DNA of 51,204 nucleotides, taken from the NCBI GenBank assembly GCA_019351975.1, contig JABBOG010000025.1, forward strand, positions 1 through 51,204, written 5' to 3'. The stretch is from Acidobacteriota bacterium (GTDB lineage Bacteria; Acidobacteriota; Terriglobia; Terriglobales; Acidobacteriaceae). The notes below the pieces were generated by a model. That model was not told the origin of the DNA and made no database searches. It saw nothing but the letters and a program-made list of their open reading frames with translations. Below are positions 1 through 51,204 of the stretch, one piece after another; position 1 is the first letter of the stretch; each line of letters starts with the position of its first letter. Both the position numbers and the translations under genes were made by a program.

Positions 1-84
1 ACAATCCGCTCAGGGAATGCAATAAGACGAAATCAGAGGTTTTTCCGCAGCCTGTGAAGCCCGTCCGTTAACGCCATCAAATCA

Positions 85-98
85 GGGGTTTTAACCCC
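85..98. repeat. Short inverted repeat near the window edge
   Basis: GGGGTT-TT-AACCCC forms a perfect 6-bp inverted repeat, with a CGTTAACG palindrome just before it (around 66-73). It lies downstream of the minus-strand amt-like gene. It has the look of the short stem elements found in dispersed acidobacterial intergenic repeats. There is no T-run on either side that would make it a clear intrinsic terminator. Bases 1-152 hold no gene that I can support. Confidence 0.35.
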
Positions 99-152
99 GA
101 AGGGAGATGCTTTGGACTTGATCAGAGCCTCTTTAGCATCGATACCACGGCC

Positions 153-1430
153 TCACCTCGGCCCGAATTCATCCGCATGCACCACAAACTCCGGATACGC
201 TCCCGACCCCAGCTCTCGGATATCCATCCCCTGCCGATCTCCATCCGCATCCACGCGAAATCTCACCACTCTGTTCAGCACTGAATTCCCAACATACATC
301 AGCGGGAACATGAACCCCAGCAGCGTCGCAATGCCGACCAACTCCGCCAGCACCATTCCCGCACGCGATCCCTCCGCCGGCCCAAAAAAACCAAACGCCA
401 GCAGCCCCCACAAGCCCGCTCCCAGATGCACCGAGATCGCTCCTCCGGGATCGTCGATCAGCAGCTTCAACTCCAGCGCCTCGACCGAAAGCGTCACCAG
501 CGCGCCCGCCACCACCGCGATCAAAATTGTCACACCCGGCGAGTACATTCCACTCCCCGCACTGCACGCCACCAGCCCCGCGATCCACCCATTCGCACTC
601 AGCGATGCATCCGGCTTCCGGTACCGCAGCCGCGTCATCACCACCGCTGCCATACACCCTCCCGAAGCAGCCAGCATCGCATTCACCGCAATAAGAACCA
701 CCTGCACCGACGTCCCCCCATAAAACAGCATCGACGCCGCTCCCTCCAGCCCAATCCACCCCGCCACGGCAATCATGCAACCAAACAGCACCAGCACAAT
801 GTTGTGCCCCGGTATGGCCGCAGCCATCCCCTCGTGATACTTCCCAGTCCGCGGCCCCACCACCCACACCACCGACAGCGCCGCCAGGCCGCCCAACACC
901 TGAATCACGCCCGCACCTCCGGCATCCACAAACGCTGCCACATGGAACAGCGCAGGCATCTCCGCCAGCCATCCGCCGCCCCACGCCCAGTGCGCAAACA
1001 GCGGGAAGAACAGCCCCGCAAACACCGCACTCGACGCACAGATCGCTCCCAGCCTCCACCGGTCGCCGCCACTGCTCACCGGAATCAGCGCCCCCATCCC
1101 CACCGCAAACAGCTCAAGCGCAAACACCAGCGCCGCATACGGTCCATGCTCTAGACTCGCGCGCAATCCGCGCCCCAGAAACCGCTCCGCTCCCAGCCAG
1201 TCCCACTGCCTCCCCGCAACCTGCGCCACATGCGCCGCTCCACCCGCAAACCCCGCCAGTGACGATCCCACCAGCGCAAACACCAGCGCCGCAACACCTA
1301 CCGCGCACAGCGCCCCCAGCATCGCATGCGCCGCACTCCGCGACCGCCCCAAGCCCTGCTGAATCAGCGCCAGCCCCGCCGTTGCAAACGGCACCAGCAC
1401 AAGGCACATCAGGCAGAGCGATAGACTCAT
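153..1430 (-). CDS. Divergent ammonium transporter (Amt/MEP family)
   Basis: This is a 425-residue polytopic membrane protein, near the usual length of Amt channels, which conduct ammonium across the inner membrane. About eleven hydrophobic segments are visible. Family marks are VDAGG around D169, the PGHN/GWIGLEGAAS region at 207-233, DDPGGAISVH ending at H335, and a C-terminal tail with DIRELGSGAYPEF, which matches the regulatory tail of Amt proteins. D169 aligns with Asp160 of E. coli AmtB. The first of the conserved twin histidines is replaced by Q177, while the second, H335, is kept. The GWFGFNAGS motif is also altered. It overlaps a small membrane protein gene upstream by 4 nt. Family assignment is firm; whether it conducts ammonium is uncertain. 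Confidence 0.85.
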   Translation of the reverse strand: MSLSLCLMCLVLVPFATAGLALIQQGLGRSRSAAHAMLGALCAVGVAALVFALVGSSLAGFAGGAAHVAQVAGRQWDWLGAERFLGRGLRASLEHGPYAALVFALELFAVGMGALIPVSSGGDRWRLGAICASSAVFAGLFFPLFAHWAWGGGWLAEMPALFHVAAFVDAGGAGVIQVLGGLAALSVVWVVGPRTGKYHEGMAAAIPGHNIVLVLFGCMIAVAGWIGLEGAASMLFYGGTSVQVVLIAVNAMLAASGGCMAAVVMTRLRYRKPDASLSANGWIAGLVACSAGSGMYSPGVTILIAVVAGALVTLSVEALELKLLIDDPGGAISVHLGAGLWGLLAFGFFGPAEGSRAGMVLAELVGIATLLGFMFPLMYVGNSVLNRVVRFRVDADGDRQGMDIRELGSGAYPEFVVHADEFGPR

Positions 1431-1606
1431 CGCTCACCCCAATCCACTGTACGCCGCCGGTACGCAATCACCGCCAACCCCAACACCTCTAACGCCAACC
1501 CCGCAGCCACAAACCCCAGCCGCTGATCCACCGCCGCAAGCATAACCAGCGCGGCAAGTCCAAGCACCCAACCCGAAAGCAGCAACACGGCACCAATCAA
1601 ATCCAA
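1427..1606 (-). CDS. Small two-helix membrane protein upstream of the amt-like gene
   Basis: A 59-residue ORF starts with TTG at 1606 and has a Shine-Dalgarno-like AGGA seven bases upstream on the minus strand. Its TGA stop overlaps the ATG of the amt-like gene as ATGA, a sign of translational coupling. Two hydrophobic segments are predicted, at about residues 3-24 and 30-49, followed by a basic tail (YRRRTVDWGER). I do not recognise a family. It may be an accessory or assembly subunit of the transporter, but this is inferred only from the coupling. Confidence 0.6.
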   Translation of the reverse strand: MDLIGAVLLLSGWVLGLAALVMLAAVDQRLGFVAAGLALEVLGLAVIAYRRRTVDWGER

Positions 1607-1770
1607 TGGCAGGTCCTTTTTTTCTTACATCTCCAGCGATTGTGTTCCAGTCTAACCGCTCCCTCCTTTTACCTCGCTCACTTTCGAATATCTCAACCTG
1701 AACGCCTCAGACCACGCCTCCTCTAGTACACTCACAAACATTCCAATGCGTCCACAGTAAGGAGCACCGC

Positions 1771-2133
1771 ATGAAAAACGCTCTCAGTCAGATCGTCACC
1801 TCACCCTTCGGTGCCTTCGCTGTCCTTACCATCGCAGCCTCCCTCGAAGTCCTCGGTGACTCCTTCTTCCAGTCCGGTCTCTATCGCTCCACAGGCTCTT
1901 CCCGCGTTCAGTGGTTTGTCTTTGGCGCCGCCGTCCTCGGCCTCTACGGCCTCTTCGTCAACCTTCCCCAATGGGACTTCGGCAAACTACTCGGCGTCTA
2001 TGTCGCACTCTTCTTCGTCGTCGCGCAGATCATCGCCAAGCTTCGCTTCCACCAATCTCCCACCGCCCCCATCCTCGCCGGAGGCTCCCTCATCGTCGCC
2101 GGCGGCCTCGTCATCACCTTCTGGAAGGGCTGA
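1771..2133 (+). CDS. Small four-helix membrane protein, SMR/YnfA-like
   Basis: A 120-residue protein with four hydrophobic segments (about 13-31, 46-64, 73-91, 99-117) and short polar loops. Size and topology fit the drug/metabolite transporter superfamily of small multidrug-resistance-like proteins, and the stretch LGVYVALFFVVAQIIA resembles the third helix of YnfA/UPF0060 proteins. A clear Shine-Dalgarno, TAAGGAG, lies nine bases before the ATG. The conserved membrane glutamate of true SMR pumps would correspond to E26 in AASLEVLGD, which is suggestive. The substrate is unknown. Confidence 0.65.
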   Translation: MKNALSQIVTSPFGAFAVLTIAASLEVLGDSFFQSGLYRSTGSSRVQWFVFGAAVLGLYGLFVNLPQWDFGKLLGVYVALFFVVAQIIAKLRFHQSPTAPILAGGSLIVAGGLVITFWKG

Positions 2134-2237
2134 TTGCTCTCTGCCGCACCACCCAGCCCACACATTCCGCTAACGTCGTATCCTGAAAGCGTCGCCTCAT
2201 CGGCTCCGCGCCGACATCCTCCACAGGAGCTCCCACA

Positions 2238-3461
2238 GTGCGTCCGCTCTCCACCGCTCTCCGCCTCACCATCTTCGTCCTCACGCTTACCACCCTCGCC
2301 AATCCTTCCGCCGCCCAATCACCCGACCACTGGATCGGCACCTGGGGCGCGGCTCCCATTGCCAAAGTTAATAAAAACAACGACTTCTCACAGGACACCA
2401 CTCTTCGCCAGACCGTCCACATCTCCCTCGGTGGCACTCCCGTCCGCGTTACCTTTACCAACGAGCTTGGCACCGAACCCCTCACCATTGGCGGTGCCAA
2501 CATCGCCGTCGCCGCCGCTCCCGGCGTCATCAATCCAAAGGCCGCCTATCCCCTCACCTTCAACGGCCATAGCGCCTTCACCATTCCGCCCGGTGCCGTC
2601 GCCGTCTCCGACGACGTCGCGCTGAATATCCCCGCACTCTCCAATCTCACCATCACCCTCTTCCTTCCTGCTCAAAACATCTCCACCATCACCACCCACG
2701 ACCTCGCCCTCCAAACCAACTACTTCGCCCCCGGCAACCAGCTCTATGCCTCCAGCCTCCCCGACGCCCACACCAACGACTCCTGGCGCTTCCTCAAAAA
2801 CGTTGAGATCGAGTCCCCCGTCGGTGCTTCCATCGTCACCTTCGGCGACAGCATCACCGATGGCTGGCGCAGCACCAAAGACGCCAACAACCGTTGGCCC
2901 GATGTCCTCGCCCAGCGCCTGCAGGACAACCGCTCCACCCGCGACCTCGCCGTCCTCAACGAAGGCATCGGCGGCAACCGCGTCCTCCACGACGAGTTCG
3001 GACCCAATGCCCTCTCCCGCTTCGACCGCGACGTCATTGATCAGGCTGGCGTCGAATTCCTCATCATTCTCGAAGGCATCAACGATATCGGCCACGCCCA
3101 AGACCCAGTCCATCCCCGCGATGCCATCACTGCCGACGAGCTCATCACCGGCCTGTCGCAGCTCGCCCGACGCGCCCACACCCACGGCATCAAGGTCTTC
3201 GGAGCGACCCTTACTCCCTACATGGGGGCCGGTTACTCCTCCCCCGCCGGCGAAACCATCCGCCAGGCCGTAAATCAATGGATCCGCACCACACCCGACC
3301 TCGATGGCGTCATCGACTTCGACCACGTCACCCGCGATCCCTCCAATCCCTCCGTCTTCGCCTCGGCATTCGACTCCGGCGACCACCTCCACCCCGGCGT
3401 AGCAGGCTATCAATCCATGGGCGAAGCCATCAATCTCAAACTCTTCACCAGCAAACCCTGA
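2238..3461 (+). CDS. Secreted SGNH/GDSL hydrolase
   Basis: This 407-residue protein begins with GTG at 2238, with CAGGAG eight bases upstream. It has a signal peptide of about 26 residues ending near PSAAQ, so it should be exported. An N-terminal beta-rich region (30-190) precedes an SGNH hydrolase domain. The block I GDSITDG motif has catalytic S205, block II is GIGGNR at about 243-248, block III is GINDIG with N282, and block V is D382-H-L-H385. These residues form the Ser-Asp-His triad and oxyanion hole of the family. Such enzymes hydrolyse esters of carbohydrates or lipids, and the architecture resembles acetylxylan-esterase-like secreted SGNH proteins. The substrate is not deducible. Confidence 0.88.
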   Translation: MRPLSTALRLTIFVLTLTTLANPSAAQSPDHWIGTWGAAPIAKVNKNNDFSQDTTLRQTVHISLGGTPVRVTFTNELGTEPLTIGGANIAVAAAPGVINPKAAYPLTFNGHSAFTIPPGAVAVSDDVALNIPALSNLTITLFLPAQNISTITTHDLALQTNYFAPGNQLYASSLPDAHTNDSWRFLKNVEIESPVGASIVTFGDSITDGWRSTKDANNRWPDVLAQRLQDNRSTRDLAVLNEGIGGNRVLHDEFGPNALSRFDRDVIDQAGVEFLIILEGINDIGHAQDPVHPRDAITADELITGLSQLARRAHTHGIKVFGATLTPYMGAGYSSPAGETIRQAVNQWIRTTPDLDGVIDFDHVTRDPSNPSVFASAFDSGDHLHPGVAGYQSMGEAINLKLFTSKP

Positions 3462-3573
3462 AGGGCCCCTTTCGCCAAACAGCAAACCGGATGGGCTGGG
3501 TCAGTCACCATCTCAGCCGCAGCCTGCAAAATCCTCTTGAGCAGGTTGCGGCCACACACAAGCGACCAGACGC

Positions 3574-4110
3574 CTACACCTGCGCTCCAGCAGCCGTCCC
3601 TTGATGAAGATCCAACTGCGTATGCCCGCTTCCGGCTAGCACCTGCTGCGCCGCCAACGCCTTGTCATGGCTGCCATGGAAGATCAGCACATACTCATCG
3701 CTCTTCAACGCGACATCGTATTTCAGCACGCTGTCCTTCGGAATCCCAAGGCTGAACAACCCAGCTCCCGCAGCGCTGACACCGCCAACCACCGCAGCGC
3801 CCTCCAGTCCGGCCACGATCCACGCCACCAGAGGCCCCGCCACAACCAGCGGTCCAATGCCTGGAATCACAAACAACGCAGACCCGAACAGCAGCCCCCA
3901 GAATCCGCCCCAGAAAGCGCCCATCTTCCCCCAATACTTCATCCGGTCGCCTGCGTTGTAGTAGCCAACGACGTGTTCATCCGTATGCGTGTCCTTCGCC
4001 GCAATCGACAAAGCCTGCATATCCACGCCAGACGACTGCAACTCCTTTACCGCCGCTTCAGCCTGTTCATGCGTCTTGTACACCGCTACTACCGTAGAAA
4101 AATCCGCCAT
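3574..4110 (-). CDS. General stress protein 17M-like (YflT-domain) membrane protein
   Basis: A 178-residue protein whose N-terminal 60 residues (VVAVYKTHEQAEAAVKELQS) fit the general stress protein 17M/YflT domain. This is followed by a hydrophobic Gly/Ala-rich hairpin (about 63-118) and a C-terminal ferredoxin-like strand region (about 123-160). The start has GGGAG seven bases upstream on the minus strand. Proteins of this type are associated with general stress responses in other bacteria, but their biochemical role is not known. It is monocistronic here. Confidence 0.72.
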   Translation of the reverse strand: MADFSTVVAVYKTHEQAEAAVKELQSSGVDMQALSIAAKDTHTDEHVVGYYNAGDRMKYWGKMGAFWGGFWGLLFGSALFVIPGIGPLVVAGPLVAWIVAGLEGAAVVGGVSAAGAGLFSLGIPKDSVLKYDVALKSDEYVLIFHGSHDKALAAQQVLAGSGHTQLDLHQGTAAGAQV

Positions 4111-4426
4111 GCCTTACTCCCGTACGCCGACAAACCAGCCATCGACCCGTCCTGTTGTTTTCAAAAACGCAAACCGCGTTCGGGGTTGTGCCTGTTCCGC
4201 AGTTGTAAGCCAGCCCTATGCCCACTTGTCACTCAAAGCACACTCTTTGTGACGTGGAAACGCCATCGCGGGTTCCACTCGGATCTCAACCACCCAACTC
4301 CATACAGCTCGAACAGCCCTCTCGCTTACCGTTCGTGGTGTGCGTTTATCGACTTTACTTCGTGAATCCTTCCCGTTACATTACAGTCTTAACAAATAGC
4401 TATCTTTTGTCTGTGCGGAGCGCACC
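4111..4426. other. Intergenic region upstream of the RND operon
   Basis: No gene is supported in this 316-base gap between two divergently placed genes. It contains an imperfect inverted repeat at 4228-4253 and an AT-richer stretch just before the pump start (about 4376-4412), where a promoter could lie. I could not fix a convincing -35/-10 pair. Confidence 0.6.
4228..4253. promoter_or_regulatory. Inverted repeat upstream of the efflux operon
   Basis: The arms GTCA-CT-CAAAG and CTTTG-TGAC pair with a two-base bulge around a six-base CACACT spacer. It lies about 170 bases before the pump gene. It could be an operator for a regulator encoded elsewhere or an RNA hairpin. No regulator gene adjoins the operon. 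Confidence 0.35.
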
Positions 4427-7400
4427 ATGTGGATTGTCCGGCTAGCGCTTGACCGGCCCTATACATTTATCGTCCTTGCCATTCTCATCCTGATCGCGGC
4501 GCCTGTCGTCATCTTGCGCACTCCCACGGACATCTTTCCCAACATTGATATCCCCGTCGTTTCAGTAGCCTGGCAGTACACCGGTCTCAATCCTGAAGAA
4601 CTCGCCGGACGGCTCACCACACCCTACGAAAAAGCCCTCACCGCCCTCGTCGACAACATCTCGCACATCGAGTCCACCACCCTCAATGGCGAAGCCATCG
4701 TCAAAATCTACCTTCAGCCCGGTGCCTCTCTCGACACCGCCAACTCGCAGGTCTCAGCCGCCTCCGAGTACATGCTTAAATCGCTTCCCCCCGGCGTTCT
4801 ACCTCCGGAAATCATCAACTTCTCCGCCTCCAGCGTGCCTATCCTTCAGCTCGGCCTCTCCGGTAAAGGTCTCTCCGAGCAGCAGCTCAACGACTATGGC
4901 ATGAACGACATCCGCACCCAGCTCGTCACAATTCCGGGTGCCGTCGTCCCCAACGTATATGGCGGCAAGCAGCGCTCCATCATGATCAACCTGAATCCCA
5001 ACCGGCTTCAGGCTGAAGGCCTCTCACCCAACGAAGTCCTCACCGCCCTCGGCAATCAGAACGTTGTCGAACCCAGCGGTACAGCCAAAATAGGCTCCGC
5101 CGAATACGATATCCGCCTCAACAGCACACCCACAACCATAGCCGGCCTCGGCGACCTTCCGCTCAAGCAGGTCAACGGTGCAACCGTCTACCTCAAAGAC
5201 GTCGCCAGCGTCACGGACGGCTCCCCTCCTCAAACCAACATCGTCCGACAGAACGGCCATCGCGGCGTCCTCATCACCATCCTCAAGTCCGGCTCAGCCT
5301 CCACCCTCTCTGTCGTCAAAGGCATCTTCAATCTCCTGCCACGCGTTGAAGCCACCATTCCGCCGCAGCTCAAGATCACGCCCATCGGCGACCAGTCCAT
5401 CTTCGTCCGCTCCTCCATCGACGGCGTTATCCGCGAAGGGGTCATCGCTGCCACACTCACTGGCCTGATGATCCTCCTCTTCCTCGGCTCCTGGCGCTCC
5501 ACACTCATCATCGCCGTATCCATTCCTCTCTCCGTCCTCACCTCCATCATCGTCCTCAGCCTCATCGGCCAGACCATCAACATCATGACCCTCGGCGGCC
5601 TCGCGCTCGCCGTCGGCATCCTCGTCGATGACGCCACCGTTGAGATCGAAAACACCAACCGCTACCTAGAAGAAGGCCTCCAGCTCCGCGAAGCTATCCT
5701 CGAAGGAGCCGCGCAGATCGCAGTTCCCGCGCTCGTCTCCACGCTCTCCATCTGCATCGTCTTCCTCCCGATGTTCTTCCTCTCCGGCGTCTCGCGTTAT
5801 CTGTTCGTTCCACTCGCCGAAGCCGTCGTCTTCGCCATGCTCGCCTCTTACGTCCTCTCCCGGACCCTCGTCCCCACCATGGCGATGTTCCTCCTCAAGC
5901 CCATCGATCACCACGCCGCTCCATCGCAGTCCTTTTTCGCCCGCTTCCAACGCAGCTTCGAGCGTGGCTTCGAGACCGTTCGCTCCTCGTACCAGATCAT
6001 CCTCACCCGCCTCGTCACAGCGCGCTACGCCTTCATTCCACTCTTCCTCCTCGGCTGCCTCACCGCCCTCCTGCTGATCCCCTTCCTCGGTCAAAACTTC
6101 TTCCCTACCACCGACAACGGCTCCTTCATCCTCCACGTCCGCGCCAAAACCGGTACACGCATCGAAGAGACCGCCCGCCTCTGCGATCTCGTCGAAGACT
6201 CCATCCGCTCCACCGTGCCCGCGCAGCAGATGGGCAGCATTCTGGATAACATCGGTCTTCCCTATTCCCCGCTCAACACCATGCACGCCGCGAGCGGCCT
6301 TTTCGGTGCCGCAGACGCCGACATCCTCGTCTCTCTCAACAAGAACCACACCCCTACCGCCGATTTCGTCCGCACCCTGCGCACGCGCCTTCCTCACGAG
6401 TTTCCGGGCGTTACCTTCTACTTCCTTCCCTCTGACATCGTCACCCAGATCCTCAACTTCGGCCTCCCCGCTCCCATCGACATCCAGTTCGAAGGCTCTG
6501 ACAATCACGGCAATCGCCGCATCGCCGCCGCCATGCTTCAGCAGCTCCGCCAGGTTCCCGGCCTTGTTGATCTCCGCATTGAGCAGCCTGACGACTCGCC
6601 CGTACTCAAAGTCAACGTCGATCGCACACGCGCGCTGCAAGGCGGCTACACACAGGGTGACATCGGCGGCTCCGCCCTCAATATTCTCTCCGGCTCAAGC
6701 CAGCTCACGCCGCAGTTCTTCCTCAATCCAAAGAACGGCGTCGCTTACAGCATCGTTGCCCAGACCCCGCAATACCAGATCCAGTCGCTCCAGGACCTCG
6801 AAAACATCCCCATCGCCTCACCCTCCGCCAAAGCGCCTGAGATTCTCGCTGACGTCGCCAGCATCTCCCGCGCCACAGAGCCACCCATCATCACCCACTA
6901 CAACACACGCACAACCCTCGATATCTACGCAAACGTACAGGACCGAGACCTCGGCTCGGTCGCGCGTCAGGTACAGCGCATCGTCGACAGCAACCGTTCC
7001 TCGCTCTCTCGCGGAAACTTCGTGCGCGTCCGCGGTCAGGTCGAAACCATGCAAAGCTCCTACATCGGCCTTCTCTTCGGCCTCGGCTTCTCCATCCTTC
7101 TCGTCTACCTGCTCATCGTCGTCAACTTCCAGTCCTGGCTCGATCCGTTCATCATCATCACCGCGCTTCCCGCCGCCATCGCAGGCATCATCATCTTCCT
7201 CTTTCTCACGCGCACCACACTCTCGGTGCCCGCTCTTATGGGTTCCATCATGTGCATGGGCGTCGCTACCGCTAACTCCATCCTCGTCGTCTCCTTCGCC
7301 AAAGATCGCCTCCTCATCACTGGCGATGCCCTTCGTTCCGCCGTCGAAGCCGGTTCAACCCGCTTCCGCCCCGTCTGCATGACCGCTCTCGCCATGATCA

Positions 7401-7606
7401 TCGGCATGTTCCCCATGGCCCTCGGTCTCGGCGACGGCGGACAGCAGAACGCTCCTCTTGGCCGCGCCGTCATCGGAGGTCTCACCTTCGCTACCATCGC
7501 AACCCTCATCTTCGTTCCCGCCGTCTTCGTCCTTCTGCACGGCGGAAAGAAGCAAGGCAGCGCACCATCTCAACCCACCGCCCCCAGCGAACGAGTCCTC
7601 GGCTAA
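4427..7606 (+). CDS. RND efflux pump, inner-membrane permease (HAE-1-like)
   Basis: This 1059-residue protein has the RND layout: TM1 at about 12-30, a periplasmic porter loop, TM2-6 at about 335-480, an extended TM region, a second porter loop, and five or six C-terminal helices from about 870. The proton-relay pair is visible as VDDAT with D401 and D402. The helix that carries Lys940 in AcrB reads GVATANSIL here, with alanine (A949) at the lysine position. This matches a separate subclass that keeps the motif IMCMGVATANSILVVSFA. The pump expels small molecules using proton motive force. It is first in an operon with an adaptor and an outer-membrane factor. A hydrophobic-compound substrate is inferred from family alone. 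Confidence 0.93.
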   Translation: MWIVRLALDRPYTFIVLAILILIAAPVVILRTPTDIFPNIDIPVVSVAWQYTGLNPEELAGRLTTPYEKALTALVDNISHIESTTLNGEAIVKIYLQPGASLDTANSQVSAASEYMLKSLPPGVLPPEIINFSASSVPILQLGLSGKGLSEQQLNDYGMNDIRTQLVTIPGAVVPNVYGGKQRSIMINLNPNRLQAEGLSPNEVLTALGNQNVVEPSGTAKIGSAEYDIRLNSTPTTIAGLGDLPLKQVNGATVYLKDVASVTDGSPPQTNIVRQNGHRGVLITILKSGSASTLSVVKGIFNLLPRVEATIPPQLKITPIGDQSIFVRSSIDGVIREGVIAATLTGLMILLFLGSWRSTLIIAVSIPLSVLTSIIVLSLIGQTINIMTLGGLALAVGILVDDATVEIENTNRYLEEGLQLREAILEGAAQIAVPALVSTLSICIVFLPMFFLSGVSRYLFVPLAEAVVFAMLASYVLSRTLVPTMAMFLLKPIDHHAAPSQSFFARFQRSFERGFETVRSSYQIILTRLVTARYAFIPLFLLGCLTALLLIPFLGQNFFPTTDNGSFILHVRAKTGTRIEETARLCDLVEDSIRSTVPAQQMGSILDNIGLPYSPLNTMHAASGLFGAADADILVSLNKNHTPTADFVRTLRTRLPHEFPGVTFYFLPSDIVTQILNFGLPAPIDIQFEGSDNHGNRRIAAAMLQQLRQVPGLVDLRIEQPDDSPVLKVNVDRTRALQGGYTQGDIGGSALNILSGSSQLTPQFFLNPKNGVAYSIVAQTPQYQIQSLQDLENIPIASPSAKAPEILADVASISRATEPPIITHYNTRTTLDIYANVQDRDLGSVARQVQRIVDSNRSSLSRGNFVRVRGQVETMQSSYIGLLFGLGFSILLVYLLIVVNFQSWLDPFIIITALPAAIAGIIIFLFLTRTTLSVPALMGSIMCMGVATANSILVVSFAKDRLLITGDALRSAVEAGSTRFRPVCMTALAMIIGMFPMALGLGDGGQQNAPLGRAVIGGLTFATIATLIFVPAVFVLLHGGKKQGSAPSQPTAPSERVLG

Positions 7607-7699
7607 CCCGCCAAAACAGTACCATGGAAACATAGCCTCGAAACCACAGCACGCACCACATGAATCCACGCAGCACGATTCACACAGGAGCACACCAGG

Positions 7700-8908
7700 T
7701 TGTCACACCATCCCACCGCCGCCGATGCAGCATCGACCGAAGCTCAGCCGCCCGCGCAGCGCATCCCTCTGGGCGTGCGTATCGCAGTCGTCGTCTTCGC
7801 TCTTCTCATCATCGCAGGCCTCATCTATCGCTTCATTGGGCGCTCCGCCGACGCCCACCAGCTCGAGCGCGCCACCCAGCGGGAATCCGTCCCCAGTGTC
7901 ATCGTCACCCTGCCAGACGTCTCCGGCTCGCGCTCCGAAATCGCTCTCCCCGGCAATACCCAGGCCTTCGACGACACCCCCATCTACGCCCGCACCAGCG
8001 GCTACATCAAGCAGTGGTTCGTCGACATCGGCCAGCACGTCACCAAAGGCCAGCTCATGGCCACCATCGAAACCCCCGAGCTCGACGAGCAGCTTGCCGT
8101 CGCACGCGCCGATCTCAGAAGCGCACAGGCCGACCTCAATCTCGCCAACACCACCTCGCAGCGCTATCAGAATCTCCTCAAGCTCGATTCCGTCTCCAAA
8201 CAGGAGACCGACGTCGCCGTCTCCGGCGCAGCCGCCAAACGCGCCGTCGTCGAAGCCGCTGAAGCCAACGTCCGCCGCCTCGCACAGCTCCAGTCCTTCG
8301 AAAAGGTCTACGCTCCCTACTCCGGCATCGTCACGCAGCGCAACACCGACATCGGCGACCTCATCAACGCCGGCTCCTCCACTGCCAACAACACCGCCAA
8401 AGAGCTCTTCCACATCGCCGCCGTCAACGAACTCCGCATCTTCGTCGAGGTCCCCGAAGTCTACGCACCCGACATCCACGATGGCGACACCGCCACCCTC
8501 ACCCTCGACGAATACCCAGGCCAGGTCTTTACCGGCACCGTCGCCCGCAACTCCGGCTCCATCGATTCCGGCTCCCGCACGCTCAACGTCGAAGTCGACG
8601 TCAACAACCGCAACGGCAAACTTCTTCCCGGCGCGTACGTCTTCGTCCACTTCAAAATCCCCGAGGAAAGCCGCCGCCTCTCCATCCCGTCAAACACCCT
8701 CCTCTTCCGCGCGCAGGGTCTGGAGGTCGGCATCGTTCGTGATGGCCACGTACACCTCCAGCCCATCACCATTGGCAGAGATAACGGCCGCTCCGTCGAG
8801 GTAGCAACAGGCCTTTCACCCAACGACAAGATCATCCTCGATCCCTCAGACTCCCTCTCCGAAGGTGAAGCAGTCGAGATCGCCAACCCATATGCGGTGA
8901 AGCGATGA
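7700..8908 (+). CDS. RND efflux periplasmic adaptor (HlyD/MFP family)
   Basis: A 402-residue membrane-fusion protein that links the pump to the outer-membrane channel. The TTG start at 7700 is supported by AGGAG nine bases upstream. One N-terminal membrane anchor (about 24-45) is followed by a lipoyl half-domain (GYIKQWFVDIGQHVTKGQLM, about 94-113), a short alpha-hairpin (about 125-195), the second lipoyl half (VYAPYSGIVTQRNTDIGDLI) and beta-barrel domains. It sits 93 bases after the permease gene and overlaps the next gene by 4 nt (ATGA), consistent with one operon. Confidence 0.92.
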   Translation: MSHHPTAADAASTEAQPPAQRIPLGVRIAVVVFALLIIAGLIYRFIGRSADAHQLERATQRESVPSVIVTLPDVSGSRSEIALPGNTQAFDDTPIYARTSGYIKQWFVDIGQHVTKGQLMATIETPELDEQLAVARADLRSAQADLNLANTTSQRYQNLLKLDSVSKQETDVAVSGAAAKRAVVEAAEANVRRLAQLQSFEKVYAPYSGIVTQRNTDIGDLINAGSSTANNTAKELFHIAAVNELRIFVEVPEVYAPDIHDGDTATLTLDEYPGQVFTGTVARNSGSIDSGSRTLNVEVDVNNRNGKLLPGAYVFVHFKIPEESRRLSIPSNTLLFRAQGLEVGIVRDGHVHLQPITIGRDNGRSVEVATGLSPNDKIILDPSDSLSEGEAVEIANPYAVKR

Positions 8909-10374
8909 AATCTCTCGCCATCGCTCCGCCCACACGATACTTCCTCCTCGTGCTCTGCACCGCCATCACCACCGGATGCATGGTCGGCCCTAAGTACAAG
9001 GTGCCGTTAGCGCCAACCGCGCCAGCCTTCAAAGAGACATCTGCTACCAGTCATGACGCTAACTGGCAACCCGCAAACCCCGACGACGCCATCCCTCGCG
9101 GCAGCTGGTGGACGCTCTTCAACGATCCCGGACTCAACACACTTGAGCCGCAGGTAGCCACCGCCAATCAAACCCTCAAGATCGCCGACGCCAACCTCGA
9201 AGCTGCGCGCGCCAACGTTCGCATCCAGAACTCCAACCGCTACCCCACCATCGGCATCAGCCCTTTCCTTGGCGGCGAGCGCTTCTCCTCCAACCAGCCC
9301 TACTTCCCCTCCAGCGCCGGAAACAACGGCGAAAGCGATATCGTTCTTCCCCTGCAGGTCAACTACGAGGTCGATCTCTGGGGAGCCATCCGCCGCGACA
9401 TCGCCCAATCCCGCGAAGAGTCGCAGGCCACCGCCGCCGAGCGCCAGAACGCGCTCCTCTCCCTCCAGGCCGAGCTCGCCATCGATTACTTCGAACTCCG
9501 CGCCGCCGACGCCGAGCAAGTTCTCTACAACACCACAGTCGCGCAATACGCGGAAGCCGTCCGCATCACCTACAACCGCTTTCACGGCGGCATCGCCATC
9601 AAAGCCGACCTCACCCAGGCGCAAACTCAATATCAGGACGCCAAAGTACAGGCCGCCGACATCGCTGTAGGCCGCGCGCAATACGAGCACGCCATCGCCA
9701 TCCTCATCGGCAAACCGCCCGAATCCTTCAGCATTCCGCCGGCACCACTGGTACTCGCCACCCAACCTCCAACCATTCCCACCGGCCTTCCTTCACAACT
9801 GCTCGAACGCCGTCCCGACATCGCTGCCGCAGAGCGCCGCATTGACGCAGCGAACGAACAGATCGGCATCGCGCGCGCCGCCTACTTCCCCACCCTCAAC
9901 CTTGGCGCAGCCGCTGGCTATCAGAGCACCGCTTTCAATACGCTCTTCAACAAATCCAGCTTCATCTACACCTTGGGCCCCACCATCGGCGAAACCTTCT
10001 ACGACGGTGGCCGCCGCCGCGGCCTCTCCGAACAGGCCCGCGCACAGTACGATAGCGCCGCCGCAACCTACCGGCAGACCATTCTCACCGCATATCGTCA
10101 GGTTGAAGACAACCTCGTCGCCCTCCGCGTCCTCGCCGATGAACAGGAGCAGCAGCGCCAGGCGACTGCCTCAGCGCAGGAGTCGGAACGCATCTTCAAC
10201 AATCGTTACGTGGGCGGCGTTGACACATATCTACAGGTCATCACCGCGCAGACCACTGCACTCAACAACGAGCGCAACGACATCGAGATCCTGCGCCGCC
10301 GCATGGACGCCAGCGTTTTATTGATCAAGGTACTCGGCGGCGGTTGGAACCGCTCCCAGCTTCCGCCGCAGTAA
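8905..10374 (+). CDS. RND efflux outer-membrane lipoprotein (NodT/OprM family)
   Basis: A 489-residue outer-membrane factor that forms the trimeric exit channel. The N-terminus is a lipoprotein signal with a lipobox ending at C25 (TTGC), followed by MVGPKYKVP, which is typical of OprM/NodT proteins. Two repeated outer-membrane-efflux domains are present (about 70-255 and 285-475), with the mark ERRPDIAAAERRIDAANEQIG near the middle. The ATG overlaps the adaptor stop. It completes the tripartite system. Confidence 0.93.
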   Translation: MKSLAIAPPTRYFLLVLCTAITTGCMVGPKYKVPLAPTAPAFKETSATSHDANWQPANPDDAIPRGSWWTLFNDPGLNTLEPQVATANQTLKIADANLEAARANVRIQNSNRYPTIGISPFLGGERFSSNQPYFPSSAGNNGESDIVLPLQVNYEVDLWGAIRRDIAQSREESQATAAERQNALLSLQAELAIDYFELRAADAEQVLYNTTVAQYAEAVRITYNRFHGGIAIKADLTQAQTQYQDAKVQAADIAVGRAQYEHAIAILIGKPPESFSIPPAPLVLATQPPTIPTGLPSQLLERRPDIAAAERRIDAANEQIGIARAAYFPTLNLGAAAGYQSTAFNTLFNKSSFIYTLGPTIGETFYDGGRRRGLSEQARAQYDSAAATYRQTILTAYRQVEDNLVALRVLADEQEQQRQATASAQESERIFNNRYVGGVDTYLQVITAQTTALNNERNDIEILRRRMDASVLLIKVLGGGWNRSQLPPQ

Positions 10375-10384
10375 TCATCCGTCG

Positions 10385-11449
10385 CTAATCGATGGAGATC
10401 TTGCGCAACAACCGGAAGTCCGACAGCATCTTGCCCGTCCCCAGCACAACGCTCGCAAGCGGATCATCCGCGATGGAAACCGGCAGACCCGTCTCCTCGC
10501 GAATCCGCTTATCCAGGTTCTTGATCAGCGCACCGCCGCCCGTAAGCACAATACCGCGGTCCGAGATATCCGCCGACAGCTCCGGAGGCGTACGCTCCAA
10601 CGCCACACGAATTGCATTCACAATCGTCGCAATGCACTCCGCTAGCGACTCGCGAATCTCAGAATCGTCAATCGTAATGGTCTTCGGCACGCCTTCAATC
10701 AGGTTGCGTCCCTTGATCTCCATGTGCAGCGGCCGCTCCAGCGGGTAAGCCGAGCCAATCTCAATCTTGATCTGCTCCGCCGTCCGTTCGCCAATCAGCA
10801 GGTTGTACTTACGCTTCAAGTACGTCATCACCGACTCGTCCATCTGGTTGCCCGCCATCCGCAGCGACCGCGAATACACGATCCCTGCCAGCGAAATCAC
10901 GGCGATATCCGTCGTTCCGCCGCCAATATCCACCACCATGTTGCCGCCCGGCTCGGTAATCGGCAGGCCTGCGCCGATCGCCGCCACCATGGCCTGCTCC
11001 ACCAGATGAACCTCGCTCGCCTTTGCGCGGTATGCCGAATCCATGACTGCGCGCTTCTCCACCTGCGTAATCTCGCTCGGTACACCGATCACGATCCGCG
11101 GATGCACCATCATCTTCCGGTTATGCGCCTTCTGGATGAAATAATTCAGCATCTTCTCGGTCTGCTTGAAGTCGGCAATCACGCCGTCTTTCATCGGCTT
11201 GATGGCAATGATATTGCCTGGCGTGCGCCCCAGCATATCTTTCGCCTCTTTGCCTACAGCCTCCACCTCTCCGGTCACGCGGTTCACAGCGATGATCGAA
11301 GGTTCATTGACGATGATGCCTTTACCCCGCGCAAACACCAGCGTATTGGCCGTGCCAAGATCAATCGCCAGGTCGCTGGAGAAGAGTGAGAAGATGGATC
11401 GCATGTTACTTGCACGCGACGTTCGCATCTGAAAATTTTTCGAGGACAT
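10385..11449 (-). CDS. mreB: Rod-shape-determining protein MreB
   Basis: An actin-like cytoskeletal ATPase that guides lateral cell-wall synthesis at the inner membrane. Actin-fold phosphate motifs are DLAIDLGTANTLVF and VVDIGGGTTDIAVISL, and the adenosine motif is GIVLTGGGALIKNLD. The longest frame gives 354 residues. The family pattern (MRSIFSLFSSDLAIDLGTANT) suggests that the true start may be Met16 at 11404, giving 339 residues; neither start has a strong Shine-Dalgarno. The gene stands alone here, without mreC, mreD or rodA next to it. It is convergent with the efflux operon, ending 10 bases after it. Confidence 0.95.
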   Translation of the reverse strand: MSSKNFQMRTSRASNMRSIFSLFSSDLAIDLGTANTLVFARGKGIIVNEPSIIAVNRVTGEVEAVGKEAKDMLGRTPGNIIAIKPMKDGVIADFKQTEKMLNYFIQKAHNRKMMVHPRIVIGVPSEITQVEKRAVMDSAYRAKASEVHLVEQAMVAAIGAGLPITEPGGNMVVDIGGGTTDIAVISLAGIVYSRSLRMAGNQMDESVMTYLKRKYNLLIGERTAEQIKIEIGSAYPLERPLHMEIKGRNLIEGVPKTITIDDSEIRESLAECIATIVNAIRVALERTPPELSADISDRGIVLTGGGALIKNLDKRIREETGLPVSIADDPLASVVLGTGKMLSDFRLLRKISID

Positions 11450-11612
11450 GAGGCCGATCGGTTTCCTAAGCTGGAGATGAGTTGGGGCTTCGCTTCACCC
11501 GGCATCTCCATTGTACGGCCTGTGAGACATGTCTTCGAGCTCATCCAATCTCGGCTTTACTCGAACGCTCTTCCCACATACGCTTAAGGAAACACTTAGG
11601 AGTGATACAAGC

Positions 11613-12728
11613 ATGATAATCGGCGTTCCCAAGGAAGTGAAAGACCACGAAAGCCGCGTCGGCATTACACCCGCTGGCGTCAAAGCCCTCGTCGATACGG
11701 GCCATAAGGTGCTCGTCGAGCAGGACGCCGGTACTTTGTCCTCTTTCCACGACGAGGAATATCAGTCTGTCGGTGCAGAAATCGTCGGCAACGCAGCCGA
11801 TCTCTGGCGCGCCGCAAACATGATCGTCAAGGTCAAAGAGCCGGTGGAAAATGAGTATCAATACTTCCGCCCCGGCCTCGTACTCTTCACCTATCTCCAT
11901 CTCGCGCCCCTCCGCAAGCTCACCGACGCCCTCATCGCCCAGAAGGTCACAGGCATCGCCTACGAGACCGTCCGCGACAAGGCCGGCACGCTGCCCCTGC
12001 TCACCCCCATGTCCGAGGTCGCAGGAAGGCTCTCCGTCCAGATCGGCGCAGCCTACCTTGAAAAGGAACACGGTGGCCGCGGCGTTCTTCTCGGCGGCGT
12101 CCCCGGCGTTCCTCCCGGCAACGTCTGCATCATCGGCGGTGGCATCGTCGGCACCAACGCAGCCAAAATCGCCCTCGGCATGGGAGCGAAAGTCACTCTC
12201 GTCGATCTCAATCTCAACCGCCTCCGCGAACTCGACGACATCTTTGGTGGCCGGCTACACACCCTCTACTCCAACGCCTACAACGTCCAACGCGCCGTCT
12301 GCGAGGCCGATCTCGTCATCGGTGGCGTTCTCATCCCAGGCGCCGCCGCGCCCAAGATCGTCACCAAAGCCATGGTCGCGAAGATGAAAAAAGGTTCCGT
12401 CATCGTAGACGTCGCCATCGATCAGGGCGGCTGCATCGAGACCGCCAGGCCAACCACCCACTCCGACCCCAGCTACATGGTCGATGGCGTCGTTCACTAT
12501 TGCGTCACCAACATGCCCGCCGCCGTCCCAAACACCAGCACCCTCGCTCTCACCAACGCGACCTTCCCCTACGTCATGAAGCTCGCCAAGCTCGGTGCCA
12601 ACGTCGCCATACGCGAAGAAGCCGGCATCGCGGAAGGCGTCAACACCTTCAACGGCTACCTTACCTATAAGGCCGTTGCGCAGGCGCAGAACCGCGATTT
12701 CACCTCCATCGAGCGCCTTCACCCCTAA
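11613..12728 (+). CDS. ald: Alanine dehydrogenase
   Basis: Catalyses the reversible NAD-dependent deamination of L-alanine to pyruvate and ammonium in the cytoplasm. The start is set at 11613, since TAGGAG lies ten bases upstream and the protein then opens with MIIGVPKEVKDHESRVGITPAG, the standard family start. It is 371 residues long, the normal size. The catalytic histidine is in TYLHLAPL, the Rossmann motif is GGGIVGTNAAKIALGMGA, and the active-site region VDVAIDQGGC is complete. A 15-bp inverted repeat begins five bases after the stop. Confidence 0.96.
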   Translation: MIIGVPKEVKDHESRVGITPAGVKALVDTGHKVLVEQDAGTLSSFHDEEYQSVGAEIVGNAADLWRAANMIVKVKEPVENEYQYFRPGLVLFTYLHLAPLRKLTDALIAQKVTGIAYETVRDKAGTLPLLTPMSEVAGRLSVQIGAAYLEKEHGGRGVLLGGVPGVPPGNVCIIGGGIVGTNAAKIALGMGAKVTLVDLNLNRLRELDDIFGGRLHTLYSNAYNVQRAVCEADLVIGGVLIPGAAAPKIVTKAMVAKMKKGSVIVDVAIDQGGCIETARPTTHSDPSYMVDGVVHYCVTNMPAAVPNTSTLALTNATFPYVMKLAKLGANVAIREEAGIAEGVNTFNGYLTYKAVAQAQNRDFTSIERLHP

Positions 12729-12732
12729 CAAA

Positions 12733-12770
12733 CAACTCCCATGCGAGTAAACTTGCTCGCATGGGAGTTG
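12733..12770. promoter_or_regulatory. Perfect 15-bp hairpin spanning the kinase start codon
   Basis: Arms 12733-12747 (CAACTCCCATGCGAG) and 12756-12770 (CTCGCATGGGAGTTG) are exact reverse complements around the 8-base loop TAAACTTG. The right arm contains the ATG of the downstream kinase (12761-12763). The loop contains TAAACT, a possible -10 box ending seven bases before the ATG. No T-run follows, so it is not a typical intrinsic terminator for ald, though it could still limit read-through. Confidence 0.75.
12748..12753 (+). promoter_or_regulatory. Possible -10 box (TAAACT) for a leaderless kinase transcript
   Basis: TAAACT ends seven bases before the ATG at 12761 and no Shine-Dalgarno precedes that ATG. 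The spacing matches other starts in this window with a TANNNT box. It lies in the loop of the 12733-12770 hairpin. No clear -35 is seen. Confidence 0.35.
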
Positions 12771-15166
12771 CAAAATCACGCCGCAGAATCCTCATCATCA
12801 CACTAGCCGTGTGCATGCTTCTCCTTCTGCTCTCCCTCGCCACACTCAACGCCTTCAATGCCAACTTTCTGAACCCTGTCACGCCTCTACAGACGCTTGT
12901 CTTTCTTGCGCTATCGGCCATCGTATTTCTCCTTTTCGTCGGCGTCCTCGTCCTTCTCGTCAGAAACATCCTGAAGCTTTACGCCGATCAGCGCAGCCGC
13001 GTTCTCGGCACTCGTCTGCGCACCCGCATGCTCCGCGGAGCCGTCCTCGTCTCGCTCGTTCCGCTCGTCTTCATGTTTGCCTTCAGCTATCTGCTGATGA
13101 ACCGCGCCGTTGACCGCTGGTTCTCTCAGCCCGTCACCCAGATGCGCTCCGACGCCAGCAACATGGTGCTTGAGCTCTACCACTACGCCAACGCCAACGC
13201 ACGCTCCGAAGCCGACGCCATCGCCGTCGAACTATCCGCTATACCCGTCGCAAAGGGCCAGAAGCTCACTCCCGCCTCCCTCGCAAATGCCAACCTCATC
13301 CTTCAGCGCCACGAGATGACACTGCAAGGCGGCTTCGTCATCTTCTACATGGATAACCGCGCCATCGCATCCCTGCATGTTCCAAACAGCCAAGTAGGCA
13401 CCGCTGAACTTCGCTCGCTTCATCCGTCCGAGCTCTCCTCAGATGACAGCACCGACCAGCGAACTCCCAGCCTCCCCCCGTCCCTCCACGGCCCCATCCA
13501 ACAGACCATCCTTCAAGCCGCCCAGCGCCCCGATGAACCCTTCTACTCCTTCGCAGGCAGCGACTACACACTCGGTACAGCGGGCTTGCAACATGGCGGC
13601 CTCGTCGTCGTCGCTCTACCCATACCATCCAGCATCTCTGCTACCTCTCTTCGTCTGCGCAAATCCGCCAATGCTTACTGGGCTCTCTTCCGTCAGCGCC
13701 GCCGTATCCGAAATCTCTACACCCTTTACCTCCTCCTCATCACCGCTGTCGCACTCTTCGCCTGCTGCTGGCTAGCCCTCTACCTCAGTAAACAAATCAC
13801 CCGTCCCGTCGAATCCTTAGCCGACGCCATGGAAGCTATCGCCTCCGGAGACTACGCCCACCGCGTCGGCCAGTCCGCCACCGAAGAGCTCGGCGAACTC
13901 GTCGAAAGCTTCAACGCCATGGCCGCCGATCTCGAAAACGCCCACTCTCTCGCCGAGCAATCCTCCGCCAAACTCTCGGACCTCAACCAAACCCTGCAGG
14001 CGCGCCGCACCGAGCTGGAAACCATCATCGAAACCATTCCCTCCGGTGTCGTTACCCTCTCCATCGATCGCTTCATTCTCCTCGCGAATCGCGCCTTCTC
14101 CGAGATGCTCGACCCCGGCGGTCAACGCCGCTTCGTCGGATTCGATCTCTCGTCCGTCCTTCCCGCAGACATGCTCGATACGCTCGACCACCTCCTTCGC
14201 CGCGCACATCGCATGGGTGCTGCCTCAGCCGAGATACAGATGCAATCCAGCACCGGCATCCGCCATCTCGCAGCGACCGTTGCTATCCTCGAAGGCGCAC
14301 CAGCGCCCGACAAAGATCCACCCCATCGTTCAACATTCGACCGAGAACACTTCGGCTACGTCCTCGTCCTCGAAGACGCAACCGAGCTTCTGCGCGCGCA
14401 AAAGCAAAGCGCCTGGAAAGAGGTTGCACGTCGCGTCGCGCATGAGATCAAGAACCCGCTCACCCCCATCTCGCTCAACGCCGACCTCATCCGCCGCCAC
14501 ATAGCCAGGCTCTCCTCGCTGCTCAACGAGCGTAATCTGGAGTCACCTTCTCCAGCCATCGTGCGCCGCTCCACCGACGTCATCCTCGCCTCCGTCGAAA
14601 CCATGCGCGCGCTTGTCGACCAGTTCTCCGCTCTCGCCGAGTTCCCCAGCGCCCGGCCCCTTCCCGCCGATCTCAACACCATCGTCGACAATGCTCTTGC
14701 CCTCTTCGCCGGACGTCTCGGCACCATCCGCCTTCGCCGCGCTCTCGCTCCCGATCTCCCCCTCGTCCTGGCGGATCCCGAAGCCCTCAAACGCGCCCTC
14801 TCCAACCTCATCGACAACGCCGCCGAAGCCATGCAGGACAGCCTCCTCCGCGAGCTCCAACTCTCCACCCGTCTCCTCCCCTCCGGCATGATCGAACTCA
14901 CCGTCGCCGACACCGGGCCCGGCCTCACCGACGACATGCGCGAGCGCCTCTTCCTTCCGTACTTCTCCACCAAACAACGCGGCACCGGCCTCGGCCTATC
15001 CATCGCTGCAAAGATCATCCAGGAACACCACGGCTCCATCCGCGTCGAAAGAAACCTACCTGCCGGAGCACGTTTCATCCTCGAACTTCGGCCCGCCAGC
15101 GAATCAGCTTACGCTACCGCACCATCGCTTGAGATACCCTCATGGGTACCAGAGGAACGCTCGTGA
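12761..15166 (+). CDS. NtrY-like sensor histidine kinase
   Basis: An 801-residue membrane kinase with the NtrY layout. It has three N-terminal helices (about 10-31, 43-68, 91-113), a periplasmic sensor region to about 320, a fourth helix (about 322-345), a HAMP linker (to about 400), a PAS segment (about 425-540), then HisKA with H561 in AHEIKNP and a C-terminal ATPase domain (N-box NLIDNAAEAM, G1 DTGPGLTD, G2 GTGLGLSI). It would autophosphorylate and pass phosphate to the regulator encoded next, whose GTG start overlaps its stop by 4 nt. The chosen ATG has no Shine-Dalgarno and lies in a hairpin; Met19 is an alternative start. The NtrY name rests on architecture. Confidence 0.87.
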   Translation: MGVAKSRRRILIITLAVCMLLLLLSLATLNAFNANFLNPVTPLQTLVFLALSAIVFLLFVGVLVLLVRNILKLYADQRSRVLGTRLRTRMLRGAVLVSLVPLVFMFAFSYLLMNRAVDRWFSQPVTQMRSDASNMVLELYHYANANARSEADAIAVELSAIPVAKGQKLTPASLANANLILQRHEMTLQGGFVIFYMDNRAIASLHVPNSQVGTAELRSLHPSELSSDDSTDQRTPSLPPSLHGPIQQTILQAAQRPDEPFYSFAGSDYTLGTAGLQHGGLVVVALPIPSSISATSLRLRKSANAYWALFRQRRRIRNLYTLYLLLITAVALFACCWLALYLSKQITRPVESLADAMEAIASGDYAHRVGQSATEELGELVESFNAMAADLENAHSLAEQSSAKLSDLNQTLQARRTELETIIETIPSGVVTLSIDRFILLANRAFSEMLDPGGQRRFVGFDLSSVLPADMLDTLDHLLRRAHRMGAASAEIQMQSSTGIRHLAATVAILEGAPAPDKDPPHRSTFDREHFGYVLVLEDATELLRAQKQSAWKEVARRVAHEIKNPLTPISLNADLIRRHIARLSSLLNERNLESPSPAIVRRSTDVILASVETMRALVDQFSALAEFPSARPLPADLNTIVDNALALFAGRLGTIRLRRALAPDLPLVLADPEALKRALSNLIDNAAEAMQDSLLRELQLSTRLLPSGMIELTVADTGPGLTDDMRERLFLPYFSTKQRGTGLGLSIAAKIIQEHHGSIRVERNLPAGARFILELRPASESAYATAPSLEIPSWVPEERS

Positions 15167-16605
15167 ACCACGTTCTCATCGTCGACGACGAAGCCCACAT
15201 CCGCGAGTCCCTAGAAGCCATCCTTAGCGAGGAAGACTACATCATCACCACCGCTGGCACCGCGGCCGAAGCCCTCGCTCTCATCAGAGACGCGGACTAT
15301 CAGGCAGTCCTGCTCGATATCTGGCTCCCCGATGGCGATGGCCTCGACGTCCTCGCCGCCATCCGCGGAGATCAGCCAATCGACGCCTCGCCTCACCCCG
15401 GCATGCGCAACGCTCCATCACGCCCCGGCACACCAGAGGTCATCATGATCTCCGGCCACGGCACCATCGAAGCCGCCGTCCGCGCCACCAAACTCGGTGC
15501 CTATGACTTCCTCGAAAAGCCGCTCTCCATGGAGCGCACCATCCTCGTCCTCCGCAACGCCGTCCAGGCCTACAACCTGCGCGAAGACAACCAGGAGCTG
15601 TCACGGCAGCTCACGCGCGGCTCCGTCACAGGCAATTCGATCTCCGCCAAAGCGCTGCGTCAACAGATCAAACTTATGGCCCCTACCAACGGCCGCGTTC
15701 TCATCTACGGAGAATCCGGCGCCGGCAAAGAACTCGTTGCGCGCTCCATGCACGCCCAGTCTCTCCGTCGCGACCGCGTCTTTGTCGAACTCAACTGCGC
15801 CGCTATCCCCGAAGATTTCATCGAAAGCGAACTCTTCGGCTACCGCCACGGCGCAGGCCCTGTAGCCGGCGGCCGCAGCATCAACCAACCCACTGAGAAG
15901 CGCGGCACCTTCGAACGCGCTCACGGAGGCACGCTCTTCCTCGACGAAGTCGGCGATATGAGCCTCAAAACCCAGGCCCGAGTCCTCCGCGCACTTGACG
16001 AGCAGCGCTTCTACCCCGTCGGCGCATCCACGCCCGTCCACGTCGACACACGCGTCATCGCCGCCACCAACAAAGACCTCGAAGAAGAGATCGCCCGCGG
16101 CAACTTCCGCGAAGATCTTTTCTATCGCCTCAACGTCATCCCTTTCTTCGTCCCGCCTCTCCGTGATCGCAAAGAAGACATCCCACTCCTCGCGCGCGAG
16201 TTCCTCTCCGAGTTCGGACATCAGTACGGCAGACCCCACGTTGAGATCGCAGACGCCGCTCTCAGCGCTCTCCAGCAGTATCAATGGCCCGGCAACGTCC
16301 GTGAGCTGCGCAATGTCGTCGAGCGCGTCCTCATCCTCAACCCCAAAGCACCACGCATCGAAGCCAAGCACCTGCCCATGCTCGTCCAACGCACCGAAGG
16401 CACGTCCTCAGGAAGAGCATCCTCCAGCTCACGCGAAGAGTTCTCCACCCTGCTTGAAGCACGCGAAGCTTACGAACGCGACTTCATCCTCAAGGAGCTC
16501 GACCGTTCCAACGGCAACGTCTCCCGCGCTGCGGAGTCCCTCGGCCTCGAACGTTCCCACCTCTATCGCAAGATGAAAGCGCTCGGCATCGCCACTCGAG
16601 AGTAG
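15163..16605 (+). CDS. NtrC-family response regulator with degenerate GAFTGA loop
   Basis: The GTG start at 15163 has AGAGGA six bases upstream and overlaps the kinase stop (GTGA), giving 480 residues. A receiver domain (about 1-135) carries phospho-acceptor D52 in LLDIWLPDGDG. A roughly 20-residue Pro-rich insertion (about 74-92) precedes EVIMISGHGTIEAAV. The AAA+ domain has Walker A GESGAGKE from G183 and Walker B GGTLFLDEVGDM. The loop that normally reads GAFTGA is GAGPVAGG (230-237), with a longer spacer after it. A Fis-type helix-turn-helix ends the protein (NGNVSRAAESLGLERSHLYRKM). The loop change makes sigma-54 activation doubtful. Confidence 0.88.
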   Translation: MNHVLIVDDEAHIRESLEAILSEEDYIITTAGTAAEALALIRDADYQAVLLDIWLPDGDGLDVLAAIRGDQPIDASPHPGMRNAPSRPGTPEVIMISGHGTIEAAVRATKLGAYDFLEKPLSMERTILVLRNAVQAYNLREDNQELSRQLTRGSVTGNSISAKALRQQIKLMAPTNGRVLIYGESGAGKELVARSMHAQSLRRDRVFVELNCAAIPEDFIESELFGYRHGAGPVAGGRSINQPTEKRGTFERAHGGTLFLDEVGDMSLKTQARVLRALDEQRFYPVGASTPVHVDTRVIAATNKDLEEEIARGNFREDLFYRLNVIPFFVPPLRDRKEDIPLLAREFLSEFGHQYGRPHVEIADAALSALQQYQWPGNVRELRNVVERVLILNPKAPRIEAKHLPMLVQRTEGTSSGRASSSSREEFSTLLEAREAYERDFILKELDRSNGNVSRAAESLGLERSHLYRKMKALGIATRE

Positions 16606-16676
16606 CCAATCGCAGCATTTCCCTCGCTCGCCACAGCATCTCCACGGTTGACCGGAAGCCCACAGCACGGTATAAA

Positions 16677-16836
16677 TCGTGTATCTGGTGTTCGGGAAGA
16701 CGGTGCAAATCCGTCGCTACCCCGTAACTGTAAGCACTGAGAGCTTGGCAATCTGGATGAAGCCACTGGAAGAAATTCTGGGAAGGCCGCCCAATCTCGT
16801 CGAAGTGCAAGTCAGGAGACCGGCCAGGTAACGTAT
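16677..16836 (+). ncRNA. Cobalamin riboswitch
   Basis: The conserved cobalamin aptamer is plainly visible. It contains GGGAAGACGGTGCAAATCCG (16694-16713), then GCTACCCCGTAACTGTAAGC, GCCACTGG, GGGAAGGCCGCC, and the B12 box AGTCAGGAGACCGGCC ending at 16825. A closing stem pairs TATCTGG near 16683 with CCAGGTA near 16824-16830. It lies about 130 bases before cobU and should lower operon expression when adenosylcobalamin is plentiful. The rest of 16606-16966 holds the expression platform and no other gene. Confidence 0.95.
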
Positions 16837-16842
16837 CGGCTT

Positions 16843-16872
16843 GCTCCAACCTCGCAGGGAGGGTTCTGGAGC
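16843..16872 (+). promoter_or_regulatory. Hairpin after the riboswitch aptamer (expression platform)
   Basis: GCTCCA pairs with TGGAGC and the inner ACCTC pairs with GAGGGT with one bulge, around a short loop. It directly follows the aptamer. No T-run follows, so control of translation or a Rho-dependent mechanism is more likely than intrinsic termination. The cobU Shine-Dalgarno (AAGGAG, 16955-16960) is about 80 bases downstream. Confidence 0.45.
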
Positions 16873-16966
16873 GTATCCACGCGTCATCTGCGACGTGCTG
16901 GCTGCTGCCGCTGTCCAACTCCCGCTCTGTGACGCTGGCCTTCCGCCGCCTCACAAGGAGCGATTC

Positions 16967-17530
16967 ATGCAGCAGCTTCGCCCACATTCCGTAACCCTCA
17001 TCCTCGGCGGCGTCCGCAGCGGAAAGAGCCGTTACGCCCAGAACCTCGCCGCCCAAACCGAGCCCGTCACCTTCATCGCCACGGCCGAGTCTCGCAATGA
17101 CACCGAGATGCTCCTCAAGATCGAACGCCACCGCGCCGACCGCCCGGCCACTTGGCCCACCATCGAAGAGCCGCTCCATCTCGCCGCCGCCATCACCACC
17201 GCATCGCAAACGTCCAGCACCATCCTCGTGGACTGCCTGACCATCTTCTCCGCAAACCTTCTGGAAGCCCACGCCGAAGCCCACGCAGCCCTCCAGTCCG
17301 AAATCGACGCCCTCTGCAAAGCCCTCCAGCACGCAACCTGCAACATCATCCTCGTCTCCAACGAAGTCGGCAGCGGTGTCGTCCCCGCCTACGCCTCTGG
17401 CCGCCGCTTCCGCGACCTCGTCGGTGAACTGAACCAGCGCGTCGCCGCCGTCGCCGACACCGTCCTCCTCATCGTTGCCGGCCTTCCCCTCGCACTCAAA
17501 GGCTCCATCCCATCGGTGGCCGCACAATGA
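16967..17530 (+). CDS. cobU: Adenosylcobinamide kinase / adenosylcobinamide-phosphate guanylyltransferase
   Basis: A cytoplasmic bifunctional enzyme that phosphorylates adenosylcobinamide and transfers GMP to it, activating the corrinoid for attachment of the nucleotide loop. The start at 16967 is set by AAGGAG six bases upstream, giving 187 residues, which is the family length. The P-loop is GGVRSGKSRYAQ (about 14-25). IERHRADRP carries the histidine region used for guanylylation, and VSNEVGSGVVP is a family mark. It is the first gene of the riboswitch-controlled operon and overlaps cbiA by 4 nt. Confidence 0.95.
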   Translation: MQQLRPHSVTLILGGVRSGKSRYAQNLAAQTEPVTFIATAESRNDTEMLLKIERHRADRPATWPTIEEPLHLAAAITTASQTSSTILVDCLTIFSANLLEAHAEAHAALQSEIDALCKALQHATCNIILVSNEVGSGVVPAYASGRRFRDLVGELNQRVAAVADTVLLIVAGLPLALKGSIPSVAAQ

Positions 17531-18942
17531 ACGGCTTCCTCATCGCAGGCTCTGCAAGCGGCGTCGGAAAAACCACCGTCACGCTCGCCATCCTCGCTGC
17601 CATGCGCCGCAGACGTCTCCGCGTCCAACCCTTCAAAGGCGGTCCCGACTTCCTCGACACCGGCCACCACACCCGCATCGCAGGCCGCGCCGCACGCAAC
17701 CTCGACACCTGGATGCTCTCCCACGACGCCAACCTCCTCACCCTCGCCAACGCCACCCGCGACGCCGACTGCTTCCTCGTCGAAGGCATGATGGGCCTCT
17801 TCGACGGCAAGAGTGGCAGCTCCGAAATCGGCAGTAGCGCCGAGATCGCCAAGTTCCTCAAGCTCCCCGTCGTTCTCATCCTCGACGCCAGCAAGAGCGC
17901 CGGCAGCATCGCCGCCGTCCTCCACGGCTTCGAAACCTTCGATCCCGACCTCCCTCTCGCAGGCGTCATCCTCAACCGCGTCGCCACACCCAGCCACTTC
18001 CGTCTGCTCGAAACCGCCATCACGACCCACTGCAAAACCCCCATCCTCGGCTGGCTCCCGCGCAATGCATCCGTCACCATCCCCGAACGTCATCTCGGCC
18101 TCCAGACCACCGAAGAAGCCAGCGCCCTGGACGCCGACGCCCAACAGTGGCACACCTTCGCCGACCTCGCCGACAACCACCTCAACATGGATCGCCTCCT
18201 CTCGCTTGAATGTGGCCTCGATCTTCTCCACAATGCGCCCACTGCGTCTCCCACCCCGATCCAGTCCCTGCGCATCGGCGTCGCGCGCGACAGCGCCTTC
18301 TCCTTCTACTACGAAGACAACTTCGATCTCCTGCGCGAACACGGCGCTACCATCGTCCATTTCAGCCCGCTCAATGACAGCCGCCTTCCCCTCGATCTCG
18401 ACGCCATATACTTCGGCGGCGGTTACCCCGAACTCCACGCTGCACGCCTCAGCGCCAACCACTCCATGCTCGAATCCATCCGGCACTTCGCCGCCACAGA
18501 CAAGCCCATCTACGCCGAGTGCGGCGGCATGATCTACCTCTCGCAGCACCTCACCACCTCCACTGGAACCTATCCCATGGCCGCCGTTCTCCCTCTCACA
18601 ATGGAGATGACCAACAAGCTCGTCCACTTCGGCTACGCCACCATCGAACTCACCCGCGACTGCCTCATCGGCACCGCTGGCACTATCCTTCGCGGCCACA
18701 GCTTTCACTACTCCCGCATCACCAATGTCGCCCCTCTGCCCACAGCCTATGCAGTCCTCTACTCTCTCTCCGGACGCAAGGAGAACGAAGGCTTTCATCA
18801 CGGCAACGTCCTCGCCAGCTACATCCACCTGCACTTCCGCACCGCTCCATCCATCGCTGCGCATCTGGTCCACGCAGCACAACAAGCGCAACCCGCCTCA
18901 CCAGAGCACTACGACGCCTCTGACATGAGGCAACTCGTATGA
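17527..18942 (+). CDS. cbiA: Cobyrinic acid a,c-diamide synthase
   Basis: An ATP- and glutamine-dependent enzyme that amidates the a and c side chains of cobyrinic acid. The 471 residues comprise an N-terminal dethiobiotin-synthetase-like ATPase domain with SASGVGKTT (about 9-17) and KGGPDFLDTGHH, and a C-terminal class I glutamine amidotransferase domain with YFGGGYPEL and the cysteine of YAECGGMIYLS. It overlaps cobU and cobT by 4 nt each. It is also called cobB. Hydrogenobyrinic acid is the alternative substrate in organisms that insert cobalt late, and the sequence alone does not decide between them. Confidence 0.94.
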   Translation: MNGFLIAGSASGVGKTTVTLAILAAMRRRRLRVQPFKGGPDFLDTGHHTRIAGRAARNLDTWMLSHDANLLTLANATRDADCFLVEGMMGLFDGKSGSSEIGSSAEIAKFLKLPVVLILDASKSAGSIAAVLHGFETFDPDLPLAGVILNRVATPSHFRLLETAITTHCKTPILGWLPRNASVTIPERHLGLQTTEEASALDADAQQWHTFADLADNHLNMDRLLSLECGLDLLHNAPTASPTPIQSLRIGVARDSAFSFYYEDNFDLLREHGATIVHFSPLNDSRLPLDLDAIYFGGGYPELHAARLSANHSMLESIRHFAATDKPIYAECGGMIYLSQHLTTSTGTYPMAAVLPLTMEMTNKLVHFGYATIELTRDCLIGTAGTILRGHSFHYSRITNVAPLPTAYAVLYSLSGRKENEGFHHGNVLASYIHLHFRTAPSIAAHLVHAAQQAQPASPEHYDASDMRQLV

Positions 18943-20021
18943 ACACCGCATCCACAAACGCGATTAGCGAAATCACGCGCAACATCGAGCCACCCAGTCG
19001 CGTCGCCCACCAGCGCGCGCAAGCTCACCTCGACAGCCTCACCAAACCTCTCGGCAGCCTCGGACGCCTCGAAGATCTCGCCGCCCAGATCGCGTCCATC
19101 CTCGGCGATCGCCTCACCCTTCCCCTCCGCAAAGGCGTCTACATCTTCGCCGCCGACCACGGCATCACCGCCGAAGGCGTCAGCGCCTATCCCCGCGAAG
19201 TCACTCACCAGATGGTGCTGAACTTCCTCTCCCACGGTGCCGCCGTCAACGTGCTCGCGAACTTACACCACGCGCAGCTCACCGTCATCGATGCCGGCGT
19301 CGACGCAGACTTCCACAACGCACCCGGCCTTCTCCATCGCAAGATCGCCCGCGGCACACGCAACATGCTCCATGAAGACGCCATGACGGACGCCGACCTT
19401 GCCCGTGCGCTCACTGTCGGCGCAGAGCTCGCGGACATCGCCGCCAGCTCCGGCCAAACCCTCATCGCCATCGGTGAAATGGGCATCGGCAATACCACCT
19501 CTGCCAGCGCCATCACCTGCGCCCTCACCGGAGCATCCCCAGCCCTCGCCACCGGCAAAGGCACCGGCATCGACACCTCCGCGCATGCGCGAAAGATCTC
19601 CATCGTGCAGTCCATCCTCACCGCACGCTTCGGCACAACGCCCACCCAGCCATCGCCTCTCGAAATCCTCCGCTGCGTCGGCGGCTTCGAGATCGCCGCC
19701 ATCGTCGGCATGGTCCTCGCTGCCGCCCGCCACAAGCTCGTCATCCTCGCAGACGGCTTCATCTCCACAGCCGCCATCGCTCTTGCCGCCGCCATCGCTC
19801 CCAGCGCCCGCGCCTACATCATCGCCGGCCATCAGTCCGAAGAGCCCGGCCACAAGCTCATCCTCGATCACCTCAAGCTCACGCCGGTCCTCGCCCTCAA
19901 CATGCGTCTCGGCGAAGCCTCCGGCGCAGTCCTCGCCATGCCCATTCTCGAATCCGCCATCGCCCTCTGCCTCCAGATGGCGACCTTCAGCTCCGCCGGC
20001 GTCAGCGGTGCATCACGGTGA
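18939..20021 (+). CDS. cobT: Nicotinate-nucleotide:dimethylbenzimidazole phosphoribosyltransferase
   Basis: Makes alpha-ribazole phosphate from dimethylbenzimidazole and nicotinate mononucleotide. The protein has 360 residues, as in other CobT enzymes. Family marks are LTKPLGSLGRLEDLA (about 33-47), FAADHGITAEGVSAYP, GEMGIGNTTSASA and RLGEASGA with the catalytic glutamate E326. It is coupled by 4-nt overlaps to cbiA and cobS. It works with BluB, encoded downstream, which supplies dimethylbenzimidazole. Confidence 0.96.
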   Translation: MNTASTNAISEITRNIEPPSRVAHQRAQAHLDSLTKPLGSLGRLEDLAAQIASILGDRLTLPLRKGVYIFAADHGITAEGVSAYPREVTHQMVLNFLSHGAAVNVLANLHHAQLTVIDAGVDADFHNAPGLLHRKIARGTRNMLHEDAMTDADLARALTVGAELADIAASSGQTLIAIGEMGIGNTTSASAITCALTGASPALATGKGTGIDTSAHARKISIVQSILTARFGTTPTQPSPLEILRCVGGFEIAAIVGMVLAAARHKLVILADGFISTAAIALAAAIAPSARAYIIAGHQSEEPGHKLILDHLKLTPVLALNMRLGEASGAVLAMPILESAIALCLQMATFSSAGVSGASR

Positions 20022-20797
20022 ACCTCTCCGCATCCCTTCGCCGCTCTGCCTCCGATCTCCTCACAGCCATTCAGTTCCTCACACGCGTCCCCGTTCCAGA
20101 ACAGCCTTACGCCACAGACTCCCTCGCTCGCTCCGTAAAATTCTTTCCCCTCGTCGGTCTCCTCGTCGGCTGCGTTGCCGCATTCCTCAACCGCGCACTC
20201 ACACCGCATCTTCCTCGATTGATCACCGCGTTCCTCCTCGTCCTCTACTTCCTGCTCATTACAGGTTGCCTCCACGAAGACGGCCTCTCCGACGCAGCCG
20301 ACGGCTTCGGCGGTGGCACCAACCGCGAGCAGATCCTTCGCATCATGCGCGACAGCCGCATCGGCACCTACGGCGGCGCCGCCATCGCGCTCAGCATCAT
20401 CGGCCGCCTCCTTCTTCTCTCCTATCTGCCTGCCTTACAGGTCGCGCAATACCTCATCGTCGCCCACGTTCTCTGTCGCTGGACCACCCTCCCGCTCAGC
20501 TACTTTCTTCCCTCCGCGCGCACGCAGACGACCGATGAATATCCCGGCCAGGGAAACCGCCTCGCAAAGCTCACGACCGCTTCAGCGCTCGTCTCCGGCA
20601 CCATCTTCAGCTTTGCCGTTGCGGTCTTCCTCCTGCGCGCTCAAGCTGTCGCTCCCATCCTCAGCGCAATCGCAATCACCTACCTCACCGCCATCTACTA
20701 CCGCAAACGCATCGGCGGCGTCACCGGAGACTGCTTCGGAGCCACCAACCAGCTCGCCGAAATCGGTGTATACCTCTGCGGAGTCTGGATCGTATGA
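20018..20797 (+). CDS. cobS: Adenosylcobinamide-GDP ribazoletransferase (cobalamin synthase)
   Basis: An inner-membrane enzyme that joins adenosylcobinamide-GDP to alpha-ribazole (phosphate), completing the nucleotide loop. The 259 residues begin with GTG overlapping the cobT stop (GTGA). The N-terminal FLTRVPVP motif, the acidic HEDGLSDAADGFGGG motif that binds metal (about 87-101), and MRDSRIGTYGG are all present, along with several hydrophobic helices. It overlaps cobC by 4 nt. Confidence 0.95.
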   Translation: MNLSASLRRSASDLLTAIQFLTRVPVPEQPYATDSLARSVKFFPLVGLLVGCVAAFLNRALTPHLPRLITAFLLVLYFLLITGCLHEDGLSDAADGFGGGTNREQILRIMRDSRIGTYGGAAIALSIIGRLLLLSYLPALQVAQYLIVAHVLCRWTTLPLSYFLPSARTQTTDEYPGQGNRLAKLTTASALVSGTIFSFAVAVFLLRAQAVAPILSAIAITYLTAIYYRKRIGGVTGDCFGATNQLAEIGVYLCGVWIV

Positions 20798-21369
20798 GCG
20801 ATAACCTCTTCATCCGACACGCAGAGACCGACATGGCTGGCACCTTCTGCGGTCACTCCGACCCGCCTGTCAATCAGCGCGGCCAGGCGCAGATTCAGAC
20901 CCTCCTCGCATCCATCGATCTGCGGCAAATCGACTGCATCTACAGCAGCGATCTACAGCGCGCCACAGCTACCGCACACGCCATCGCCAACACGCACAAC
21001 CTCCCTGTCCACCCCAGCACCGCTCTTCGCGAGATCCACTTCGGTGCATGGGAAGGTCTCACCTGGCAGCAAATCGAGCAGCGCGATCCAGCATACGCGC
21101 GCAGTTGGACCGAAGAATTCCCCAACCTGCCCGCACCCGGCGGCGAAACCTTCGCAGACTTCCAGGCACGCATCCTCAACGCAATCGAACTGCTTTCGCC
21201 GCCACCATCCAACAATCGAACCGTCATCGTCACCCACGCAGGCGTCATGCGCGTCGTCCTCGCCGCATCCTCCTGCTGCACCGAGCAGCAAGCCTGGGAG
21301 CGCACCCGCGCCTACTGCTCCACCTTTACCTACCAACGGCCCGCCGGCCTCCAGCAGCGTGTACCATGA
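20794..21369 (+). CDS. cobC: Alpha-ribazole phosphatase, histidine phosphatase family
   Basis: Removes the phosphate from alpha-ribazole 5'-phosphate or adenosylcobalamin 5'-phosphate. The 191 residues start MSDNLFIRHAET, with catalytic H9. The acid residue lies in LREIHFGAWEGL and the second histidine in VTHAGVMRV. GHSDPPVNQRGQAQ matches CobC-type branches of the phosphoglycerate-mutase-like family. It overlaps cobS (ATGA) and the next gene (ATGA). Confidence 0.9.
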   Translation: MSDNLFIRHAETDMAGTFCGHSDPPVNQRGQAQIQTLLASIDLRQIDCIYSSDLQRATATAHAIANTHNLPVHPSTALREIHFGAWEGLTWQQIEQRDPAYARSWTEEFPNLPAPGGETFADFQARILNAIELLSPPPSNNRTVIVTHAGVMRVVLAASSCCTEQQAWERTRAYCSTFTYQRPAGLQQRVP

Positions 21370-22172
21370 CCCACCAAAACGTTCACGTACGCGAACTCGC
21401 CGCATGGGGCTTGGACAACTACAGCTACCGCCCCGACCTCGCCCACAGCTCCATCACCTCGCTCGCTGGAAAGACTCGTAATCCCGCGACGCAAGCTCTT
21501 CTCGCACACCAAACAACCGCACTCCAACCGCTGCTCCATCCCCATTCTCTCCGCCCCGATCTCCTCGAAGAGATGCACGGCCTGCAATGGTCTCTCGGCG
21601 TTGTCGACCTCCGCGCTCTTATCGCGTTTCAGCGCAGGCTCTTCTTCGACCCAACGCGCCCCCCAAAAGAAATTCCCGCAGCCCACGACTGGAACAGCCT
21701 CATCGGGCTGTGCTTCGCGCCCGCAATCGCACCGCAGTACACCTCAACCCACGATGCCGCAACCAACGCCATCACCATCCGCTCCACCAATCCAAACGTG
21801 CACGTCAGAACCGGCAACGAACTCGCATCACCATTTCGCATCCACGCTGGAGGCCCGTTCTTCGAGGTCGCCTCATTCCGCAACCGCTGGTTCCTGCGCG
21901 ACGGCTATCACCGTGCCTACGCCTTGCTCCGTGCAGGTATAAACGAAGTCCCATCCGTGATCGTCCACGCCAAAACAATCCACGAGCTCGGTGCCGTCCA
22001 ACCATGGTTCTTCACAGAAGACACCCTCTTTGCCGACAACCCGCCTTTCGTATCAGACTTCCTCGACGACGCGATGGTTCTCACCTACAACCGTCCTCCG
22101 CTCATCAGAACCATTCGCATCACCATCGAACAATCTCTCAGCCCAGCATCACCTACAGGAGAAACATCATGA
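21366..22172 (+). CDS. Unknown protein embedded in the cobalamin operon
   Basis: A 268-residue protein starting at 21366, whose ATG overlaps the cobC stop (ATGA) and whose own TGA overlaps the pduO-type start (ATGA). It is therefore firmly within the operon. I do not recognise a named family. It is soluble with no signal peptide. A C-terminal stretch, FLRDGYHRAYALLRAGI followed by VPSVIV (about 176-199), resembles the substrate-binding turn of ParB/sulfiredoxin-fold proteins (DGxHR). A GGPFFEVASF strand precedes it, and an acidic/aromatic tail (TEDTLFADNPPFVSDFLDDA) follows. It is likely a conserved acidobacterial protein. A role in cobalamin metabolism is inferred only from position. Confidence 0.8.
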   Translation: MTHQNVHVRELAAWGLDNYSYRPDLAHSSITSLAGKTRNPATQALLAHQTTALQPLLHPHSLRPDLLEEMHGLQWSLGVVDLRALIAFQRRLFFDPTRPPKEIPAAHDWNSLIGLCFAPAIAPQYTSTHDAATNAITIRSTNPNVHVRTGNELASPFRIHAGGPFFEVASFRNRWFLRDGYHRAYALLRAGINEVPSVIVHAKTIHELGAVQPWFFTEDTLFADNPPFVSDFLDDAMVLTYNRPPLIRTIRITIEQSLSPASPTGETS

Positions 22173-22744
22173 GCATCGCAACCAAACGTGGCGACGGCGG
22201 CCAGACCGGCCTTGCCGGCGGTATCCGCGTCTCCAAAGCAGACCTCCGCGTCGAATCCTACGGCTCCGTCGACGAGCTCAACACCGTCCTGGGATTCGCC
22301 CGCAGCATCTGCCAGGACAAAGAAATCGCCACATGGACAGAGGAGATTCAGCGCACCCTCTTCCGCGTCGGCTCCGCCCTCGCCACACCGCCAGAGAGCA
22401 AAAAACAGCCGCCCATCGTCTCCCAGGAAGACATCGACATGCTCACCAACCTCGTCCACAAGATCGAGGCCAACCCCGCCATCCTCTCCGACTGGTCGCT
22501 CCCCGGCGCGCACACAGAATCCGCCGCCTACGAGGTCGCACGCACCGTCTGCCGCCGCGCCGAACGCGCCGCCGTCCGCTTCATCGAAAGCGGCGGCGAA
22601 GTCCAGCCCACCGTCCTTCCCTACCTCAACCGTCTCTCCGACGTCATCTGGCTCTTCGGCCGCCAGATCGAGTGCAACGCCGGCGTCGAGTCGCGCCTTC
22701 GCCCCGAAACCAAAGGCGGCCCCAAATGGTCCCGCGCCTGGTAA
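22169..22744 (+). CDS. Cob(I)alamin adenosyltransferase, PduO type
   Basis: Transfers the adenosyl group from ATP to reduced corrinoid. The start at 22169 has CAGGAG seven bases upstream and opens MSIATKRGDGGQTGLAGG, the ATP-binding motif of the PduO family. The 191 residues include GSVDELNTVLGFAR, ARTVCRRAERAAV and LNRLSDVIWLFGR, which form the five-helix bundle and active site at the trimer interface. It overlaps the unknown gene upstream. It is about the usual length for a single-domain PduO enzyme. Confidence 0.93.
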   Translation: MSIATKRGDGGQTGLAGGIRVSKADLRVESYGSVDELNTVLGFARSICQDKEIATWTEEIQRTLFRVGSALATPPESKKQPPIVSQEDIDMLTNLVHKIEANPAILSDWSLPGAHTESAAYEVARTVCRRAERAAVRFIESGGEVQPTVLPYLNRLSDVIWLFGRQIECNAGVESRLRPETKGGPKWSRAW

Positions 22745-22795
22745 GCCGGTCTGAGCCAGCCTTGAAGAGTTCGAACTGCGGCTGGTGCATCAAGT

Positions 22796-22850
22796 TTTGT
22801 TTGTCATTCCCGAAGGGAATCTGCGTTTGCCCTTCCTCGCATGAACAGCA
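22796..22850. repeat. Intergenic repeat of dispersed acidobacterial type
   Basis: The short gap between pduO and bluB contains GTCATTCCCGAAGGGAATC, which holds the hairpin ATTCCC-GAA-GGGAAT, followed by CTGCGTTTGCC and a trailing CTTCCTCGCATG. I recall closely similar sequences scattered between genes in acidobacterial genomes. It interrupts the otherwise overlapping cob operon but leaves a Shine-Dalgarno (TAAGGAG) before bluB. Confidence 0.5.
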
Positions 22851-22884
22851 AAAATTCCTTTACCTCTAAGGAGCCTCTGCACCG

Positions 22885-23580
22885 ATGCACGCCGCACCCT
22901 TCTCCGATCCCGAGCGCGACGCGGTCTACCGCGCCATCGCGTCGCGTCGTGACGTGCGTCGCGGCTTCACGCCCACCCCCCTGCCCGACGATCTTCTCCA
23001 TCGCCTTCTCACCGCAGCGCACAGCGCCCCCTCCGTTGGCCTCATGCAGCCATCGCGCTTCATCCTCATCCGTGACCTCGCCATTCGCTCCGCAATCCAT
23101 GCCATCTTCCAGGACACCAACACCACCGCAGCCGCCACCTACACCGGCAAACACGCCGAGCAGTACGCCGCCCTCAAACTCGAAGGCATCCTCGAAGCCC
23201 CCCAGAACCTCTGCGTCGTCTGCGATCCCCATAACCCCCGCGGCCACCAGCTCGGCCGCCAGACCATGCCTGAAACAGCCGCCTACAGCACCGTCTGCGC
23301 CATCCAGAATCTCTGGCTCGCCGCACGCGCCGAAGGCGTCGGCGTAGGCTGGGTCAGCATCCTCGATCCCGCTCGCCTGCGTTCCGTCCTCCACATTCCC
23401 GAGCACATCCTTCCCGTCGCCTACCTCTGCCTCGGTTACGTCAACAGCTTCGCCACCGAGCCCGAACTCGAGCGCTCCGGCTGGGAAAAACGCATCGCCC
23501 TCGAAACCGCCGTCTGCTTCGACCGCTACACCGAACCCAGCGACGTCAAGGCCCGCAACACCCAGGACGCAGAATCATGA
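22885..23580 (+). CDS. bluB: 5,6-dimethylbenzimidazole synthase
   Basis: Cannibalises reduced FMN with oxygen to make the lower ligand of cobalamin. The 231-residue nitroreductase-fold protein opens with RAIASRRDVRRGF, where D23 corresponds to the conserved Asp32 of S. meliloti BluB and the arginines bind the flavin phosphate. SAPSVGLMQPSRFI and RAEGVGVGWVSILDP are further family marks. It follows a 140-base gap after pduO with TAAGGAG upstream, and overlaps cobQ by 4 nt. Its presence implies aerobic dimethylbenzimidazole formation. Confidence 0.94.
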   Translation: MHAAPFSDPERDAVYRAIASRRDVRRGFTPTPLPDDLLHRLLTAAHSAPSVGLMQPSRFILIRDLAIRSAIHAIFQDTNTTAAATYTGKHAEQYAALKLEGILEAPQNLCVVCDPHNPRGHQLGRQTMPETAAYSTVCAIQNLWLAARAEGVGVGWVSILDPARLRSVLHIPEHILPVAYLCLGYVNSFATEPELERSGWEKRIALETAVCFDRYTEPSDVKARNTQDAES

Positions 23581-25166
23581 GAGCCCGCGCCATCATGGTT
23601 CTCGGCACCAGCTCGCACGTCGGCAAATCCCTGCTGACCGCCGCGCTCTGCCGCATCTTCGCGCAGCAAGGCCACAGCGTCGCCCCCTTCAAATCGCAGA
23701 ACATGTCCCTCAACTCCGCCGTCACGCCTGACGGCCTCGAGATCGGTCGCGCGCAAGCCCTGCAAGCCGAGGCCGCCGGCATCCTTCCCTCCGTCCACAT
23801 GAATCCCATCCTCCTCAAGCCCAGCGGAAACATGTCCTCGCAGGTCGTCGTTCGCGGCAAAATCTGGGGCAATCTCACCGCCTCCAACTACCACCTCCGC
23901 CGCGTCGAAGAACTCTTCCCCATCGTCGCCGACAGCTACGAAACCCTCGCCTCTCAGCACGACATCATCATCCTCGAAGGCGCAGGCTCTCCCGCCGAGA
24001 TCAACCTCAAGCAGCACGACATCGTCAACATGCGCATGGCCTCCCACGCCAACGCCGCCTGCATCCTCGTCGGCGACATCGACCGCGGCGGCGTCTTCGC
24101 CTCCCTCTTCGGCACCATCGCACTCCTCGATCCCCCCGAACAAAACCTCATCCGGGGCTTCCTCATCAACAAATTCCGCGGCGACCTCTCCCTCCTCGAC
24201 TCAGGCATCCGCATGATGGAAGACCGTCTCGCCAAGCCATGCATCGGCGTCCTTCCCTACCTTCCCCAGCTCAACCTCGACGAAGAAGACAGCCTCGGCC
24301 TTCCCCCCATCGATGCCACCACCACCCCGCCCTGGCTTCCCTCCAACGATCCCACGCGCCCCCTGCGCGTCGCCGTCATCGCTCTCCCATCCTTCTCCAA
24401 CTTCACCGACTTCGACGCCCTCCACGCCGAACCCTCCGTCTCCCTCCAACTCACCCGTGACCCCCAACGCCTCGCCCACGCGGACATCCTCATCCTCCCC
24501 GGCAGCAAACAGACCGCCAACGACCTCCTCTGGCTGCGCTCCACCGGCCTCGCCGCCGCCGTCCTCCATCACACTCGCACGCGCCTCACCATCGGCATCT
24601 GCGGAGGCATGCAGATGCTCGGCCAGCAGATCCTCGACCCCACCGGCATCGAGCGCGCAGGCACCCTCCCCGGCCTCGGCCTGCTCCCCATACACAGCTC
24701 CATGCAGCCCGTAAAAACCACACGCATCAGCTCCGGTCACCTCATCGCACCCTCCCTCTTCAATCAGCCAACGCCCCGCACCGCAATCAGCGGCTACGAA
24801 ATCCACGTCGGCGAAACCCACTACCTCCCCCACGCCATCCCTTTCGCCACACTGCAAACTGAAGCCAGCCAGCATACCTTCACCGACGGCTGCGTCTCCA
24901 CCGACGCCCGCACCTTCGGCACCTACATGCATGGCCTCTTCGACGACGACACCTTCCGCCACGCCTTTCTCACCGCCGCCCGCGCCTCTCTCAACCTCGC
25001 TCCCGCCTCGTCCTTCACCGACTGGAAACAGCAGCGCGAAGCCGCCCTCAACCGTCTCGCCGACACCGTCCGCGCCTCCCTCGACATGCCACAGCTCTTC
25101 TCCTGGGTTGGCCTCACCTACACCAACGCCACCGCCCATGCCACCAGCGAACAACCCCAGCCGTGA
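23577..25166 (+). CDS. cobQ: Cobyric acid synthase
   Basis: Amidates the b, d, e and g side chains of adenosylcobyrinic acid a,c-diamide using glutamine and ATP. It has 529 residues, slightly longer than average. The N-terminal ATPase domain shows LGTSSHVGKSLLTAALCR and PFKSQNMSLNS. The C-terminal amidotransferase domain has the cysteine in TIGICGGMQMLG and the histidine in YMHGLFDD. It overlaps bluB and cbiB by 4 nt. It is also called cbiP. Confidence 0.95.
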   Translation: MRARAIMVLGTSSHVGKSLLTAALCRIFAQQGHSVAPFKSQNMSLNSAVTPDGLEIGRAQALQAEAAGILPSVHMNPILLKPSGNMSSQVVVRGKIWGNLTASNYHLRRVEELFPIVADSYETLASQHDIIILEGAGSPAEINLKQHDIVNMRMASHANAACILVGDIDRGGVFASLFGTIALLDPPEQNLIRGFLINKFRGDLSLLDSGIRMMEDRLAKPCIGVLPYLPQLNLDEEDSLGLPPIDATTTPPWLPSNDPTRPLRVAVIALPSFSNFTDFDALHAEPSVSLQLTRDPQRLAHADILILPGSKQTANDLLWLRSTGLAAAVLHHTRTRLTIGICGGMQMLGQQILDPTGIERAGTLPGLGLLPIHSSMQPVKTTRISSGHLIAPSLFNQPTPRTAISGYEIHVGETHYLPHAIPFATLQTEASQHTFTDGCVSTDARTFGTYMHGLFDDDTFRHAFLTAARASLNLAPASSFTDWKQQREAALNRLADTVRASLDMPQLFSWVGLTYTNATAHATSEQPQP

Positions 25167-26137
25167 ACCGCTCCCTGCTCCTCCCCGCCGCCTATCTCGC
25201 CGACCAGCTCGCCGGCGACCCCGAATGGTTCCCTCACCCCGTTCGCCTCATCGGCCTCGCCATCTCGAACGGTGAATCCGCCCTCCGCCGCCCCAACCAA
25301 TCACCCGCCTTCGAGCTCCTCTCCGGCGCAGCCCTCACCCTCACCATCGTCCGCGCGACCTACGCCCTCACAGCAGCGGCCATCCGCCTCGCGCACCGCA
25401 TCTCCCACACCCACGGCAACGCCGCCGAGCTCCTCCTCGCCTGGACCTGCCTCGCCGCACGCAACCTTGACCAGGAAGCCACCGCCGTCCTCCACGCCCT
25501 CGAACGCAACGACCTGCCACTCGCTCGCCAGCGCCTCTCCCGCATCGTCGGCCGCGACACCGCCCATCTCGACGCCTCCGAGATCAGCCGCGCCCTCATC
25601 GAAACCGTCGCCGAAAGCGCCTCGGACGGTGTCCTCGCGCCGCTCTTCTACATGGCCATCGGCGGCGTCCCGCTCGCCATGGCCTACAAAGCCGTCAACA
25701 CCCTGGACTCCATGATCGGCCACGCCGATCAGCGCTACTTCTACTTCGGCAAAGCCGCCGCACGCCTCGACGACGCAGCAAATTACCTCCCCGCACGCCT
25801 CACCGCGCTTGCCATCATCGCAGCCTCCCATCTCACCCCGCACGCCGACGCATCAGCCGCACGTCGCATCTGGCAGCGCGACGCCCGCCACCACAAAAGC
25901 CCCAACGCAGGCCAACCAGAAGCCGCCATCTCCGGCGCACTCCGCGCATCCCTCGGCGGCACCAACATCTACGCCGGCGAACTCATCCCAGCCCAGCGCA
26001 TCGGCTCTGAATTTCCTCCGCCCACACCCATCCACGCGCGTCGAGCCATCCGCCTCGTCTCCATCGCATCCCTCCTCGCGCTCGCCCTCGCAACAGCAAC
26101 GATAGCCCTCACCCAAACCAGAAAGCGCGCCCGCTGA
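25163..26137 (+). CDS. cbiB: Adenosylcobinamide-phosphate synthase
   Basis: An inner-membrane enzyme that attaches aminopropanol or its phosphate to adenosylcobyric acid. The 324 residues start with GTG overlapping the cobQ stop. DQLAGDPEWFPHPVRLIG (about 14-31) is the hallmark, followed by ETVAESASDGVLAPLFYMAIGG and GHADQRYFYFGKAAARLDD. Several hydrophobic helices are present, including a C-terminal one near 297-317. Its stop overlaps the cobD start as TGATG. It is called cobD in the Pseudomonas scheme. Confidence 0.95.
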   Translation: MNRSLLLPAAYLADQLAGDPEWFPHPVRLIGLAISNGESALRRPNQSPAFELLSGAALTLTIVRATYALTAAAIRLAHRISHTHGNAAELLLAWTCLAARNLDQEATAVLHALERNDLPLARQRLSRIVGRDTAHLDASEISRALIETVAESASDGVLAPLFYMAIGGVPLAMAYKAVNTLDSMIGHADQRYFYFGKAAARLDDAANYLPARLTALAIIAASHLTPHADASAARRIWQRDARHHKSPNAGQPEAAISGALRASLGGTNIYAGELIPAQRIGSEFPPPTPIHARRAIRLVSIASLLALALATATIALTQTRKRAR

Positions 26138-27225
26138 TGCACCAAACCTACCCCATCCACGGCGGCCAACTCCACCACATCGCCCAACGCTTCAACCTCC
26201 CCCCCGAGACCCTCACCGACTTCAGCGCCAACATCAACCCCAGCGGCCCCCCATCCGCCGTCCTCGCCGCCCTCCACGCAGCACTCGATCACCCCTCCGT
26301 CCTCACCCTCTATCCCGATCTCCAACACACCCAGCTCAAGCAAGCCATCGCTCAACACCTCGGCCTCACGCCCCAACACATCATCGTCGCCAACGGCTTC
26401 GTCCCATTACTCGACGCCGTCCTCCGCACCCTCCACCTCCGCACCTGCCTCCTCCCCGTCCCATCCTTCGTCGAGTACCGCCAATCCCTCTCCCGCGCAG
26501 GCATCGCCATCACGCCCCACCCCTGCTCCGCCGATTCCAATTTCAGCTACGACGCAGGGTCCATACTCGCCGCGCGCCACGACGCAATCCTCCTCGCGAA
26601 TCCGCAAAATCCCTCCGGCATCCTTCACAGCGCCACGTTCATGCGCGACCTCATCCGCATCGCAGCACAATCCAACACCCACATCCTCCTCGACGAAGCC
26701 TTCATCGACTACGCTCCCGAAGACTCCCTCACACACGCCATCGACCAGCTCCCCAACCTCATCGTCTTTCGCTCCGTCACCAAGTTTCACGCTATCCCCG
26801 GCCTGCGCGTCGCCTACGCCGTCGCCTCCCCCCAACTCGCCTCCGCAATCAACGCCGCACTTCCCCCCTGGCCCATCACTACCCTCGCTTCAGTCGCTGT
26901 CATCGCCGCACTCACCGACGACCCCTACGCCATCACCTCGCGCTCCGAAAACATCCAGCGCCGCGACGATCTCCGCGCCCAACTCACCGCCCTCGGCCTC
27001 ACCGTCTATCCCTCCGCCGCAAACTTCCTCTTCTTTCGCATCCCCACCGCAATGGACCCGGACGCTTTCTGGCAGCACATGATCACAGCGCACCGCATCG
27101 TCCTGCGCTCCTGCGCCAACTACGAGGCTCTCCCGCCCTGCCACTTTCGCACCGCCGTTCTCACGCCGCAAAAAAATACGCAACTCGTCACAGCCATCGC
27201 TGCATCGCTGTCTCACCTGCTCTAA
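26137..27225 (+). CDS. cobD: Threonine-phosphate decarboxylase, PLP-dependent
   Basis: Decarboxylates L-threonine O-3-phosphate to aminopropanol phosphate, the linker used by CbiB. The 362-residue fold-type I aminotransferase-like enzyme has the opening HGGQLHHIAQRF, the family mark DFSANINPSGPP, LANPQNPSG, and the PLP-binding lysine K216 in RSVTKFHAIPGLR. The similarity to histidinol-phosphate aminotransferase is general, but the operon position supports CobD. It is the last gene of the operon. No kinase for threonine (PduX) is seen nearby. Confidence 0.92.
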   Translation: MHQTYPIHGGQLHHIAQRFNLPPETLTDFSANINPSGPPSAVLAALHAALDHPSVLTLYPDLQHTQLKQAIAQHLGLTPQHIIVANGFVPLLDAVLRTLHLRTCLLPVPSFVEYRQSLSRAGIAITPHPCSADSNFSYDAGSILAARHDAILLANPQNPSGILHSATFMRDLIRIAAQSNTHILLDEAFIDYAPEDSLTHAIDQLPNLIVFRSVTKFHAIPGLRVAYAVASPQLASAINAALPPWPITTLASVAVIAALTDDPYAITSRSENIQRRDDLRAQLTALGLTVYPSAANFLFFRIPTAMDPDAFWQHMITAHRIVLRSCANYEALPPCHFRTAVLTPQKNTQLVTAIAASLSHLL

Positions 27226-27283
27226 CGCTGTACAAGGAAAAGCCACGCAAGTCCCACCTTGCTCAGGCACCGTCGGCATCAAT

Positions 27284-27370
27284 TGGTAGCGGGGGAGGGA
27301 CTCGAACCCTCAAGCCCTTACGAGCGTCTGATTTTGAGTCAGATGCGGTTGCCAGTTTCGCCACCCCGCC
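27284..27370 (-). tRNA. tRNA-Leu (anticodon CAA)
   Basis: Read on the minus strand, the gene begins GGCGGGGTGGCG and ends in CCCCGCTACCA with the CCA encoded. The acceptor stem is seven pairs with a G-U first pair. The anticodon arm is TCTGA-CTCAAAA-TCAGA, giving CAA. A long variable arm (CGCTCGTAAGGGC) makes it class II, as expected for leucine, and the T-arm GGTTCGAGTCC is normal. No integrase is adjacent. Confidence 0.94.
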
Positions 27371-27463
27371 CTATCATCTGCCGACGCCTTCCATCATAGC
27401 AAACTCCATATCCCACCCATCTGCGCTCTACCCCCCGCAGCACCCCTCCCTGCCACACGATGG

Positions 27464-27469
27464 TACTTT
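27464..27469 (+). promoter_or_regulatory. Possible -10 box (TACTTT) for leaderless eda
   Basis: TACTTT ends six bases before the ATG at 27476, with no Shine-Dalgarno. Transcription starting at the usual distance would begin at or next to the start codon. Confidence 0.45.
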
Positions 27470-27475
27470 TAGTGC

Positions 27476-28162
27476 ATGGGACACACCTCCGATAAATCCG
27501 TCGTCATGGCCACGTTACACACCGCCGGCCTCGTTCCCGTCCTGCGCGCCGACTCCATCGACCAGGCCCTCGCCCTCGCCTCCGCCATCGCCGACGGCGG
27601 CGTCAAAGTCCTCGAAGTCACCATGACCGTCCCCGGCGCGCTCCACGTCATCCGCCGCCTCACCCACGACCGTCCAGACATCCTCATCGGCGCTGGCACC
27701 GTCCTCGACCCCGAAACCGCCCGCATCTGCATCCTCGAAGGTGCCAACTTCATCGTCAGCCCCGCACTCAATCTCAAAACCATCGAGATGTGTCACCGCT
27801 ACTCCATCGCCGTTCTGCCCGGAGCGCTCACCCCTACCGAGATCCTCACCGCCTGGGACGCCGGTGCCGACGCCGTCAAAGTCTTCCCCGCCAGCGCCAT
27901 GGGTGGCGCAAGATACCTCGCCTCCCTCAAAGGCCCACTCCCTCACATCAAGATGATCCCCACCGGTGGCGTCTCACTCGCCACAGCAGCCGACTTCCTC
28001 AACGCCGGAGCCTTCGCCCTCGGTGTCGGCTCCGACCTCGTCGACACCAAAGCCATGGCCGTCGGCAAGCCCGAAGTCATCACCGACACCGCACGCCGCT
28101 ACCTCGCCATCCTCCACGACTTCCGCATGAAGCACAGCGACCACGTTAGCCGCATCTCTTAA
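27476..28162 (+). CDS. eda: KDPG / 4-hydroxy-2-oxoglutarate aldolase
   Basis: A class I aldolase that splits 2-dehydro-3-deoxy-6-phosphogluconate to pyruvate and glyceraldehyde 3-phosphate. The 228-residue TIM barrel shows the catalytic glutamate E47 in KVLEVTM, GAGTVLDPETA, and the Schiff-base lysine K135 in ADAVKVFPAS. PTGGVS forms the phosphate site. No Entner-Doudoroff or sugar-acid genes adjoin it, so the physiological substrate is not shown by context. The start appears leaderless. Confidence 0.93.
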   Translation: MGHTSDKSVVMATLHTAGLVPVLRADSIDQALALASAIADGGVKVLEVTMTVPGALHVIRRLTHDRPDILIGAGTVLDPETARICILEGANFIVSPALNLKTIEMCHRYSIAVLPGALTPTEILTAWDAGADAVKVFPASAMGGARYLASLKGPLPHIKMIPTGGVSLATAADFLNAGAFALGVGSDLVDTKAMAVGKPEVITDTARRYLAILHDFRMKHSDHVSRIS

Positions 28163-28179
28163 ATCCCGCCGCGTCTACT

Positions 28180-28275
28180 GAGCCGTCATCCTGAACACTC
28201 TGAGCCATCTGTCTCGGAACTTCGCCGCATCCATTGAGCCGTCATCCTGAGCGAGGCGCAGCGCAGCCGAATAAC
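28180..28275. repeat. Intergenic repeat, two partial copies
   Basis: GAGCCGTCATCCTGA occurs twice, near 28181 and 28235. The second copy continues as GCGAGGCGCAGCGCAGCCGAA, a sequence I recognise as a common interspersed acidobacterial intergenic repeat type. It lies between the convergent eda and esterase genes. The rest of 28163-28357 shows no gene. Confidence 0.6.
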
Positions 28276-28357
28276 CCCGAAGCCCCACACTCGCCCATGC
28301 TCTTCGGCCCTTTCTCCGCACCAAGCTGCAACGAACGTCACAGACGAAGACACTCGC

Positions 28358-29020
28358 CTACAACGCAAATGCCCGCTCCACCAATCCCCGCCCCAACGCA
28401 ATCTCCTCCTCGCTCACCGAATGCGGTTTGCCCGGATACCTCCGCAACATCACCTCCGCACCCATCGCCTCCAATACCCTCGCCGACTCCTCCACTCGCG
28501 ACCACGGCACATGCGGATCAGGATCGCCGCTGCTCTGCAACGTCGGCATCCCACCCAGAGCGCCCGCATGTGAAATGTCGCTTCCCGGCGCTCCAATCAA
28601 CCCTCCCGTCCATGCGATCAACCCCCCATACCGCGCCGGATGCGTCGCCACAAACTCCGTCGCCAGGCACGCTCCCTGCGAGAATCCACCCACCACAATC
28701 CGCTCCCGCGCAACGCCCTTCGCAACCGCCAAATCCACCGCGCTCGCAACCTTCCGCAGCGCCGAACTCACCCACGGTTCATTGCTCGAACGCTCCGCCA
28801 GAAACGAGTTCGGATACCAACTCCCTCCCACAGCCTCCGGCGCTAGAAACGCAATCCTCTGCCCCTCAAGCATCAGCGCACCCGACACTCCAAGGATGTC
28901 CTCCGCCGACGCGCCCCGTCCGTGAATCAAGATCACGACGCCCGTCGCGCTCTCCAAAGCTGCTCCCGCCGCATACATCTCGCCCTTCCCATGTGGATCA
29001 TGTGGATCAAACCCGCTCAT
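28358..29020 (-). CDS. Carboxylesterase/phospholipase-family alpha/beta hydrolase
   Basis: A 220-residue cytoplasmic alpha/beta hydrolase with an excellent Shine-Dalgarno (GGAGGTGA). The oxyanion region is LIHGRGAS (31-38), the nucleophile is S114 in GGFSQGA, and the acid/base are D168 in GDPDPHVP and H200 in PGKPHSVS. This matches the phospholipase/carboxylesterase (YpfH/acyl-protein-thioesterase-like) group. A tandem repeat in the DNA encodes DPHDPHGK near the N-terminus. The natural substrate is unknown. Confidence 0.88.
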   Translation of the reverse strand: MSGFDPHDPHGKGEMYAAGAALESATGVVILIHGRGASAEDILGVSGALMLEGQRIAFLAPEAVGGSWYPNSFLAERSSNEPWVSSALRKVASAVDLAVAKGVARERIVVGGFSQGACLATEFVATHPARYGGLIAWTGGLIGAPGSDISHAGALGGMPTLQSSGDPDPHVPWSRVEESARVLEAMGAEVMLRRYPGKPHSVSEEEIALGRGLVERAFAL

Positions 29021-29134
29021 GCCTCACCTCCGTCTCATGCAATCTTAGCCGAGTCAGCCGACAGAACTACCCCAGTTCGCTCGCCATGCCTGTCCCGCAC
29101 GCTAAATGCATCGCCATAAGGCTGCTACCTGTCG

Positions 29135-29140
29135 TACACT
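29135..29140 (+). promoter_or_regulatory. Possible -10 box (TACACT) for the ABC operon
   Basis: TACACT ends eight bases before the ATG at 29149, which lacks a Shine-Dalgarno. The pattern matches other apparent leaderless starts in the window. Confidence 0.4.
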
Positions 29141-29148
29141 TTGCAATC

Positions 29149-29982
29149 ATGCCTCCCGCCATCGCCGCGCTCGCACTCACCCGCACCTTCGACGGCTTCA
29201 CCGCAGTCGATCACATCGATCTCGCCGTCGAACCCGGCCAGTTCTTCGGCTTCCTCGGTCCCAACGGTGCAGGCAAATCCACCACCATCAAAATGCTCAC
29301 CGGCCTCCTCGCTCCCAGCTCCGGCTCCATCCAGATCCTCGGCCAGGACCTCTTCTCCAACCCCATCGACGTCAAACGCCACATCGGCGTCGTCCCCGAA
29401 GGCATGGCCCTCTTCGGCAAGCTCACCGCCCGCGAGTACCTCCTCTTCGTCGGCCGCATGTACGGCCTCGACAAGACCACCGCCGCCCAGCGTGCCGCCG
29501 AGCTCCTCGAATTCATGGGCCTCGCCAACGAACCCAAAAAGCTCATCGCCGACTACTCCCACGGCATGGGCAAAAAGCTCGCCCTCGCCGCCGCCGTCAT
29601 CCACGGCCCCAAGGTCCTCTTCCTCGACGAGCCCTTCGAAGGCGTCGACGCCATCGCCGCCAACACCCTCAAAACCATGCTCCAGAGCATGATCGCCCGC
29701 GGCGCCACCATCTTCCTCACCTCCCACGTCCTCGAGATCGTCGAACGCCTCTGCTCCCACATCGCCATCATCCATCGCGGCCACATCGTCGCCAACGGCT
29801 CGCTCGACGAGCTCCGTGCCGGCGTTCAGGCCCGCCTCACACCCACCGCCGAGCCCGGCTTCACCGCCGATCCCACCGCCCGCCTCACCCTCGAACAGAT
29901 CTTCCTCAACGTCGTCGGCGGCCAGAACGGCAGCCAACCCGGCATCACCCATCCCGAGCAGGAGCTCGCATGGCTCAGCTAG
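29149..29982 (+). CDS. ABC transporter ATP-binding protein
   Basis: The start is set at 29149 (MPPAIAALALTRTF), giving 277 residues; the frame is open upstream but that part does not look like protein. Walker A is GPNGAGKSTT, the Q-loop region is VVPEGMALF, the signature is the unusual YSHGMGKKLALA instead of LSGGQ, Walker B is VLFLDEPFEGVD, and the switch histidine is in TSHV. This type of signature is common in ABC-2-type exporters of the NatA/YthP kind. It overlaps the permease gene by 13 nt. It would energise export of an unknown substrate. Confidence 0.92.
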   Translation: MPPAIAALALTRTFDGFTAVDHIDLAVEPGQFFGFLGPNGAGKSTTIKMLTGLLAPSSGSIQILGQDLFSNPIDVKRHIGVVPEGMALFGKLTAREYLLFVGRMYGLDKTTAAQRAAELLEFMGLANEPKKLIADYSHGMGKKLALAAAVIHGPKVLFLDEPFEGVDAIAANTLKTMLQSMIARGATIFLTSHVLEIVERLCSHIAIIHRGHIVANGSLDELRAGVQARLTPTAEPGFTADPTARLTLEQIFLNVVGGQNGSQPGITHPEQELAWLS

Positions 29983-31682
29983 ACACCCCCTGGACGCCGC
30001 AGCAGACCCGCTCGCAGTTCGCCGCCGTCGCTTGGCTGCGCTGGCGCATCACCGTCAACAGCCTCCGTCGCAAGGGCGGTGCCAGTGAGCTCGTTGGCCG
30101 CATCTTTCTCTACCTCATCTTCGCCGCCATCACTCTCTTCTTCGTCGTCGGCGCCGCCGCTGCAGCCTTCTACCTCGCCTCCGAAGGCCATCTCCCGCGC
30201 ATCGCCTGGCTGCTCTGGGGCACATTCGTCCTCTGCCAGTTCCTCAACATCCAGCTCGGCCAGCCCGGCACCACCTTCGACCCCACGCAGCTCATCCGCT
30301 TCCCTATCCGTCGCCGCACCTACACCTCCATCCGTCTCTTCTTCGGCATCCTCTCGCCCGCCAATATCGTCGGCACGCTTATCTCACTAGCCATCGCCGT
30401 CGGCACCTCCATCGCCGTTCCATCGCTCTGGTTCTACGCCCTCATCACGCTCTCCATCTTCGCCGCCACCAACGTCTTCTTCACCCGCATGATCTTCGCC
30501 TGGGTTGACCGTTGGCTCTCCACCCGCCGCGCCCGCGAAGTCTTCACCGGCCTCATCTTCGCCGTCTCCATCGCCATCCAGTGGGCCAACTTCAACTTCA
30601 ATCCCGCCTACAACCATGGTCACTCCACCCACGAAAGAATCTCACCGCAGCACCTCCATCGCGTCGCATCGTTCTACCATCAGGCACGCCCCATCCTCGC
30701 CATCTTCCCCCCGGAACTCACCTCCGCTTCGCTCCTCGCCGCCCACCATCACGACCTTCCCCACTTCGTCGCGCGCACGCTTGGCTGCGCTCTCTTCGGC
30801 GCTCTTTTTCTCGCCATCTTCGCGCTCCGCATGGCCACCGAATTTCGCGGCGAACTTCTCTCCAACGCTGCCTCCGCCGCCACAACCTCCGGCCTCAAGC
30901 CATCGTCAACGCACGCCACGCAATCCTTCATCCCCTCCGCAGCTTCCTCCACCACCTTCGGCATCTCCACCATCATCACCGCGCTCCTCGGCAAAGAGCT
31001 CCTCTACCTCCGCCGCCACATGGGCATCCTCTACGGTCTGCTCATGCCGATCCTCCTCGTTCTCTTCTTCGCCGGCCGCTACGCCTCTGCCAGCCACTCC
31101 GAGTGGATCTTCCCCGCCGCCGTCGGCTACACCCTCCTCGCCGTCGCTCCCCTCAGCTACAACGCCTTCGGCTTCGAAGCCACCGGCTCCCAGCTCTACT
31201 TCCTCGCCCCCGTACGCATCAGCGACGTCCTTCTCGCCAAAAATCTCTTCAGCTTCCTCATGGCATCTGTCGAAGTCCTCGCCGTCTTCGCCATCATCAC
31301 CTACATGTCCGGCCTGCCCTCGCTCCAGACCGCTATCGCCGCCATCCTCTGGGCCGCCGGCACCCTCGCCATCAACTCCGTCTTCGGCAACCGACGCTCC
31401 TTCAGCACCCCCAAGAAAATCAACCCTCTTCGTATGGCCAACAAGCAGACCTCCCAACTCAGCGCTCTCATCAGCCTCGGAGTCCTCGCCCTCTCCGCCG
31501 CCATCGCCGCCGGCGCATTTCTCCTCTGCGCACTCCTCCACGCCCAATGGCTTGTCATCCCCATCGCCGCAGCCTTCGCCACCGTCGGCATCCTCATCTA
31601 CACGCGCTCGCTACGCTCCATCGACACCTTCGCCCTCGCCCACCGCGAACCCCTCTTCGCCGAACTCTGCAAGCAAACCTAG
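29970..31682 (+). CDS. ABC exporter permease (ABC-2-like)
   Basis: A 570-residue integral membrane protein with its start at 29970, preceded by CAGGAG and overlapping the ATPase gene. Hydrophobic segments appear in two clusters, about 42-95 and 112-190 and then about 265-290, 345-430 and 490-545, with a long polar linker at about 200-245. The layout suits a single-chain exporter permease that pairs with the upstream ATPase. It ends 4 nt into the opposite-strand pgeF-like gene. The substrate is unknown. Confidence 0.85.
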   Translation: MAQLDTPWTPQQTRSQFAAVAWLRWRITVNSLRRKGGASELVGRIFLYLIFAAITLFFVVGAAAAAFYLASEGHLPRIAWLLWGTFVLCQFLNIQLGQPGTTFDPTQLIRFPIRRRTYTSIRLFFGILSPANIVGTLISLAIAVGTSIAVPSLWFYALITLSIFAATNVFFTRMIFAWVDRWLSTRRAREVFTGLIFAVSIAIQWANFNFNPAYNHGHSTHERISPQHLHRVASFYHQARPILAIFPPELTSASLLAAHHHDLPHFVARTLGCALFGALFLAIFALRMATEFRGELLSNAASAATTSGLKPSSTHATQSFIPSAASSTTFGISTIITALLGKELLYLRRHMGILYGLLMPILLVLFFAGRYASASHSEWIFPAAVGYTLLAVAPLSYNAFGFEATGSQLYFLAPVRISDVLLAKNLFSFLMASVEVLAVFAIITYMSGLPSLQTAIAAILWAAGTLAINSVFGNRRSFSTPKKINPLRMANKQTSQLSALISLGVLALSAAIAAGAFLLCALLHAQWLVIPIAAAFATVGILIYTRSLRSIDTFALAHREPLFAELCKQT

Positions 31683-32530
31683 CCCTCCACCACCCCAATC
31701 ACGCTCATCATCCTCCCCGTCACCCCCCGCTCCGCCCGATAACTGAAGTACCGCCTCCGACCATCCTCCAACCGAGCACACGCCGAACACTCCCCCACCA
31801 CCGTAATCGCCTCCGCCCTCACCCCAGCCTCCACCAGCTGCCGCCGATTCGCCTCCCACAGATCCCCAAAAATCTGCCCACCATCACCCACCGCAAACAG
31901 CTCTCCAGCATCCCCGAACCGCTCCTCAAACTGCCGCCGCACCTCCTCCCCCACAGCAAAGCAGCACGGCCCAATCGAAGGCCCGATCGCCGCCACAAAA
32001 TCCTCCGGCCTCGCCCCAAACTCCCTCACCATCGCCTCCACACCCACCCCTGCAATCCCCGCCAGCGTTCCCTTCCACCCCGCATGGAACCCACCCACCA
32101 CTCTCTTACGCGTATCCGCAACCAGCACCGGCACACAGTCCGCCGTCTGAATTCCCAGCATGAGCCCCCGCTCACCCGTAATCAGTCCATCCCCCTGCAA
32201 CACCGCCTTCCCCTCTGCCGTCTCCAGTGCCGCCCCACCGCGCCGTACCACCTGCACCACACCACCGTGCAACTGCCGCACCGTCACCAGCGCCACCTCC
32301 CTCTCCCCGCTTACCTCTGCGACAAACCTCCTCCGGTTCTCCGCCACGGTCGCCGTATCGTCCTCCCCAGTCCACCCCAGATTCTGCTCGCCAGCACCAT
32401 ACGCGACGCTACCCCCGCCCTGCCGTGTACTGAACCCCGCACGCAGCCACTCAAATTCGCTCCACGCCTCCACCCGCACCACGCCCGGCGTCGCTTCAAC
32501 CTCTCTTCGCTGCTGTAGAACACCTGTCAT
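31679..32530 (-). CDS. pgeF: YfiH/PgeF-family enzyme (polyphenol oxidase / purine nucleoside phosphorylase)
   Basis: A 283-residue protein of the former DUF152 family, related to LACC1. Zinc/active-site motifs are visible: RQLHGGVV, QTADCVPVL, FHAGWKGT and GPSIGPCCF. Members have been described as purine nucleoside phosphorylases/adenosine deaminases and, in E. coli, as an editing factor for peptidoglycan precursors. Which activity applies here cannot be read from the sequence. The start has a TAGAAT box six bases upstream and no Shine-Dalgarno, suggesting a leaderless transcript. Confidence 0.9.
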   Translation of the reverse strand: MTGVLQQRREVEATPGVVRVEAWSEFEWLRAGFSTRQGGGSVAYGAGEQNLGWTGEDDTATVAENRRRFVAEVSGEREVALVTVRQLHGGVVQVVRRGGAALETAEGKAVLQGDGLITGERGLMLGIQTADCVPVLVADTRKRVVGGFHAGWKGTLAGIAGVGVEAMVREFGARPEDFVAAIGPSIGPCCFAVGEEVRRQFEERFGDAGELFAVGDGGQIFGDLWEANRRQLVEAGVRAEAITVVGECSACARLEDGRRRYFSYRAERGVTGRMMSVIGVVEG

Positions 32531-32536
32531 ACATGC

Positions 32537-32542
32537 ATTCTA
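32537..32542 (-). promoter_or_regulatory. Possible -10 box (TAGAAT) for leaderless pgeF
   Basis: On the minus strand TAGAAT ends six bases before the ATG at 32530, and no Shine-Dalgarno is seen. Confidence 0.5.
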
Positions 32543-32582
32543 CAAACCCATCACTCGCCCACCTCACACCCCCCGCATCTAT

Positions 32583-32633
32583 GTAACCATTGCTTTGCAG
32601 TAACCATTGCTTTGCAGTAACCATTGCTTTGCA
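32583..32633 (+). repeat. Three perfect 17-nt tandem repeats
   Basis: The unit GTAACCATTGCTTTGCA occurs three times without a mismatch at 32583-32599, 32600-32616 and 32617-32633. The array lies in the 126-base gap between the divergent pgeF and DUF4136 genes, ending 23 bases before the latter start. It could bind a regulator cooperatively or be a replication-slippage tandem; nothing in it encodes protein. Confidence 0.95.
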
Positions 32634-32656
32634 CCAAATGGAGGTCCTTTTCTCGT

Positions 32657-33226
32657 ATGAAATTCCGCTCGCTCCTGGCGTCCGCACTCTGCGCCGCCGC
32701 TCTACTCACGCCCGCCCTCGCGTTCGCCGATCACGTCAAAACTGACTACAACCACCAGATCAACTTCTCCACCTTCCACACCTACTCCTGGGGCAAAGTA
32801 AAAGTCTCCGACCAGCTCGACGAATCCCGCATCAAGCACGCCGTCGACGAACAACTTCAGAAGGACGGCTGGCAGCTCGTCCCCTCCGGCGGCCAGGTCA
32901 CCCTCATGGCCACCGACCACATCCACAATGAACAGGAAGCCGAAAACTACTACAGCCCAATGCCCGACGGATGGGGCGGTGGCTGGGGCTGGGGCGGCTG
33001 GGAGTGGGGTATGGGCGGCGGCATGGGTCAGGGCGAAGAGCTCAGCACCGTCACCAACACCCAATCCGCTCACCTCATCGTCGACATCTTCGACGCCCAG
33101 ACCAAGCACCTACTCTGGCGCGGCGTCTCTCGCGGTGAGCTCACCGACAAACCCAACGTCAACCGCAAACACCTCTACGCCGACATCCACAAAATGTTCG
33201 ATCACTTCCCACCAAAATCCAAATAA
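32657..33226 (+). CDS. Secreted DUF4136-family protein
   Basis: A 189-residue exported protein with a signal peptide MKFRSLLASALCAAALL ending near LAFA. The body resembles DUF4136 proteins: FSTFHTYSWGK at about 34-44, an RIKHAVDEQLQKDGWQ helix, and a C-terminal strand pair with SAHLIVDIFDAQTKHLLWRG. A Gly/Trp/Met-rich segment (about 107-128) is unusual and may be flexible. AGGTCC at 32642-32647 is only a weak ribosome-binding site. Function is unknown; such proteins are usually envelope-attached. Confidence 0.82.
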   Translation: MKFRSLLASALCAAALLTPALAFADHVKTDYNHQINFSTFHTYSWGKVKVSDQLDESRIKHAVDEQLQKDGWQLVPSGGQVTLMATDHIHNEQEAENYYSPMPDGWGGGWGWGGWEWGMGGGMGQGEELSTVTNTQSAHLIVDIFDAQTKHLLWRGVSRGELTDKPNVNRKHLYADIHKMFDHFPPKSK

Positions 33227-33230
33227 CTCT

Positions 33231-33306
33231 CAAATTCCTCTCCTTAAATGTTCCGGGCCCGCTTTCAGGCGGGCCCATGAGAGGCTTTGGGGAGGGGAAT
33301 TTCTGA
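33231..33306. repeat. Nested inverted repeats downstream of the DUF4136 gene
   Basis: A core stem GGGCCCGC-TTTCAG-GCGGGCCC (33255-33276) is perfect. Around it CCTCTC pairs with GAGAGG, and an outer AAATTCCTCTCC arm nearly matches the reverse complement of GGGGAGGGGAATTT. The layered structure could end transcription of the DUF4136 gene, although no T-run directly follows the core stem. Confidence 0.6.
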
Positions 33307-33320
33307 GGATTTCTTAGGGG

Positions 33321-33337
33321 TGTCCAAAAAAAGGACA
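33321..33337. repeat. Short hairpin with an A-only loop
   Basis: TGTCC-A7-GGACA is a perfect 5-bp inverted repeat with a homopolymer loop. A further AGGACAAA copy follows near 33362. It lies in the 282-base gap before the small ORF upstream of aroDE. The rest of this gap has an 11-base palindrome CCGATATTCGG near 33439 but no clear gene. Confidence 0.5.
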
Positions 33338-33508
33338 AAAGGAAGGAACTTACTTCAGGTAGGACAAATGGAATAGCCTCTCAGTTACAGTATGTGACGA
33401 CACACCTTTCGCATTGGTTGCACCGCCTATCCGATATTCGGTCGCACCACGAAACATAATCATTTCAAAACGTTTTTCGCTCTAACCCCGTCCAACCTCG
33501 CAGAGTCT

Positions 33509-33664
33509 ATGAACCCTTCGCACCCTCCCGCCCCAGTCGACGCTCCGCCTGTGCCTCCTGAAACGGCCGGGCATAACGACGCTCCCCACCCGCGTAAAGA
33601 ATTTTCGCGTCAACCTATTGCATCCGTGCCACTTCAGCGTTACCATACCGCGACTGCCGCATGA
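33509..33664 (+). CDS. Possible small proline-rich ORF coupled to aroDE
   Basis: A 51-residue reading frame (opening MNPSHPPAPVDAPPVPP) ends with a TGA that overlaps the aroDE ATG as ATGA. It is Pro/Ala/His-rich at the N-terminus and ends PLQRYHTATAA. Neither its own ATG nor that of aroDE has a good Shine-Dalgarno. Coupling of aroDE to this ORF would therefore make sense. It could be a leader peptide or a chance frame. Confidence 0.4.
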   Translation: MNPSHPPAPVDAPPVPPETAGHNDAPHPRKEFSRQPIASVPLQRYHTATAA

Positions 33665-35520
33665 ACAATTCCACACAGATCGCCTCACACCTCCTTCGCT
33701 CCCGCATCGGCAAACTTTGCGTCGCCATCACCGGTTCATCGCCAGAAGAGATGATCGAAAAGGCCACCGAAGTCCTCAAAGAGACGAGCTTCCTCGAATT
33801 TCGCCTCGATTACCTCGCCAAACCCGCCCTGGCCCTCCCCCTGCTCAAACAGTTCCTCACCGAACACAGCGCAGCCACGGCCATCGCCACCTGTCGCTGC
33901 AAAGAAAATGGCGGCCGCTTCAATGGCTCCAGCACCGCGGCCCTCGACATCCTGCTCGCCGCTGCCGCCTCTTCCTTTCAGCTCGTCGACATCGAGCTTG
34001 AGTCTGTTGAAAAGTTGCCAAAAAATACGCTCTCCCGCATCCGCGAGGCTGGCGCAGCCGTCATCATCAGCTATCACGACTTCCACGCCACCAAAGACCT
34101 CGACGCCATCTATCAGCGCATCAAGCCGCACGCACCCGACTACACCAAGATCGTTCCCACCGCCCGCACCCTCTCCGACAACATCACCCTCATGCGCTTC
34201 CTCGAACGCGTCGAAGACGAGTCCAACTCCTCCGTCGTCGGCATCTGCATGGGAGACCCCGGCATCATCTCCCGCGTCCTCGGCCTCCGCTCCGGCTCCG
34301 CCTTCACCTTCGCAGCCGCTACCGAAGGCGAAGAGACCGCCCCCGGCCAGATCGCCGCGCGCACCCTCATCGACACCTATCGCATCAGCCAGGTAGACGC
34401 CGCAACCAAGGTCTACGGCGTCGCCGGCAACCCCATCCGCAGCTCGCTCTCGCCGCTCATGCTCAACACCGCCTTCCGCCGCGAGACCGTCAACGCCGTC
34501 TACCTCGGCCTCCAGACCTCCAAAGCCGACGACCTCTTCAAGCTCGCCCGCGAGGTCCCCATCCAGGGCCTCAGCATCACCATGCCCCTCAAGCAGGACG
34601 TCATGCCCCTGCTCGAGCACACCGACCCTCTCTCCGCCAAGATCGGTGCCGTCAACACCATCCTCCGCGCCAAAGACGGCAAGTTCTACGGATTCAACAC
34701 CGACGTCGCAGGCATCATCCAGCCGATCGAACGCCGCCTTCCCCTCAAAGACGCGAAGGTTCTCGTCCTCGGTGCTGGCGGTGCCGCACGCGCCGCCGTC
34801 TTCGGCTGCCGCGACAAAGGTGCCGAGGTCTTCATCCTCAACCGCACACCCGAGACCGCACAGAAGCTCGCACGCCAGTCCGGCGCCAAGGCCATCAAGC
34901 GCGAAGTCGTCGCCAAAACCCACTTCGATGTCATCATCAACGCCACGCCCATCGGCATGGCCAGCAACACCACAAAGAACACCCCCGCGTCCCCACTCGA
35001 AGCCGCCGAGATCAACGCCCGCTACGTCTTCGACCTCGTCTACAACCCCATCGAAACCCCGCTTCTTCGCCTCGCGCGCCAGAAGGGCATCCCCGTCATC
35101 ACCGGCGTCGAGATGTTCGTCCAGCAAGGCGCACGCCAGTTCGAGATCTGGACCGGCAAGCCCGCCCCCGAAGAAGAGATGCTCCGCGTCGTCCTCCACG
35201 CCCTTCGCCAGGGCTCCGACCCCACCTTAACCGTAGCCGCCCCCCCATCACCGGCAGCCGAAACACCTGCCCCGGCGCCCGCCCCAGAGACAAGCGAAGC
35301 CACACCCAAACCGGCCCCAGCCAGGCCAACTCCAGCCAAGCCCGTTCCAGCTAAACCCACGCCAGCCAAGCCCACGCCAGCCAAACCAGCTCCCGCGAAA
35401 CCTCAGGCGAAGCAGCCGGTAAAACCCGTCGCTGCCTCAAAAGCTCCTGCGAAACCTGCTCCAAAGAAAGCCGTAGCCAAAGCTCCGGCAAAGGCCAAAC
35501 CCAAGCCGAAATCGCGGTAG
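33661..35520 (+). CDS. Bifunctional 3-dehydroquinate dehydratase / shikimate dehydrogenase with basic tail
   Basis: A fusion catalysing two successive steps of the shikimate pathway. Residues about 15-235 are a type I dehydroquinase with catalytic H139 (SYHDF) and Schiff-base K163 (YTKIV). Residues about 245-520 are shikimate dehydrogenase with NPIRSSLSP, K311 (MPLKQD), D348 (FNTDVAG) and the NADP fold GAGGAARAAVFG. The order resembles plant enzymes. The last roughly 95 residues are Ala/Pro/Lys-rich, with repeats of the type PAKPTPAKP and PKKAVAKAPAKAKPKPKSR, as in histone-H1-like tails. The protein has 619 residues. The start lacks a Shine-Dalgarno and overlaps a small ORF. Confidence 0.94.
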   Translation: MNNSTQIASHLLRSRIGKLCVAITGSSPEEMIEKATEVLKETSFLEFRLDYLAKPALALPLLKQFLTEHSAATAIATCRCKENGGRFNGSSTAALDILLAAAASSFQLVDIELESVEKLPKNTLSRIREAGAAVIISYHDFHATKDLDAIYQRIKPHAPDYTKIVPTARTLSDNITLMRFLERVEDESNSSVVGICMGDPGIISRVLGLRSGSAFTFAAATEGEETAPGQIAARTLIDTYRISQVDAATKVYGVAGNPIRSSLSPLMLNTAFRRETVNAVYLGLQTSKADDLFKLAREVPIQGLSITMPLKQDVMPLLEHTDPLSAKIGAVNTILRAKDGKFYGFNTDVAGIIQPIERRLPLKDAKVLVLGAGGAARAAVFGCRDKGAEVFILNRTPETAQKLARQSGAKAIKREVVAKTHFDVIINATPIGMASNTTKNTPASPLEAAEINARYVFDLVYNPIETPLLRLARQKGIPVITGVEMFVQQGARQFEIWTGKPAPEEEMLRVVLHALRQGSDPTLTVAAPPSPAAETPAPAPAPETSEATPKPAPARPTPAKPVPAKPTPAKPTPAKPAPAKPQAKQPVKPVAASKAPAKPAPKKAVAKAPAKAKPKPKSR

Positions 35521-35569
35521 TCAACATGCAGGTCACGCCGCCTCGTGACCTGCGCATATCGCCCGGCGC

Positions 35570-37735
35570 TTACCCCTCCAGGCTCTGCCGCAACCATCCC
35601 TGCAGCGCCGACATACTCACCTCGCGACCCAGAAACGCCTGTACCAGCTCCCTCGCCGGCTTCGACCCGCCCAGCTCCAGCACCGCCTGCCGATATCGCC
35701 GCGCCACCGGCCCCTCCACCAGATTCTTGCGGTCGAACTCCGCAAAGAACTCCAGCGCCATCACCTTGTCATACAGATACGTGTAGTAGTTTGACGTGTA
35801 CCCCACAAGGTGCGTGAACGCCGCGTACATCCGGTTCCCTTCCACAAACTCATACTTCGAAAACCGGTCGTATCCCGCCTTCAGCAGCGCGTCCAGATCC
35901 AATTCGCCTGCCTTCTTGTCGTGTGTCTCCAGCGAGTACGTTGCATACATCACCTGCGTCAGCGTGCTCAGCGCGCGCCCATGCGCACTCGCCTTCACCA
36001 TTCGCGCAAACACCTCCTTCGGAATCGACTCTCCCGTCTGATAGTGCCGCGCAAACGTCCCCACCAGTGCCGCGTCCTCGAAAAACTCCTCCAGCATCTG
36101 CGACGGCACCTCAACAAAATCCCCCTCCGTCGCAATCCCCGACTGCCCCGCCCACCGCTGCCGTCCTCCCAGTACCTCATGCATCAGGTGCCCAAACTCG
36201 TGAAAGTACGTCACCACATCCGCATACTGCATCAGCCCGAAGTCCTCACCCTTCGGCTCCGGAAAGTTACACACCAGCGAAGCCTCCGGCACCTGCTGCC
36301 CCTGCACCCCGCCCACCAGCGAGCACTCACTGAACCACTTGCTCTTGCCCTCGCGCGGATGCATATCCAGATAAATCCTCCCCACCACTGCACCTTTATA
36401 TCGACTGGAGTCTTCAACCTTCGATCCCACCGCAACGCTGTCATCTCGACCGGAGTCGGCGCTCTTTGCGGGTGCCCCATTCATGACGACGGCTTCATCG
36501 TCGGCATGGGTGGGATCCGACCCTCCATCATCCATCACGTCAAACGCCTTCACCCCATCAGCCCACACCGCCGCACGCTCGTTCCGCACAAACCTCACCC
36601 CAAACAGCTTCCCCGCCGTCATCAGAATCCCCGCCTCCACCTGCTCATACGGAAAATACGGCCGCACGCTCTGCGAATCAAAGTCATACATCGCCCTCCG
36701 ATACTGCTCCTCCCAATACCGTGCATCGCTCAGCGTCAACGGCAGCGCCTCCGGGTTCCGTCCGCGCACAAACGCCTCCAGCTCCACAAACTCCTGTTGC
36801 GCCGTCTCTCTCGCGGCCGCCTCCACCTCATCCAGAAACTTCCGCATATTTGCCGCCGAACCCATCATCTGGTCCACCGTCGCCAGGTCAGCCCAGCTTC
36901 TGAACCCCAGCAGCCCCGCCATCTCCTCGCGCGCCGCCAGCAGGTCCAGCAGCACCTGCTTGTTCGTCGGATACCCCCTGTCGTTGTACGCCAGATACAT
37001 CTGCCGCCGCAGCTTCGGGCTCACCGCATAGCTCATCACCGGCGACATCTCCGGCGGGTCCGTCGTCAGCACGACCGCCCCCTCCGCCACCAGCTTCACC
37101 CCGCTCTCCAACGCCTCCGTCCTCACCCCATGCCGCGCCAGAGTATCCTCCGGCAGCCCAAACAGCTCGTCCACATCCTCAACTTCAATCTTGCGCACGT
37201 CATCCTGCACCGTCCGGCTAAAGCTCATACTCAGCTCGGTCATCTTGTCGGCCAGCGCGCGCACCCGCTCCCTCGTCGCGTCGTCCTTGTCCACACCCGA
37301 CAGCCGATACCCCAGCAGCGTCCGTTCCATGTAATACCGCGTCGCCTCATCCTCTCCGCTCACATCCACCTCCGCCAGCGCCGCATACACCTCGCGGTTC
37401 AGGCTCAGCGCCACTCCTTCAGCACCAATCACCTGCGACAAAGCCTGCGCCGCGTCCCTCACCTCCGCCACCGGGTGCACCATGAACATCACACCGCTCT
37501 GGCTTCCCGCCATCCGCAGATGCCAGCTCGCGCGGTCATACGCCGCCAGCGTATTCCCCACCGTGCGCTCTCCCGTTACCGCCAGCAAATCCACAATCTT
37601 CGTCCGCGAAGCCTCTAAATGCGCCTCCACCCACGCCTTCGTCTCCTCCGCACCCATCGCGCCCGCCCACAAATGCAGCTCATCCCGCACCACGCCCGTC
37701 TCCAAACCCGCATCCGCAACCTGCATCATTCGCAT
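35570..37735 (-). CDS. M3-family zinc metallopeptidase (oligopeptidase) with internal insertion
   Basis: A 721-residue thimet-oligopeptidase-like enzyme that degrades short peptides. The zinc site is H512-E-F-G-H516, with the third ligand expected in EVPSQMLEEFF. Family marks are YLDMHPREGKSKW, ALVGTFARHY and the C-terminal YTYLYDKVMALEFF. Between KAFDVMDD and KGAVVGRIYLD, residues about 402-446 form an acidic, low-complexity insertion encoded by a repeat-like DNA segment; homologues usually pass from FDV to GRIYLD through only a few residues. The start region has GGATGGAGAG near the first ATG. A small protein gene lies 43 bases upstream. Confidence 0.92.
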   Translation of the reverse strand: MRMMQVADAGLETGVVRDELHLWAGAMGAEETKAWVEAHLEASRTKIVDLLAVTGERTVGNTLAAYDRASWHLRMAGSQSGVMFMVHPVAEVRDAAQALSQVIGAEGVALSLNREVYAALAEVDVSGEDEATRYYMERTLLGYRLSGVDKDDATRERVRALADKMTELSMSFSRTVQDDVRKIEVEDVDELFGLPEDTLARHGVRTEALESGVKLVAEGAVVLTTDPPEMSPVMSYAVSPKLRRQMYLAYNDRGYPTNKQVLLDLLAAREEMAGLLGFRSWADLATVDQMMGSAANMRKFLDEVEAAARETAQQEFVELEAFVRGRNPEALPLTLSDARYWEEQYRRAMYDFDSQSVRPYFPYEQVEAGILMTAGKLFGVRFVRNERAAVWADGVKAFDVMDDGGSDPTHADDEAVVMNGAPAKSADSGRDDSVAVGSKVEDSSRYKGAVVGRIYLDMHPREGKSKWFSECSLVGGVQGQQVPEASLVCNFPEPKGEDFGLMQYADVVTYFHEFGHLMHEVLGGRQRWAGQSGIATEGDFVEVPSQMLEEFFEDAALVGTFARHYQTGESIPKEVFARMVKASAHGRALSTLTQVMYATYSLETHDKKAGELDLDALLKAGYDRFSKYEFVEGNRMYAAFTHLVGYTSNYYTYLYDKVMALEFFAEFDRKNLVEGPVARRYRQAVLELGGSKPARELVQAFLGREVSMSALQGWLRQSLEG
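36396..36535. repeat. Repeat-like segment inside the M3 peptidase gene
   Basis: The segment contains two near-identical copies of CGACYGGAGTC (about 36400 and 36448). It also has a long hairpin at 36476-36514, whose arms start CCCAT-TCATGACGACG and end CGTCG-GCATGGGTGGG. The wording TCATCTCGACCGGAG and GTGCCCCATTCATG matches interspersed intergenic repeats that I recall from acidobacteria. It stays in frame with the peptidase. Confidence 0.65.
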
Positions 37736-37778
37736 CTCTCCATCCCAAAACTTCCTGCTTCAACTCTACGTGATTTGT

Positions 37779-38027
37779 TCAAGGACGCCTGTCGCTCCCA
37801 GCCCCATAGTGCTTCAACTCCGCCATTGCCTTACCATAAGCCGCCCGAATCTCCGTCTGGCTGAAGCATCTGTCCCAGAACTCCGTCGCCAGTTGCGCCA
37901 TCGCCACGTCCAGCACGCCGCTCTCTGGCCACGGATTACTCGCGTGCAGCTCCGCCAACTCTCTCCCAAACTCATACACAACCCGGTTCAGCCTCCTCTG
38001 CCAGACATCCCCAGCATCCTCCATCAT
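37779..38027 (-). CDS. Small conserved-looking hypothetical protein
   Basis: An 82-residue soluble, largely helical protein (MMEDAGDVWQRRLNRVVYEF) with AGGAGGG eight bases before its ATG on the minus strand. It reads towards the M3 peptidase gene, 43 bases away, and probably shares its transcript. WQRRLNRVVYEFGRELAELHASNP and MAQLATEFWDRCFSQTEIRAAY look like two helices. I do not recognise the family. Confidence 0.65.
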   Translation of the reverse strand: MMEDAGDVWQRRLNRVVYEFGRELAELHASNPWPESGVLDVAMAQLATEFWDRCFSQTEIRAAYGKAMAELKHYGAGSDRRP

Positions 38028-38107
38028 CTGCTGCCCTCCTCTTCCTCAACCGATTTGCATCTTTCCTCTCCACGAACCTACAGCCAAAATCGCGCGAAAG
38101 AAAAACA

Positions 38108-38137
38108 TTGACAATCGTATCTGCGATGGAATAGGGT
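38108..38137 (+). promoter_or_regulatory. Sigma-70-type promoter for the TonB-domain gene
   Basis: TTGACA (38108-38113) is followed after 18 bases by TAGGGT (38132-38137), in an AT-richer stretch 36-65 bases before the ATG at 38173. It is the clearest -35/-10 pair in the window. Confidence 0.5.
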
Positions 38138-38172
38138 GGTGATGGGTACTCTTACCCACTGAGGTTACTTCC

Positions 38173-38625
38173 ATGAAGCGTACCATGTTGGCCATCCTCG
38201 CGATCTCCCCCGTGCTGCTCCACGCACAGGCCAAATCGCCTGCTCAGCCCAGTTCTACGCCTGTTCTTCAGTCCAGCAATACCCAGCCCGCCGCCTTCGC
38301 CGCTGTCAGTGCATCCGACCGCGACATCGCAGCCCCAGCCCCGGTTCGCATCTCCACCGGCGTTACACCTCCAACCCTCATCCACTCCGTTAACGTCGAT
38401 ACCAACCACATCCTGCAAATGCCTGTCGGCCAGCCCCAGAATGTCACCGTTGACATGATCGTCGACGAAAACGGTAAGCCCTCCAACGTCAAAGTCGTCA
38501 AATCCGCCGACATCTTCACGGATAGAGGCGTCGTCTCCGCCGTCAATCAGTACCGTTACAAGCCCGCCACCCTCAACGGCAGCCCCGTTCCCATGGCTGT
38601 CACCCTCCAGTTCACCATCGAATAG
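38173..38625 (+). CDS. Exported TonB C-terminal-domain protein
   Basis: A 150-residue protein with a signal peptide (MKRTMLAILAISPVLLHAQA) and a Pro/Ser-rich linker to about residue 60. A TonB C-terminal-like domain follows (VTVDMIVDENGKPSNVKVVKSA and VVSAVNQYRYKPATLNGSPVPMAVTLQFTI). It lacks the N-terminal membrane anchor of true TonB, so it is probably a periplasmic stand-alone domain rather than an energy transducer. The gene is monocistronic, with a recognisable promoter upstream. Confidence 0.82.
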   Translation: MKRTMLAILAISPVLLHAQAKSPAQPSSTPVLQSSNTQPAAFAAVSASDRDIAAPAPVRISTGVTPPTLIHSVNVDTNHILQMPVGQPQNVTVDMIVDENGKPSNVKVVKSADIFTDRGVVSAVNQYRYKPATLNGSPVPMAVTLQFTIE

Positions 38626-38730
38626 CTTTGCCCGTAGCACACTCCTCCAGGGACGGTGGCCACCGCCTCCGTCCCTTCTTTCCATCAAAACTCACCCCAA
38701 CACCCTGCGCCATTCGCCCGCTTCCCCTCT

Positions 38731-38736
38731 TACAAT
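38731..38736 (+). promoter_or_regulatory. Possible -10 box (TACAAT) for the VKOR gene
   Basis: TACAAT ends nine bases before the ATG at 38746; no Shine-Dalgarno is present. A transcript would have no leader or a few bases only. Confidence 0.45.
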
Positions 38737-38745
38737 AAGAGCATC

Positions 38746-39210
38746 ATGCGCTTCCTGATCGCTCTGCTCGCCATCGCCGGTATCTTCGACTCGACCCTCG
38801 CCCTGCGCATTCACAACCAGAACCCCGCCGACGCTCCTCCCTGCGCCGTCACCGAAAAGTTCGACTGCGGTGCCGTCAACCACGGCCGCTACGCCGTCTT
38901 CCCGCCCATCGGCTTCGACGAAGCCGCAAACTCCGGCAAAGTCCACATCCCCGTCGCCATCATCGGCATCATCGGCTACGCCATCATCGGCATCCTCGCT
39001 CTCACCAGGCAATACTGGCTCACCCTCCAGGTCACTGAGATCGGCTTCGCCTGCGCTGCCTTCCTCTCCTACCTCGAAGCCTACGTCATCGAAAAATGGT
39101 GCATCTACTGCCTGTGGTCCATGGCCATCGTCACCACCATCCTCCTCTGCACCATCGCGACGCTCGTCATGAACCACCTGCAACGACGCCGTGCCCCCAT
39201 GCGCTCCTGA
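38746..39210 (+). CDS. Vitamin K epoxide reductase (VKOR) family protein
   Basis: A 154-residue inner-membrane protein with four hydrophobic segments. The redox centre is C119-I-Y-C122 on the last-but-one helix, and the loop pair C33 and C41 is near the first helix, as in bacterial VKOR proteins that reoxidise a DsbA-like partner using quinone. The start at 38746 is chosen because the family begins at the first helix and a TACAAT box lies just upstream. No DsbA-like thioredoxin is fused or adjacent. Confidence 0.9.
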   Translation: MRFLIALLAIAGIFDSTLALRIHNQNPADAPPCAVTEKFDCGAVNHGRYAVFPPIGFDEAANSGKVHIPVAIIGIIGYAIIGILALTRQYWLTLQVTEIGFACAAFLSYLEAYVIEKWCIYCLWSMAIVTTILLCTIATLVMNHLQRRRAPMRS

Positions 39211-39232
39211 ACCTCGCACCCTGCGCAGCAGC

Positions 39233-39238
39233 TACAAT
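39233..39238 (+). promoter_or_regulatory. Possible -10 box (TACAAT) for the coiled-coil gene
   Basis: TACAAT ends six bases before the ATG at 39245, with no Shine-Dalgarno. Confidence 0.5.
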
Positions 39239-39244
39239 CCACCC

Positions 39245-39625
39245 ATGTGGCCATCCATCGCGCAGAACGTCGTTGAACTCCTCGTCCCCCACCTCGGCAC
39301 CGCCGTCACCCGCGTCTTCAGCAAACAACTCGCTCCCGCCACCATCGACAGCGCCGACCCCCTCGCCCAAAGCCTCCGCACCGACGTCAGCCGCATCTCC
39401 GCATCCCACGACAGCCTCTTCCGCCAGCTCAGCGATCAATCCGACAAGCTCTCCACCATCTCCTCCGACACCCACTCCATCAAGCTCCAAACCGCCGCCA
39501 TCGAAGACCGCCTCATCGCCCTCGAGCGCCGCGCCTCCACCCAGCAAACCCTCGCCGCCGCTATCCTCTTCCTCCTCGCCGCCTGCACCGTCCTCCTTTT
39601 GATCCTCCTCCTGCATCGCCCCTGA
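39245..39625 (+). CDS. Coiled-coil protein with a C-terminal membrane anchor
   Basis: A 126-residue protein of unknown family. After a short helical region (MWPSIAQNVVELLVPHLG) there is a heptad-like stretch from about 45 to 100 (DVSRISASHDSLFRQLSDQSDKL in part). A hydrophobic tail anchor follows (about 103-122, AAAILFLLAACTVLLLILLL). The topology suggests a tail-anchored cytoplasmic coiled coil. The start is leaderless in appearance. Confidence 0.65.
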   Translation: MWPSIAQNVVELLVPHLGTAVTRVFSKQLAPATIDSADPLAQSLRTDVSRISASHDSLFRQLSDQSDKLSTISSDTHSIKLQTAAIEDRLIALERRASTQQTLAAAILFLLAACTVLLLILLLHRP

Positions 39626-39661
39626 CCCTCGCCGCGCGTCCACACCACCCGGCCAATTCCA

Positions 39662-39667
39662 TATACT
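39662..39667 (+). promoter_or_regulatory. Possible -10 box (TATACT) for threonine dehydratase
   Basis: TATACT ends six bases before the GTG start at 39674, with no Shine-Dalgarno. Confidence 0.5.
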
Positions 39668-39673
39668 GATCCA

Positions 39674-40813
39674 GTGCCTAACCTCGTCACCCTCGCCGAC
39701 ATCCAGTCCGCCGCCCATCGCATCGCTCCCGCCGCCGTCCGCACGCCGCTCGTTCGCCTCACCCGCGCCCGCCTCCGCATGGCCGGCTTCCCGGAGCTCT
39801 CCGAGACCGCGCCCGACATCTACCTCAAAGACGAGTCCGCCCAGCCCATCCACAGCTTCAAGCTCCGCGGTGCCTACAACAAGATCGCGCAGCTCTCGCC
39901 CGACGAGCTTCGCCGCGGCGTCATCACCTACTCCTCCGGAAACCACGCGCAGGGCGTCGCCTACGCAGCACGCGCTCTCGGCGCCAAAGCCATCATCGTC
40001 ATGCCCTCCAACGCGCCACAGATCAAGCGCGACGCCACACTAGCCCTCGGCGCGGAAATTGTCGAAGTTGGCCCCGCCAGCTCCGAGCGCAAACACAAGG
40101 CCGAAGCCCTCGCCGCCCTCCACGGCTACACCATCATCCCGCCCTACGACGATCCAGCCATCATCGCCGGCCAGGCCACCTGCGGCCTCGAAATCCTCGA
40201 ACAACTCCCCAACGTCGATCTCGTCCTCTCCCCCGTCTCCGGCGGCGGCCTGCTCTCCGGCGTCTCCACCGCCATCAAGCTCTCCGCAGCACCATCTTCC
40301 AACTCCATCCACAGCGGGCAGGAGCATCGCCCTGAAGGGGACCGACTTCAGTCCGTCCGTTCCACGCAGCAGCAAAGCGGCGGCTTCAGCCGTGGAGGCA
40401 GTGATAGCTCCCCTATTCAAATCTTCGGCTGCGAACCCGAGCTCGCCGCCGACGCTCACGCCTCCTTCACCACCCGCACCCTCACCGAGTGGCCCGCCGA
40501 ACTCACCTCCCGCACCCTCTGCGACGGCCTCCGCACCCAGTCCCTCGGTGCCCTCAACTTCGACCACATTCTCCGCTTCACCGACGGCATCCTCACCGTC
40601 ACCGAGGCCGAGATCCGCACCGCTACCCGCATCATCCTTCAAGCCACTAAGCTTACCGCCGAGCCTTCAGGCGCCATCACCCTCGCAGCCGCGCTCTTCC
40701 ACACCCACCAGCTTCCACCCGCCCGAAAGATCGTCGCCATCCTTTCCGGCGGCAACCTCGACCCCACTCTCCGCACCGAACTCCTCAACCAAAACGAGCC
40801 GATGAGCGCGTAA
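39674..40813 (+). CDS. Threonine/serine dehydratase with an in-frame repeat insertion
   Basis: A PLP-dependent fold-type II enzyme that deaminates threonine to 2-oxobutanoate. The GTG start gives 379 residues. The PLP lysine lies in HSFKLRGAYN, the serine-rich loop is YSSGNHAQGVA, and the phosphate-binding loop is SGGGLLSG. There is no C-terminal ACT regulatory domain. Residues about 205-247 (within SGQEHRPEGDRLQSVRSTQQ and onwards) are polar and low-complexity. They interrupt the step from TAIKL to IQIFGCEPE that is normally short, and the underlying DNA is a hairpin-rich repeat. Without the insertion the protein would have the normal length of short ilvA/tdcB-type enzymes. Confidence 0.88.
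   Translation: MPNLVTLADIQSAAHRIAPAAVRTPLVRLTRARLRMAGFPELSETAPDIYLKDESAQPIHSFKLRGAYNKIAQLSPDELRRGVITYSSGNHAQGVAYAARALGAKAIIVMPSNAPQIKRDATLALGAEIVEVGPASSERKHKAEALAALHGYTIIPPYDDPAIIAGQATCGLEILEQLPNVDLVLSPVSGGGLLSGVSTAIKLSAAPSSNSIHSGQEHRPEGDRLQSVRSTQQQSGGFSRGGSDSSPIQIFGCEPELAADAHASFTTRTLTEWPAELTSRTLCDGLRTQSLGALNFDHILRFTDGILTVTEAEIRTATRIILQATKLTAEPSGAITLAAALFHTHQLPPARKIVAILSGGNLDPTLRTELLNQNEPMSA
40300..40415. repeat. Hairpin-rich repeat inside the threonine dehydratase gene
   Basis: Three stem motifs with TTCA/TGAA centres stand close together: CCCTGAAGGG (40330-40339), GGACCGACTTCAGTCCGTCC (40339-40358) and CGGCTTCAGCCG (40381-40392). They are preceded by GGGCAGGAGCATCGCCC. This is the layout of an interspersed intergenic repeat, but here it is read through in frame as protein. 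Confidence 0.75.
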
Positions 40814-40858
40814 GCGCAACAGACGTCCGAACCACGAACCTTCAAACTGCGAACCCTC

Positions 40859-41818
40859 CTAGATACACAGCAACCGCGCCGCATTCCCGTGCACCAGCGC
40901 CTCCATCTCCGCGTCACTCAACTCCAACCCTGCCAGAAAATCCCTCCCCTTCGTATTCGGGCTAAACGGGTAATCCACCGAGTACATCATCCGCTCCAGC
41001 CCCAGCACCTCCCTGCAACACTCAAACGGCGGCCGCGTAAAATATCCGCTCGTCGTCACATGAATCTGCTCCTGAAACGTCTCCAGCACCGACCGCTGCA
41101 GATGCTTCGCTGCCCCTGACAGCACCGCATTGGACCGCGCCAGCGCATACGGCAGCATCTCGCCCATGTGCCCAAGGATCAGCTGCAGCTTCGGCAGCCT
41201 GTCAAACACCCCAGCCAGAATCAGCCGCAGCGTATGGATCGCAGTCTCTGAGTGCCAACCCCACCCCGCGATCGACATCAAAAATCCCGTCTCCCCCGGT
41301 AGGCCCGCATAGTACCGCGCAAACACGTCCTCCGGCGGCGGCGCAGGATGCAGATACAGCGGCACCCCCGCGGCCTCCACCGCCTCCAGAAACGGAAAAA
41401 ACTCCGGCGCATCCAGAAACTTGCCGTCCGTCATTCCATCCAGCAACACGCCCACAAAACCCGGCAGCTTCAGACACCGTTCCATCTCTTTCACAGCATT
41501 CGCCGGCTCCTTCAACCCCGGCGTGCAGAACCCTCGAAACCGCTCAGGATGCCTTGCTATCGCCGCCGCAAGCTCATCGTGCACCCCGTGAAACACCGCC
41601 GTCTGGTCCTCCGCCGACAGCTCTTCCTTTCCCATCGCCGCCAGCGACAGCACCTGTATCCCCACCCCGCCCTCATCCATCGCCTGAATCCGCCCCTCGC
41701 CCAGATCCTGCAGCCGCCCCTGCAGCGCCCGCATCGGCTCAGGTGTCTTCTCATACGCTCCCGTGGCCTTCAAAAAATCCGCCGTCACAAAGTGCTCTTC
41801 CAACGCAATCGTCTTCAT
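40859..41818 (-). CDS. Amidohydrolase-2 family protein (ACMSD / dihydroxybenzoate decarboxylase-like)
   Basis: A 319-residue TIM-barrel protein opening MKTIALEEHFVT, where the first metal motif is EEH as in 2,3-dihydroxybenzoate-decarboxylase-like members. Further metal or active-site residues lie in YLHPAPP, LGHMGEMLPYALAR and YSVDYPFS. An ATG at 41890 is in frame and has a TCTAAT box six bases upstream, so a longer 343-residue form is possible; the shorter one fits the family start. Such enzymes decarboxylate or hydrolyse aromatic or related acids. The substrate is unknown. Confidence 0.85.
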   Translation of the reverse strand: MKTIALEEHFVTADFLKATGAYEKTPEPMRALQGRLQDLGEGRIQAMDEGGVGIQVLSLAAMGKEELSAEDQTAVFHGVHDELAAAIARHPERFRGFCTPGLKEPANAVKEMERCLKLPGFVGVLLDGMTDGKFLDAPEFFPFLEAVEAAGVPLYLHPAPPPEDVFARYYAGLPGETGFLMSIAGWGWHSETAIHTLRLILAGVFDRLPKLQLILGHMGEMLPYALARSNAVLSGAAKHLQRSVLETFQEQIHVTTSGYFTRPPFECCREVLGLERMMYSVDYPFSPNTKGRDFLAGLELSDAEMEALVHGNAARLLCI

Positions 41819-41898
41819 ACCGTCTTCAGATGCGCTCCATCTCCGTTCCACCGCAAAATCCAACCGTACCCTCACCACTCGCGCCCTCATCCCCGTAT

Positions 41899-41904
41899 TA
41901 GAAT
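41899..41904 (+). promoter_or_regulatory. Possible -10 box (TAGAAT) for leaderless uppP
   Basis: TAGAAT ends six bases before the ATG at 41911, with no Shine-Dalgarno. The overlapping ATTCTAAT on the other strand could serve the divergent amidohydrolase gene. Confidence 0.5.
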
Positions 41905-41910
41905 CGCCCT

Positions 41911-42825
41911 ATGCCGTTCCTCCTCAAGGTCTTCATCCTGGCCATCGTCCAGGGCCTCGCCGAACTCCTGCCCGTCTCCAGCTCCGCGCACGTCGTCGTC
42001 GCCGAAAAGCTGCTCGCCCTCGACCCATCCTCGCCCCAGATGACGCTCATCCTCGTCATGCTCCACACCGGCACCATGTTCGCCGTCATCGTCTACTTCT
42101 GGAACCAGTGGCGTCTCGCCTATTTCACCAATGCGCACGCCTTCAAGCGCTTCGCCGTCCGCGCCATCTGGGCCAGCTTCCTCACCGCCCTCGTCGGCTA
42201 TCCCATCATCGAAATCATTGAGCACACCGCCTTCAAGGGCCACTCCAAAGGCGAGATCGAACTCCTCTTCTCACGCCTCGACCTCATCGCTCCCGCACTC
42301 TTCGCCGCCGGCCTGCTCATCCTCATCTCCAGCCGCAAAGACCGCGCCGAAACCCCCACCGCTCCCGCGCGCCCTAACTATGAACGCTCCCTCGTCCTCT
42401 CCGGCGACAACGTCACCTTCTCGCAAGCCGGTTGGATGGGCGCCGTCCAGGGCCTCTGCCTTCCCTTTCGCGGATTCTCCCGCTCCGGTGCCACAATCTC
42501 CACCGGCTTGCTCACCAACACCAGCCGCCAGCGCGCCGAGCGCTTCAGTTTCGCCCTCGCCGTCATCCTCACCCCCGCCGCCATCGCCCGCGAAGCCGAA
42601 CGCCTCCTCAAGGCTAACCACGCCGCCGCCCTCGCAGGCACACCCCTTGATCTCCACGCCAACGTCCTGGCATCCCTGCTCGGCATGCTCTTCAGCTTCA
42701 TCGCTGGCCTGGCCGCCCTGCGCTGGCTCAGCTCCTGGCTCGAGCACGGCCGCTGGTATCTCTTCGGCATCTACTGCATCGTCGCCAGCTTCGCCGTCTT
42801 CTACCTCTACCACCTCGGCTACTAG
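41911..42825 (+). CDS. uppP: Undecaprenyl-diphosphatase
   Basis: An inner-membrane enzyme that recycles undecaprenyl diphosphate for cell-wall synthesis and gives bacitracin tolerance. The 304-residue polytopic protein has the active-site motif QGLAELLPVSSSAH (14-27), with E18 and H27 equivalent to E21 and H30 of the E. coli enzyme. It also has FRGFSRSGATIS in place of the usual PGxSRSG. The first acidic residue of the E. coli motif is Gln here, a common variation. It ends 4 nt into the opposite-strand DoxX-like gene. Confidence 0.93.
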   Translation: MPFLLKVFILAIVQGLAELLPVSSSAHVVVAEKLLALDPSSPQMTLILVMLHTGTMFAVIVYFWNQWRLAYFTNAHAFKRFAVRAIWASFLTALVGYPIIEIIEHTAFKGHSKGEIELLFSRLDLIAPALFAAGLLILISSRKDRAETPTAPARPNYERSLVLSGDNVTFSQAGWMGAVQGLCLPFRGFSRSGATISTGLLTNTSRQRAERFSFALAVILTPAAIAREAERLLKANHAAALAGTPLDLHANVLASLLGMLFSFIAGLAALRWLSSWLEHGRWYLFGIYCIVASFAVFYLYHLGY

Positions 42826-43211
42826 CCCTGCAGCACCCGGGCGTCATCGCCCTTCGTGTACCGCCACGCCCACCAGATCAGCGGCACCTGTAACGGCAGC
42901 CGCAGCCACATCGCCCACAGCGGCACTCCGGGATACCTCCCCGGATGCTGCACCATCCACACATTCGCCGGCATCACGCACACCAGCAACACCACAATTC
43001 CCCACGCCGCCGCCCGCGCCACCGCCGGATACCGTCGCACCATCAGCACCCCAACCCCGCCTGCGATCTCCGCCGCTCCACTCACCAGCACCAGCGCATG
43101 ATGCTCCGGCAGGTAATCCGGCATAATCCGCTCATACGTGCGCGTCAGCACAAAGTGCCCCACCCCCGCCACCACATACAGCACGCCCATCACCACCCGC
43201 CCAACCCGCAT
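42822..43211 (-). CDS. DoxX-like family membrane protein
   Basis: A 129-residue protein with four hydrophobic segments (about 5-22, 40-58, 66-84, 97-115) and the DoxX-like marks VAGVGHFVLTRTYERIMPDYLPEHHALVLVSGAAEI in part. Such proteins are associated with membrane redox or respiratory functions, but the role of this branch is unknown. A GAGGGA sequence lies upstream on the minus strand. A terminator-like hairpin lies just upstream, closing the neighbouring gene. Confidence 0.8.
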   Translation of the reverse strand: MRVGRVVMGVLYVVAGVGHFVLTRTYERIMPDYLPEHHALVLVSGAAEIAGGVGVLMVRRYPAVARAAAWGIVVLLVCVMPANVWMVQHPGRYPGVPLWAMWLRLPLQVPLIWWAWRYTKGDDARVLQG

Positions 43212-43241
43212 GCCGATCCCTCAACCTACACTCTACCCTCA

Positions 43242-43267
43242 CAAAAAAAGAGCGGCCCGAAAGCCGC
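43242..43267 (-). terminator. Rho-independent terminator for the four-helix-bundle gene
   Basis: Read on the minus strand, GCGGC-TTTCGG-GCCGC is followed by TCTTTTTTT. The stem lies at 43252-43267 and the T-run at 43243-43249, 34 bases after the stop of the 43301-43774 gene. It is the clearest intrinsic terminator in the window. Confidence 0.85.
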
Positions 43268-43300
43268 CCTTCTCCTCAACGCATACGCATGCATCGAAGT

Positions 43301-43774
43301 CTACGACTTCCGTGCATCCCGCTCGCGCTTCACATAATCATGCGATGTCAGCACATGCGACTGCTGTTCCGCCAGCAGCTGACGGATCGGCAGCGGCAAA
43401 TCGTGCTCCAGCGCATCTTTATACGCCTTCTTCGCCTCATCCTCGCCCTGCTCCGCGCTCTCCAGCATCGCATGGTCGCCTCCGCCCATCTTGGCCTTCA
43501 GGTCAGCCCACGTGCGGTGTAACGCACCAGACGCCGATCCCGACTCCTTCACATCCGCCATGCCCGCGCGATGCAGCTCATTCTCAAGCTCGGCGCGAAA
43601 ATTCGCACGCTTCAGGCTCTCCGCCAGGAAATACCGCTTCAGCGATGGATCCTGCACATGCTCACCAAGATCCGCAAAGCCCTTTTGCCCATCTTCCAGG
43701 CTCTTGATTACATCCAGGAGCACCCGCTCCATGTCCTTATTCTTGTCCGATCCATCCAATTCATTGGTCGACAT
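43301..43774 (-). CDS. PA2169-type four-helix-bundle (DUF2383-like) protein
   Basis: A 157-residue all-helical, charged protein that resembles PA2169-family four-helix-bundle proteins of ferritin-like fold. VLLDVIKSLEDGQKGFADLGEHV, LKRYFLAESLKRANFRAELENEL and the HRTWADLK segment are typical. A GAGGAAGA ribosome-binding site precedes the ATG. In other bacteria such genes respond to stress, but their activity is not established. A good terminator follows. Confidence 0.82.
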   Translation of the reverse strand: MSTNELDGSDKNKDMERVLLDVIKSLEDGQKGFADLGEHVQDPSLKRYFLAESLKRANFRAELENELHRAGMADVKESGSASGALHRTWADLKAKMGGGDHAMLESAEQGEDEAKKAYKDALEHDLPLPIRQLLAEQQSHVLTSHDYVKRERDARKS

Positions 43775-44185
43775 AATCTTCCTTCCTCAGCCATCTGGCC
43801 CAATCTAGTGCGCGTGTGAGGTCTGCCGGTTGACCGCGATTCTCCTTCACCGGCAGCAAGCAAGAGAAATCGCGAAAATCCCGCGCCCCCACCGCCACGC
43901 CACAGGCCCACCCTTCGGCCAGCCCGTTCAGTCCTCTAGATGCACAAACCCTTAACCCGCGTTGACCCACCCCCCAAGAAAAACCCAAATCCCTCTACCC
44001 CAACCCTATTCCCTAACCCCTATTCCCTAACCCCTAACCCCTGCCCGTAGTCACCACTCTGGTTCCGCCCCGCACCACGCCCCCGCCTATGGAACAATAA
44101 ACTTGCTCTGGTTGTTCGGTCCTTCGCAGCGTGTACGCCCAGCCTCAAGGCTGCAAGGCCCTCGCTCGACCGCGCCTAAACACCT
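43775..44185. other. Intergenic region upstream of ftsK
   Basis: This 411-base gap has no supported gene. It contains an 8-bp inverted repeat CTGCCGGT/ACCGGCAG (43823-43830 and 43849-43856) and telomere-like tandem repeats at 44004-44038. The promoter of ftsK is not clear. Confidence 0.6.
44004..44038 (+). repeat. CCCTATTCCCTAAC tandem repeat
   Basis: Two perfect 14-nt units (44004-44017, 44018-44031) are followed by a half unit CCCTAAC (44032-44038) and CCC. The short C-rich units resemble telomeric repeats by chance. It lies in the non-coding gap about 150 bases before ftsK. Confidence 0.85.
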
Positions 44186-46957
44186 ATGAAGCCCGAGAGA
44201 TTCAACTACGCCCCAACTCGCAGCCGCCGTCTCAACGAGATGCTCGGCCTCACCGTGCTGGTCGCCGCTGGCCTCCTCCTCCTCGCCCTCATCAGCTACA
44301 CACCATCCGACCCCTCCTTCAACACCGTCGGTGGCCGTGCCGCCGCCACCGCTGGCAGCGCATCCCGTGCAGCCCACAACTGGATCGGCCTCATCGGCTC
44401 CTATACCGCCGACGCTCTCCTCCAGACCTTCGGCATCGCCGTCTTCTTCCTTCCGCTCGCTCTCATGCGCATCGGCGTCTCCTGGATGCGTTCCCAGATG
44501 CGTTCCCGCCACGCTGGCTCTACCTTCGCCAAGATCGCTGGCATCTCTCTCTGGCTCATCTTCGCTCCCGCCACACTCTCGCTCCTTCCCGGCAACATGC
44601 TCTGGCGCGGCGCACTTCCCATCTCCGGTGTCGAAGGCGGCATCCTCGCCGACAGCCTCGTCCACATCGTCAACTTCCCCGGAACCGCCATCCTCTGCGG
44701 CCTCATGGTCGCGCTCTCTCTCTACCTCACCACCAGCTTCCTTCTCGCCAACGCCTCCGGCTGGTTCTCCGCCCACTTCAGCTTTATCCGCAAGATCAAC
44801 GAGCGCTATGCTGCCTGGCGCTTCCGCCGCAACAACAAATCTGCGAACGCCGAACTCGATGCCTTCGCCACCAAACGCGAGATCGCTGCCGCCCAGGCCC
44901 ATAATCCAACCGAAGCCCGCGCCAACGACGACTCCGAGCCCAACACCTCGCTCCTCTCCGGCTTCTTCAGCTGGTTCAGCCGCCGCAAACGCCAGCAGGC
45001 CCACGAAGACAGCCTCACCTCTGGCAACATGCTCGGCCTCTCCGACGACGAACAGCCCTCCGTCTGGCAGACCATGCCTCGCACCCTCGTCGACGCTGAG
45101 CCCGTCACTGGCCTCCACGTAGCCACCGCCGCAGCCGCTCCCTTCGCCACCCAACTCGCCGCTGCATCCGCCCCCCTCCGCTCCACGCCCATCGAAGACG
45201 AGCTTCCCTTCCCCGGCGACGACCCCACACCTGACTCCGAATCCCACGACGACAACTGGCTCGACGCTCCCGAGCGCCAGGCGCCCGCGCCCATCCTCTC
45301 CAACCCTCCCCGCAACACCCACGTCTCCATGCCGGAGCCGCCCCCCGCGCGCATTCCCACCCCGCGCGCCGCCACGCCCGCGCCGCTCCCACCCATGCCT
45401 TCCCCCACAGCCGACATCCGCGAGCAGAACATCGCCTTCGGCAAGCGCGCCGACGCCGACCTCCGCGCCGTCGCCATCGCCCCCAAGTCCGTCCGCGGCT
45501 ACAAGCTTCCCCCCAGCTCTCTCCTCTTCCGCTCCGAAGAGCACGCCCAGGTCCGCGAAAATGAACTTCGCGAAGAGGCACGCGTCCTCGTCGAAAAATG
45601 CGCCGAGTTCGGCGTCGACGGCAAAGTCGAGCAGATCAACCCTGGCCCCGTCGTCACTACCTTCGAGTTCCGCCCCGACGCCGGCGTAAAATACTCCCGC
45701 GTCACCGGCCTCGCCGACGACCTCTGCCTCGCCATGGCCGCCGAGTCCATCCTCATCGAACGCATGGCCGGCAAATCCACCGTCGGCATCCAGGTCCCTA
45801 ACCGCGAGCGCGAGACCATCTGGCTCCGCGACGTCGTCGAATGCGAATCGTTCGCACAAAGCAAAAGCCGCCTGGCGATTGCGCTGGGAAAAGACATCTC
45901 CGGCCGCATCGTCACCGGCGATCTCGCCTCCATGCCGCACGTCCTCATCGCTGGCTCCACCGGTTCGGGAAAATCCGTCGCCATCAACGCCATGATCATG
46001 AGCGTCCTCTTCAAGTCCACACCCGAACAGGTCCGCATGATCCTCGTCGACCCCAAGCGCGTCGAGCTCGGCATGTACGAGGGCATCCCCCACCTCTTCA
46101 CCCCCATCATCACCGAAGCCAAGCTCGCCGCCAACGCGCTCCGCAATGCCGTCCGCGAGATGGAGCGCCGCCTCAAGCTCCTCGCCGCCAACCACGTCCG
46201 CAACATCGACCAGTTCAACAAGCTCTTCGACAACGGCAGCGAGTACCTCTTCGAGGACGTCAACCAGGAGCCGCTCCCCTACATCATGATCATCATCGAC
46301 GAGCTCGCCGACCTCATGATGCTCGACCGCTCCAACGTCGAAGAGTCCATCACCCGCCTCGCGCAGATGGCCCGCGCCGTCGGCATCCACCTCGTTCTCG
46401 CCACACAGCGTCCCTCCGTCGACGTCATCACCGGCCTCATCAAGGCCAACGTTCCCACCCGCATGTCCTTCCGCCTCGCCACCAAAGTCGACTCCCGCAC
46501 CATCATCGACTCCAACGGCGCAGAATCCCTCCTCGGTCGCGGCGACATGCTCTTCCTCCCCCCCGGCACCAGCCGCCTTCAGCGCGTCCACGCTCCCTTC
46601 GTCACCGAAAAAGAGATCTCCGCCGTCACCGAATTCTGGCGCGCCCAGGGCGAAGCCGAATACGTTCAGGGCTTCCTCGAAGGCCCCAAGGACGAAAAGG
46701 GCAACGAAACCGGCAGCGCCAACGACGGCGACGACAACGACGCTCTCTTCGACGACGCCGTACGCCTCGTCTTCGAGTTCGGCAAAGCCTCCACCTCGCT
46801 CCTCCAGCGCCGCCTTCGCATCGGCTACGGCCGCGCCGCCCACCTCATCGACATGATGGAACGCGACGGCCTCGTCGGCCCCGCCGACGGCTCCAAACCC
46901 CGCGAAATCCTCAAATCCCCCAACTACTTCGCCGAAGTCGACGCCGCCACCCGCTAG
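44186..46957 (+). CDS. ftsK: DNA translocase FtsK
   Basis: A septal ATP-driven DNA pump that clears and aligns chromosome termini during division. The 923 residues have four N-terminal membrane helices (to about 190) and a Pro/Ala-rich linker (about 210-420). The alpha/beta motor follows, with Walker A G590-STGSGKS597, ILVDPKRVELGMYEGIPHL, Walker B IMIIIDELADLM and LATQRPSVDVITG. The C-terminal winged-helix gamma domain (about 850-905, AVRLVFEFGKASTSLLQRRLRIGYGRAAHLIDMME) recognises orienting DNA motifs. The start has no clear Shine-Dalgarno. Confidence 0.97.
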   Translation: MKPERFNYAPTRSRRLNEMLGLTVLVAAGLLLLALISYTPSDPSFNTVGGRAAATAGSASRAAHNWIGLIGSYTADALLQTFGIAVFFLPLALMRIGVSWMRSQMRSRHAGSTFAKIAGISLWLIFAPATLSLLPGNMLWRGALPISGVEGGILADSLVHIVNFPGTAILCGLMVALSLYLTTSFLLANASGWFSAHFSFIRKINERYAAWRFRRNNKSANAELDAFATKREIAAAQAHNPTEARANDDSEPNTSLLSGFFSWFSRRKRQQAHEDSLTSGNMLGLSDDEQPSVWQTMPRTLVDAEPVTGLHVATAAAAPFATQLAAASAPLRSTPIEDELPFPGDDPTPDSESHDDNWLDAPERQAPAPILSNPPRNTHVSMPEPPPARIPTPRAATPAPLPPMPSPTADIREQNIAFGKRADADLRAVAIAPKSVRGYKLPPSSLLFRSEEHAQVRENELREEARVLVEKCAEFGVDGKVEQINPGPVVTTFEFRPDAGVKYSRVTGLADDLCLAMAAESILIERMAGKSTVGIQVPNRERETIWLRDVVECESFAQSKSRLAIALGKDISGRIVTGDLASMPHVLIAGSTGSGKSVAINAMIMSVLFKSTPEQVRMILVDPKRVELGMYEGIPHLFTPIITEAKLAANALRNAVREMERRLKLLAANHVRNIDQFNKLFDNGSEYLFEDVNQEPLPYIMIIIDELADLMMLDRSNVEESITRLAQMARAVGIHLVLATQRPSVDVITGLIKANVPTRMSFRLATKVDSRTIIDSNGAESLLGRGDMLFLPPGTSRLQRVHAPFVTEKEISAVTEFWRAQGEAEYVQGFLEGPKDEKGNETGSANDGDDNDALFDDAVRLVFEFGKASTSLLQRRLRIGYGRAAHLIDMMERDGLVGPADGSKPREILKSPNYFAEVDAATR

Positions 46958-47322
46958 CCGTTGCTGTATTGCAAACTGAGGGTAGGCCCCTACAAAACCC
47001 TCACCAATGGCTCCGCCATTTGCACCCTGAGCGGAGCTTGACGCCGCTTCCAGCATCCAACGCAGTCGAACGGCTCCGCCAACCCGAATCAGCGAACTCC
47101 TAAACGAACGCAGGCTCCGCTTTCGATCAATCCGTCCGCTACCGTCCGCCACCATCATGGCTGTGTCGCCGCCGAGCCTGCGAGAAGCGCGCTTATTCAC
47201 TGCTGCCATCTGCTACCATCCGCCCGTCCTCGGAGATGACTACGCGCAGATCATCGTTCTATACGTAGAAGTGCCGCCGCATTGCGATCGCATCTTGCAG
47301 TGCAGGACCAGAGGAGGGTCGC
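46958..47322. other. Intergenic region after ftsK
   Basis: This 365-base gap has no supported gene. It contains two hairpins just after ftsK and two close copies of GGCTCCGCCA (about 47009 and 47074). It also marks the change from strongly C-skewed to G-rich + strand sequence. A strong ribosome-binding site (GAGGAGGG) ends it. Confidence 0.55.
46977..47020. repeat. Two hairpins after ftsK
   Basis: TGAGG at 46977 pairs with CCTCA ending at 47003, enclosing GTAGG-CC-CCTAC with an AAA bulge. AATGGC-TCC-GCCATT (47006-47020) follows directly. They lie 20 bases after the ftsK stop and may act in 3'-end formation, although there is no T-run. Confidence 0.45.
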
Positions 47323-48369
47323 ATGAACCTGAAAGTCGCCAGACATATCCTTGCATGGGTCAGCGCAGTGTGGATCACCGCCGGTGCCGCCCGGGCCCTT
47401 GCACCCGGTGCCGATGTTGTGCTTCTGAAAAATGGCGACCGCATCACAGGCCGCGTCCTGACCACCAGCGCGGACACCGTCTCTCTGCAGACGGATGCAG
47501 CAGGTATCATCACCATTCGACGAGACGCCATCGAGCGCGTCCTTCCAGAACCCACCGCGGCTCCGCTGACCGCGCCCAGTACGCGGATCGTTGCTCCAGA
47601 CCCTCAGGCGCAGCCCATCGCGACTTTGACCTCAGTGCCGCCTAAATCCCATTGTCTTGAGCATCTGAAGCCTGTCCCAGTGACATGGGCCATCCAATTT
47701 CAGGGAGCACCCAACGAGGTAGTGGTGGGGACGGTAAGTCAGGATCTCTTCGGTGCCGGGCTCGAGATCAGCTCCTGCGAGGGCAACCCTCGAAACCAGA
47801 CAAGCCTTGCGGCACAGGGAAGCCATTCCCGGTTCTACGAGCGCAATTCCGGTGCCATCACCGCCGATGTCGCCGATGCCGAGTTGGAGCAGCAACACTT
47901 CTTTCGCGGCACGCAGGGCACCGCGATACTGGTCGTCGGCGATGTCTTCAACAATAACGCGCTCGGGATGGCGATGCAAAAAAGTGTGGGCGTCGGCTTG
48001 CTCTCTGCGCAGTACAAATACAAAGCAGCCGCGTATGATTTTGCAGGCGATATTCGCTACATCAACCAGCATCTGGACGGCGTCTCCACCGCCCTGAACC
48101 TCGCAGCGATCCGCTTGAAAGAACAGGCGCACCTTGACGGCAAACTCTTCCACCTGGACGAACAGGGTTGGATCATGCCGGCCCTCAACGATGTCCACGC
48201 ATTGCAGGCGTACGGTTCAATGGCACCGTCCGTGACACTCAAACCCTGGCTGACGCTGGGCATCTCAGAGGAAGAGAGCTATCTGGAGAATGCTCCGTAT
48301 CCGCGGCTCAAGAACTACTTCACGAGTACCGTGACGCTGACCCTACACGGCGGCTCTGGATCAAAATAG
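47323..48369 (+). CDS. Exported DUF481-like outer-membrane-type protein
   Basis: A 348-residue protein with a signal peptide ending near RALA. An SH3/LSm-like opening, DVVLLKNGDRITGRVLTTSADTVSL in part (about 31-55), is typical of proteins placed in DUF481. It is followed by a Pro/Ala-rich linker (about 74-100) and a beta-strand-rich C-terminal half that ends LKNYFTSTVTLTLHGG, suggesting a small beta-barrel. The ribosome-binding site is very strong. Codons end mainly in G (CTG, GTG, GCG), unlike the C-ending codons of other plus-strand genes here, which suggests recent acquisition or inversion. A small cysteine-rich gene follows after 14 bases. Confidence 0.75.
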   Translation: MNLKVARHILAWVSAVWITAGAARALAPGADVVLLKNGDRITGRVLTTSADTVSLQTDAAGIITIRRDAIERVLPEPTAAPLTAPSTRIVAPDPQAQPIATLTSVPPKSHCLEHLKPVPVTWAIQFQGAPNEVVVGTVSQDLFGAGLEISSCEGNPRNQTSLAAQGSHSRFYERNSGAITADVADAELEQQHFFRGTQGTAILVVGDVFNNNALGMAMQKSVGVGLLSAQYKYKAAAYDFAGDIRYINQHLDGVSTALNLAAIRLKEQAHLDGKLFHLDEQGWIMPALNDVHALQAYGSMAPSVTLKPWLTLGISEEESYLENAPYPRLKNYFTSTVTLTLHGGSGSK

Positions 48370-48383
48370 ACGGAGGCGACACC

Positions 48384-48629
48384 ATGTCCAAGAAGAGCAA
48401 ACTGCGAAGTTCACACCTGCTCCGCATGCTGGAACAGAAGACCACCGGACCCTCCGCGAACGGCGATCCAGCCTCAGCACCGCGCGCAGCCGAAGCCTCG
48501 CCAGCGGACGATCCCACAGGCTCCTGCCGCTATGCAGACGGCCTGGGGCAGATGCAGTGTGAGTCCCCCGTCACCAAAAGCGACTGCGATGGCAAGGGCG
48601 GTTTTTTTACGCCGGATGCGCGGTGCTGA
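48384..48629 (+). CDS. Small cysteine-rich protein
   Basis: An 81-residue protein with GGAGG seven bases before the ATG. The N-terminal half is basic and Ser-rich (MSKKSKLRSSHLLRMLEQK). The C-terminal 34 residues hold four cysteines in the pattern C-x11-C-x7-C-x11-C (GSCRYADGLG onwards), ending in C. This resembles short cysteine motifs of the form C...C...T...C...GG.F...C seen in surface proteins of diverse bacteria, but no family is certain. It shares the unusual codon use of its neighbour and probably its transcript. Confidence 0.65.
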   Translation: MSKKSKLRSSHLLRMLEQKTTGPSANGDPASAPRAAEASPADDPTGSCRYADGLGQMQCESPVTKSDCDGKGGFFTPDARC

Positions 48630-48648
48630 AGATGCATCATGCATCCGG
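48612..48648. repeat. Nested inverted repeat at the end of the cysteine-rich gene
   Basis: Outer arms CCGGATGC (48612-48619) and GCATCCGG (48641-48648) enclose the inner palindrome GATGCAT-C-ATGCATC (48631-48645). It spans the stop codon and lies between convergent genes, so it may serve as a two-way 3'-end structure. The T-run (48602-48608) is before, not after, the stem. Confidence 0.55.
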
Positions 48649-48673
48649 AGCAGCCTGCTAGGTTCAAGCGCCT

Positions 48674-48952
48674 TCACGCGTTGAGGCACGTCGCCACCAC
48701 CCACTCCGGCATGTTCGGATACACCACCGCATTCACGCAGTGCTCGATATACCCGCCGCTCATCGCCCGCACCGCAAAATGCTCCTCCGCAAGCGTCAGC
48801 GGACATGGCCACGGCCCCACCTCTACAACAATCCCCCAAACCAGCGCCAGCAGATGCATCGCCGTCCACAACGGCCGTCCCCGCGTCCACATCGCACCAA
48901 AGATCACCAGCACAATCCACGCCAGGTGAATCACGGAGATACACGCAGCCAT
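48674..48952 (-). CDS. DUF2784-family membrane protein
   Basis: A 92-residue protein; the ATG at 48952 is preferred because AAAGGAG lies eight bases upstream on the minus strand, while a GTG six bases earlier is too close to it. Two or three hydrophobic segments are present. The pattern HLAWIVLVIFGA, MHLLALVWGIVVEVGPWPCPLT and SGGYIEHCV fits DUF2784. Function is unknown. It is last in a minus-strand trio with the TPR and DUF3999 genes. Confidence 0.8.
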   Translation of the reverse strand: MAACISVIHLAWIVLVIFGAMWTRGRPLWTAMHLLALVWGIVVEVGPWPCPLTLAEEHFAVRAMSGGYIEHCVNAVVYPNMPEWVVATCLNA

Positions 48953-48976
48953 CCGCACATCTCCTTTACAACCACC

Positions 48977-49759
48977 TCACTCCGCGGGCTGCGTCCCCAA
49001 CCACCGCATCACATCCGCACGCACCCGCTCATAGCTCGGCTCGCCCTTCGGATACGTCCGAACCGTCCCATGCCCCTTGGTCGTATAGTAGTTCAGCGCA
49101 AAATCCTTGATATGCAGTGAGCTCTCCGGCACCGTCGCCTTCGGATCGCCGATCCTCACCTCGCCGCCCACATCCACATGCCTGGCCGCATCCGCGCTCT
49201 CCAGCGACACATACTCCCGCACCCTTCCATCCGGCCCAAAGTACTCAAAGTTGTACCGCGTCAGCGACCGTCCCACCGGCTCATAGTACTCCCGCACAAT
49301 CCAGTGCTCGCCCCGCACATCAAACGAGTCAATCACATCGCTCTCCCGCGCGCTGATCCCCGGATCGCCCCTCTCCCTCGCCCCTCGCAGCACCTCTCGC
49401 TCGCGGTCAAACTCTCCCCACCGCCCCAGCGCCGCCTCCACAATCACCAGATTCTTATGCGCCAACCAGAACCGTGGCGACTGCGCCACTACGCTCCTGT
49501 ACTGCAACTCCGCAGCCTCATACTCGTGCATCCCCAGCTCCGCGTCGCCTATGCCCTCCTCGCCGTCGATGTCCCCCGGATGCTGCTTCACATACGCCGC
49601 AAACATCTCCTTCGCCACCTGAAAGTGCTTCTCCGCCAGCGCCTCGCGCGCTGCCTTGATCGCCGGCGGCACCGTCCGCTGCGACTGCGCAGCAGCCATC
49701 CCGCATCCCACCATCGCCATCACCGCCGCCGTCACACCGCCGCGCATCAACCGTCTCAA
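48977..49759 (-). CDS. Exported TPR-containing protein
   Basis: A 260-residue protein with a signal peptide (about 1-24, ending MAAAQ). The frame opens with TTG at 49759, four bases after the DUF3999 stop, with AAAGG seven bases upstream; an ATG at 49747 is an alternative. Two or three TPR-like helix pairs occupy about 32-125 (AREALAEKHFQVAKEMFAAY, AELGMHEYEAAELQYRSVV). The C-terminal half (about 135-250) is beta-rich and unassigned (YNFEYFGPDGRVREYVSL). It is likely co-transcribed with DUF3999. Function is unknown. Confidence 0.75.
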   Translation of the reverse strand: MRRLMRGGVTAAVMAMVGCGMAAAQSQRTVPPAIKAAREALAEKHFQVAKEMFAAYVKQHPGDIDGEEGIGDAELGMHEYEAAELQYRSVVAQSPRFWLAHKNLVIVEAALGRWGEFDREREVLRGARERGDPGISARESDVIDSFDVRGEHWIVREYYEPVGRSLTRYNFEYFGPDGRVREYVSLESADAARHVDVGGEVRIGDPKATVPESSLHIKDFALNYYTTKGHGTVRTYPKGEPSYERVRADVMRWLGTQPAE

Positions 49760-49763
49760 TCGC

Positions 49764-51092
49764 CTACCTTTGCCTTCCCTGCCGCTTCGTATGTCGGCTC
49801 GCCAGCGCTCCCAGCACGCTGATCGCTACCAGCAGCAAGATCCACCCGGTCTCCGGGCTTCGCTCGTCGCGTCTCCGCTCGCCTGCCTGCTTCACATACC
49901 GCCCATCCAGCTCCTCAGGCCCCAGCACCGCCACCAGCGGCGCTGCCTCAATTCGCGTCAGGCTTCCACGGTCATAGACGGACGCACCCTCCGCATCGTC
50001 ACCATACCGCAGCTTATACCGAGCACCCGCCACCGCATCAAAGCACACCGTCCGCTGCCGCATCTCAAGCTCCACCGACTGCATCCGCACCATCGGCTTC
50101 CCGTCATCCTTCACCGCCACCGTCAGCGTCGCAGGCTCATGCACATTCGACGCAATCACAGCCCCCACCGTCAGCTTCGACGCATCGATCGCCGGAACCC
50201 CGCCCGGCCCCGCCTTCCGCAGCACCCGCCAGATCGACCCCTCCACCCTCTCGCGCAGCTTCTTGCCCCCGTCCCTCTCCGCCGAAATCGTCACCGCCCG
50301 CAGAAAGCTCTCTTTGTACCCCCGCTGCGGCACAAATCTCACTCGCTCTATCGGCACATGCGCCGCCGCCTTGATCCGCGTCACCGTCGCCCCATTCTGC
50401 TCCTCCATCTTCCCGCTCGCAGCCACCACCGTATACAGCGTCTGCGCCTCGCGGCTCGCAGGCACCACCGCTCCCTGCACCGCGCTCACCGGCAACCGCT
50501 TCAGCATCCCCGCATCCGCTCCGCGCACCCGCAGCGCCACATGCAGCTCCGCATACGTCGACTCCTGCAGTGCCATCTCCGTCGATCGCGCCAGCCCATC
50601 CTTCGTCAGGTCAAACAGCACAAACGTCCCTAACGGCTTCTTCGCGCCGCCCACGCCGTCCCATCCCCACACCTCCGCCGTCGCCACAAAGTTCTGCGCC
50701 GCCAGTTGCAGATCGACCGTCGTATACGGCCGCTTTGGCATCGCCAGATCGAACTCCAGCGCTCCACCCTGCTCCCGCGCATGCTCCACCGTCGCCGATA
50801 TCGCATCCGTCGGCTGCGCTTCGCTGAAGCTCACCGCAAACGGTATCTCCTGCTGGCTCTGCCCCACCTCCCGCACCACCCGCAGATCCCCCGCCGCCGC
50901 ACTCGCCGCATGCGCAAACACGCTCGCATCCAGCACCGCGCATGCCTCGCCCGAAGCTCCTCCCGGTACCGTCAGCGTCCGCTCATACTTCATCGGCTGC
51001 GCCTGCGCCCCGCTGTCCCGCACCTGCCCCGCCACACGTACATCCCCCACCTGCCACAGCATCGCCATCGCCATCGCAAGCTCCAGCCTCAC
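49764..51092 (-). CDS. DUF3999-family membrane-anchored protein
   Basis: A 442-residue exported protein with a weak N-terminal signal, a long beta-rich periplasmic body, and one C-terminal helix (about 413-430, TGWILLLVAISVLGAL). The motif WRVLRKAGPGGVPAIDASKLTVGAVIASN and the C-terminal GPEELDGRYVK region fit DUF3999, which usually accompanies DUF2339 genes. The GTG start at 51092 has GGGAG upstream; an ATG at 51074 with GGAG six bases before it is as good. Bases 51093-51204 show no gene. Confidence 0.78.
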   Translation of the reverse strand: MRLELAMAMAMLWQVGDVRVAGQVRDSGAQAQPMKYERTLTVPGGASGEACAVLDASVFAHAASAAAGDLRVVREVGQSQQEIPFAVSFSEAQPTDAISATVEHAREQGGALEFDLAMPKRPYTTVDLQLAAQNFVATAEVWGWDGVGGAKKPLGTFVLFDLTKDGLARSTEMALQESTYAELHVALRVRGADAGMLKRLPVSAVQGAVVPASREAQTLYTVVAASGKMEEQNGATVTRIKAAAHVPIERVRFVPQRGYKESFLRAVTISAERDGGKKLRERVEGSIWRVLRKAGPGGVPAIDASKLTVGAVIASNVHEPATLTVAVKDDGKPMVRMQSVELEMRQRTVCFDAVAGARYKLRYGDDAEGASVYDRGSLTRIEAAPLVAVLGPEELDGRYVKQAGERRRDERSPETGWILLLVAISVLGALASRHTKRQGRQR

Positions 51093-51204
51093 GCCTCACG
51101 CTCCCACCCGGCCCCAACCCCGATCTTCGCCCACAGATCCATGGACTAACTCTCTCCCTTCATATTTCTGGCGCTCGATGGCGGGACAGCTCACATCCAG
51201 AGTC

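Follow-up and report, generated by a model that had tools for sequence, protein, structure and literature searches.

The stretch of DNA analyzed here, referred to as the window, comprises 51,204 nucleotides of contig JABBOG010000025.1 (assembly GCA_019351975.1) from a member of the Acidobacteriaceae, and its nearest named homologues suggest that the genus is Granulicella. The genome of the window, present in 132 contigs, is denoted G000, and other G-numbers refer to genomes of the same genus (28 genomes). Two enzyme genes of the window, a threonine-dehydratase-family gene and an M3 peptidase gene, contain in-frame inserts with copies of palindromic repeats, termed element A and element B, which were recognized by the models R1 and R2, respectively. 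The features are as follows:

39674-40813, plus strand: threonine-dehydratase-family gene (PLP, PALP fold), 379 aa, GTG start as listed; open frame, Pfam PALP
40283-40330, plus strand: part of the expanded linker not covered by element A; weak matches only in its own genome
40298-40399, plus strand: codons of residues 209-242, a predicted disordered loop (AlphaFold2 pLDDT below 50)
40330-40339, no strand: short palindrome CCCTGAAGGG, by sequence position
40331-40401, plus strand: element A copy with two TTCA-loop hairpins, in frame as residues 220-243 (model R1)
40339-40358, no strand: hairpin 1, GGACCGACTTCAGTCCGTCC, a 20-nt near-perfect palindrome with TTCA loop (position; family covariation)
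40380-40393, no strand: hairpin 2, GCGGCTTCAGCCGT, with TTCA loop (position; family covariation)
35570-37735, minus strand: M3 peptidase gene with in-frame insert (ORF; Pfam; solved-structure alignment)
36398-36526, minus strand: M3 codons 404-446, opposite one residue in 1s4b (structure alignment)
36469-36516, plus strand: element B copy in the M3 gene, antisense to the gene and translated within the loop (model R2)

The dehydratase was assigned to family level, with no exact substrate, because the best NCBIfam models fall short of their cut-offs: all of the 25 matches listed remain under their own, and the top model, PRK07048, scores 268.7 bits against 452. The top Foldseek match was TdcB (2gn1), and the solved threonine deaminase 1ve5 covers residues 6-204 and 249-363, i.e., both flanks of the additional segment. 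The initial annotation had described an otherwise normal enzyme whose frame is kept across an intergenic repeat, which the open frame and the two-sided alignment bear out. A second related dehydratase is encoded in the same genome (G000:C66:37324), so the window gene is possibly dispensable and need not be essential. The dN/dS ratios of the flanks (N side, C side) were 0.18 and 0.18 between the window and G013, 0.27 and 0.45 between the window and G017, 0.29 and 0.88 between G013 and G017 (C-side dS 0.235), and 0.07 and 0.10 between G015 and G007; the pair of the window and G014 yielded no dS.

The linker, taken as the span over window residues 201-250, was measured in the 80 top-ranking homologues among 297 found in GTDB. 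It has 50 aa in the window, as against 10-15 aa in 77 of these 80 (63 with 10 aa, 12 with 15, and one each with 12 and 14), which agrees with the earlier statement that homologues are short at this position. The remaining three, with 29, 31 and 57 aa, match the loops of G015, G017 and G013, all of the window's genus. Within the genus, an orthologue was found in 26 of the 28 genomes (that of G005 is a fragment spanning the linker), with a long linker in four and none in 22, and the loop peptide varies between species. Long linkers thus occurred in four genomes of one genus only, with inserts in the other three that differ from that of the window; a similar loop in unrelated genera did not appear among the homologues measured.

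All three stems previously noted in the segment (CCCTGAAGGG, GGACCGACTTCAGTCCGTCC and GCGGCTTCAGCCGT) were located, and in the 20-nt palindrome at 40339-40358 a count by eye gave 7 of 8 pairs. An inverted-repeat scan of 40000-40700 listed none, and repeat models were therefore used instead. Element A proper accounts for 71 of the roughly 105 extra nucleotides, so the repeat first thought to span residues of about 205-247 is confirmed for residues 220-243, while no repeat could be identified in the remainder of the excess of roughly 35 aa. In the frame of the gene, the element encodes the stop-free peptide PEGDRLQSV...GGFSRGG; two A-strand frames recur in ORFs that span the repeat, FEGDGLQPV... 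and LKGTGFSPS..., of which the dehydratase uses the first. The AlphaFold2 model, based on a 26-sequence alignment, has a mean pLDDT of 86.1, with values below 50 for residues 209-242 between helix 192-205 and strand 249-255, in agreement with the surface loop proposed initially. Regulation by message structure, proposed along with it, was rejected for lack of support, since RNA folding was no better than in shuffles (z -0.45 for element A and -0.28 for the 138 nt).

Covariance model R1 was built from 12 aligned copies, including those in folC, tsaD and the asparaginase gene and leaving out the window copy; its seed copies came from searching the window's own genome with 40283-40420. R1 scores the window copy (40331-40401) at 64.1 bits (E 1e-13 genome-wide) and has at least 82 matches in the genome at E ≤ 0.1 and at least 70 at E ≤ 1e-6, these counts being lower bounds because scoring covered 150 of the 3069 first-look candidates. 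A weak, degenerate match also lies close to the window start (53-106, plus strand, 21.9 bits). The model has 70 positions (42 for element B), with a consensus of approximately TTGAAGGGGACGGGCTTCAGCCCGTCC, a spacer and GGGGCTTCAGCCCCGGAGG. In the stems, 92.9% of cells are paired and 15 cells changed on both sides, compared with 4.2 in shuffles; the covarying stems speak for a DNA family. A spanning ORF, defined as running from stop to stop, extending 28 aa or more beyond the repeat on either side and totalling at least 130 aa, is present for 27 of the 70 copies and missing for 43, in line with the many intergenic copies that the initial annotation had anticipated. By the criteria for RPE-like in-frame insertion, homology continues on both sides of the insert without frameshift, and the insert is missing from most homologues. 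On the evidence of the sequence, then, the segment can be taken as an in-frame copy of a genomic repeat that most homologues lack.

The window genome contains seven Y1_Tnp genes, and one of them (G000:C77:7288-7515) stands between inverted A copies (C77:7087-7154, plus strand; 7585-7654, minus strand). Its reading frame contains the HUH-like MPDHLHIL. This frame (L053, 1387-1872) was also observed to continue into the downstream inverted copy, and the repeat may encode its C-terminus. Element B copies surround another Y1 gene, on C88. Element A therefore agrees with REP/RAYT-associated sequences in being a short palindrome present in many copies and in having copies that flank a Y1 (HUH) gene. 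A GTAG tag at the end does not characterize the 70 copies: GTAG occurs near an end in 3 and anywhere in 8. The CGTC of the other described super-family occurs near an end in 7 of the 70 and anywhere in 53, mostly in the hairpin 1 stem (41 of 70 at one position). Based on this pattern, element A was classified as REP-like and transposase-associated, outside the GTAG family.

The dehydratase is one of several unrelated proteins that carry the element. Twenty spanning ORFs of G000 were scanned, among which 11 had Pfam families and eight had element A between or inside conserved domains: the window dehydratase, TsaD, LysS, a beta-lactamase-family protein, FolC (counted via solved structures), asparaginase, a GH57/DUF3536 protein and NadB. 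A protein with a poly(A) polymerase head is a probable ninth case and was left out of the count. In the one-contig genome G007, 61 of the 64 A copies (E ≤ 1e-8) were examined and 19 lie in ORFs that extend 35 aa or more to either side of the element; 12 of these ORFs had Pfam families and six had element A inside or between them, namely asparaginase, QueA, MurD, HemC, a Fapy/H2TH DNA glycosylase and a GHMP kinase. With seven further proteins in G000 (8 of 20 ORFs in all) and six in G007 (6 of 19), such read-through is not rare in this genome and genus, contrary to the initial description. The ORFs without a Pfam family, 9 among the 20 and 7 among the 19, were left uncounted. Also uncounted were Alr and RsmI (G000) and MurB, GFO_IDH and an amidohydrolase (G007), in which domains lie only downstream and translation may in fact start beyond the element, MiaB and GH20 (G007), with domains upstream of the element only, and UvrA (G007), which was unclear. 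A codon-usage frame caller was dropped after being right on 119 of 245 test segments.

Comparisons with solved structures place the element within additional loops. In TsaD, the unmatched stretch 236-377, with about 110 extra residues, includes element A; the element likewise lies inside residues 281-378 of asparaginase, which face 4 residues, 410-465 of NadB, which face 21, and 170-214 of FolC, which face none. The TsaD insert (L055, G000:C68) also holds, beside element A, a tandem repeat encoding GSVNLP units. In G023, G011, G003, G026, G008 and G004, FolC has loops of 34-46 aa, in which neither element was matched at E ≤ 0.001. The asparaginase loop carries element A in G000 (73.1 bits, a copy in the R1 model), G020 (83.0 bits) and G007, and has 90 aa in G007 compared with 28 aa in G015, with flanks 94% and 92% identical; this pair is the clearest empty-site comparison. 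The inserts of G000 and G020 are alike around the element, and their sequences may trace back to one common insertion. Pieces of a third type of repeat were recognized by eye in the asparaginase loops of G001, G007 and G020; this dispersed repeat, GTCATCTCGACCGAAGCG...GGAGAGACC-like (L328, L329, L335), is seemingly translated.

Judged from the genomes of relatives, the dehydratase loop is occupied by other repeats elsewhere in the genus, a pattern that recurs in other enzymes. Model R2 was built from nine copies of element B, all from G000, and does not contain the copies of G013, G015 or the window M3 gene. It identifies two tandem copies in the dehydratase loop of G013 (60.3 and 46.7 bits) and one in that of G015 (39.9 bits). 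The loop of G017 (L011) is a CCCTGGG tandem, in which the models found neither element A nor element B. In the gene tree, G015 joins the insert-free G007 and G016 (0.997), G000 and G013 are sisters (0.982) carrying different elements, and the placement of G017 is weak (0.38), which suggests at least three insertions as the simplest minimum. The nearest relative, G013 (89% over the flanks), itself has an insert, so there is no empty site of this gene in a very close strain and replacement within the G000/G013 lineage is possible.

The A and B copies were also counted at equal thresholds across genomes (E ≤ 1e-8 for A and 1e-4 for B, 150 candidates scored per genome). The counts (A/B) were 65/13 in G000, 4/43 in G013, 5/39 in G015, 3/21 in G017, 64/31 in G007, 59/6 in G016 and 12/13 in G014. 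In G000, G013 and G015, the family found in the loop is thus the more abundant one. This link is not general: the A-rich G007 (64 A, 31 B) and G016 are without an insert in the loop, and G017 (3 A, 21 B) has the CCCTGGG tandem.

The second insert of the window, in the M3 peptidase gene, contains an element B copy that scores 39.6 bits with R2 (E 4.1e-5 genome-wide), the copy being absent from the model, and a piece resembling a third repeat, GTCATCTCGACCGGAG, as seen by eye. Residues 395-455 (61 aa) correspond to 19-24 aa in 24 of 26 aligned relatives; the two exceptions are G027, with 53 aa reading RHPERSAQREVEG, and G013, a fragment. In the M3 gene of G013 (L214, G013:C101), element B was observed in frame at a different site, and the 3' part of that gene was found in part, containing one TAG.

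It is highly probable, in our estimate at about 0.88, that element A is a REP-like, Y1-moved repeat and that its copy survives as a near-neutral passenger in a permissive loop of the dehydratase. As a non-autonomous repeat, it would probably be mobilized by the Y1 (HUH) transposase of the same genome, and a copy would have inserted into the loop that joins helix 192-205 to strand 249-255. Given the stop-free frame and a net change that preserves the downstream frame, the enzyme fold would be kept and a disordered surface loop gained; the protein would presumably still be made and active. Gene-breaking copies would be purged, and copies in permissive loops would persist at little cost or benefit.

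The repeated filling of the same loops might instead reflect targeting, with repeats directed to DNA sites that happen to code for these loops. Such a hotspot would fit three or more probable insertions by two families into the dehydratase loop, and asparaginase and M3 loops that likewise hold differing repeats across species; however, unrelated families enter the same loops, and survival in permissive loops accounts for the recurrence without targeting, which makes this explanation unlikely. A selected function, whether of the peptide in regulation or interaction or of RNA hairpins controlling the message, would be in keeping with the covarying hairpins and the maintained frame, but the peptide differs between species, 22 of 26 orthologues do without it, the loop is predicted to be disordered and the RNA folds no better than shuffles; we regard it as very improbable. 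The lowest probability, only slight, is given to an error in assembling the repeats of a draft genome or to a decaying gene that is still open. The genome is in 132 contigs, a paralogue exists and dN/dS is raised in some pairs, but relatives assembled independently have inserts as well, as do other genes of the one-contig G007, and the window-G013 dN/dS is 0.18 on both flanks.

Beyond the passenger reading preferred here, we tentatively propose that certain enzyme loops in Granulicella are landing pads refilled by the active transposase-linked repeat family of each species, possibly with site preference, an idea that is conceivable and still doubtful. If true, species would differ by repeat-coded loops in conserved enzymes, a continuing and naturally replicated source of new protein. 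The loops offer natural replicates of mobile DNA becoming protein, with one loop, different repeats in sister species and conserved flanks. Insertion tolerance could be studied in the permissive loops of TsaD, LysS, FolC, MurD and HemC, all widely conserved enzymes, and annotation calls for caution, as 'extragenic' palindromes can be coding.

Intragenic GTAG/CGTC REPs were reported in Opitutus, Rickettsia, Thauera, Xanthomonas and others; in recB, two Xanthomonas species have distinct REPs at roughly the same position (Di Nocera et al., 2013; PMC3733652). Element A resembles them, as far as the accessible text describes them, as a short palindromic multi-copy repeat inside genes of unrelated proteins, and differs in lacking a conserved GTAG and in having CGTC in 53 of 70 copies, mostly in-stem. 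In the accessible part of that paper, Acidobacteria figure only for tyrosine transposases. Their TIRYT are similar to element A by description, in that Y1 genes have flanking inverted repeats, one Koribacter set being part of a repeated DNA family; protein-coding copies, unlike for element A, are unmentioned in that part (PMC3733652). Rickettsia palindromic elements (RPE) are translated in frame inside many proteins (PMC10969869; PMC3733652). By the descriptions accessible there, they share with A and B the in-frame translation of palindromic repeats, but measure about 150 bp, compared with models of 70 and 42 positions, and A and B copies adjoin Y1 genes. Granulicella aggregans appears in a genome table of a paper that, in its accessible text, finds REPs seldom overlapping protein-coding regions (PMC12306157), and the transposase superfamily is covered in PMC6006769. 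The literature searched, with little subscription content, gave no recognizable report of coding REPs in Acidobacteriota. Against this accessible literature, in-frame intragenic REPs are a known kind, to which the present case adds its repeat families, its phylum and the finding that the same loops are filled repeatedly by several families.
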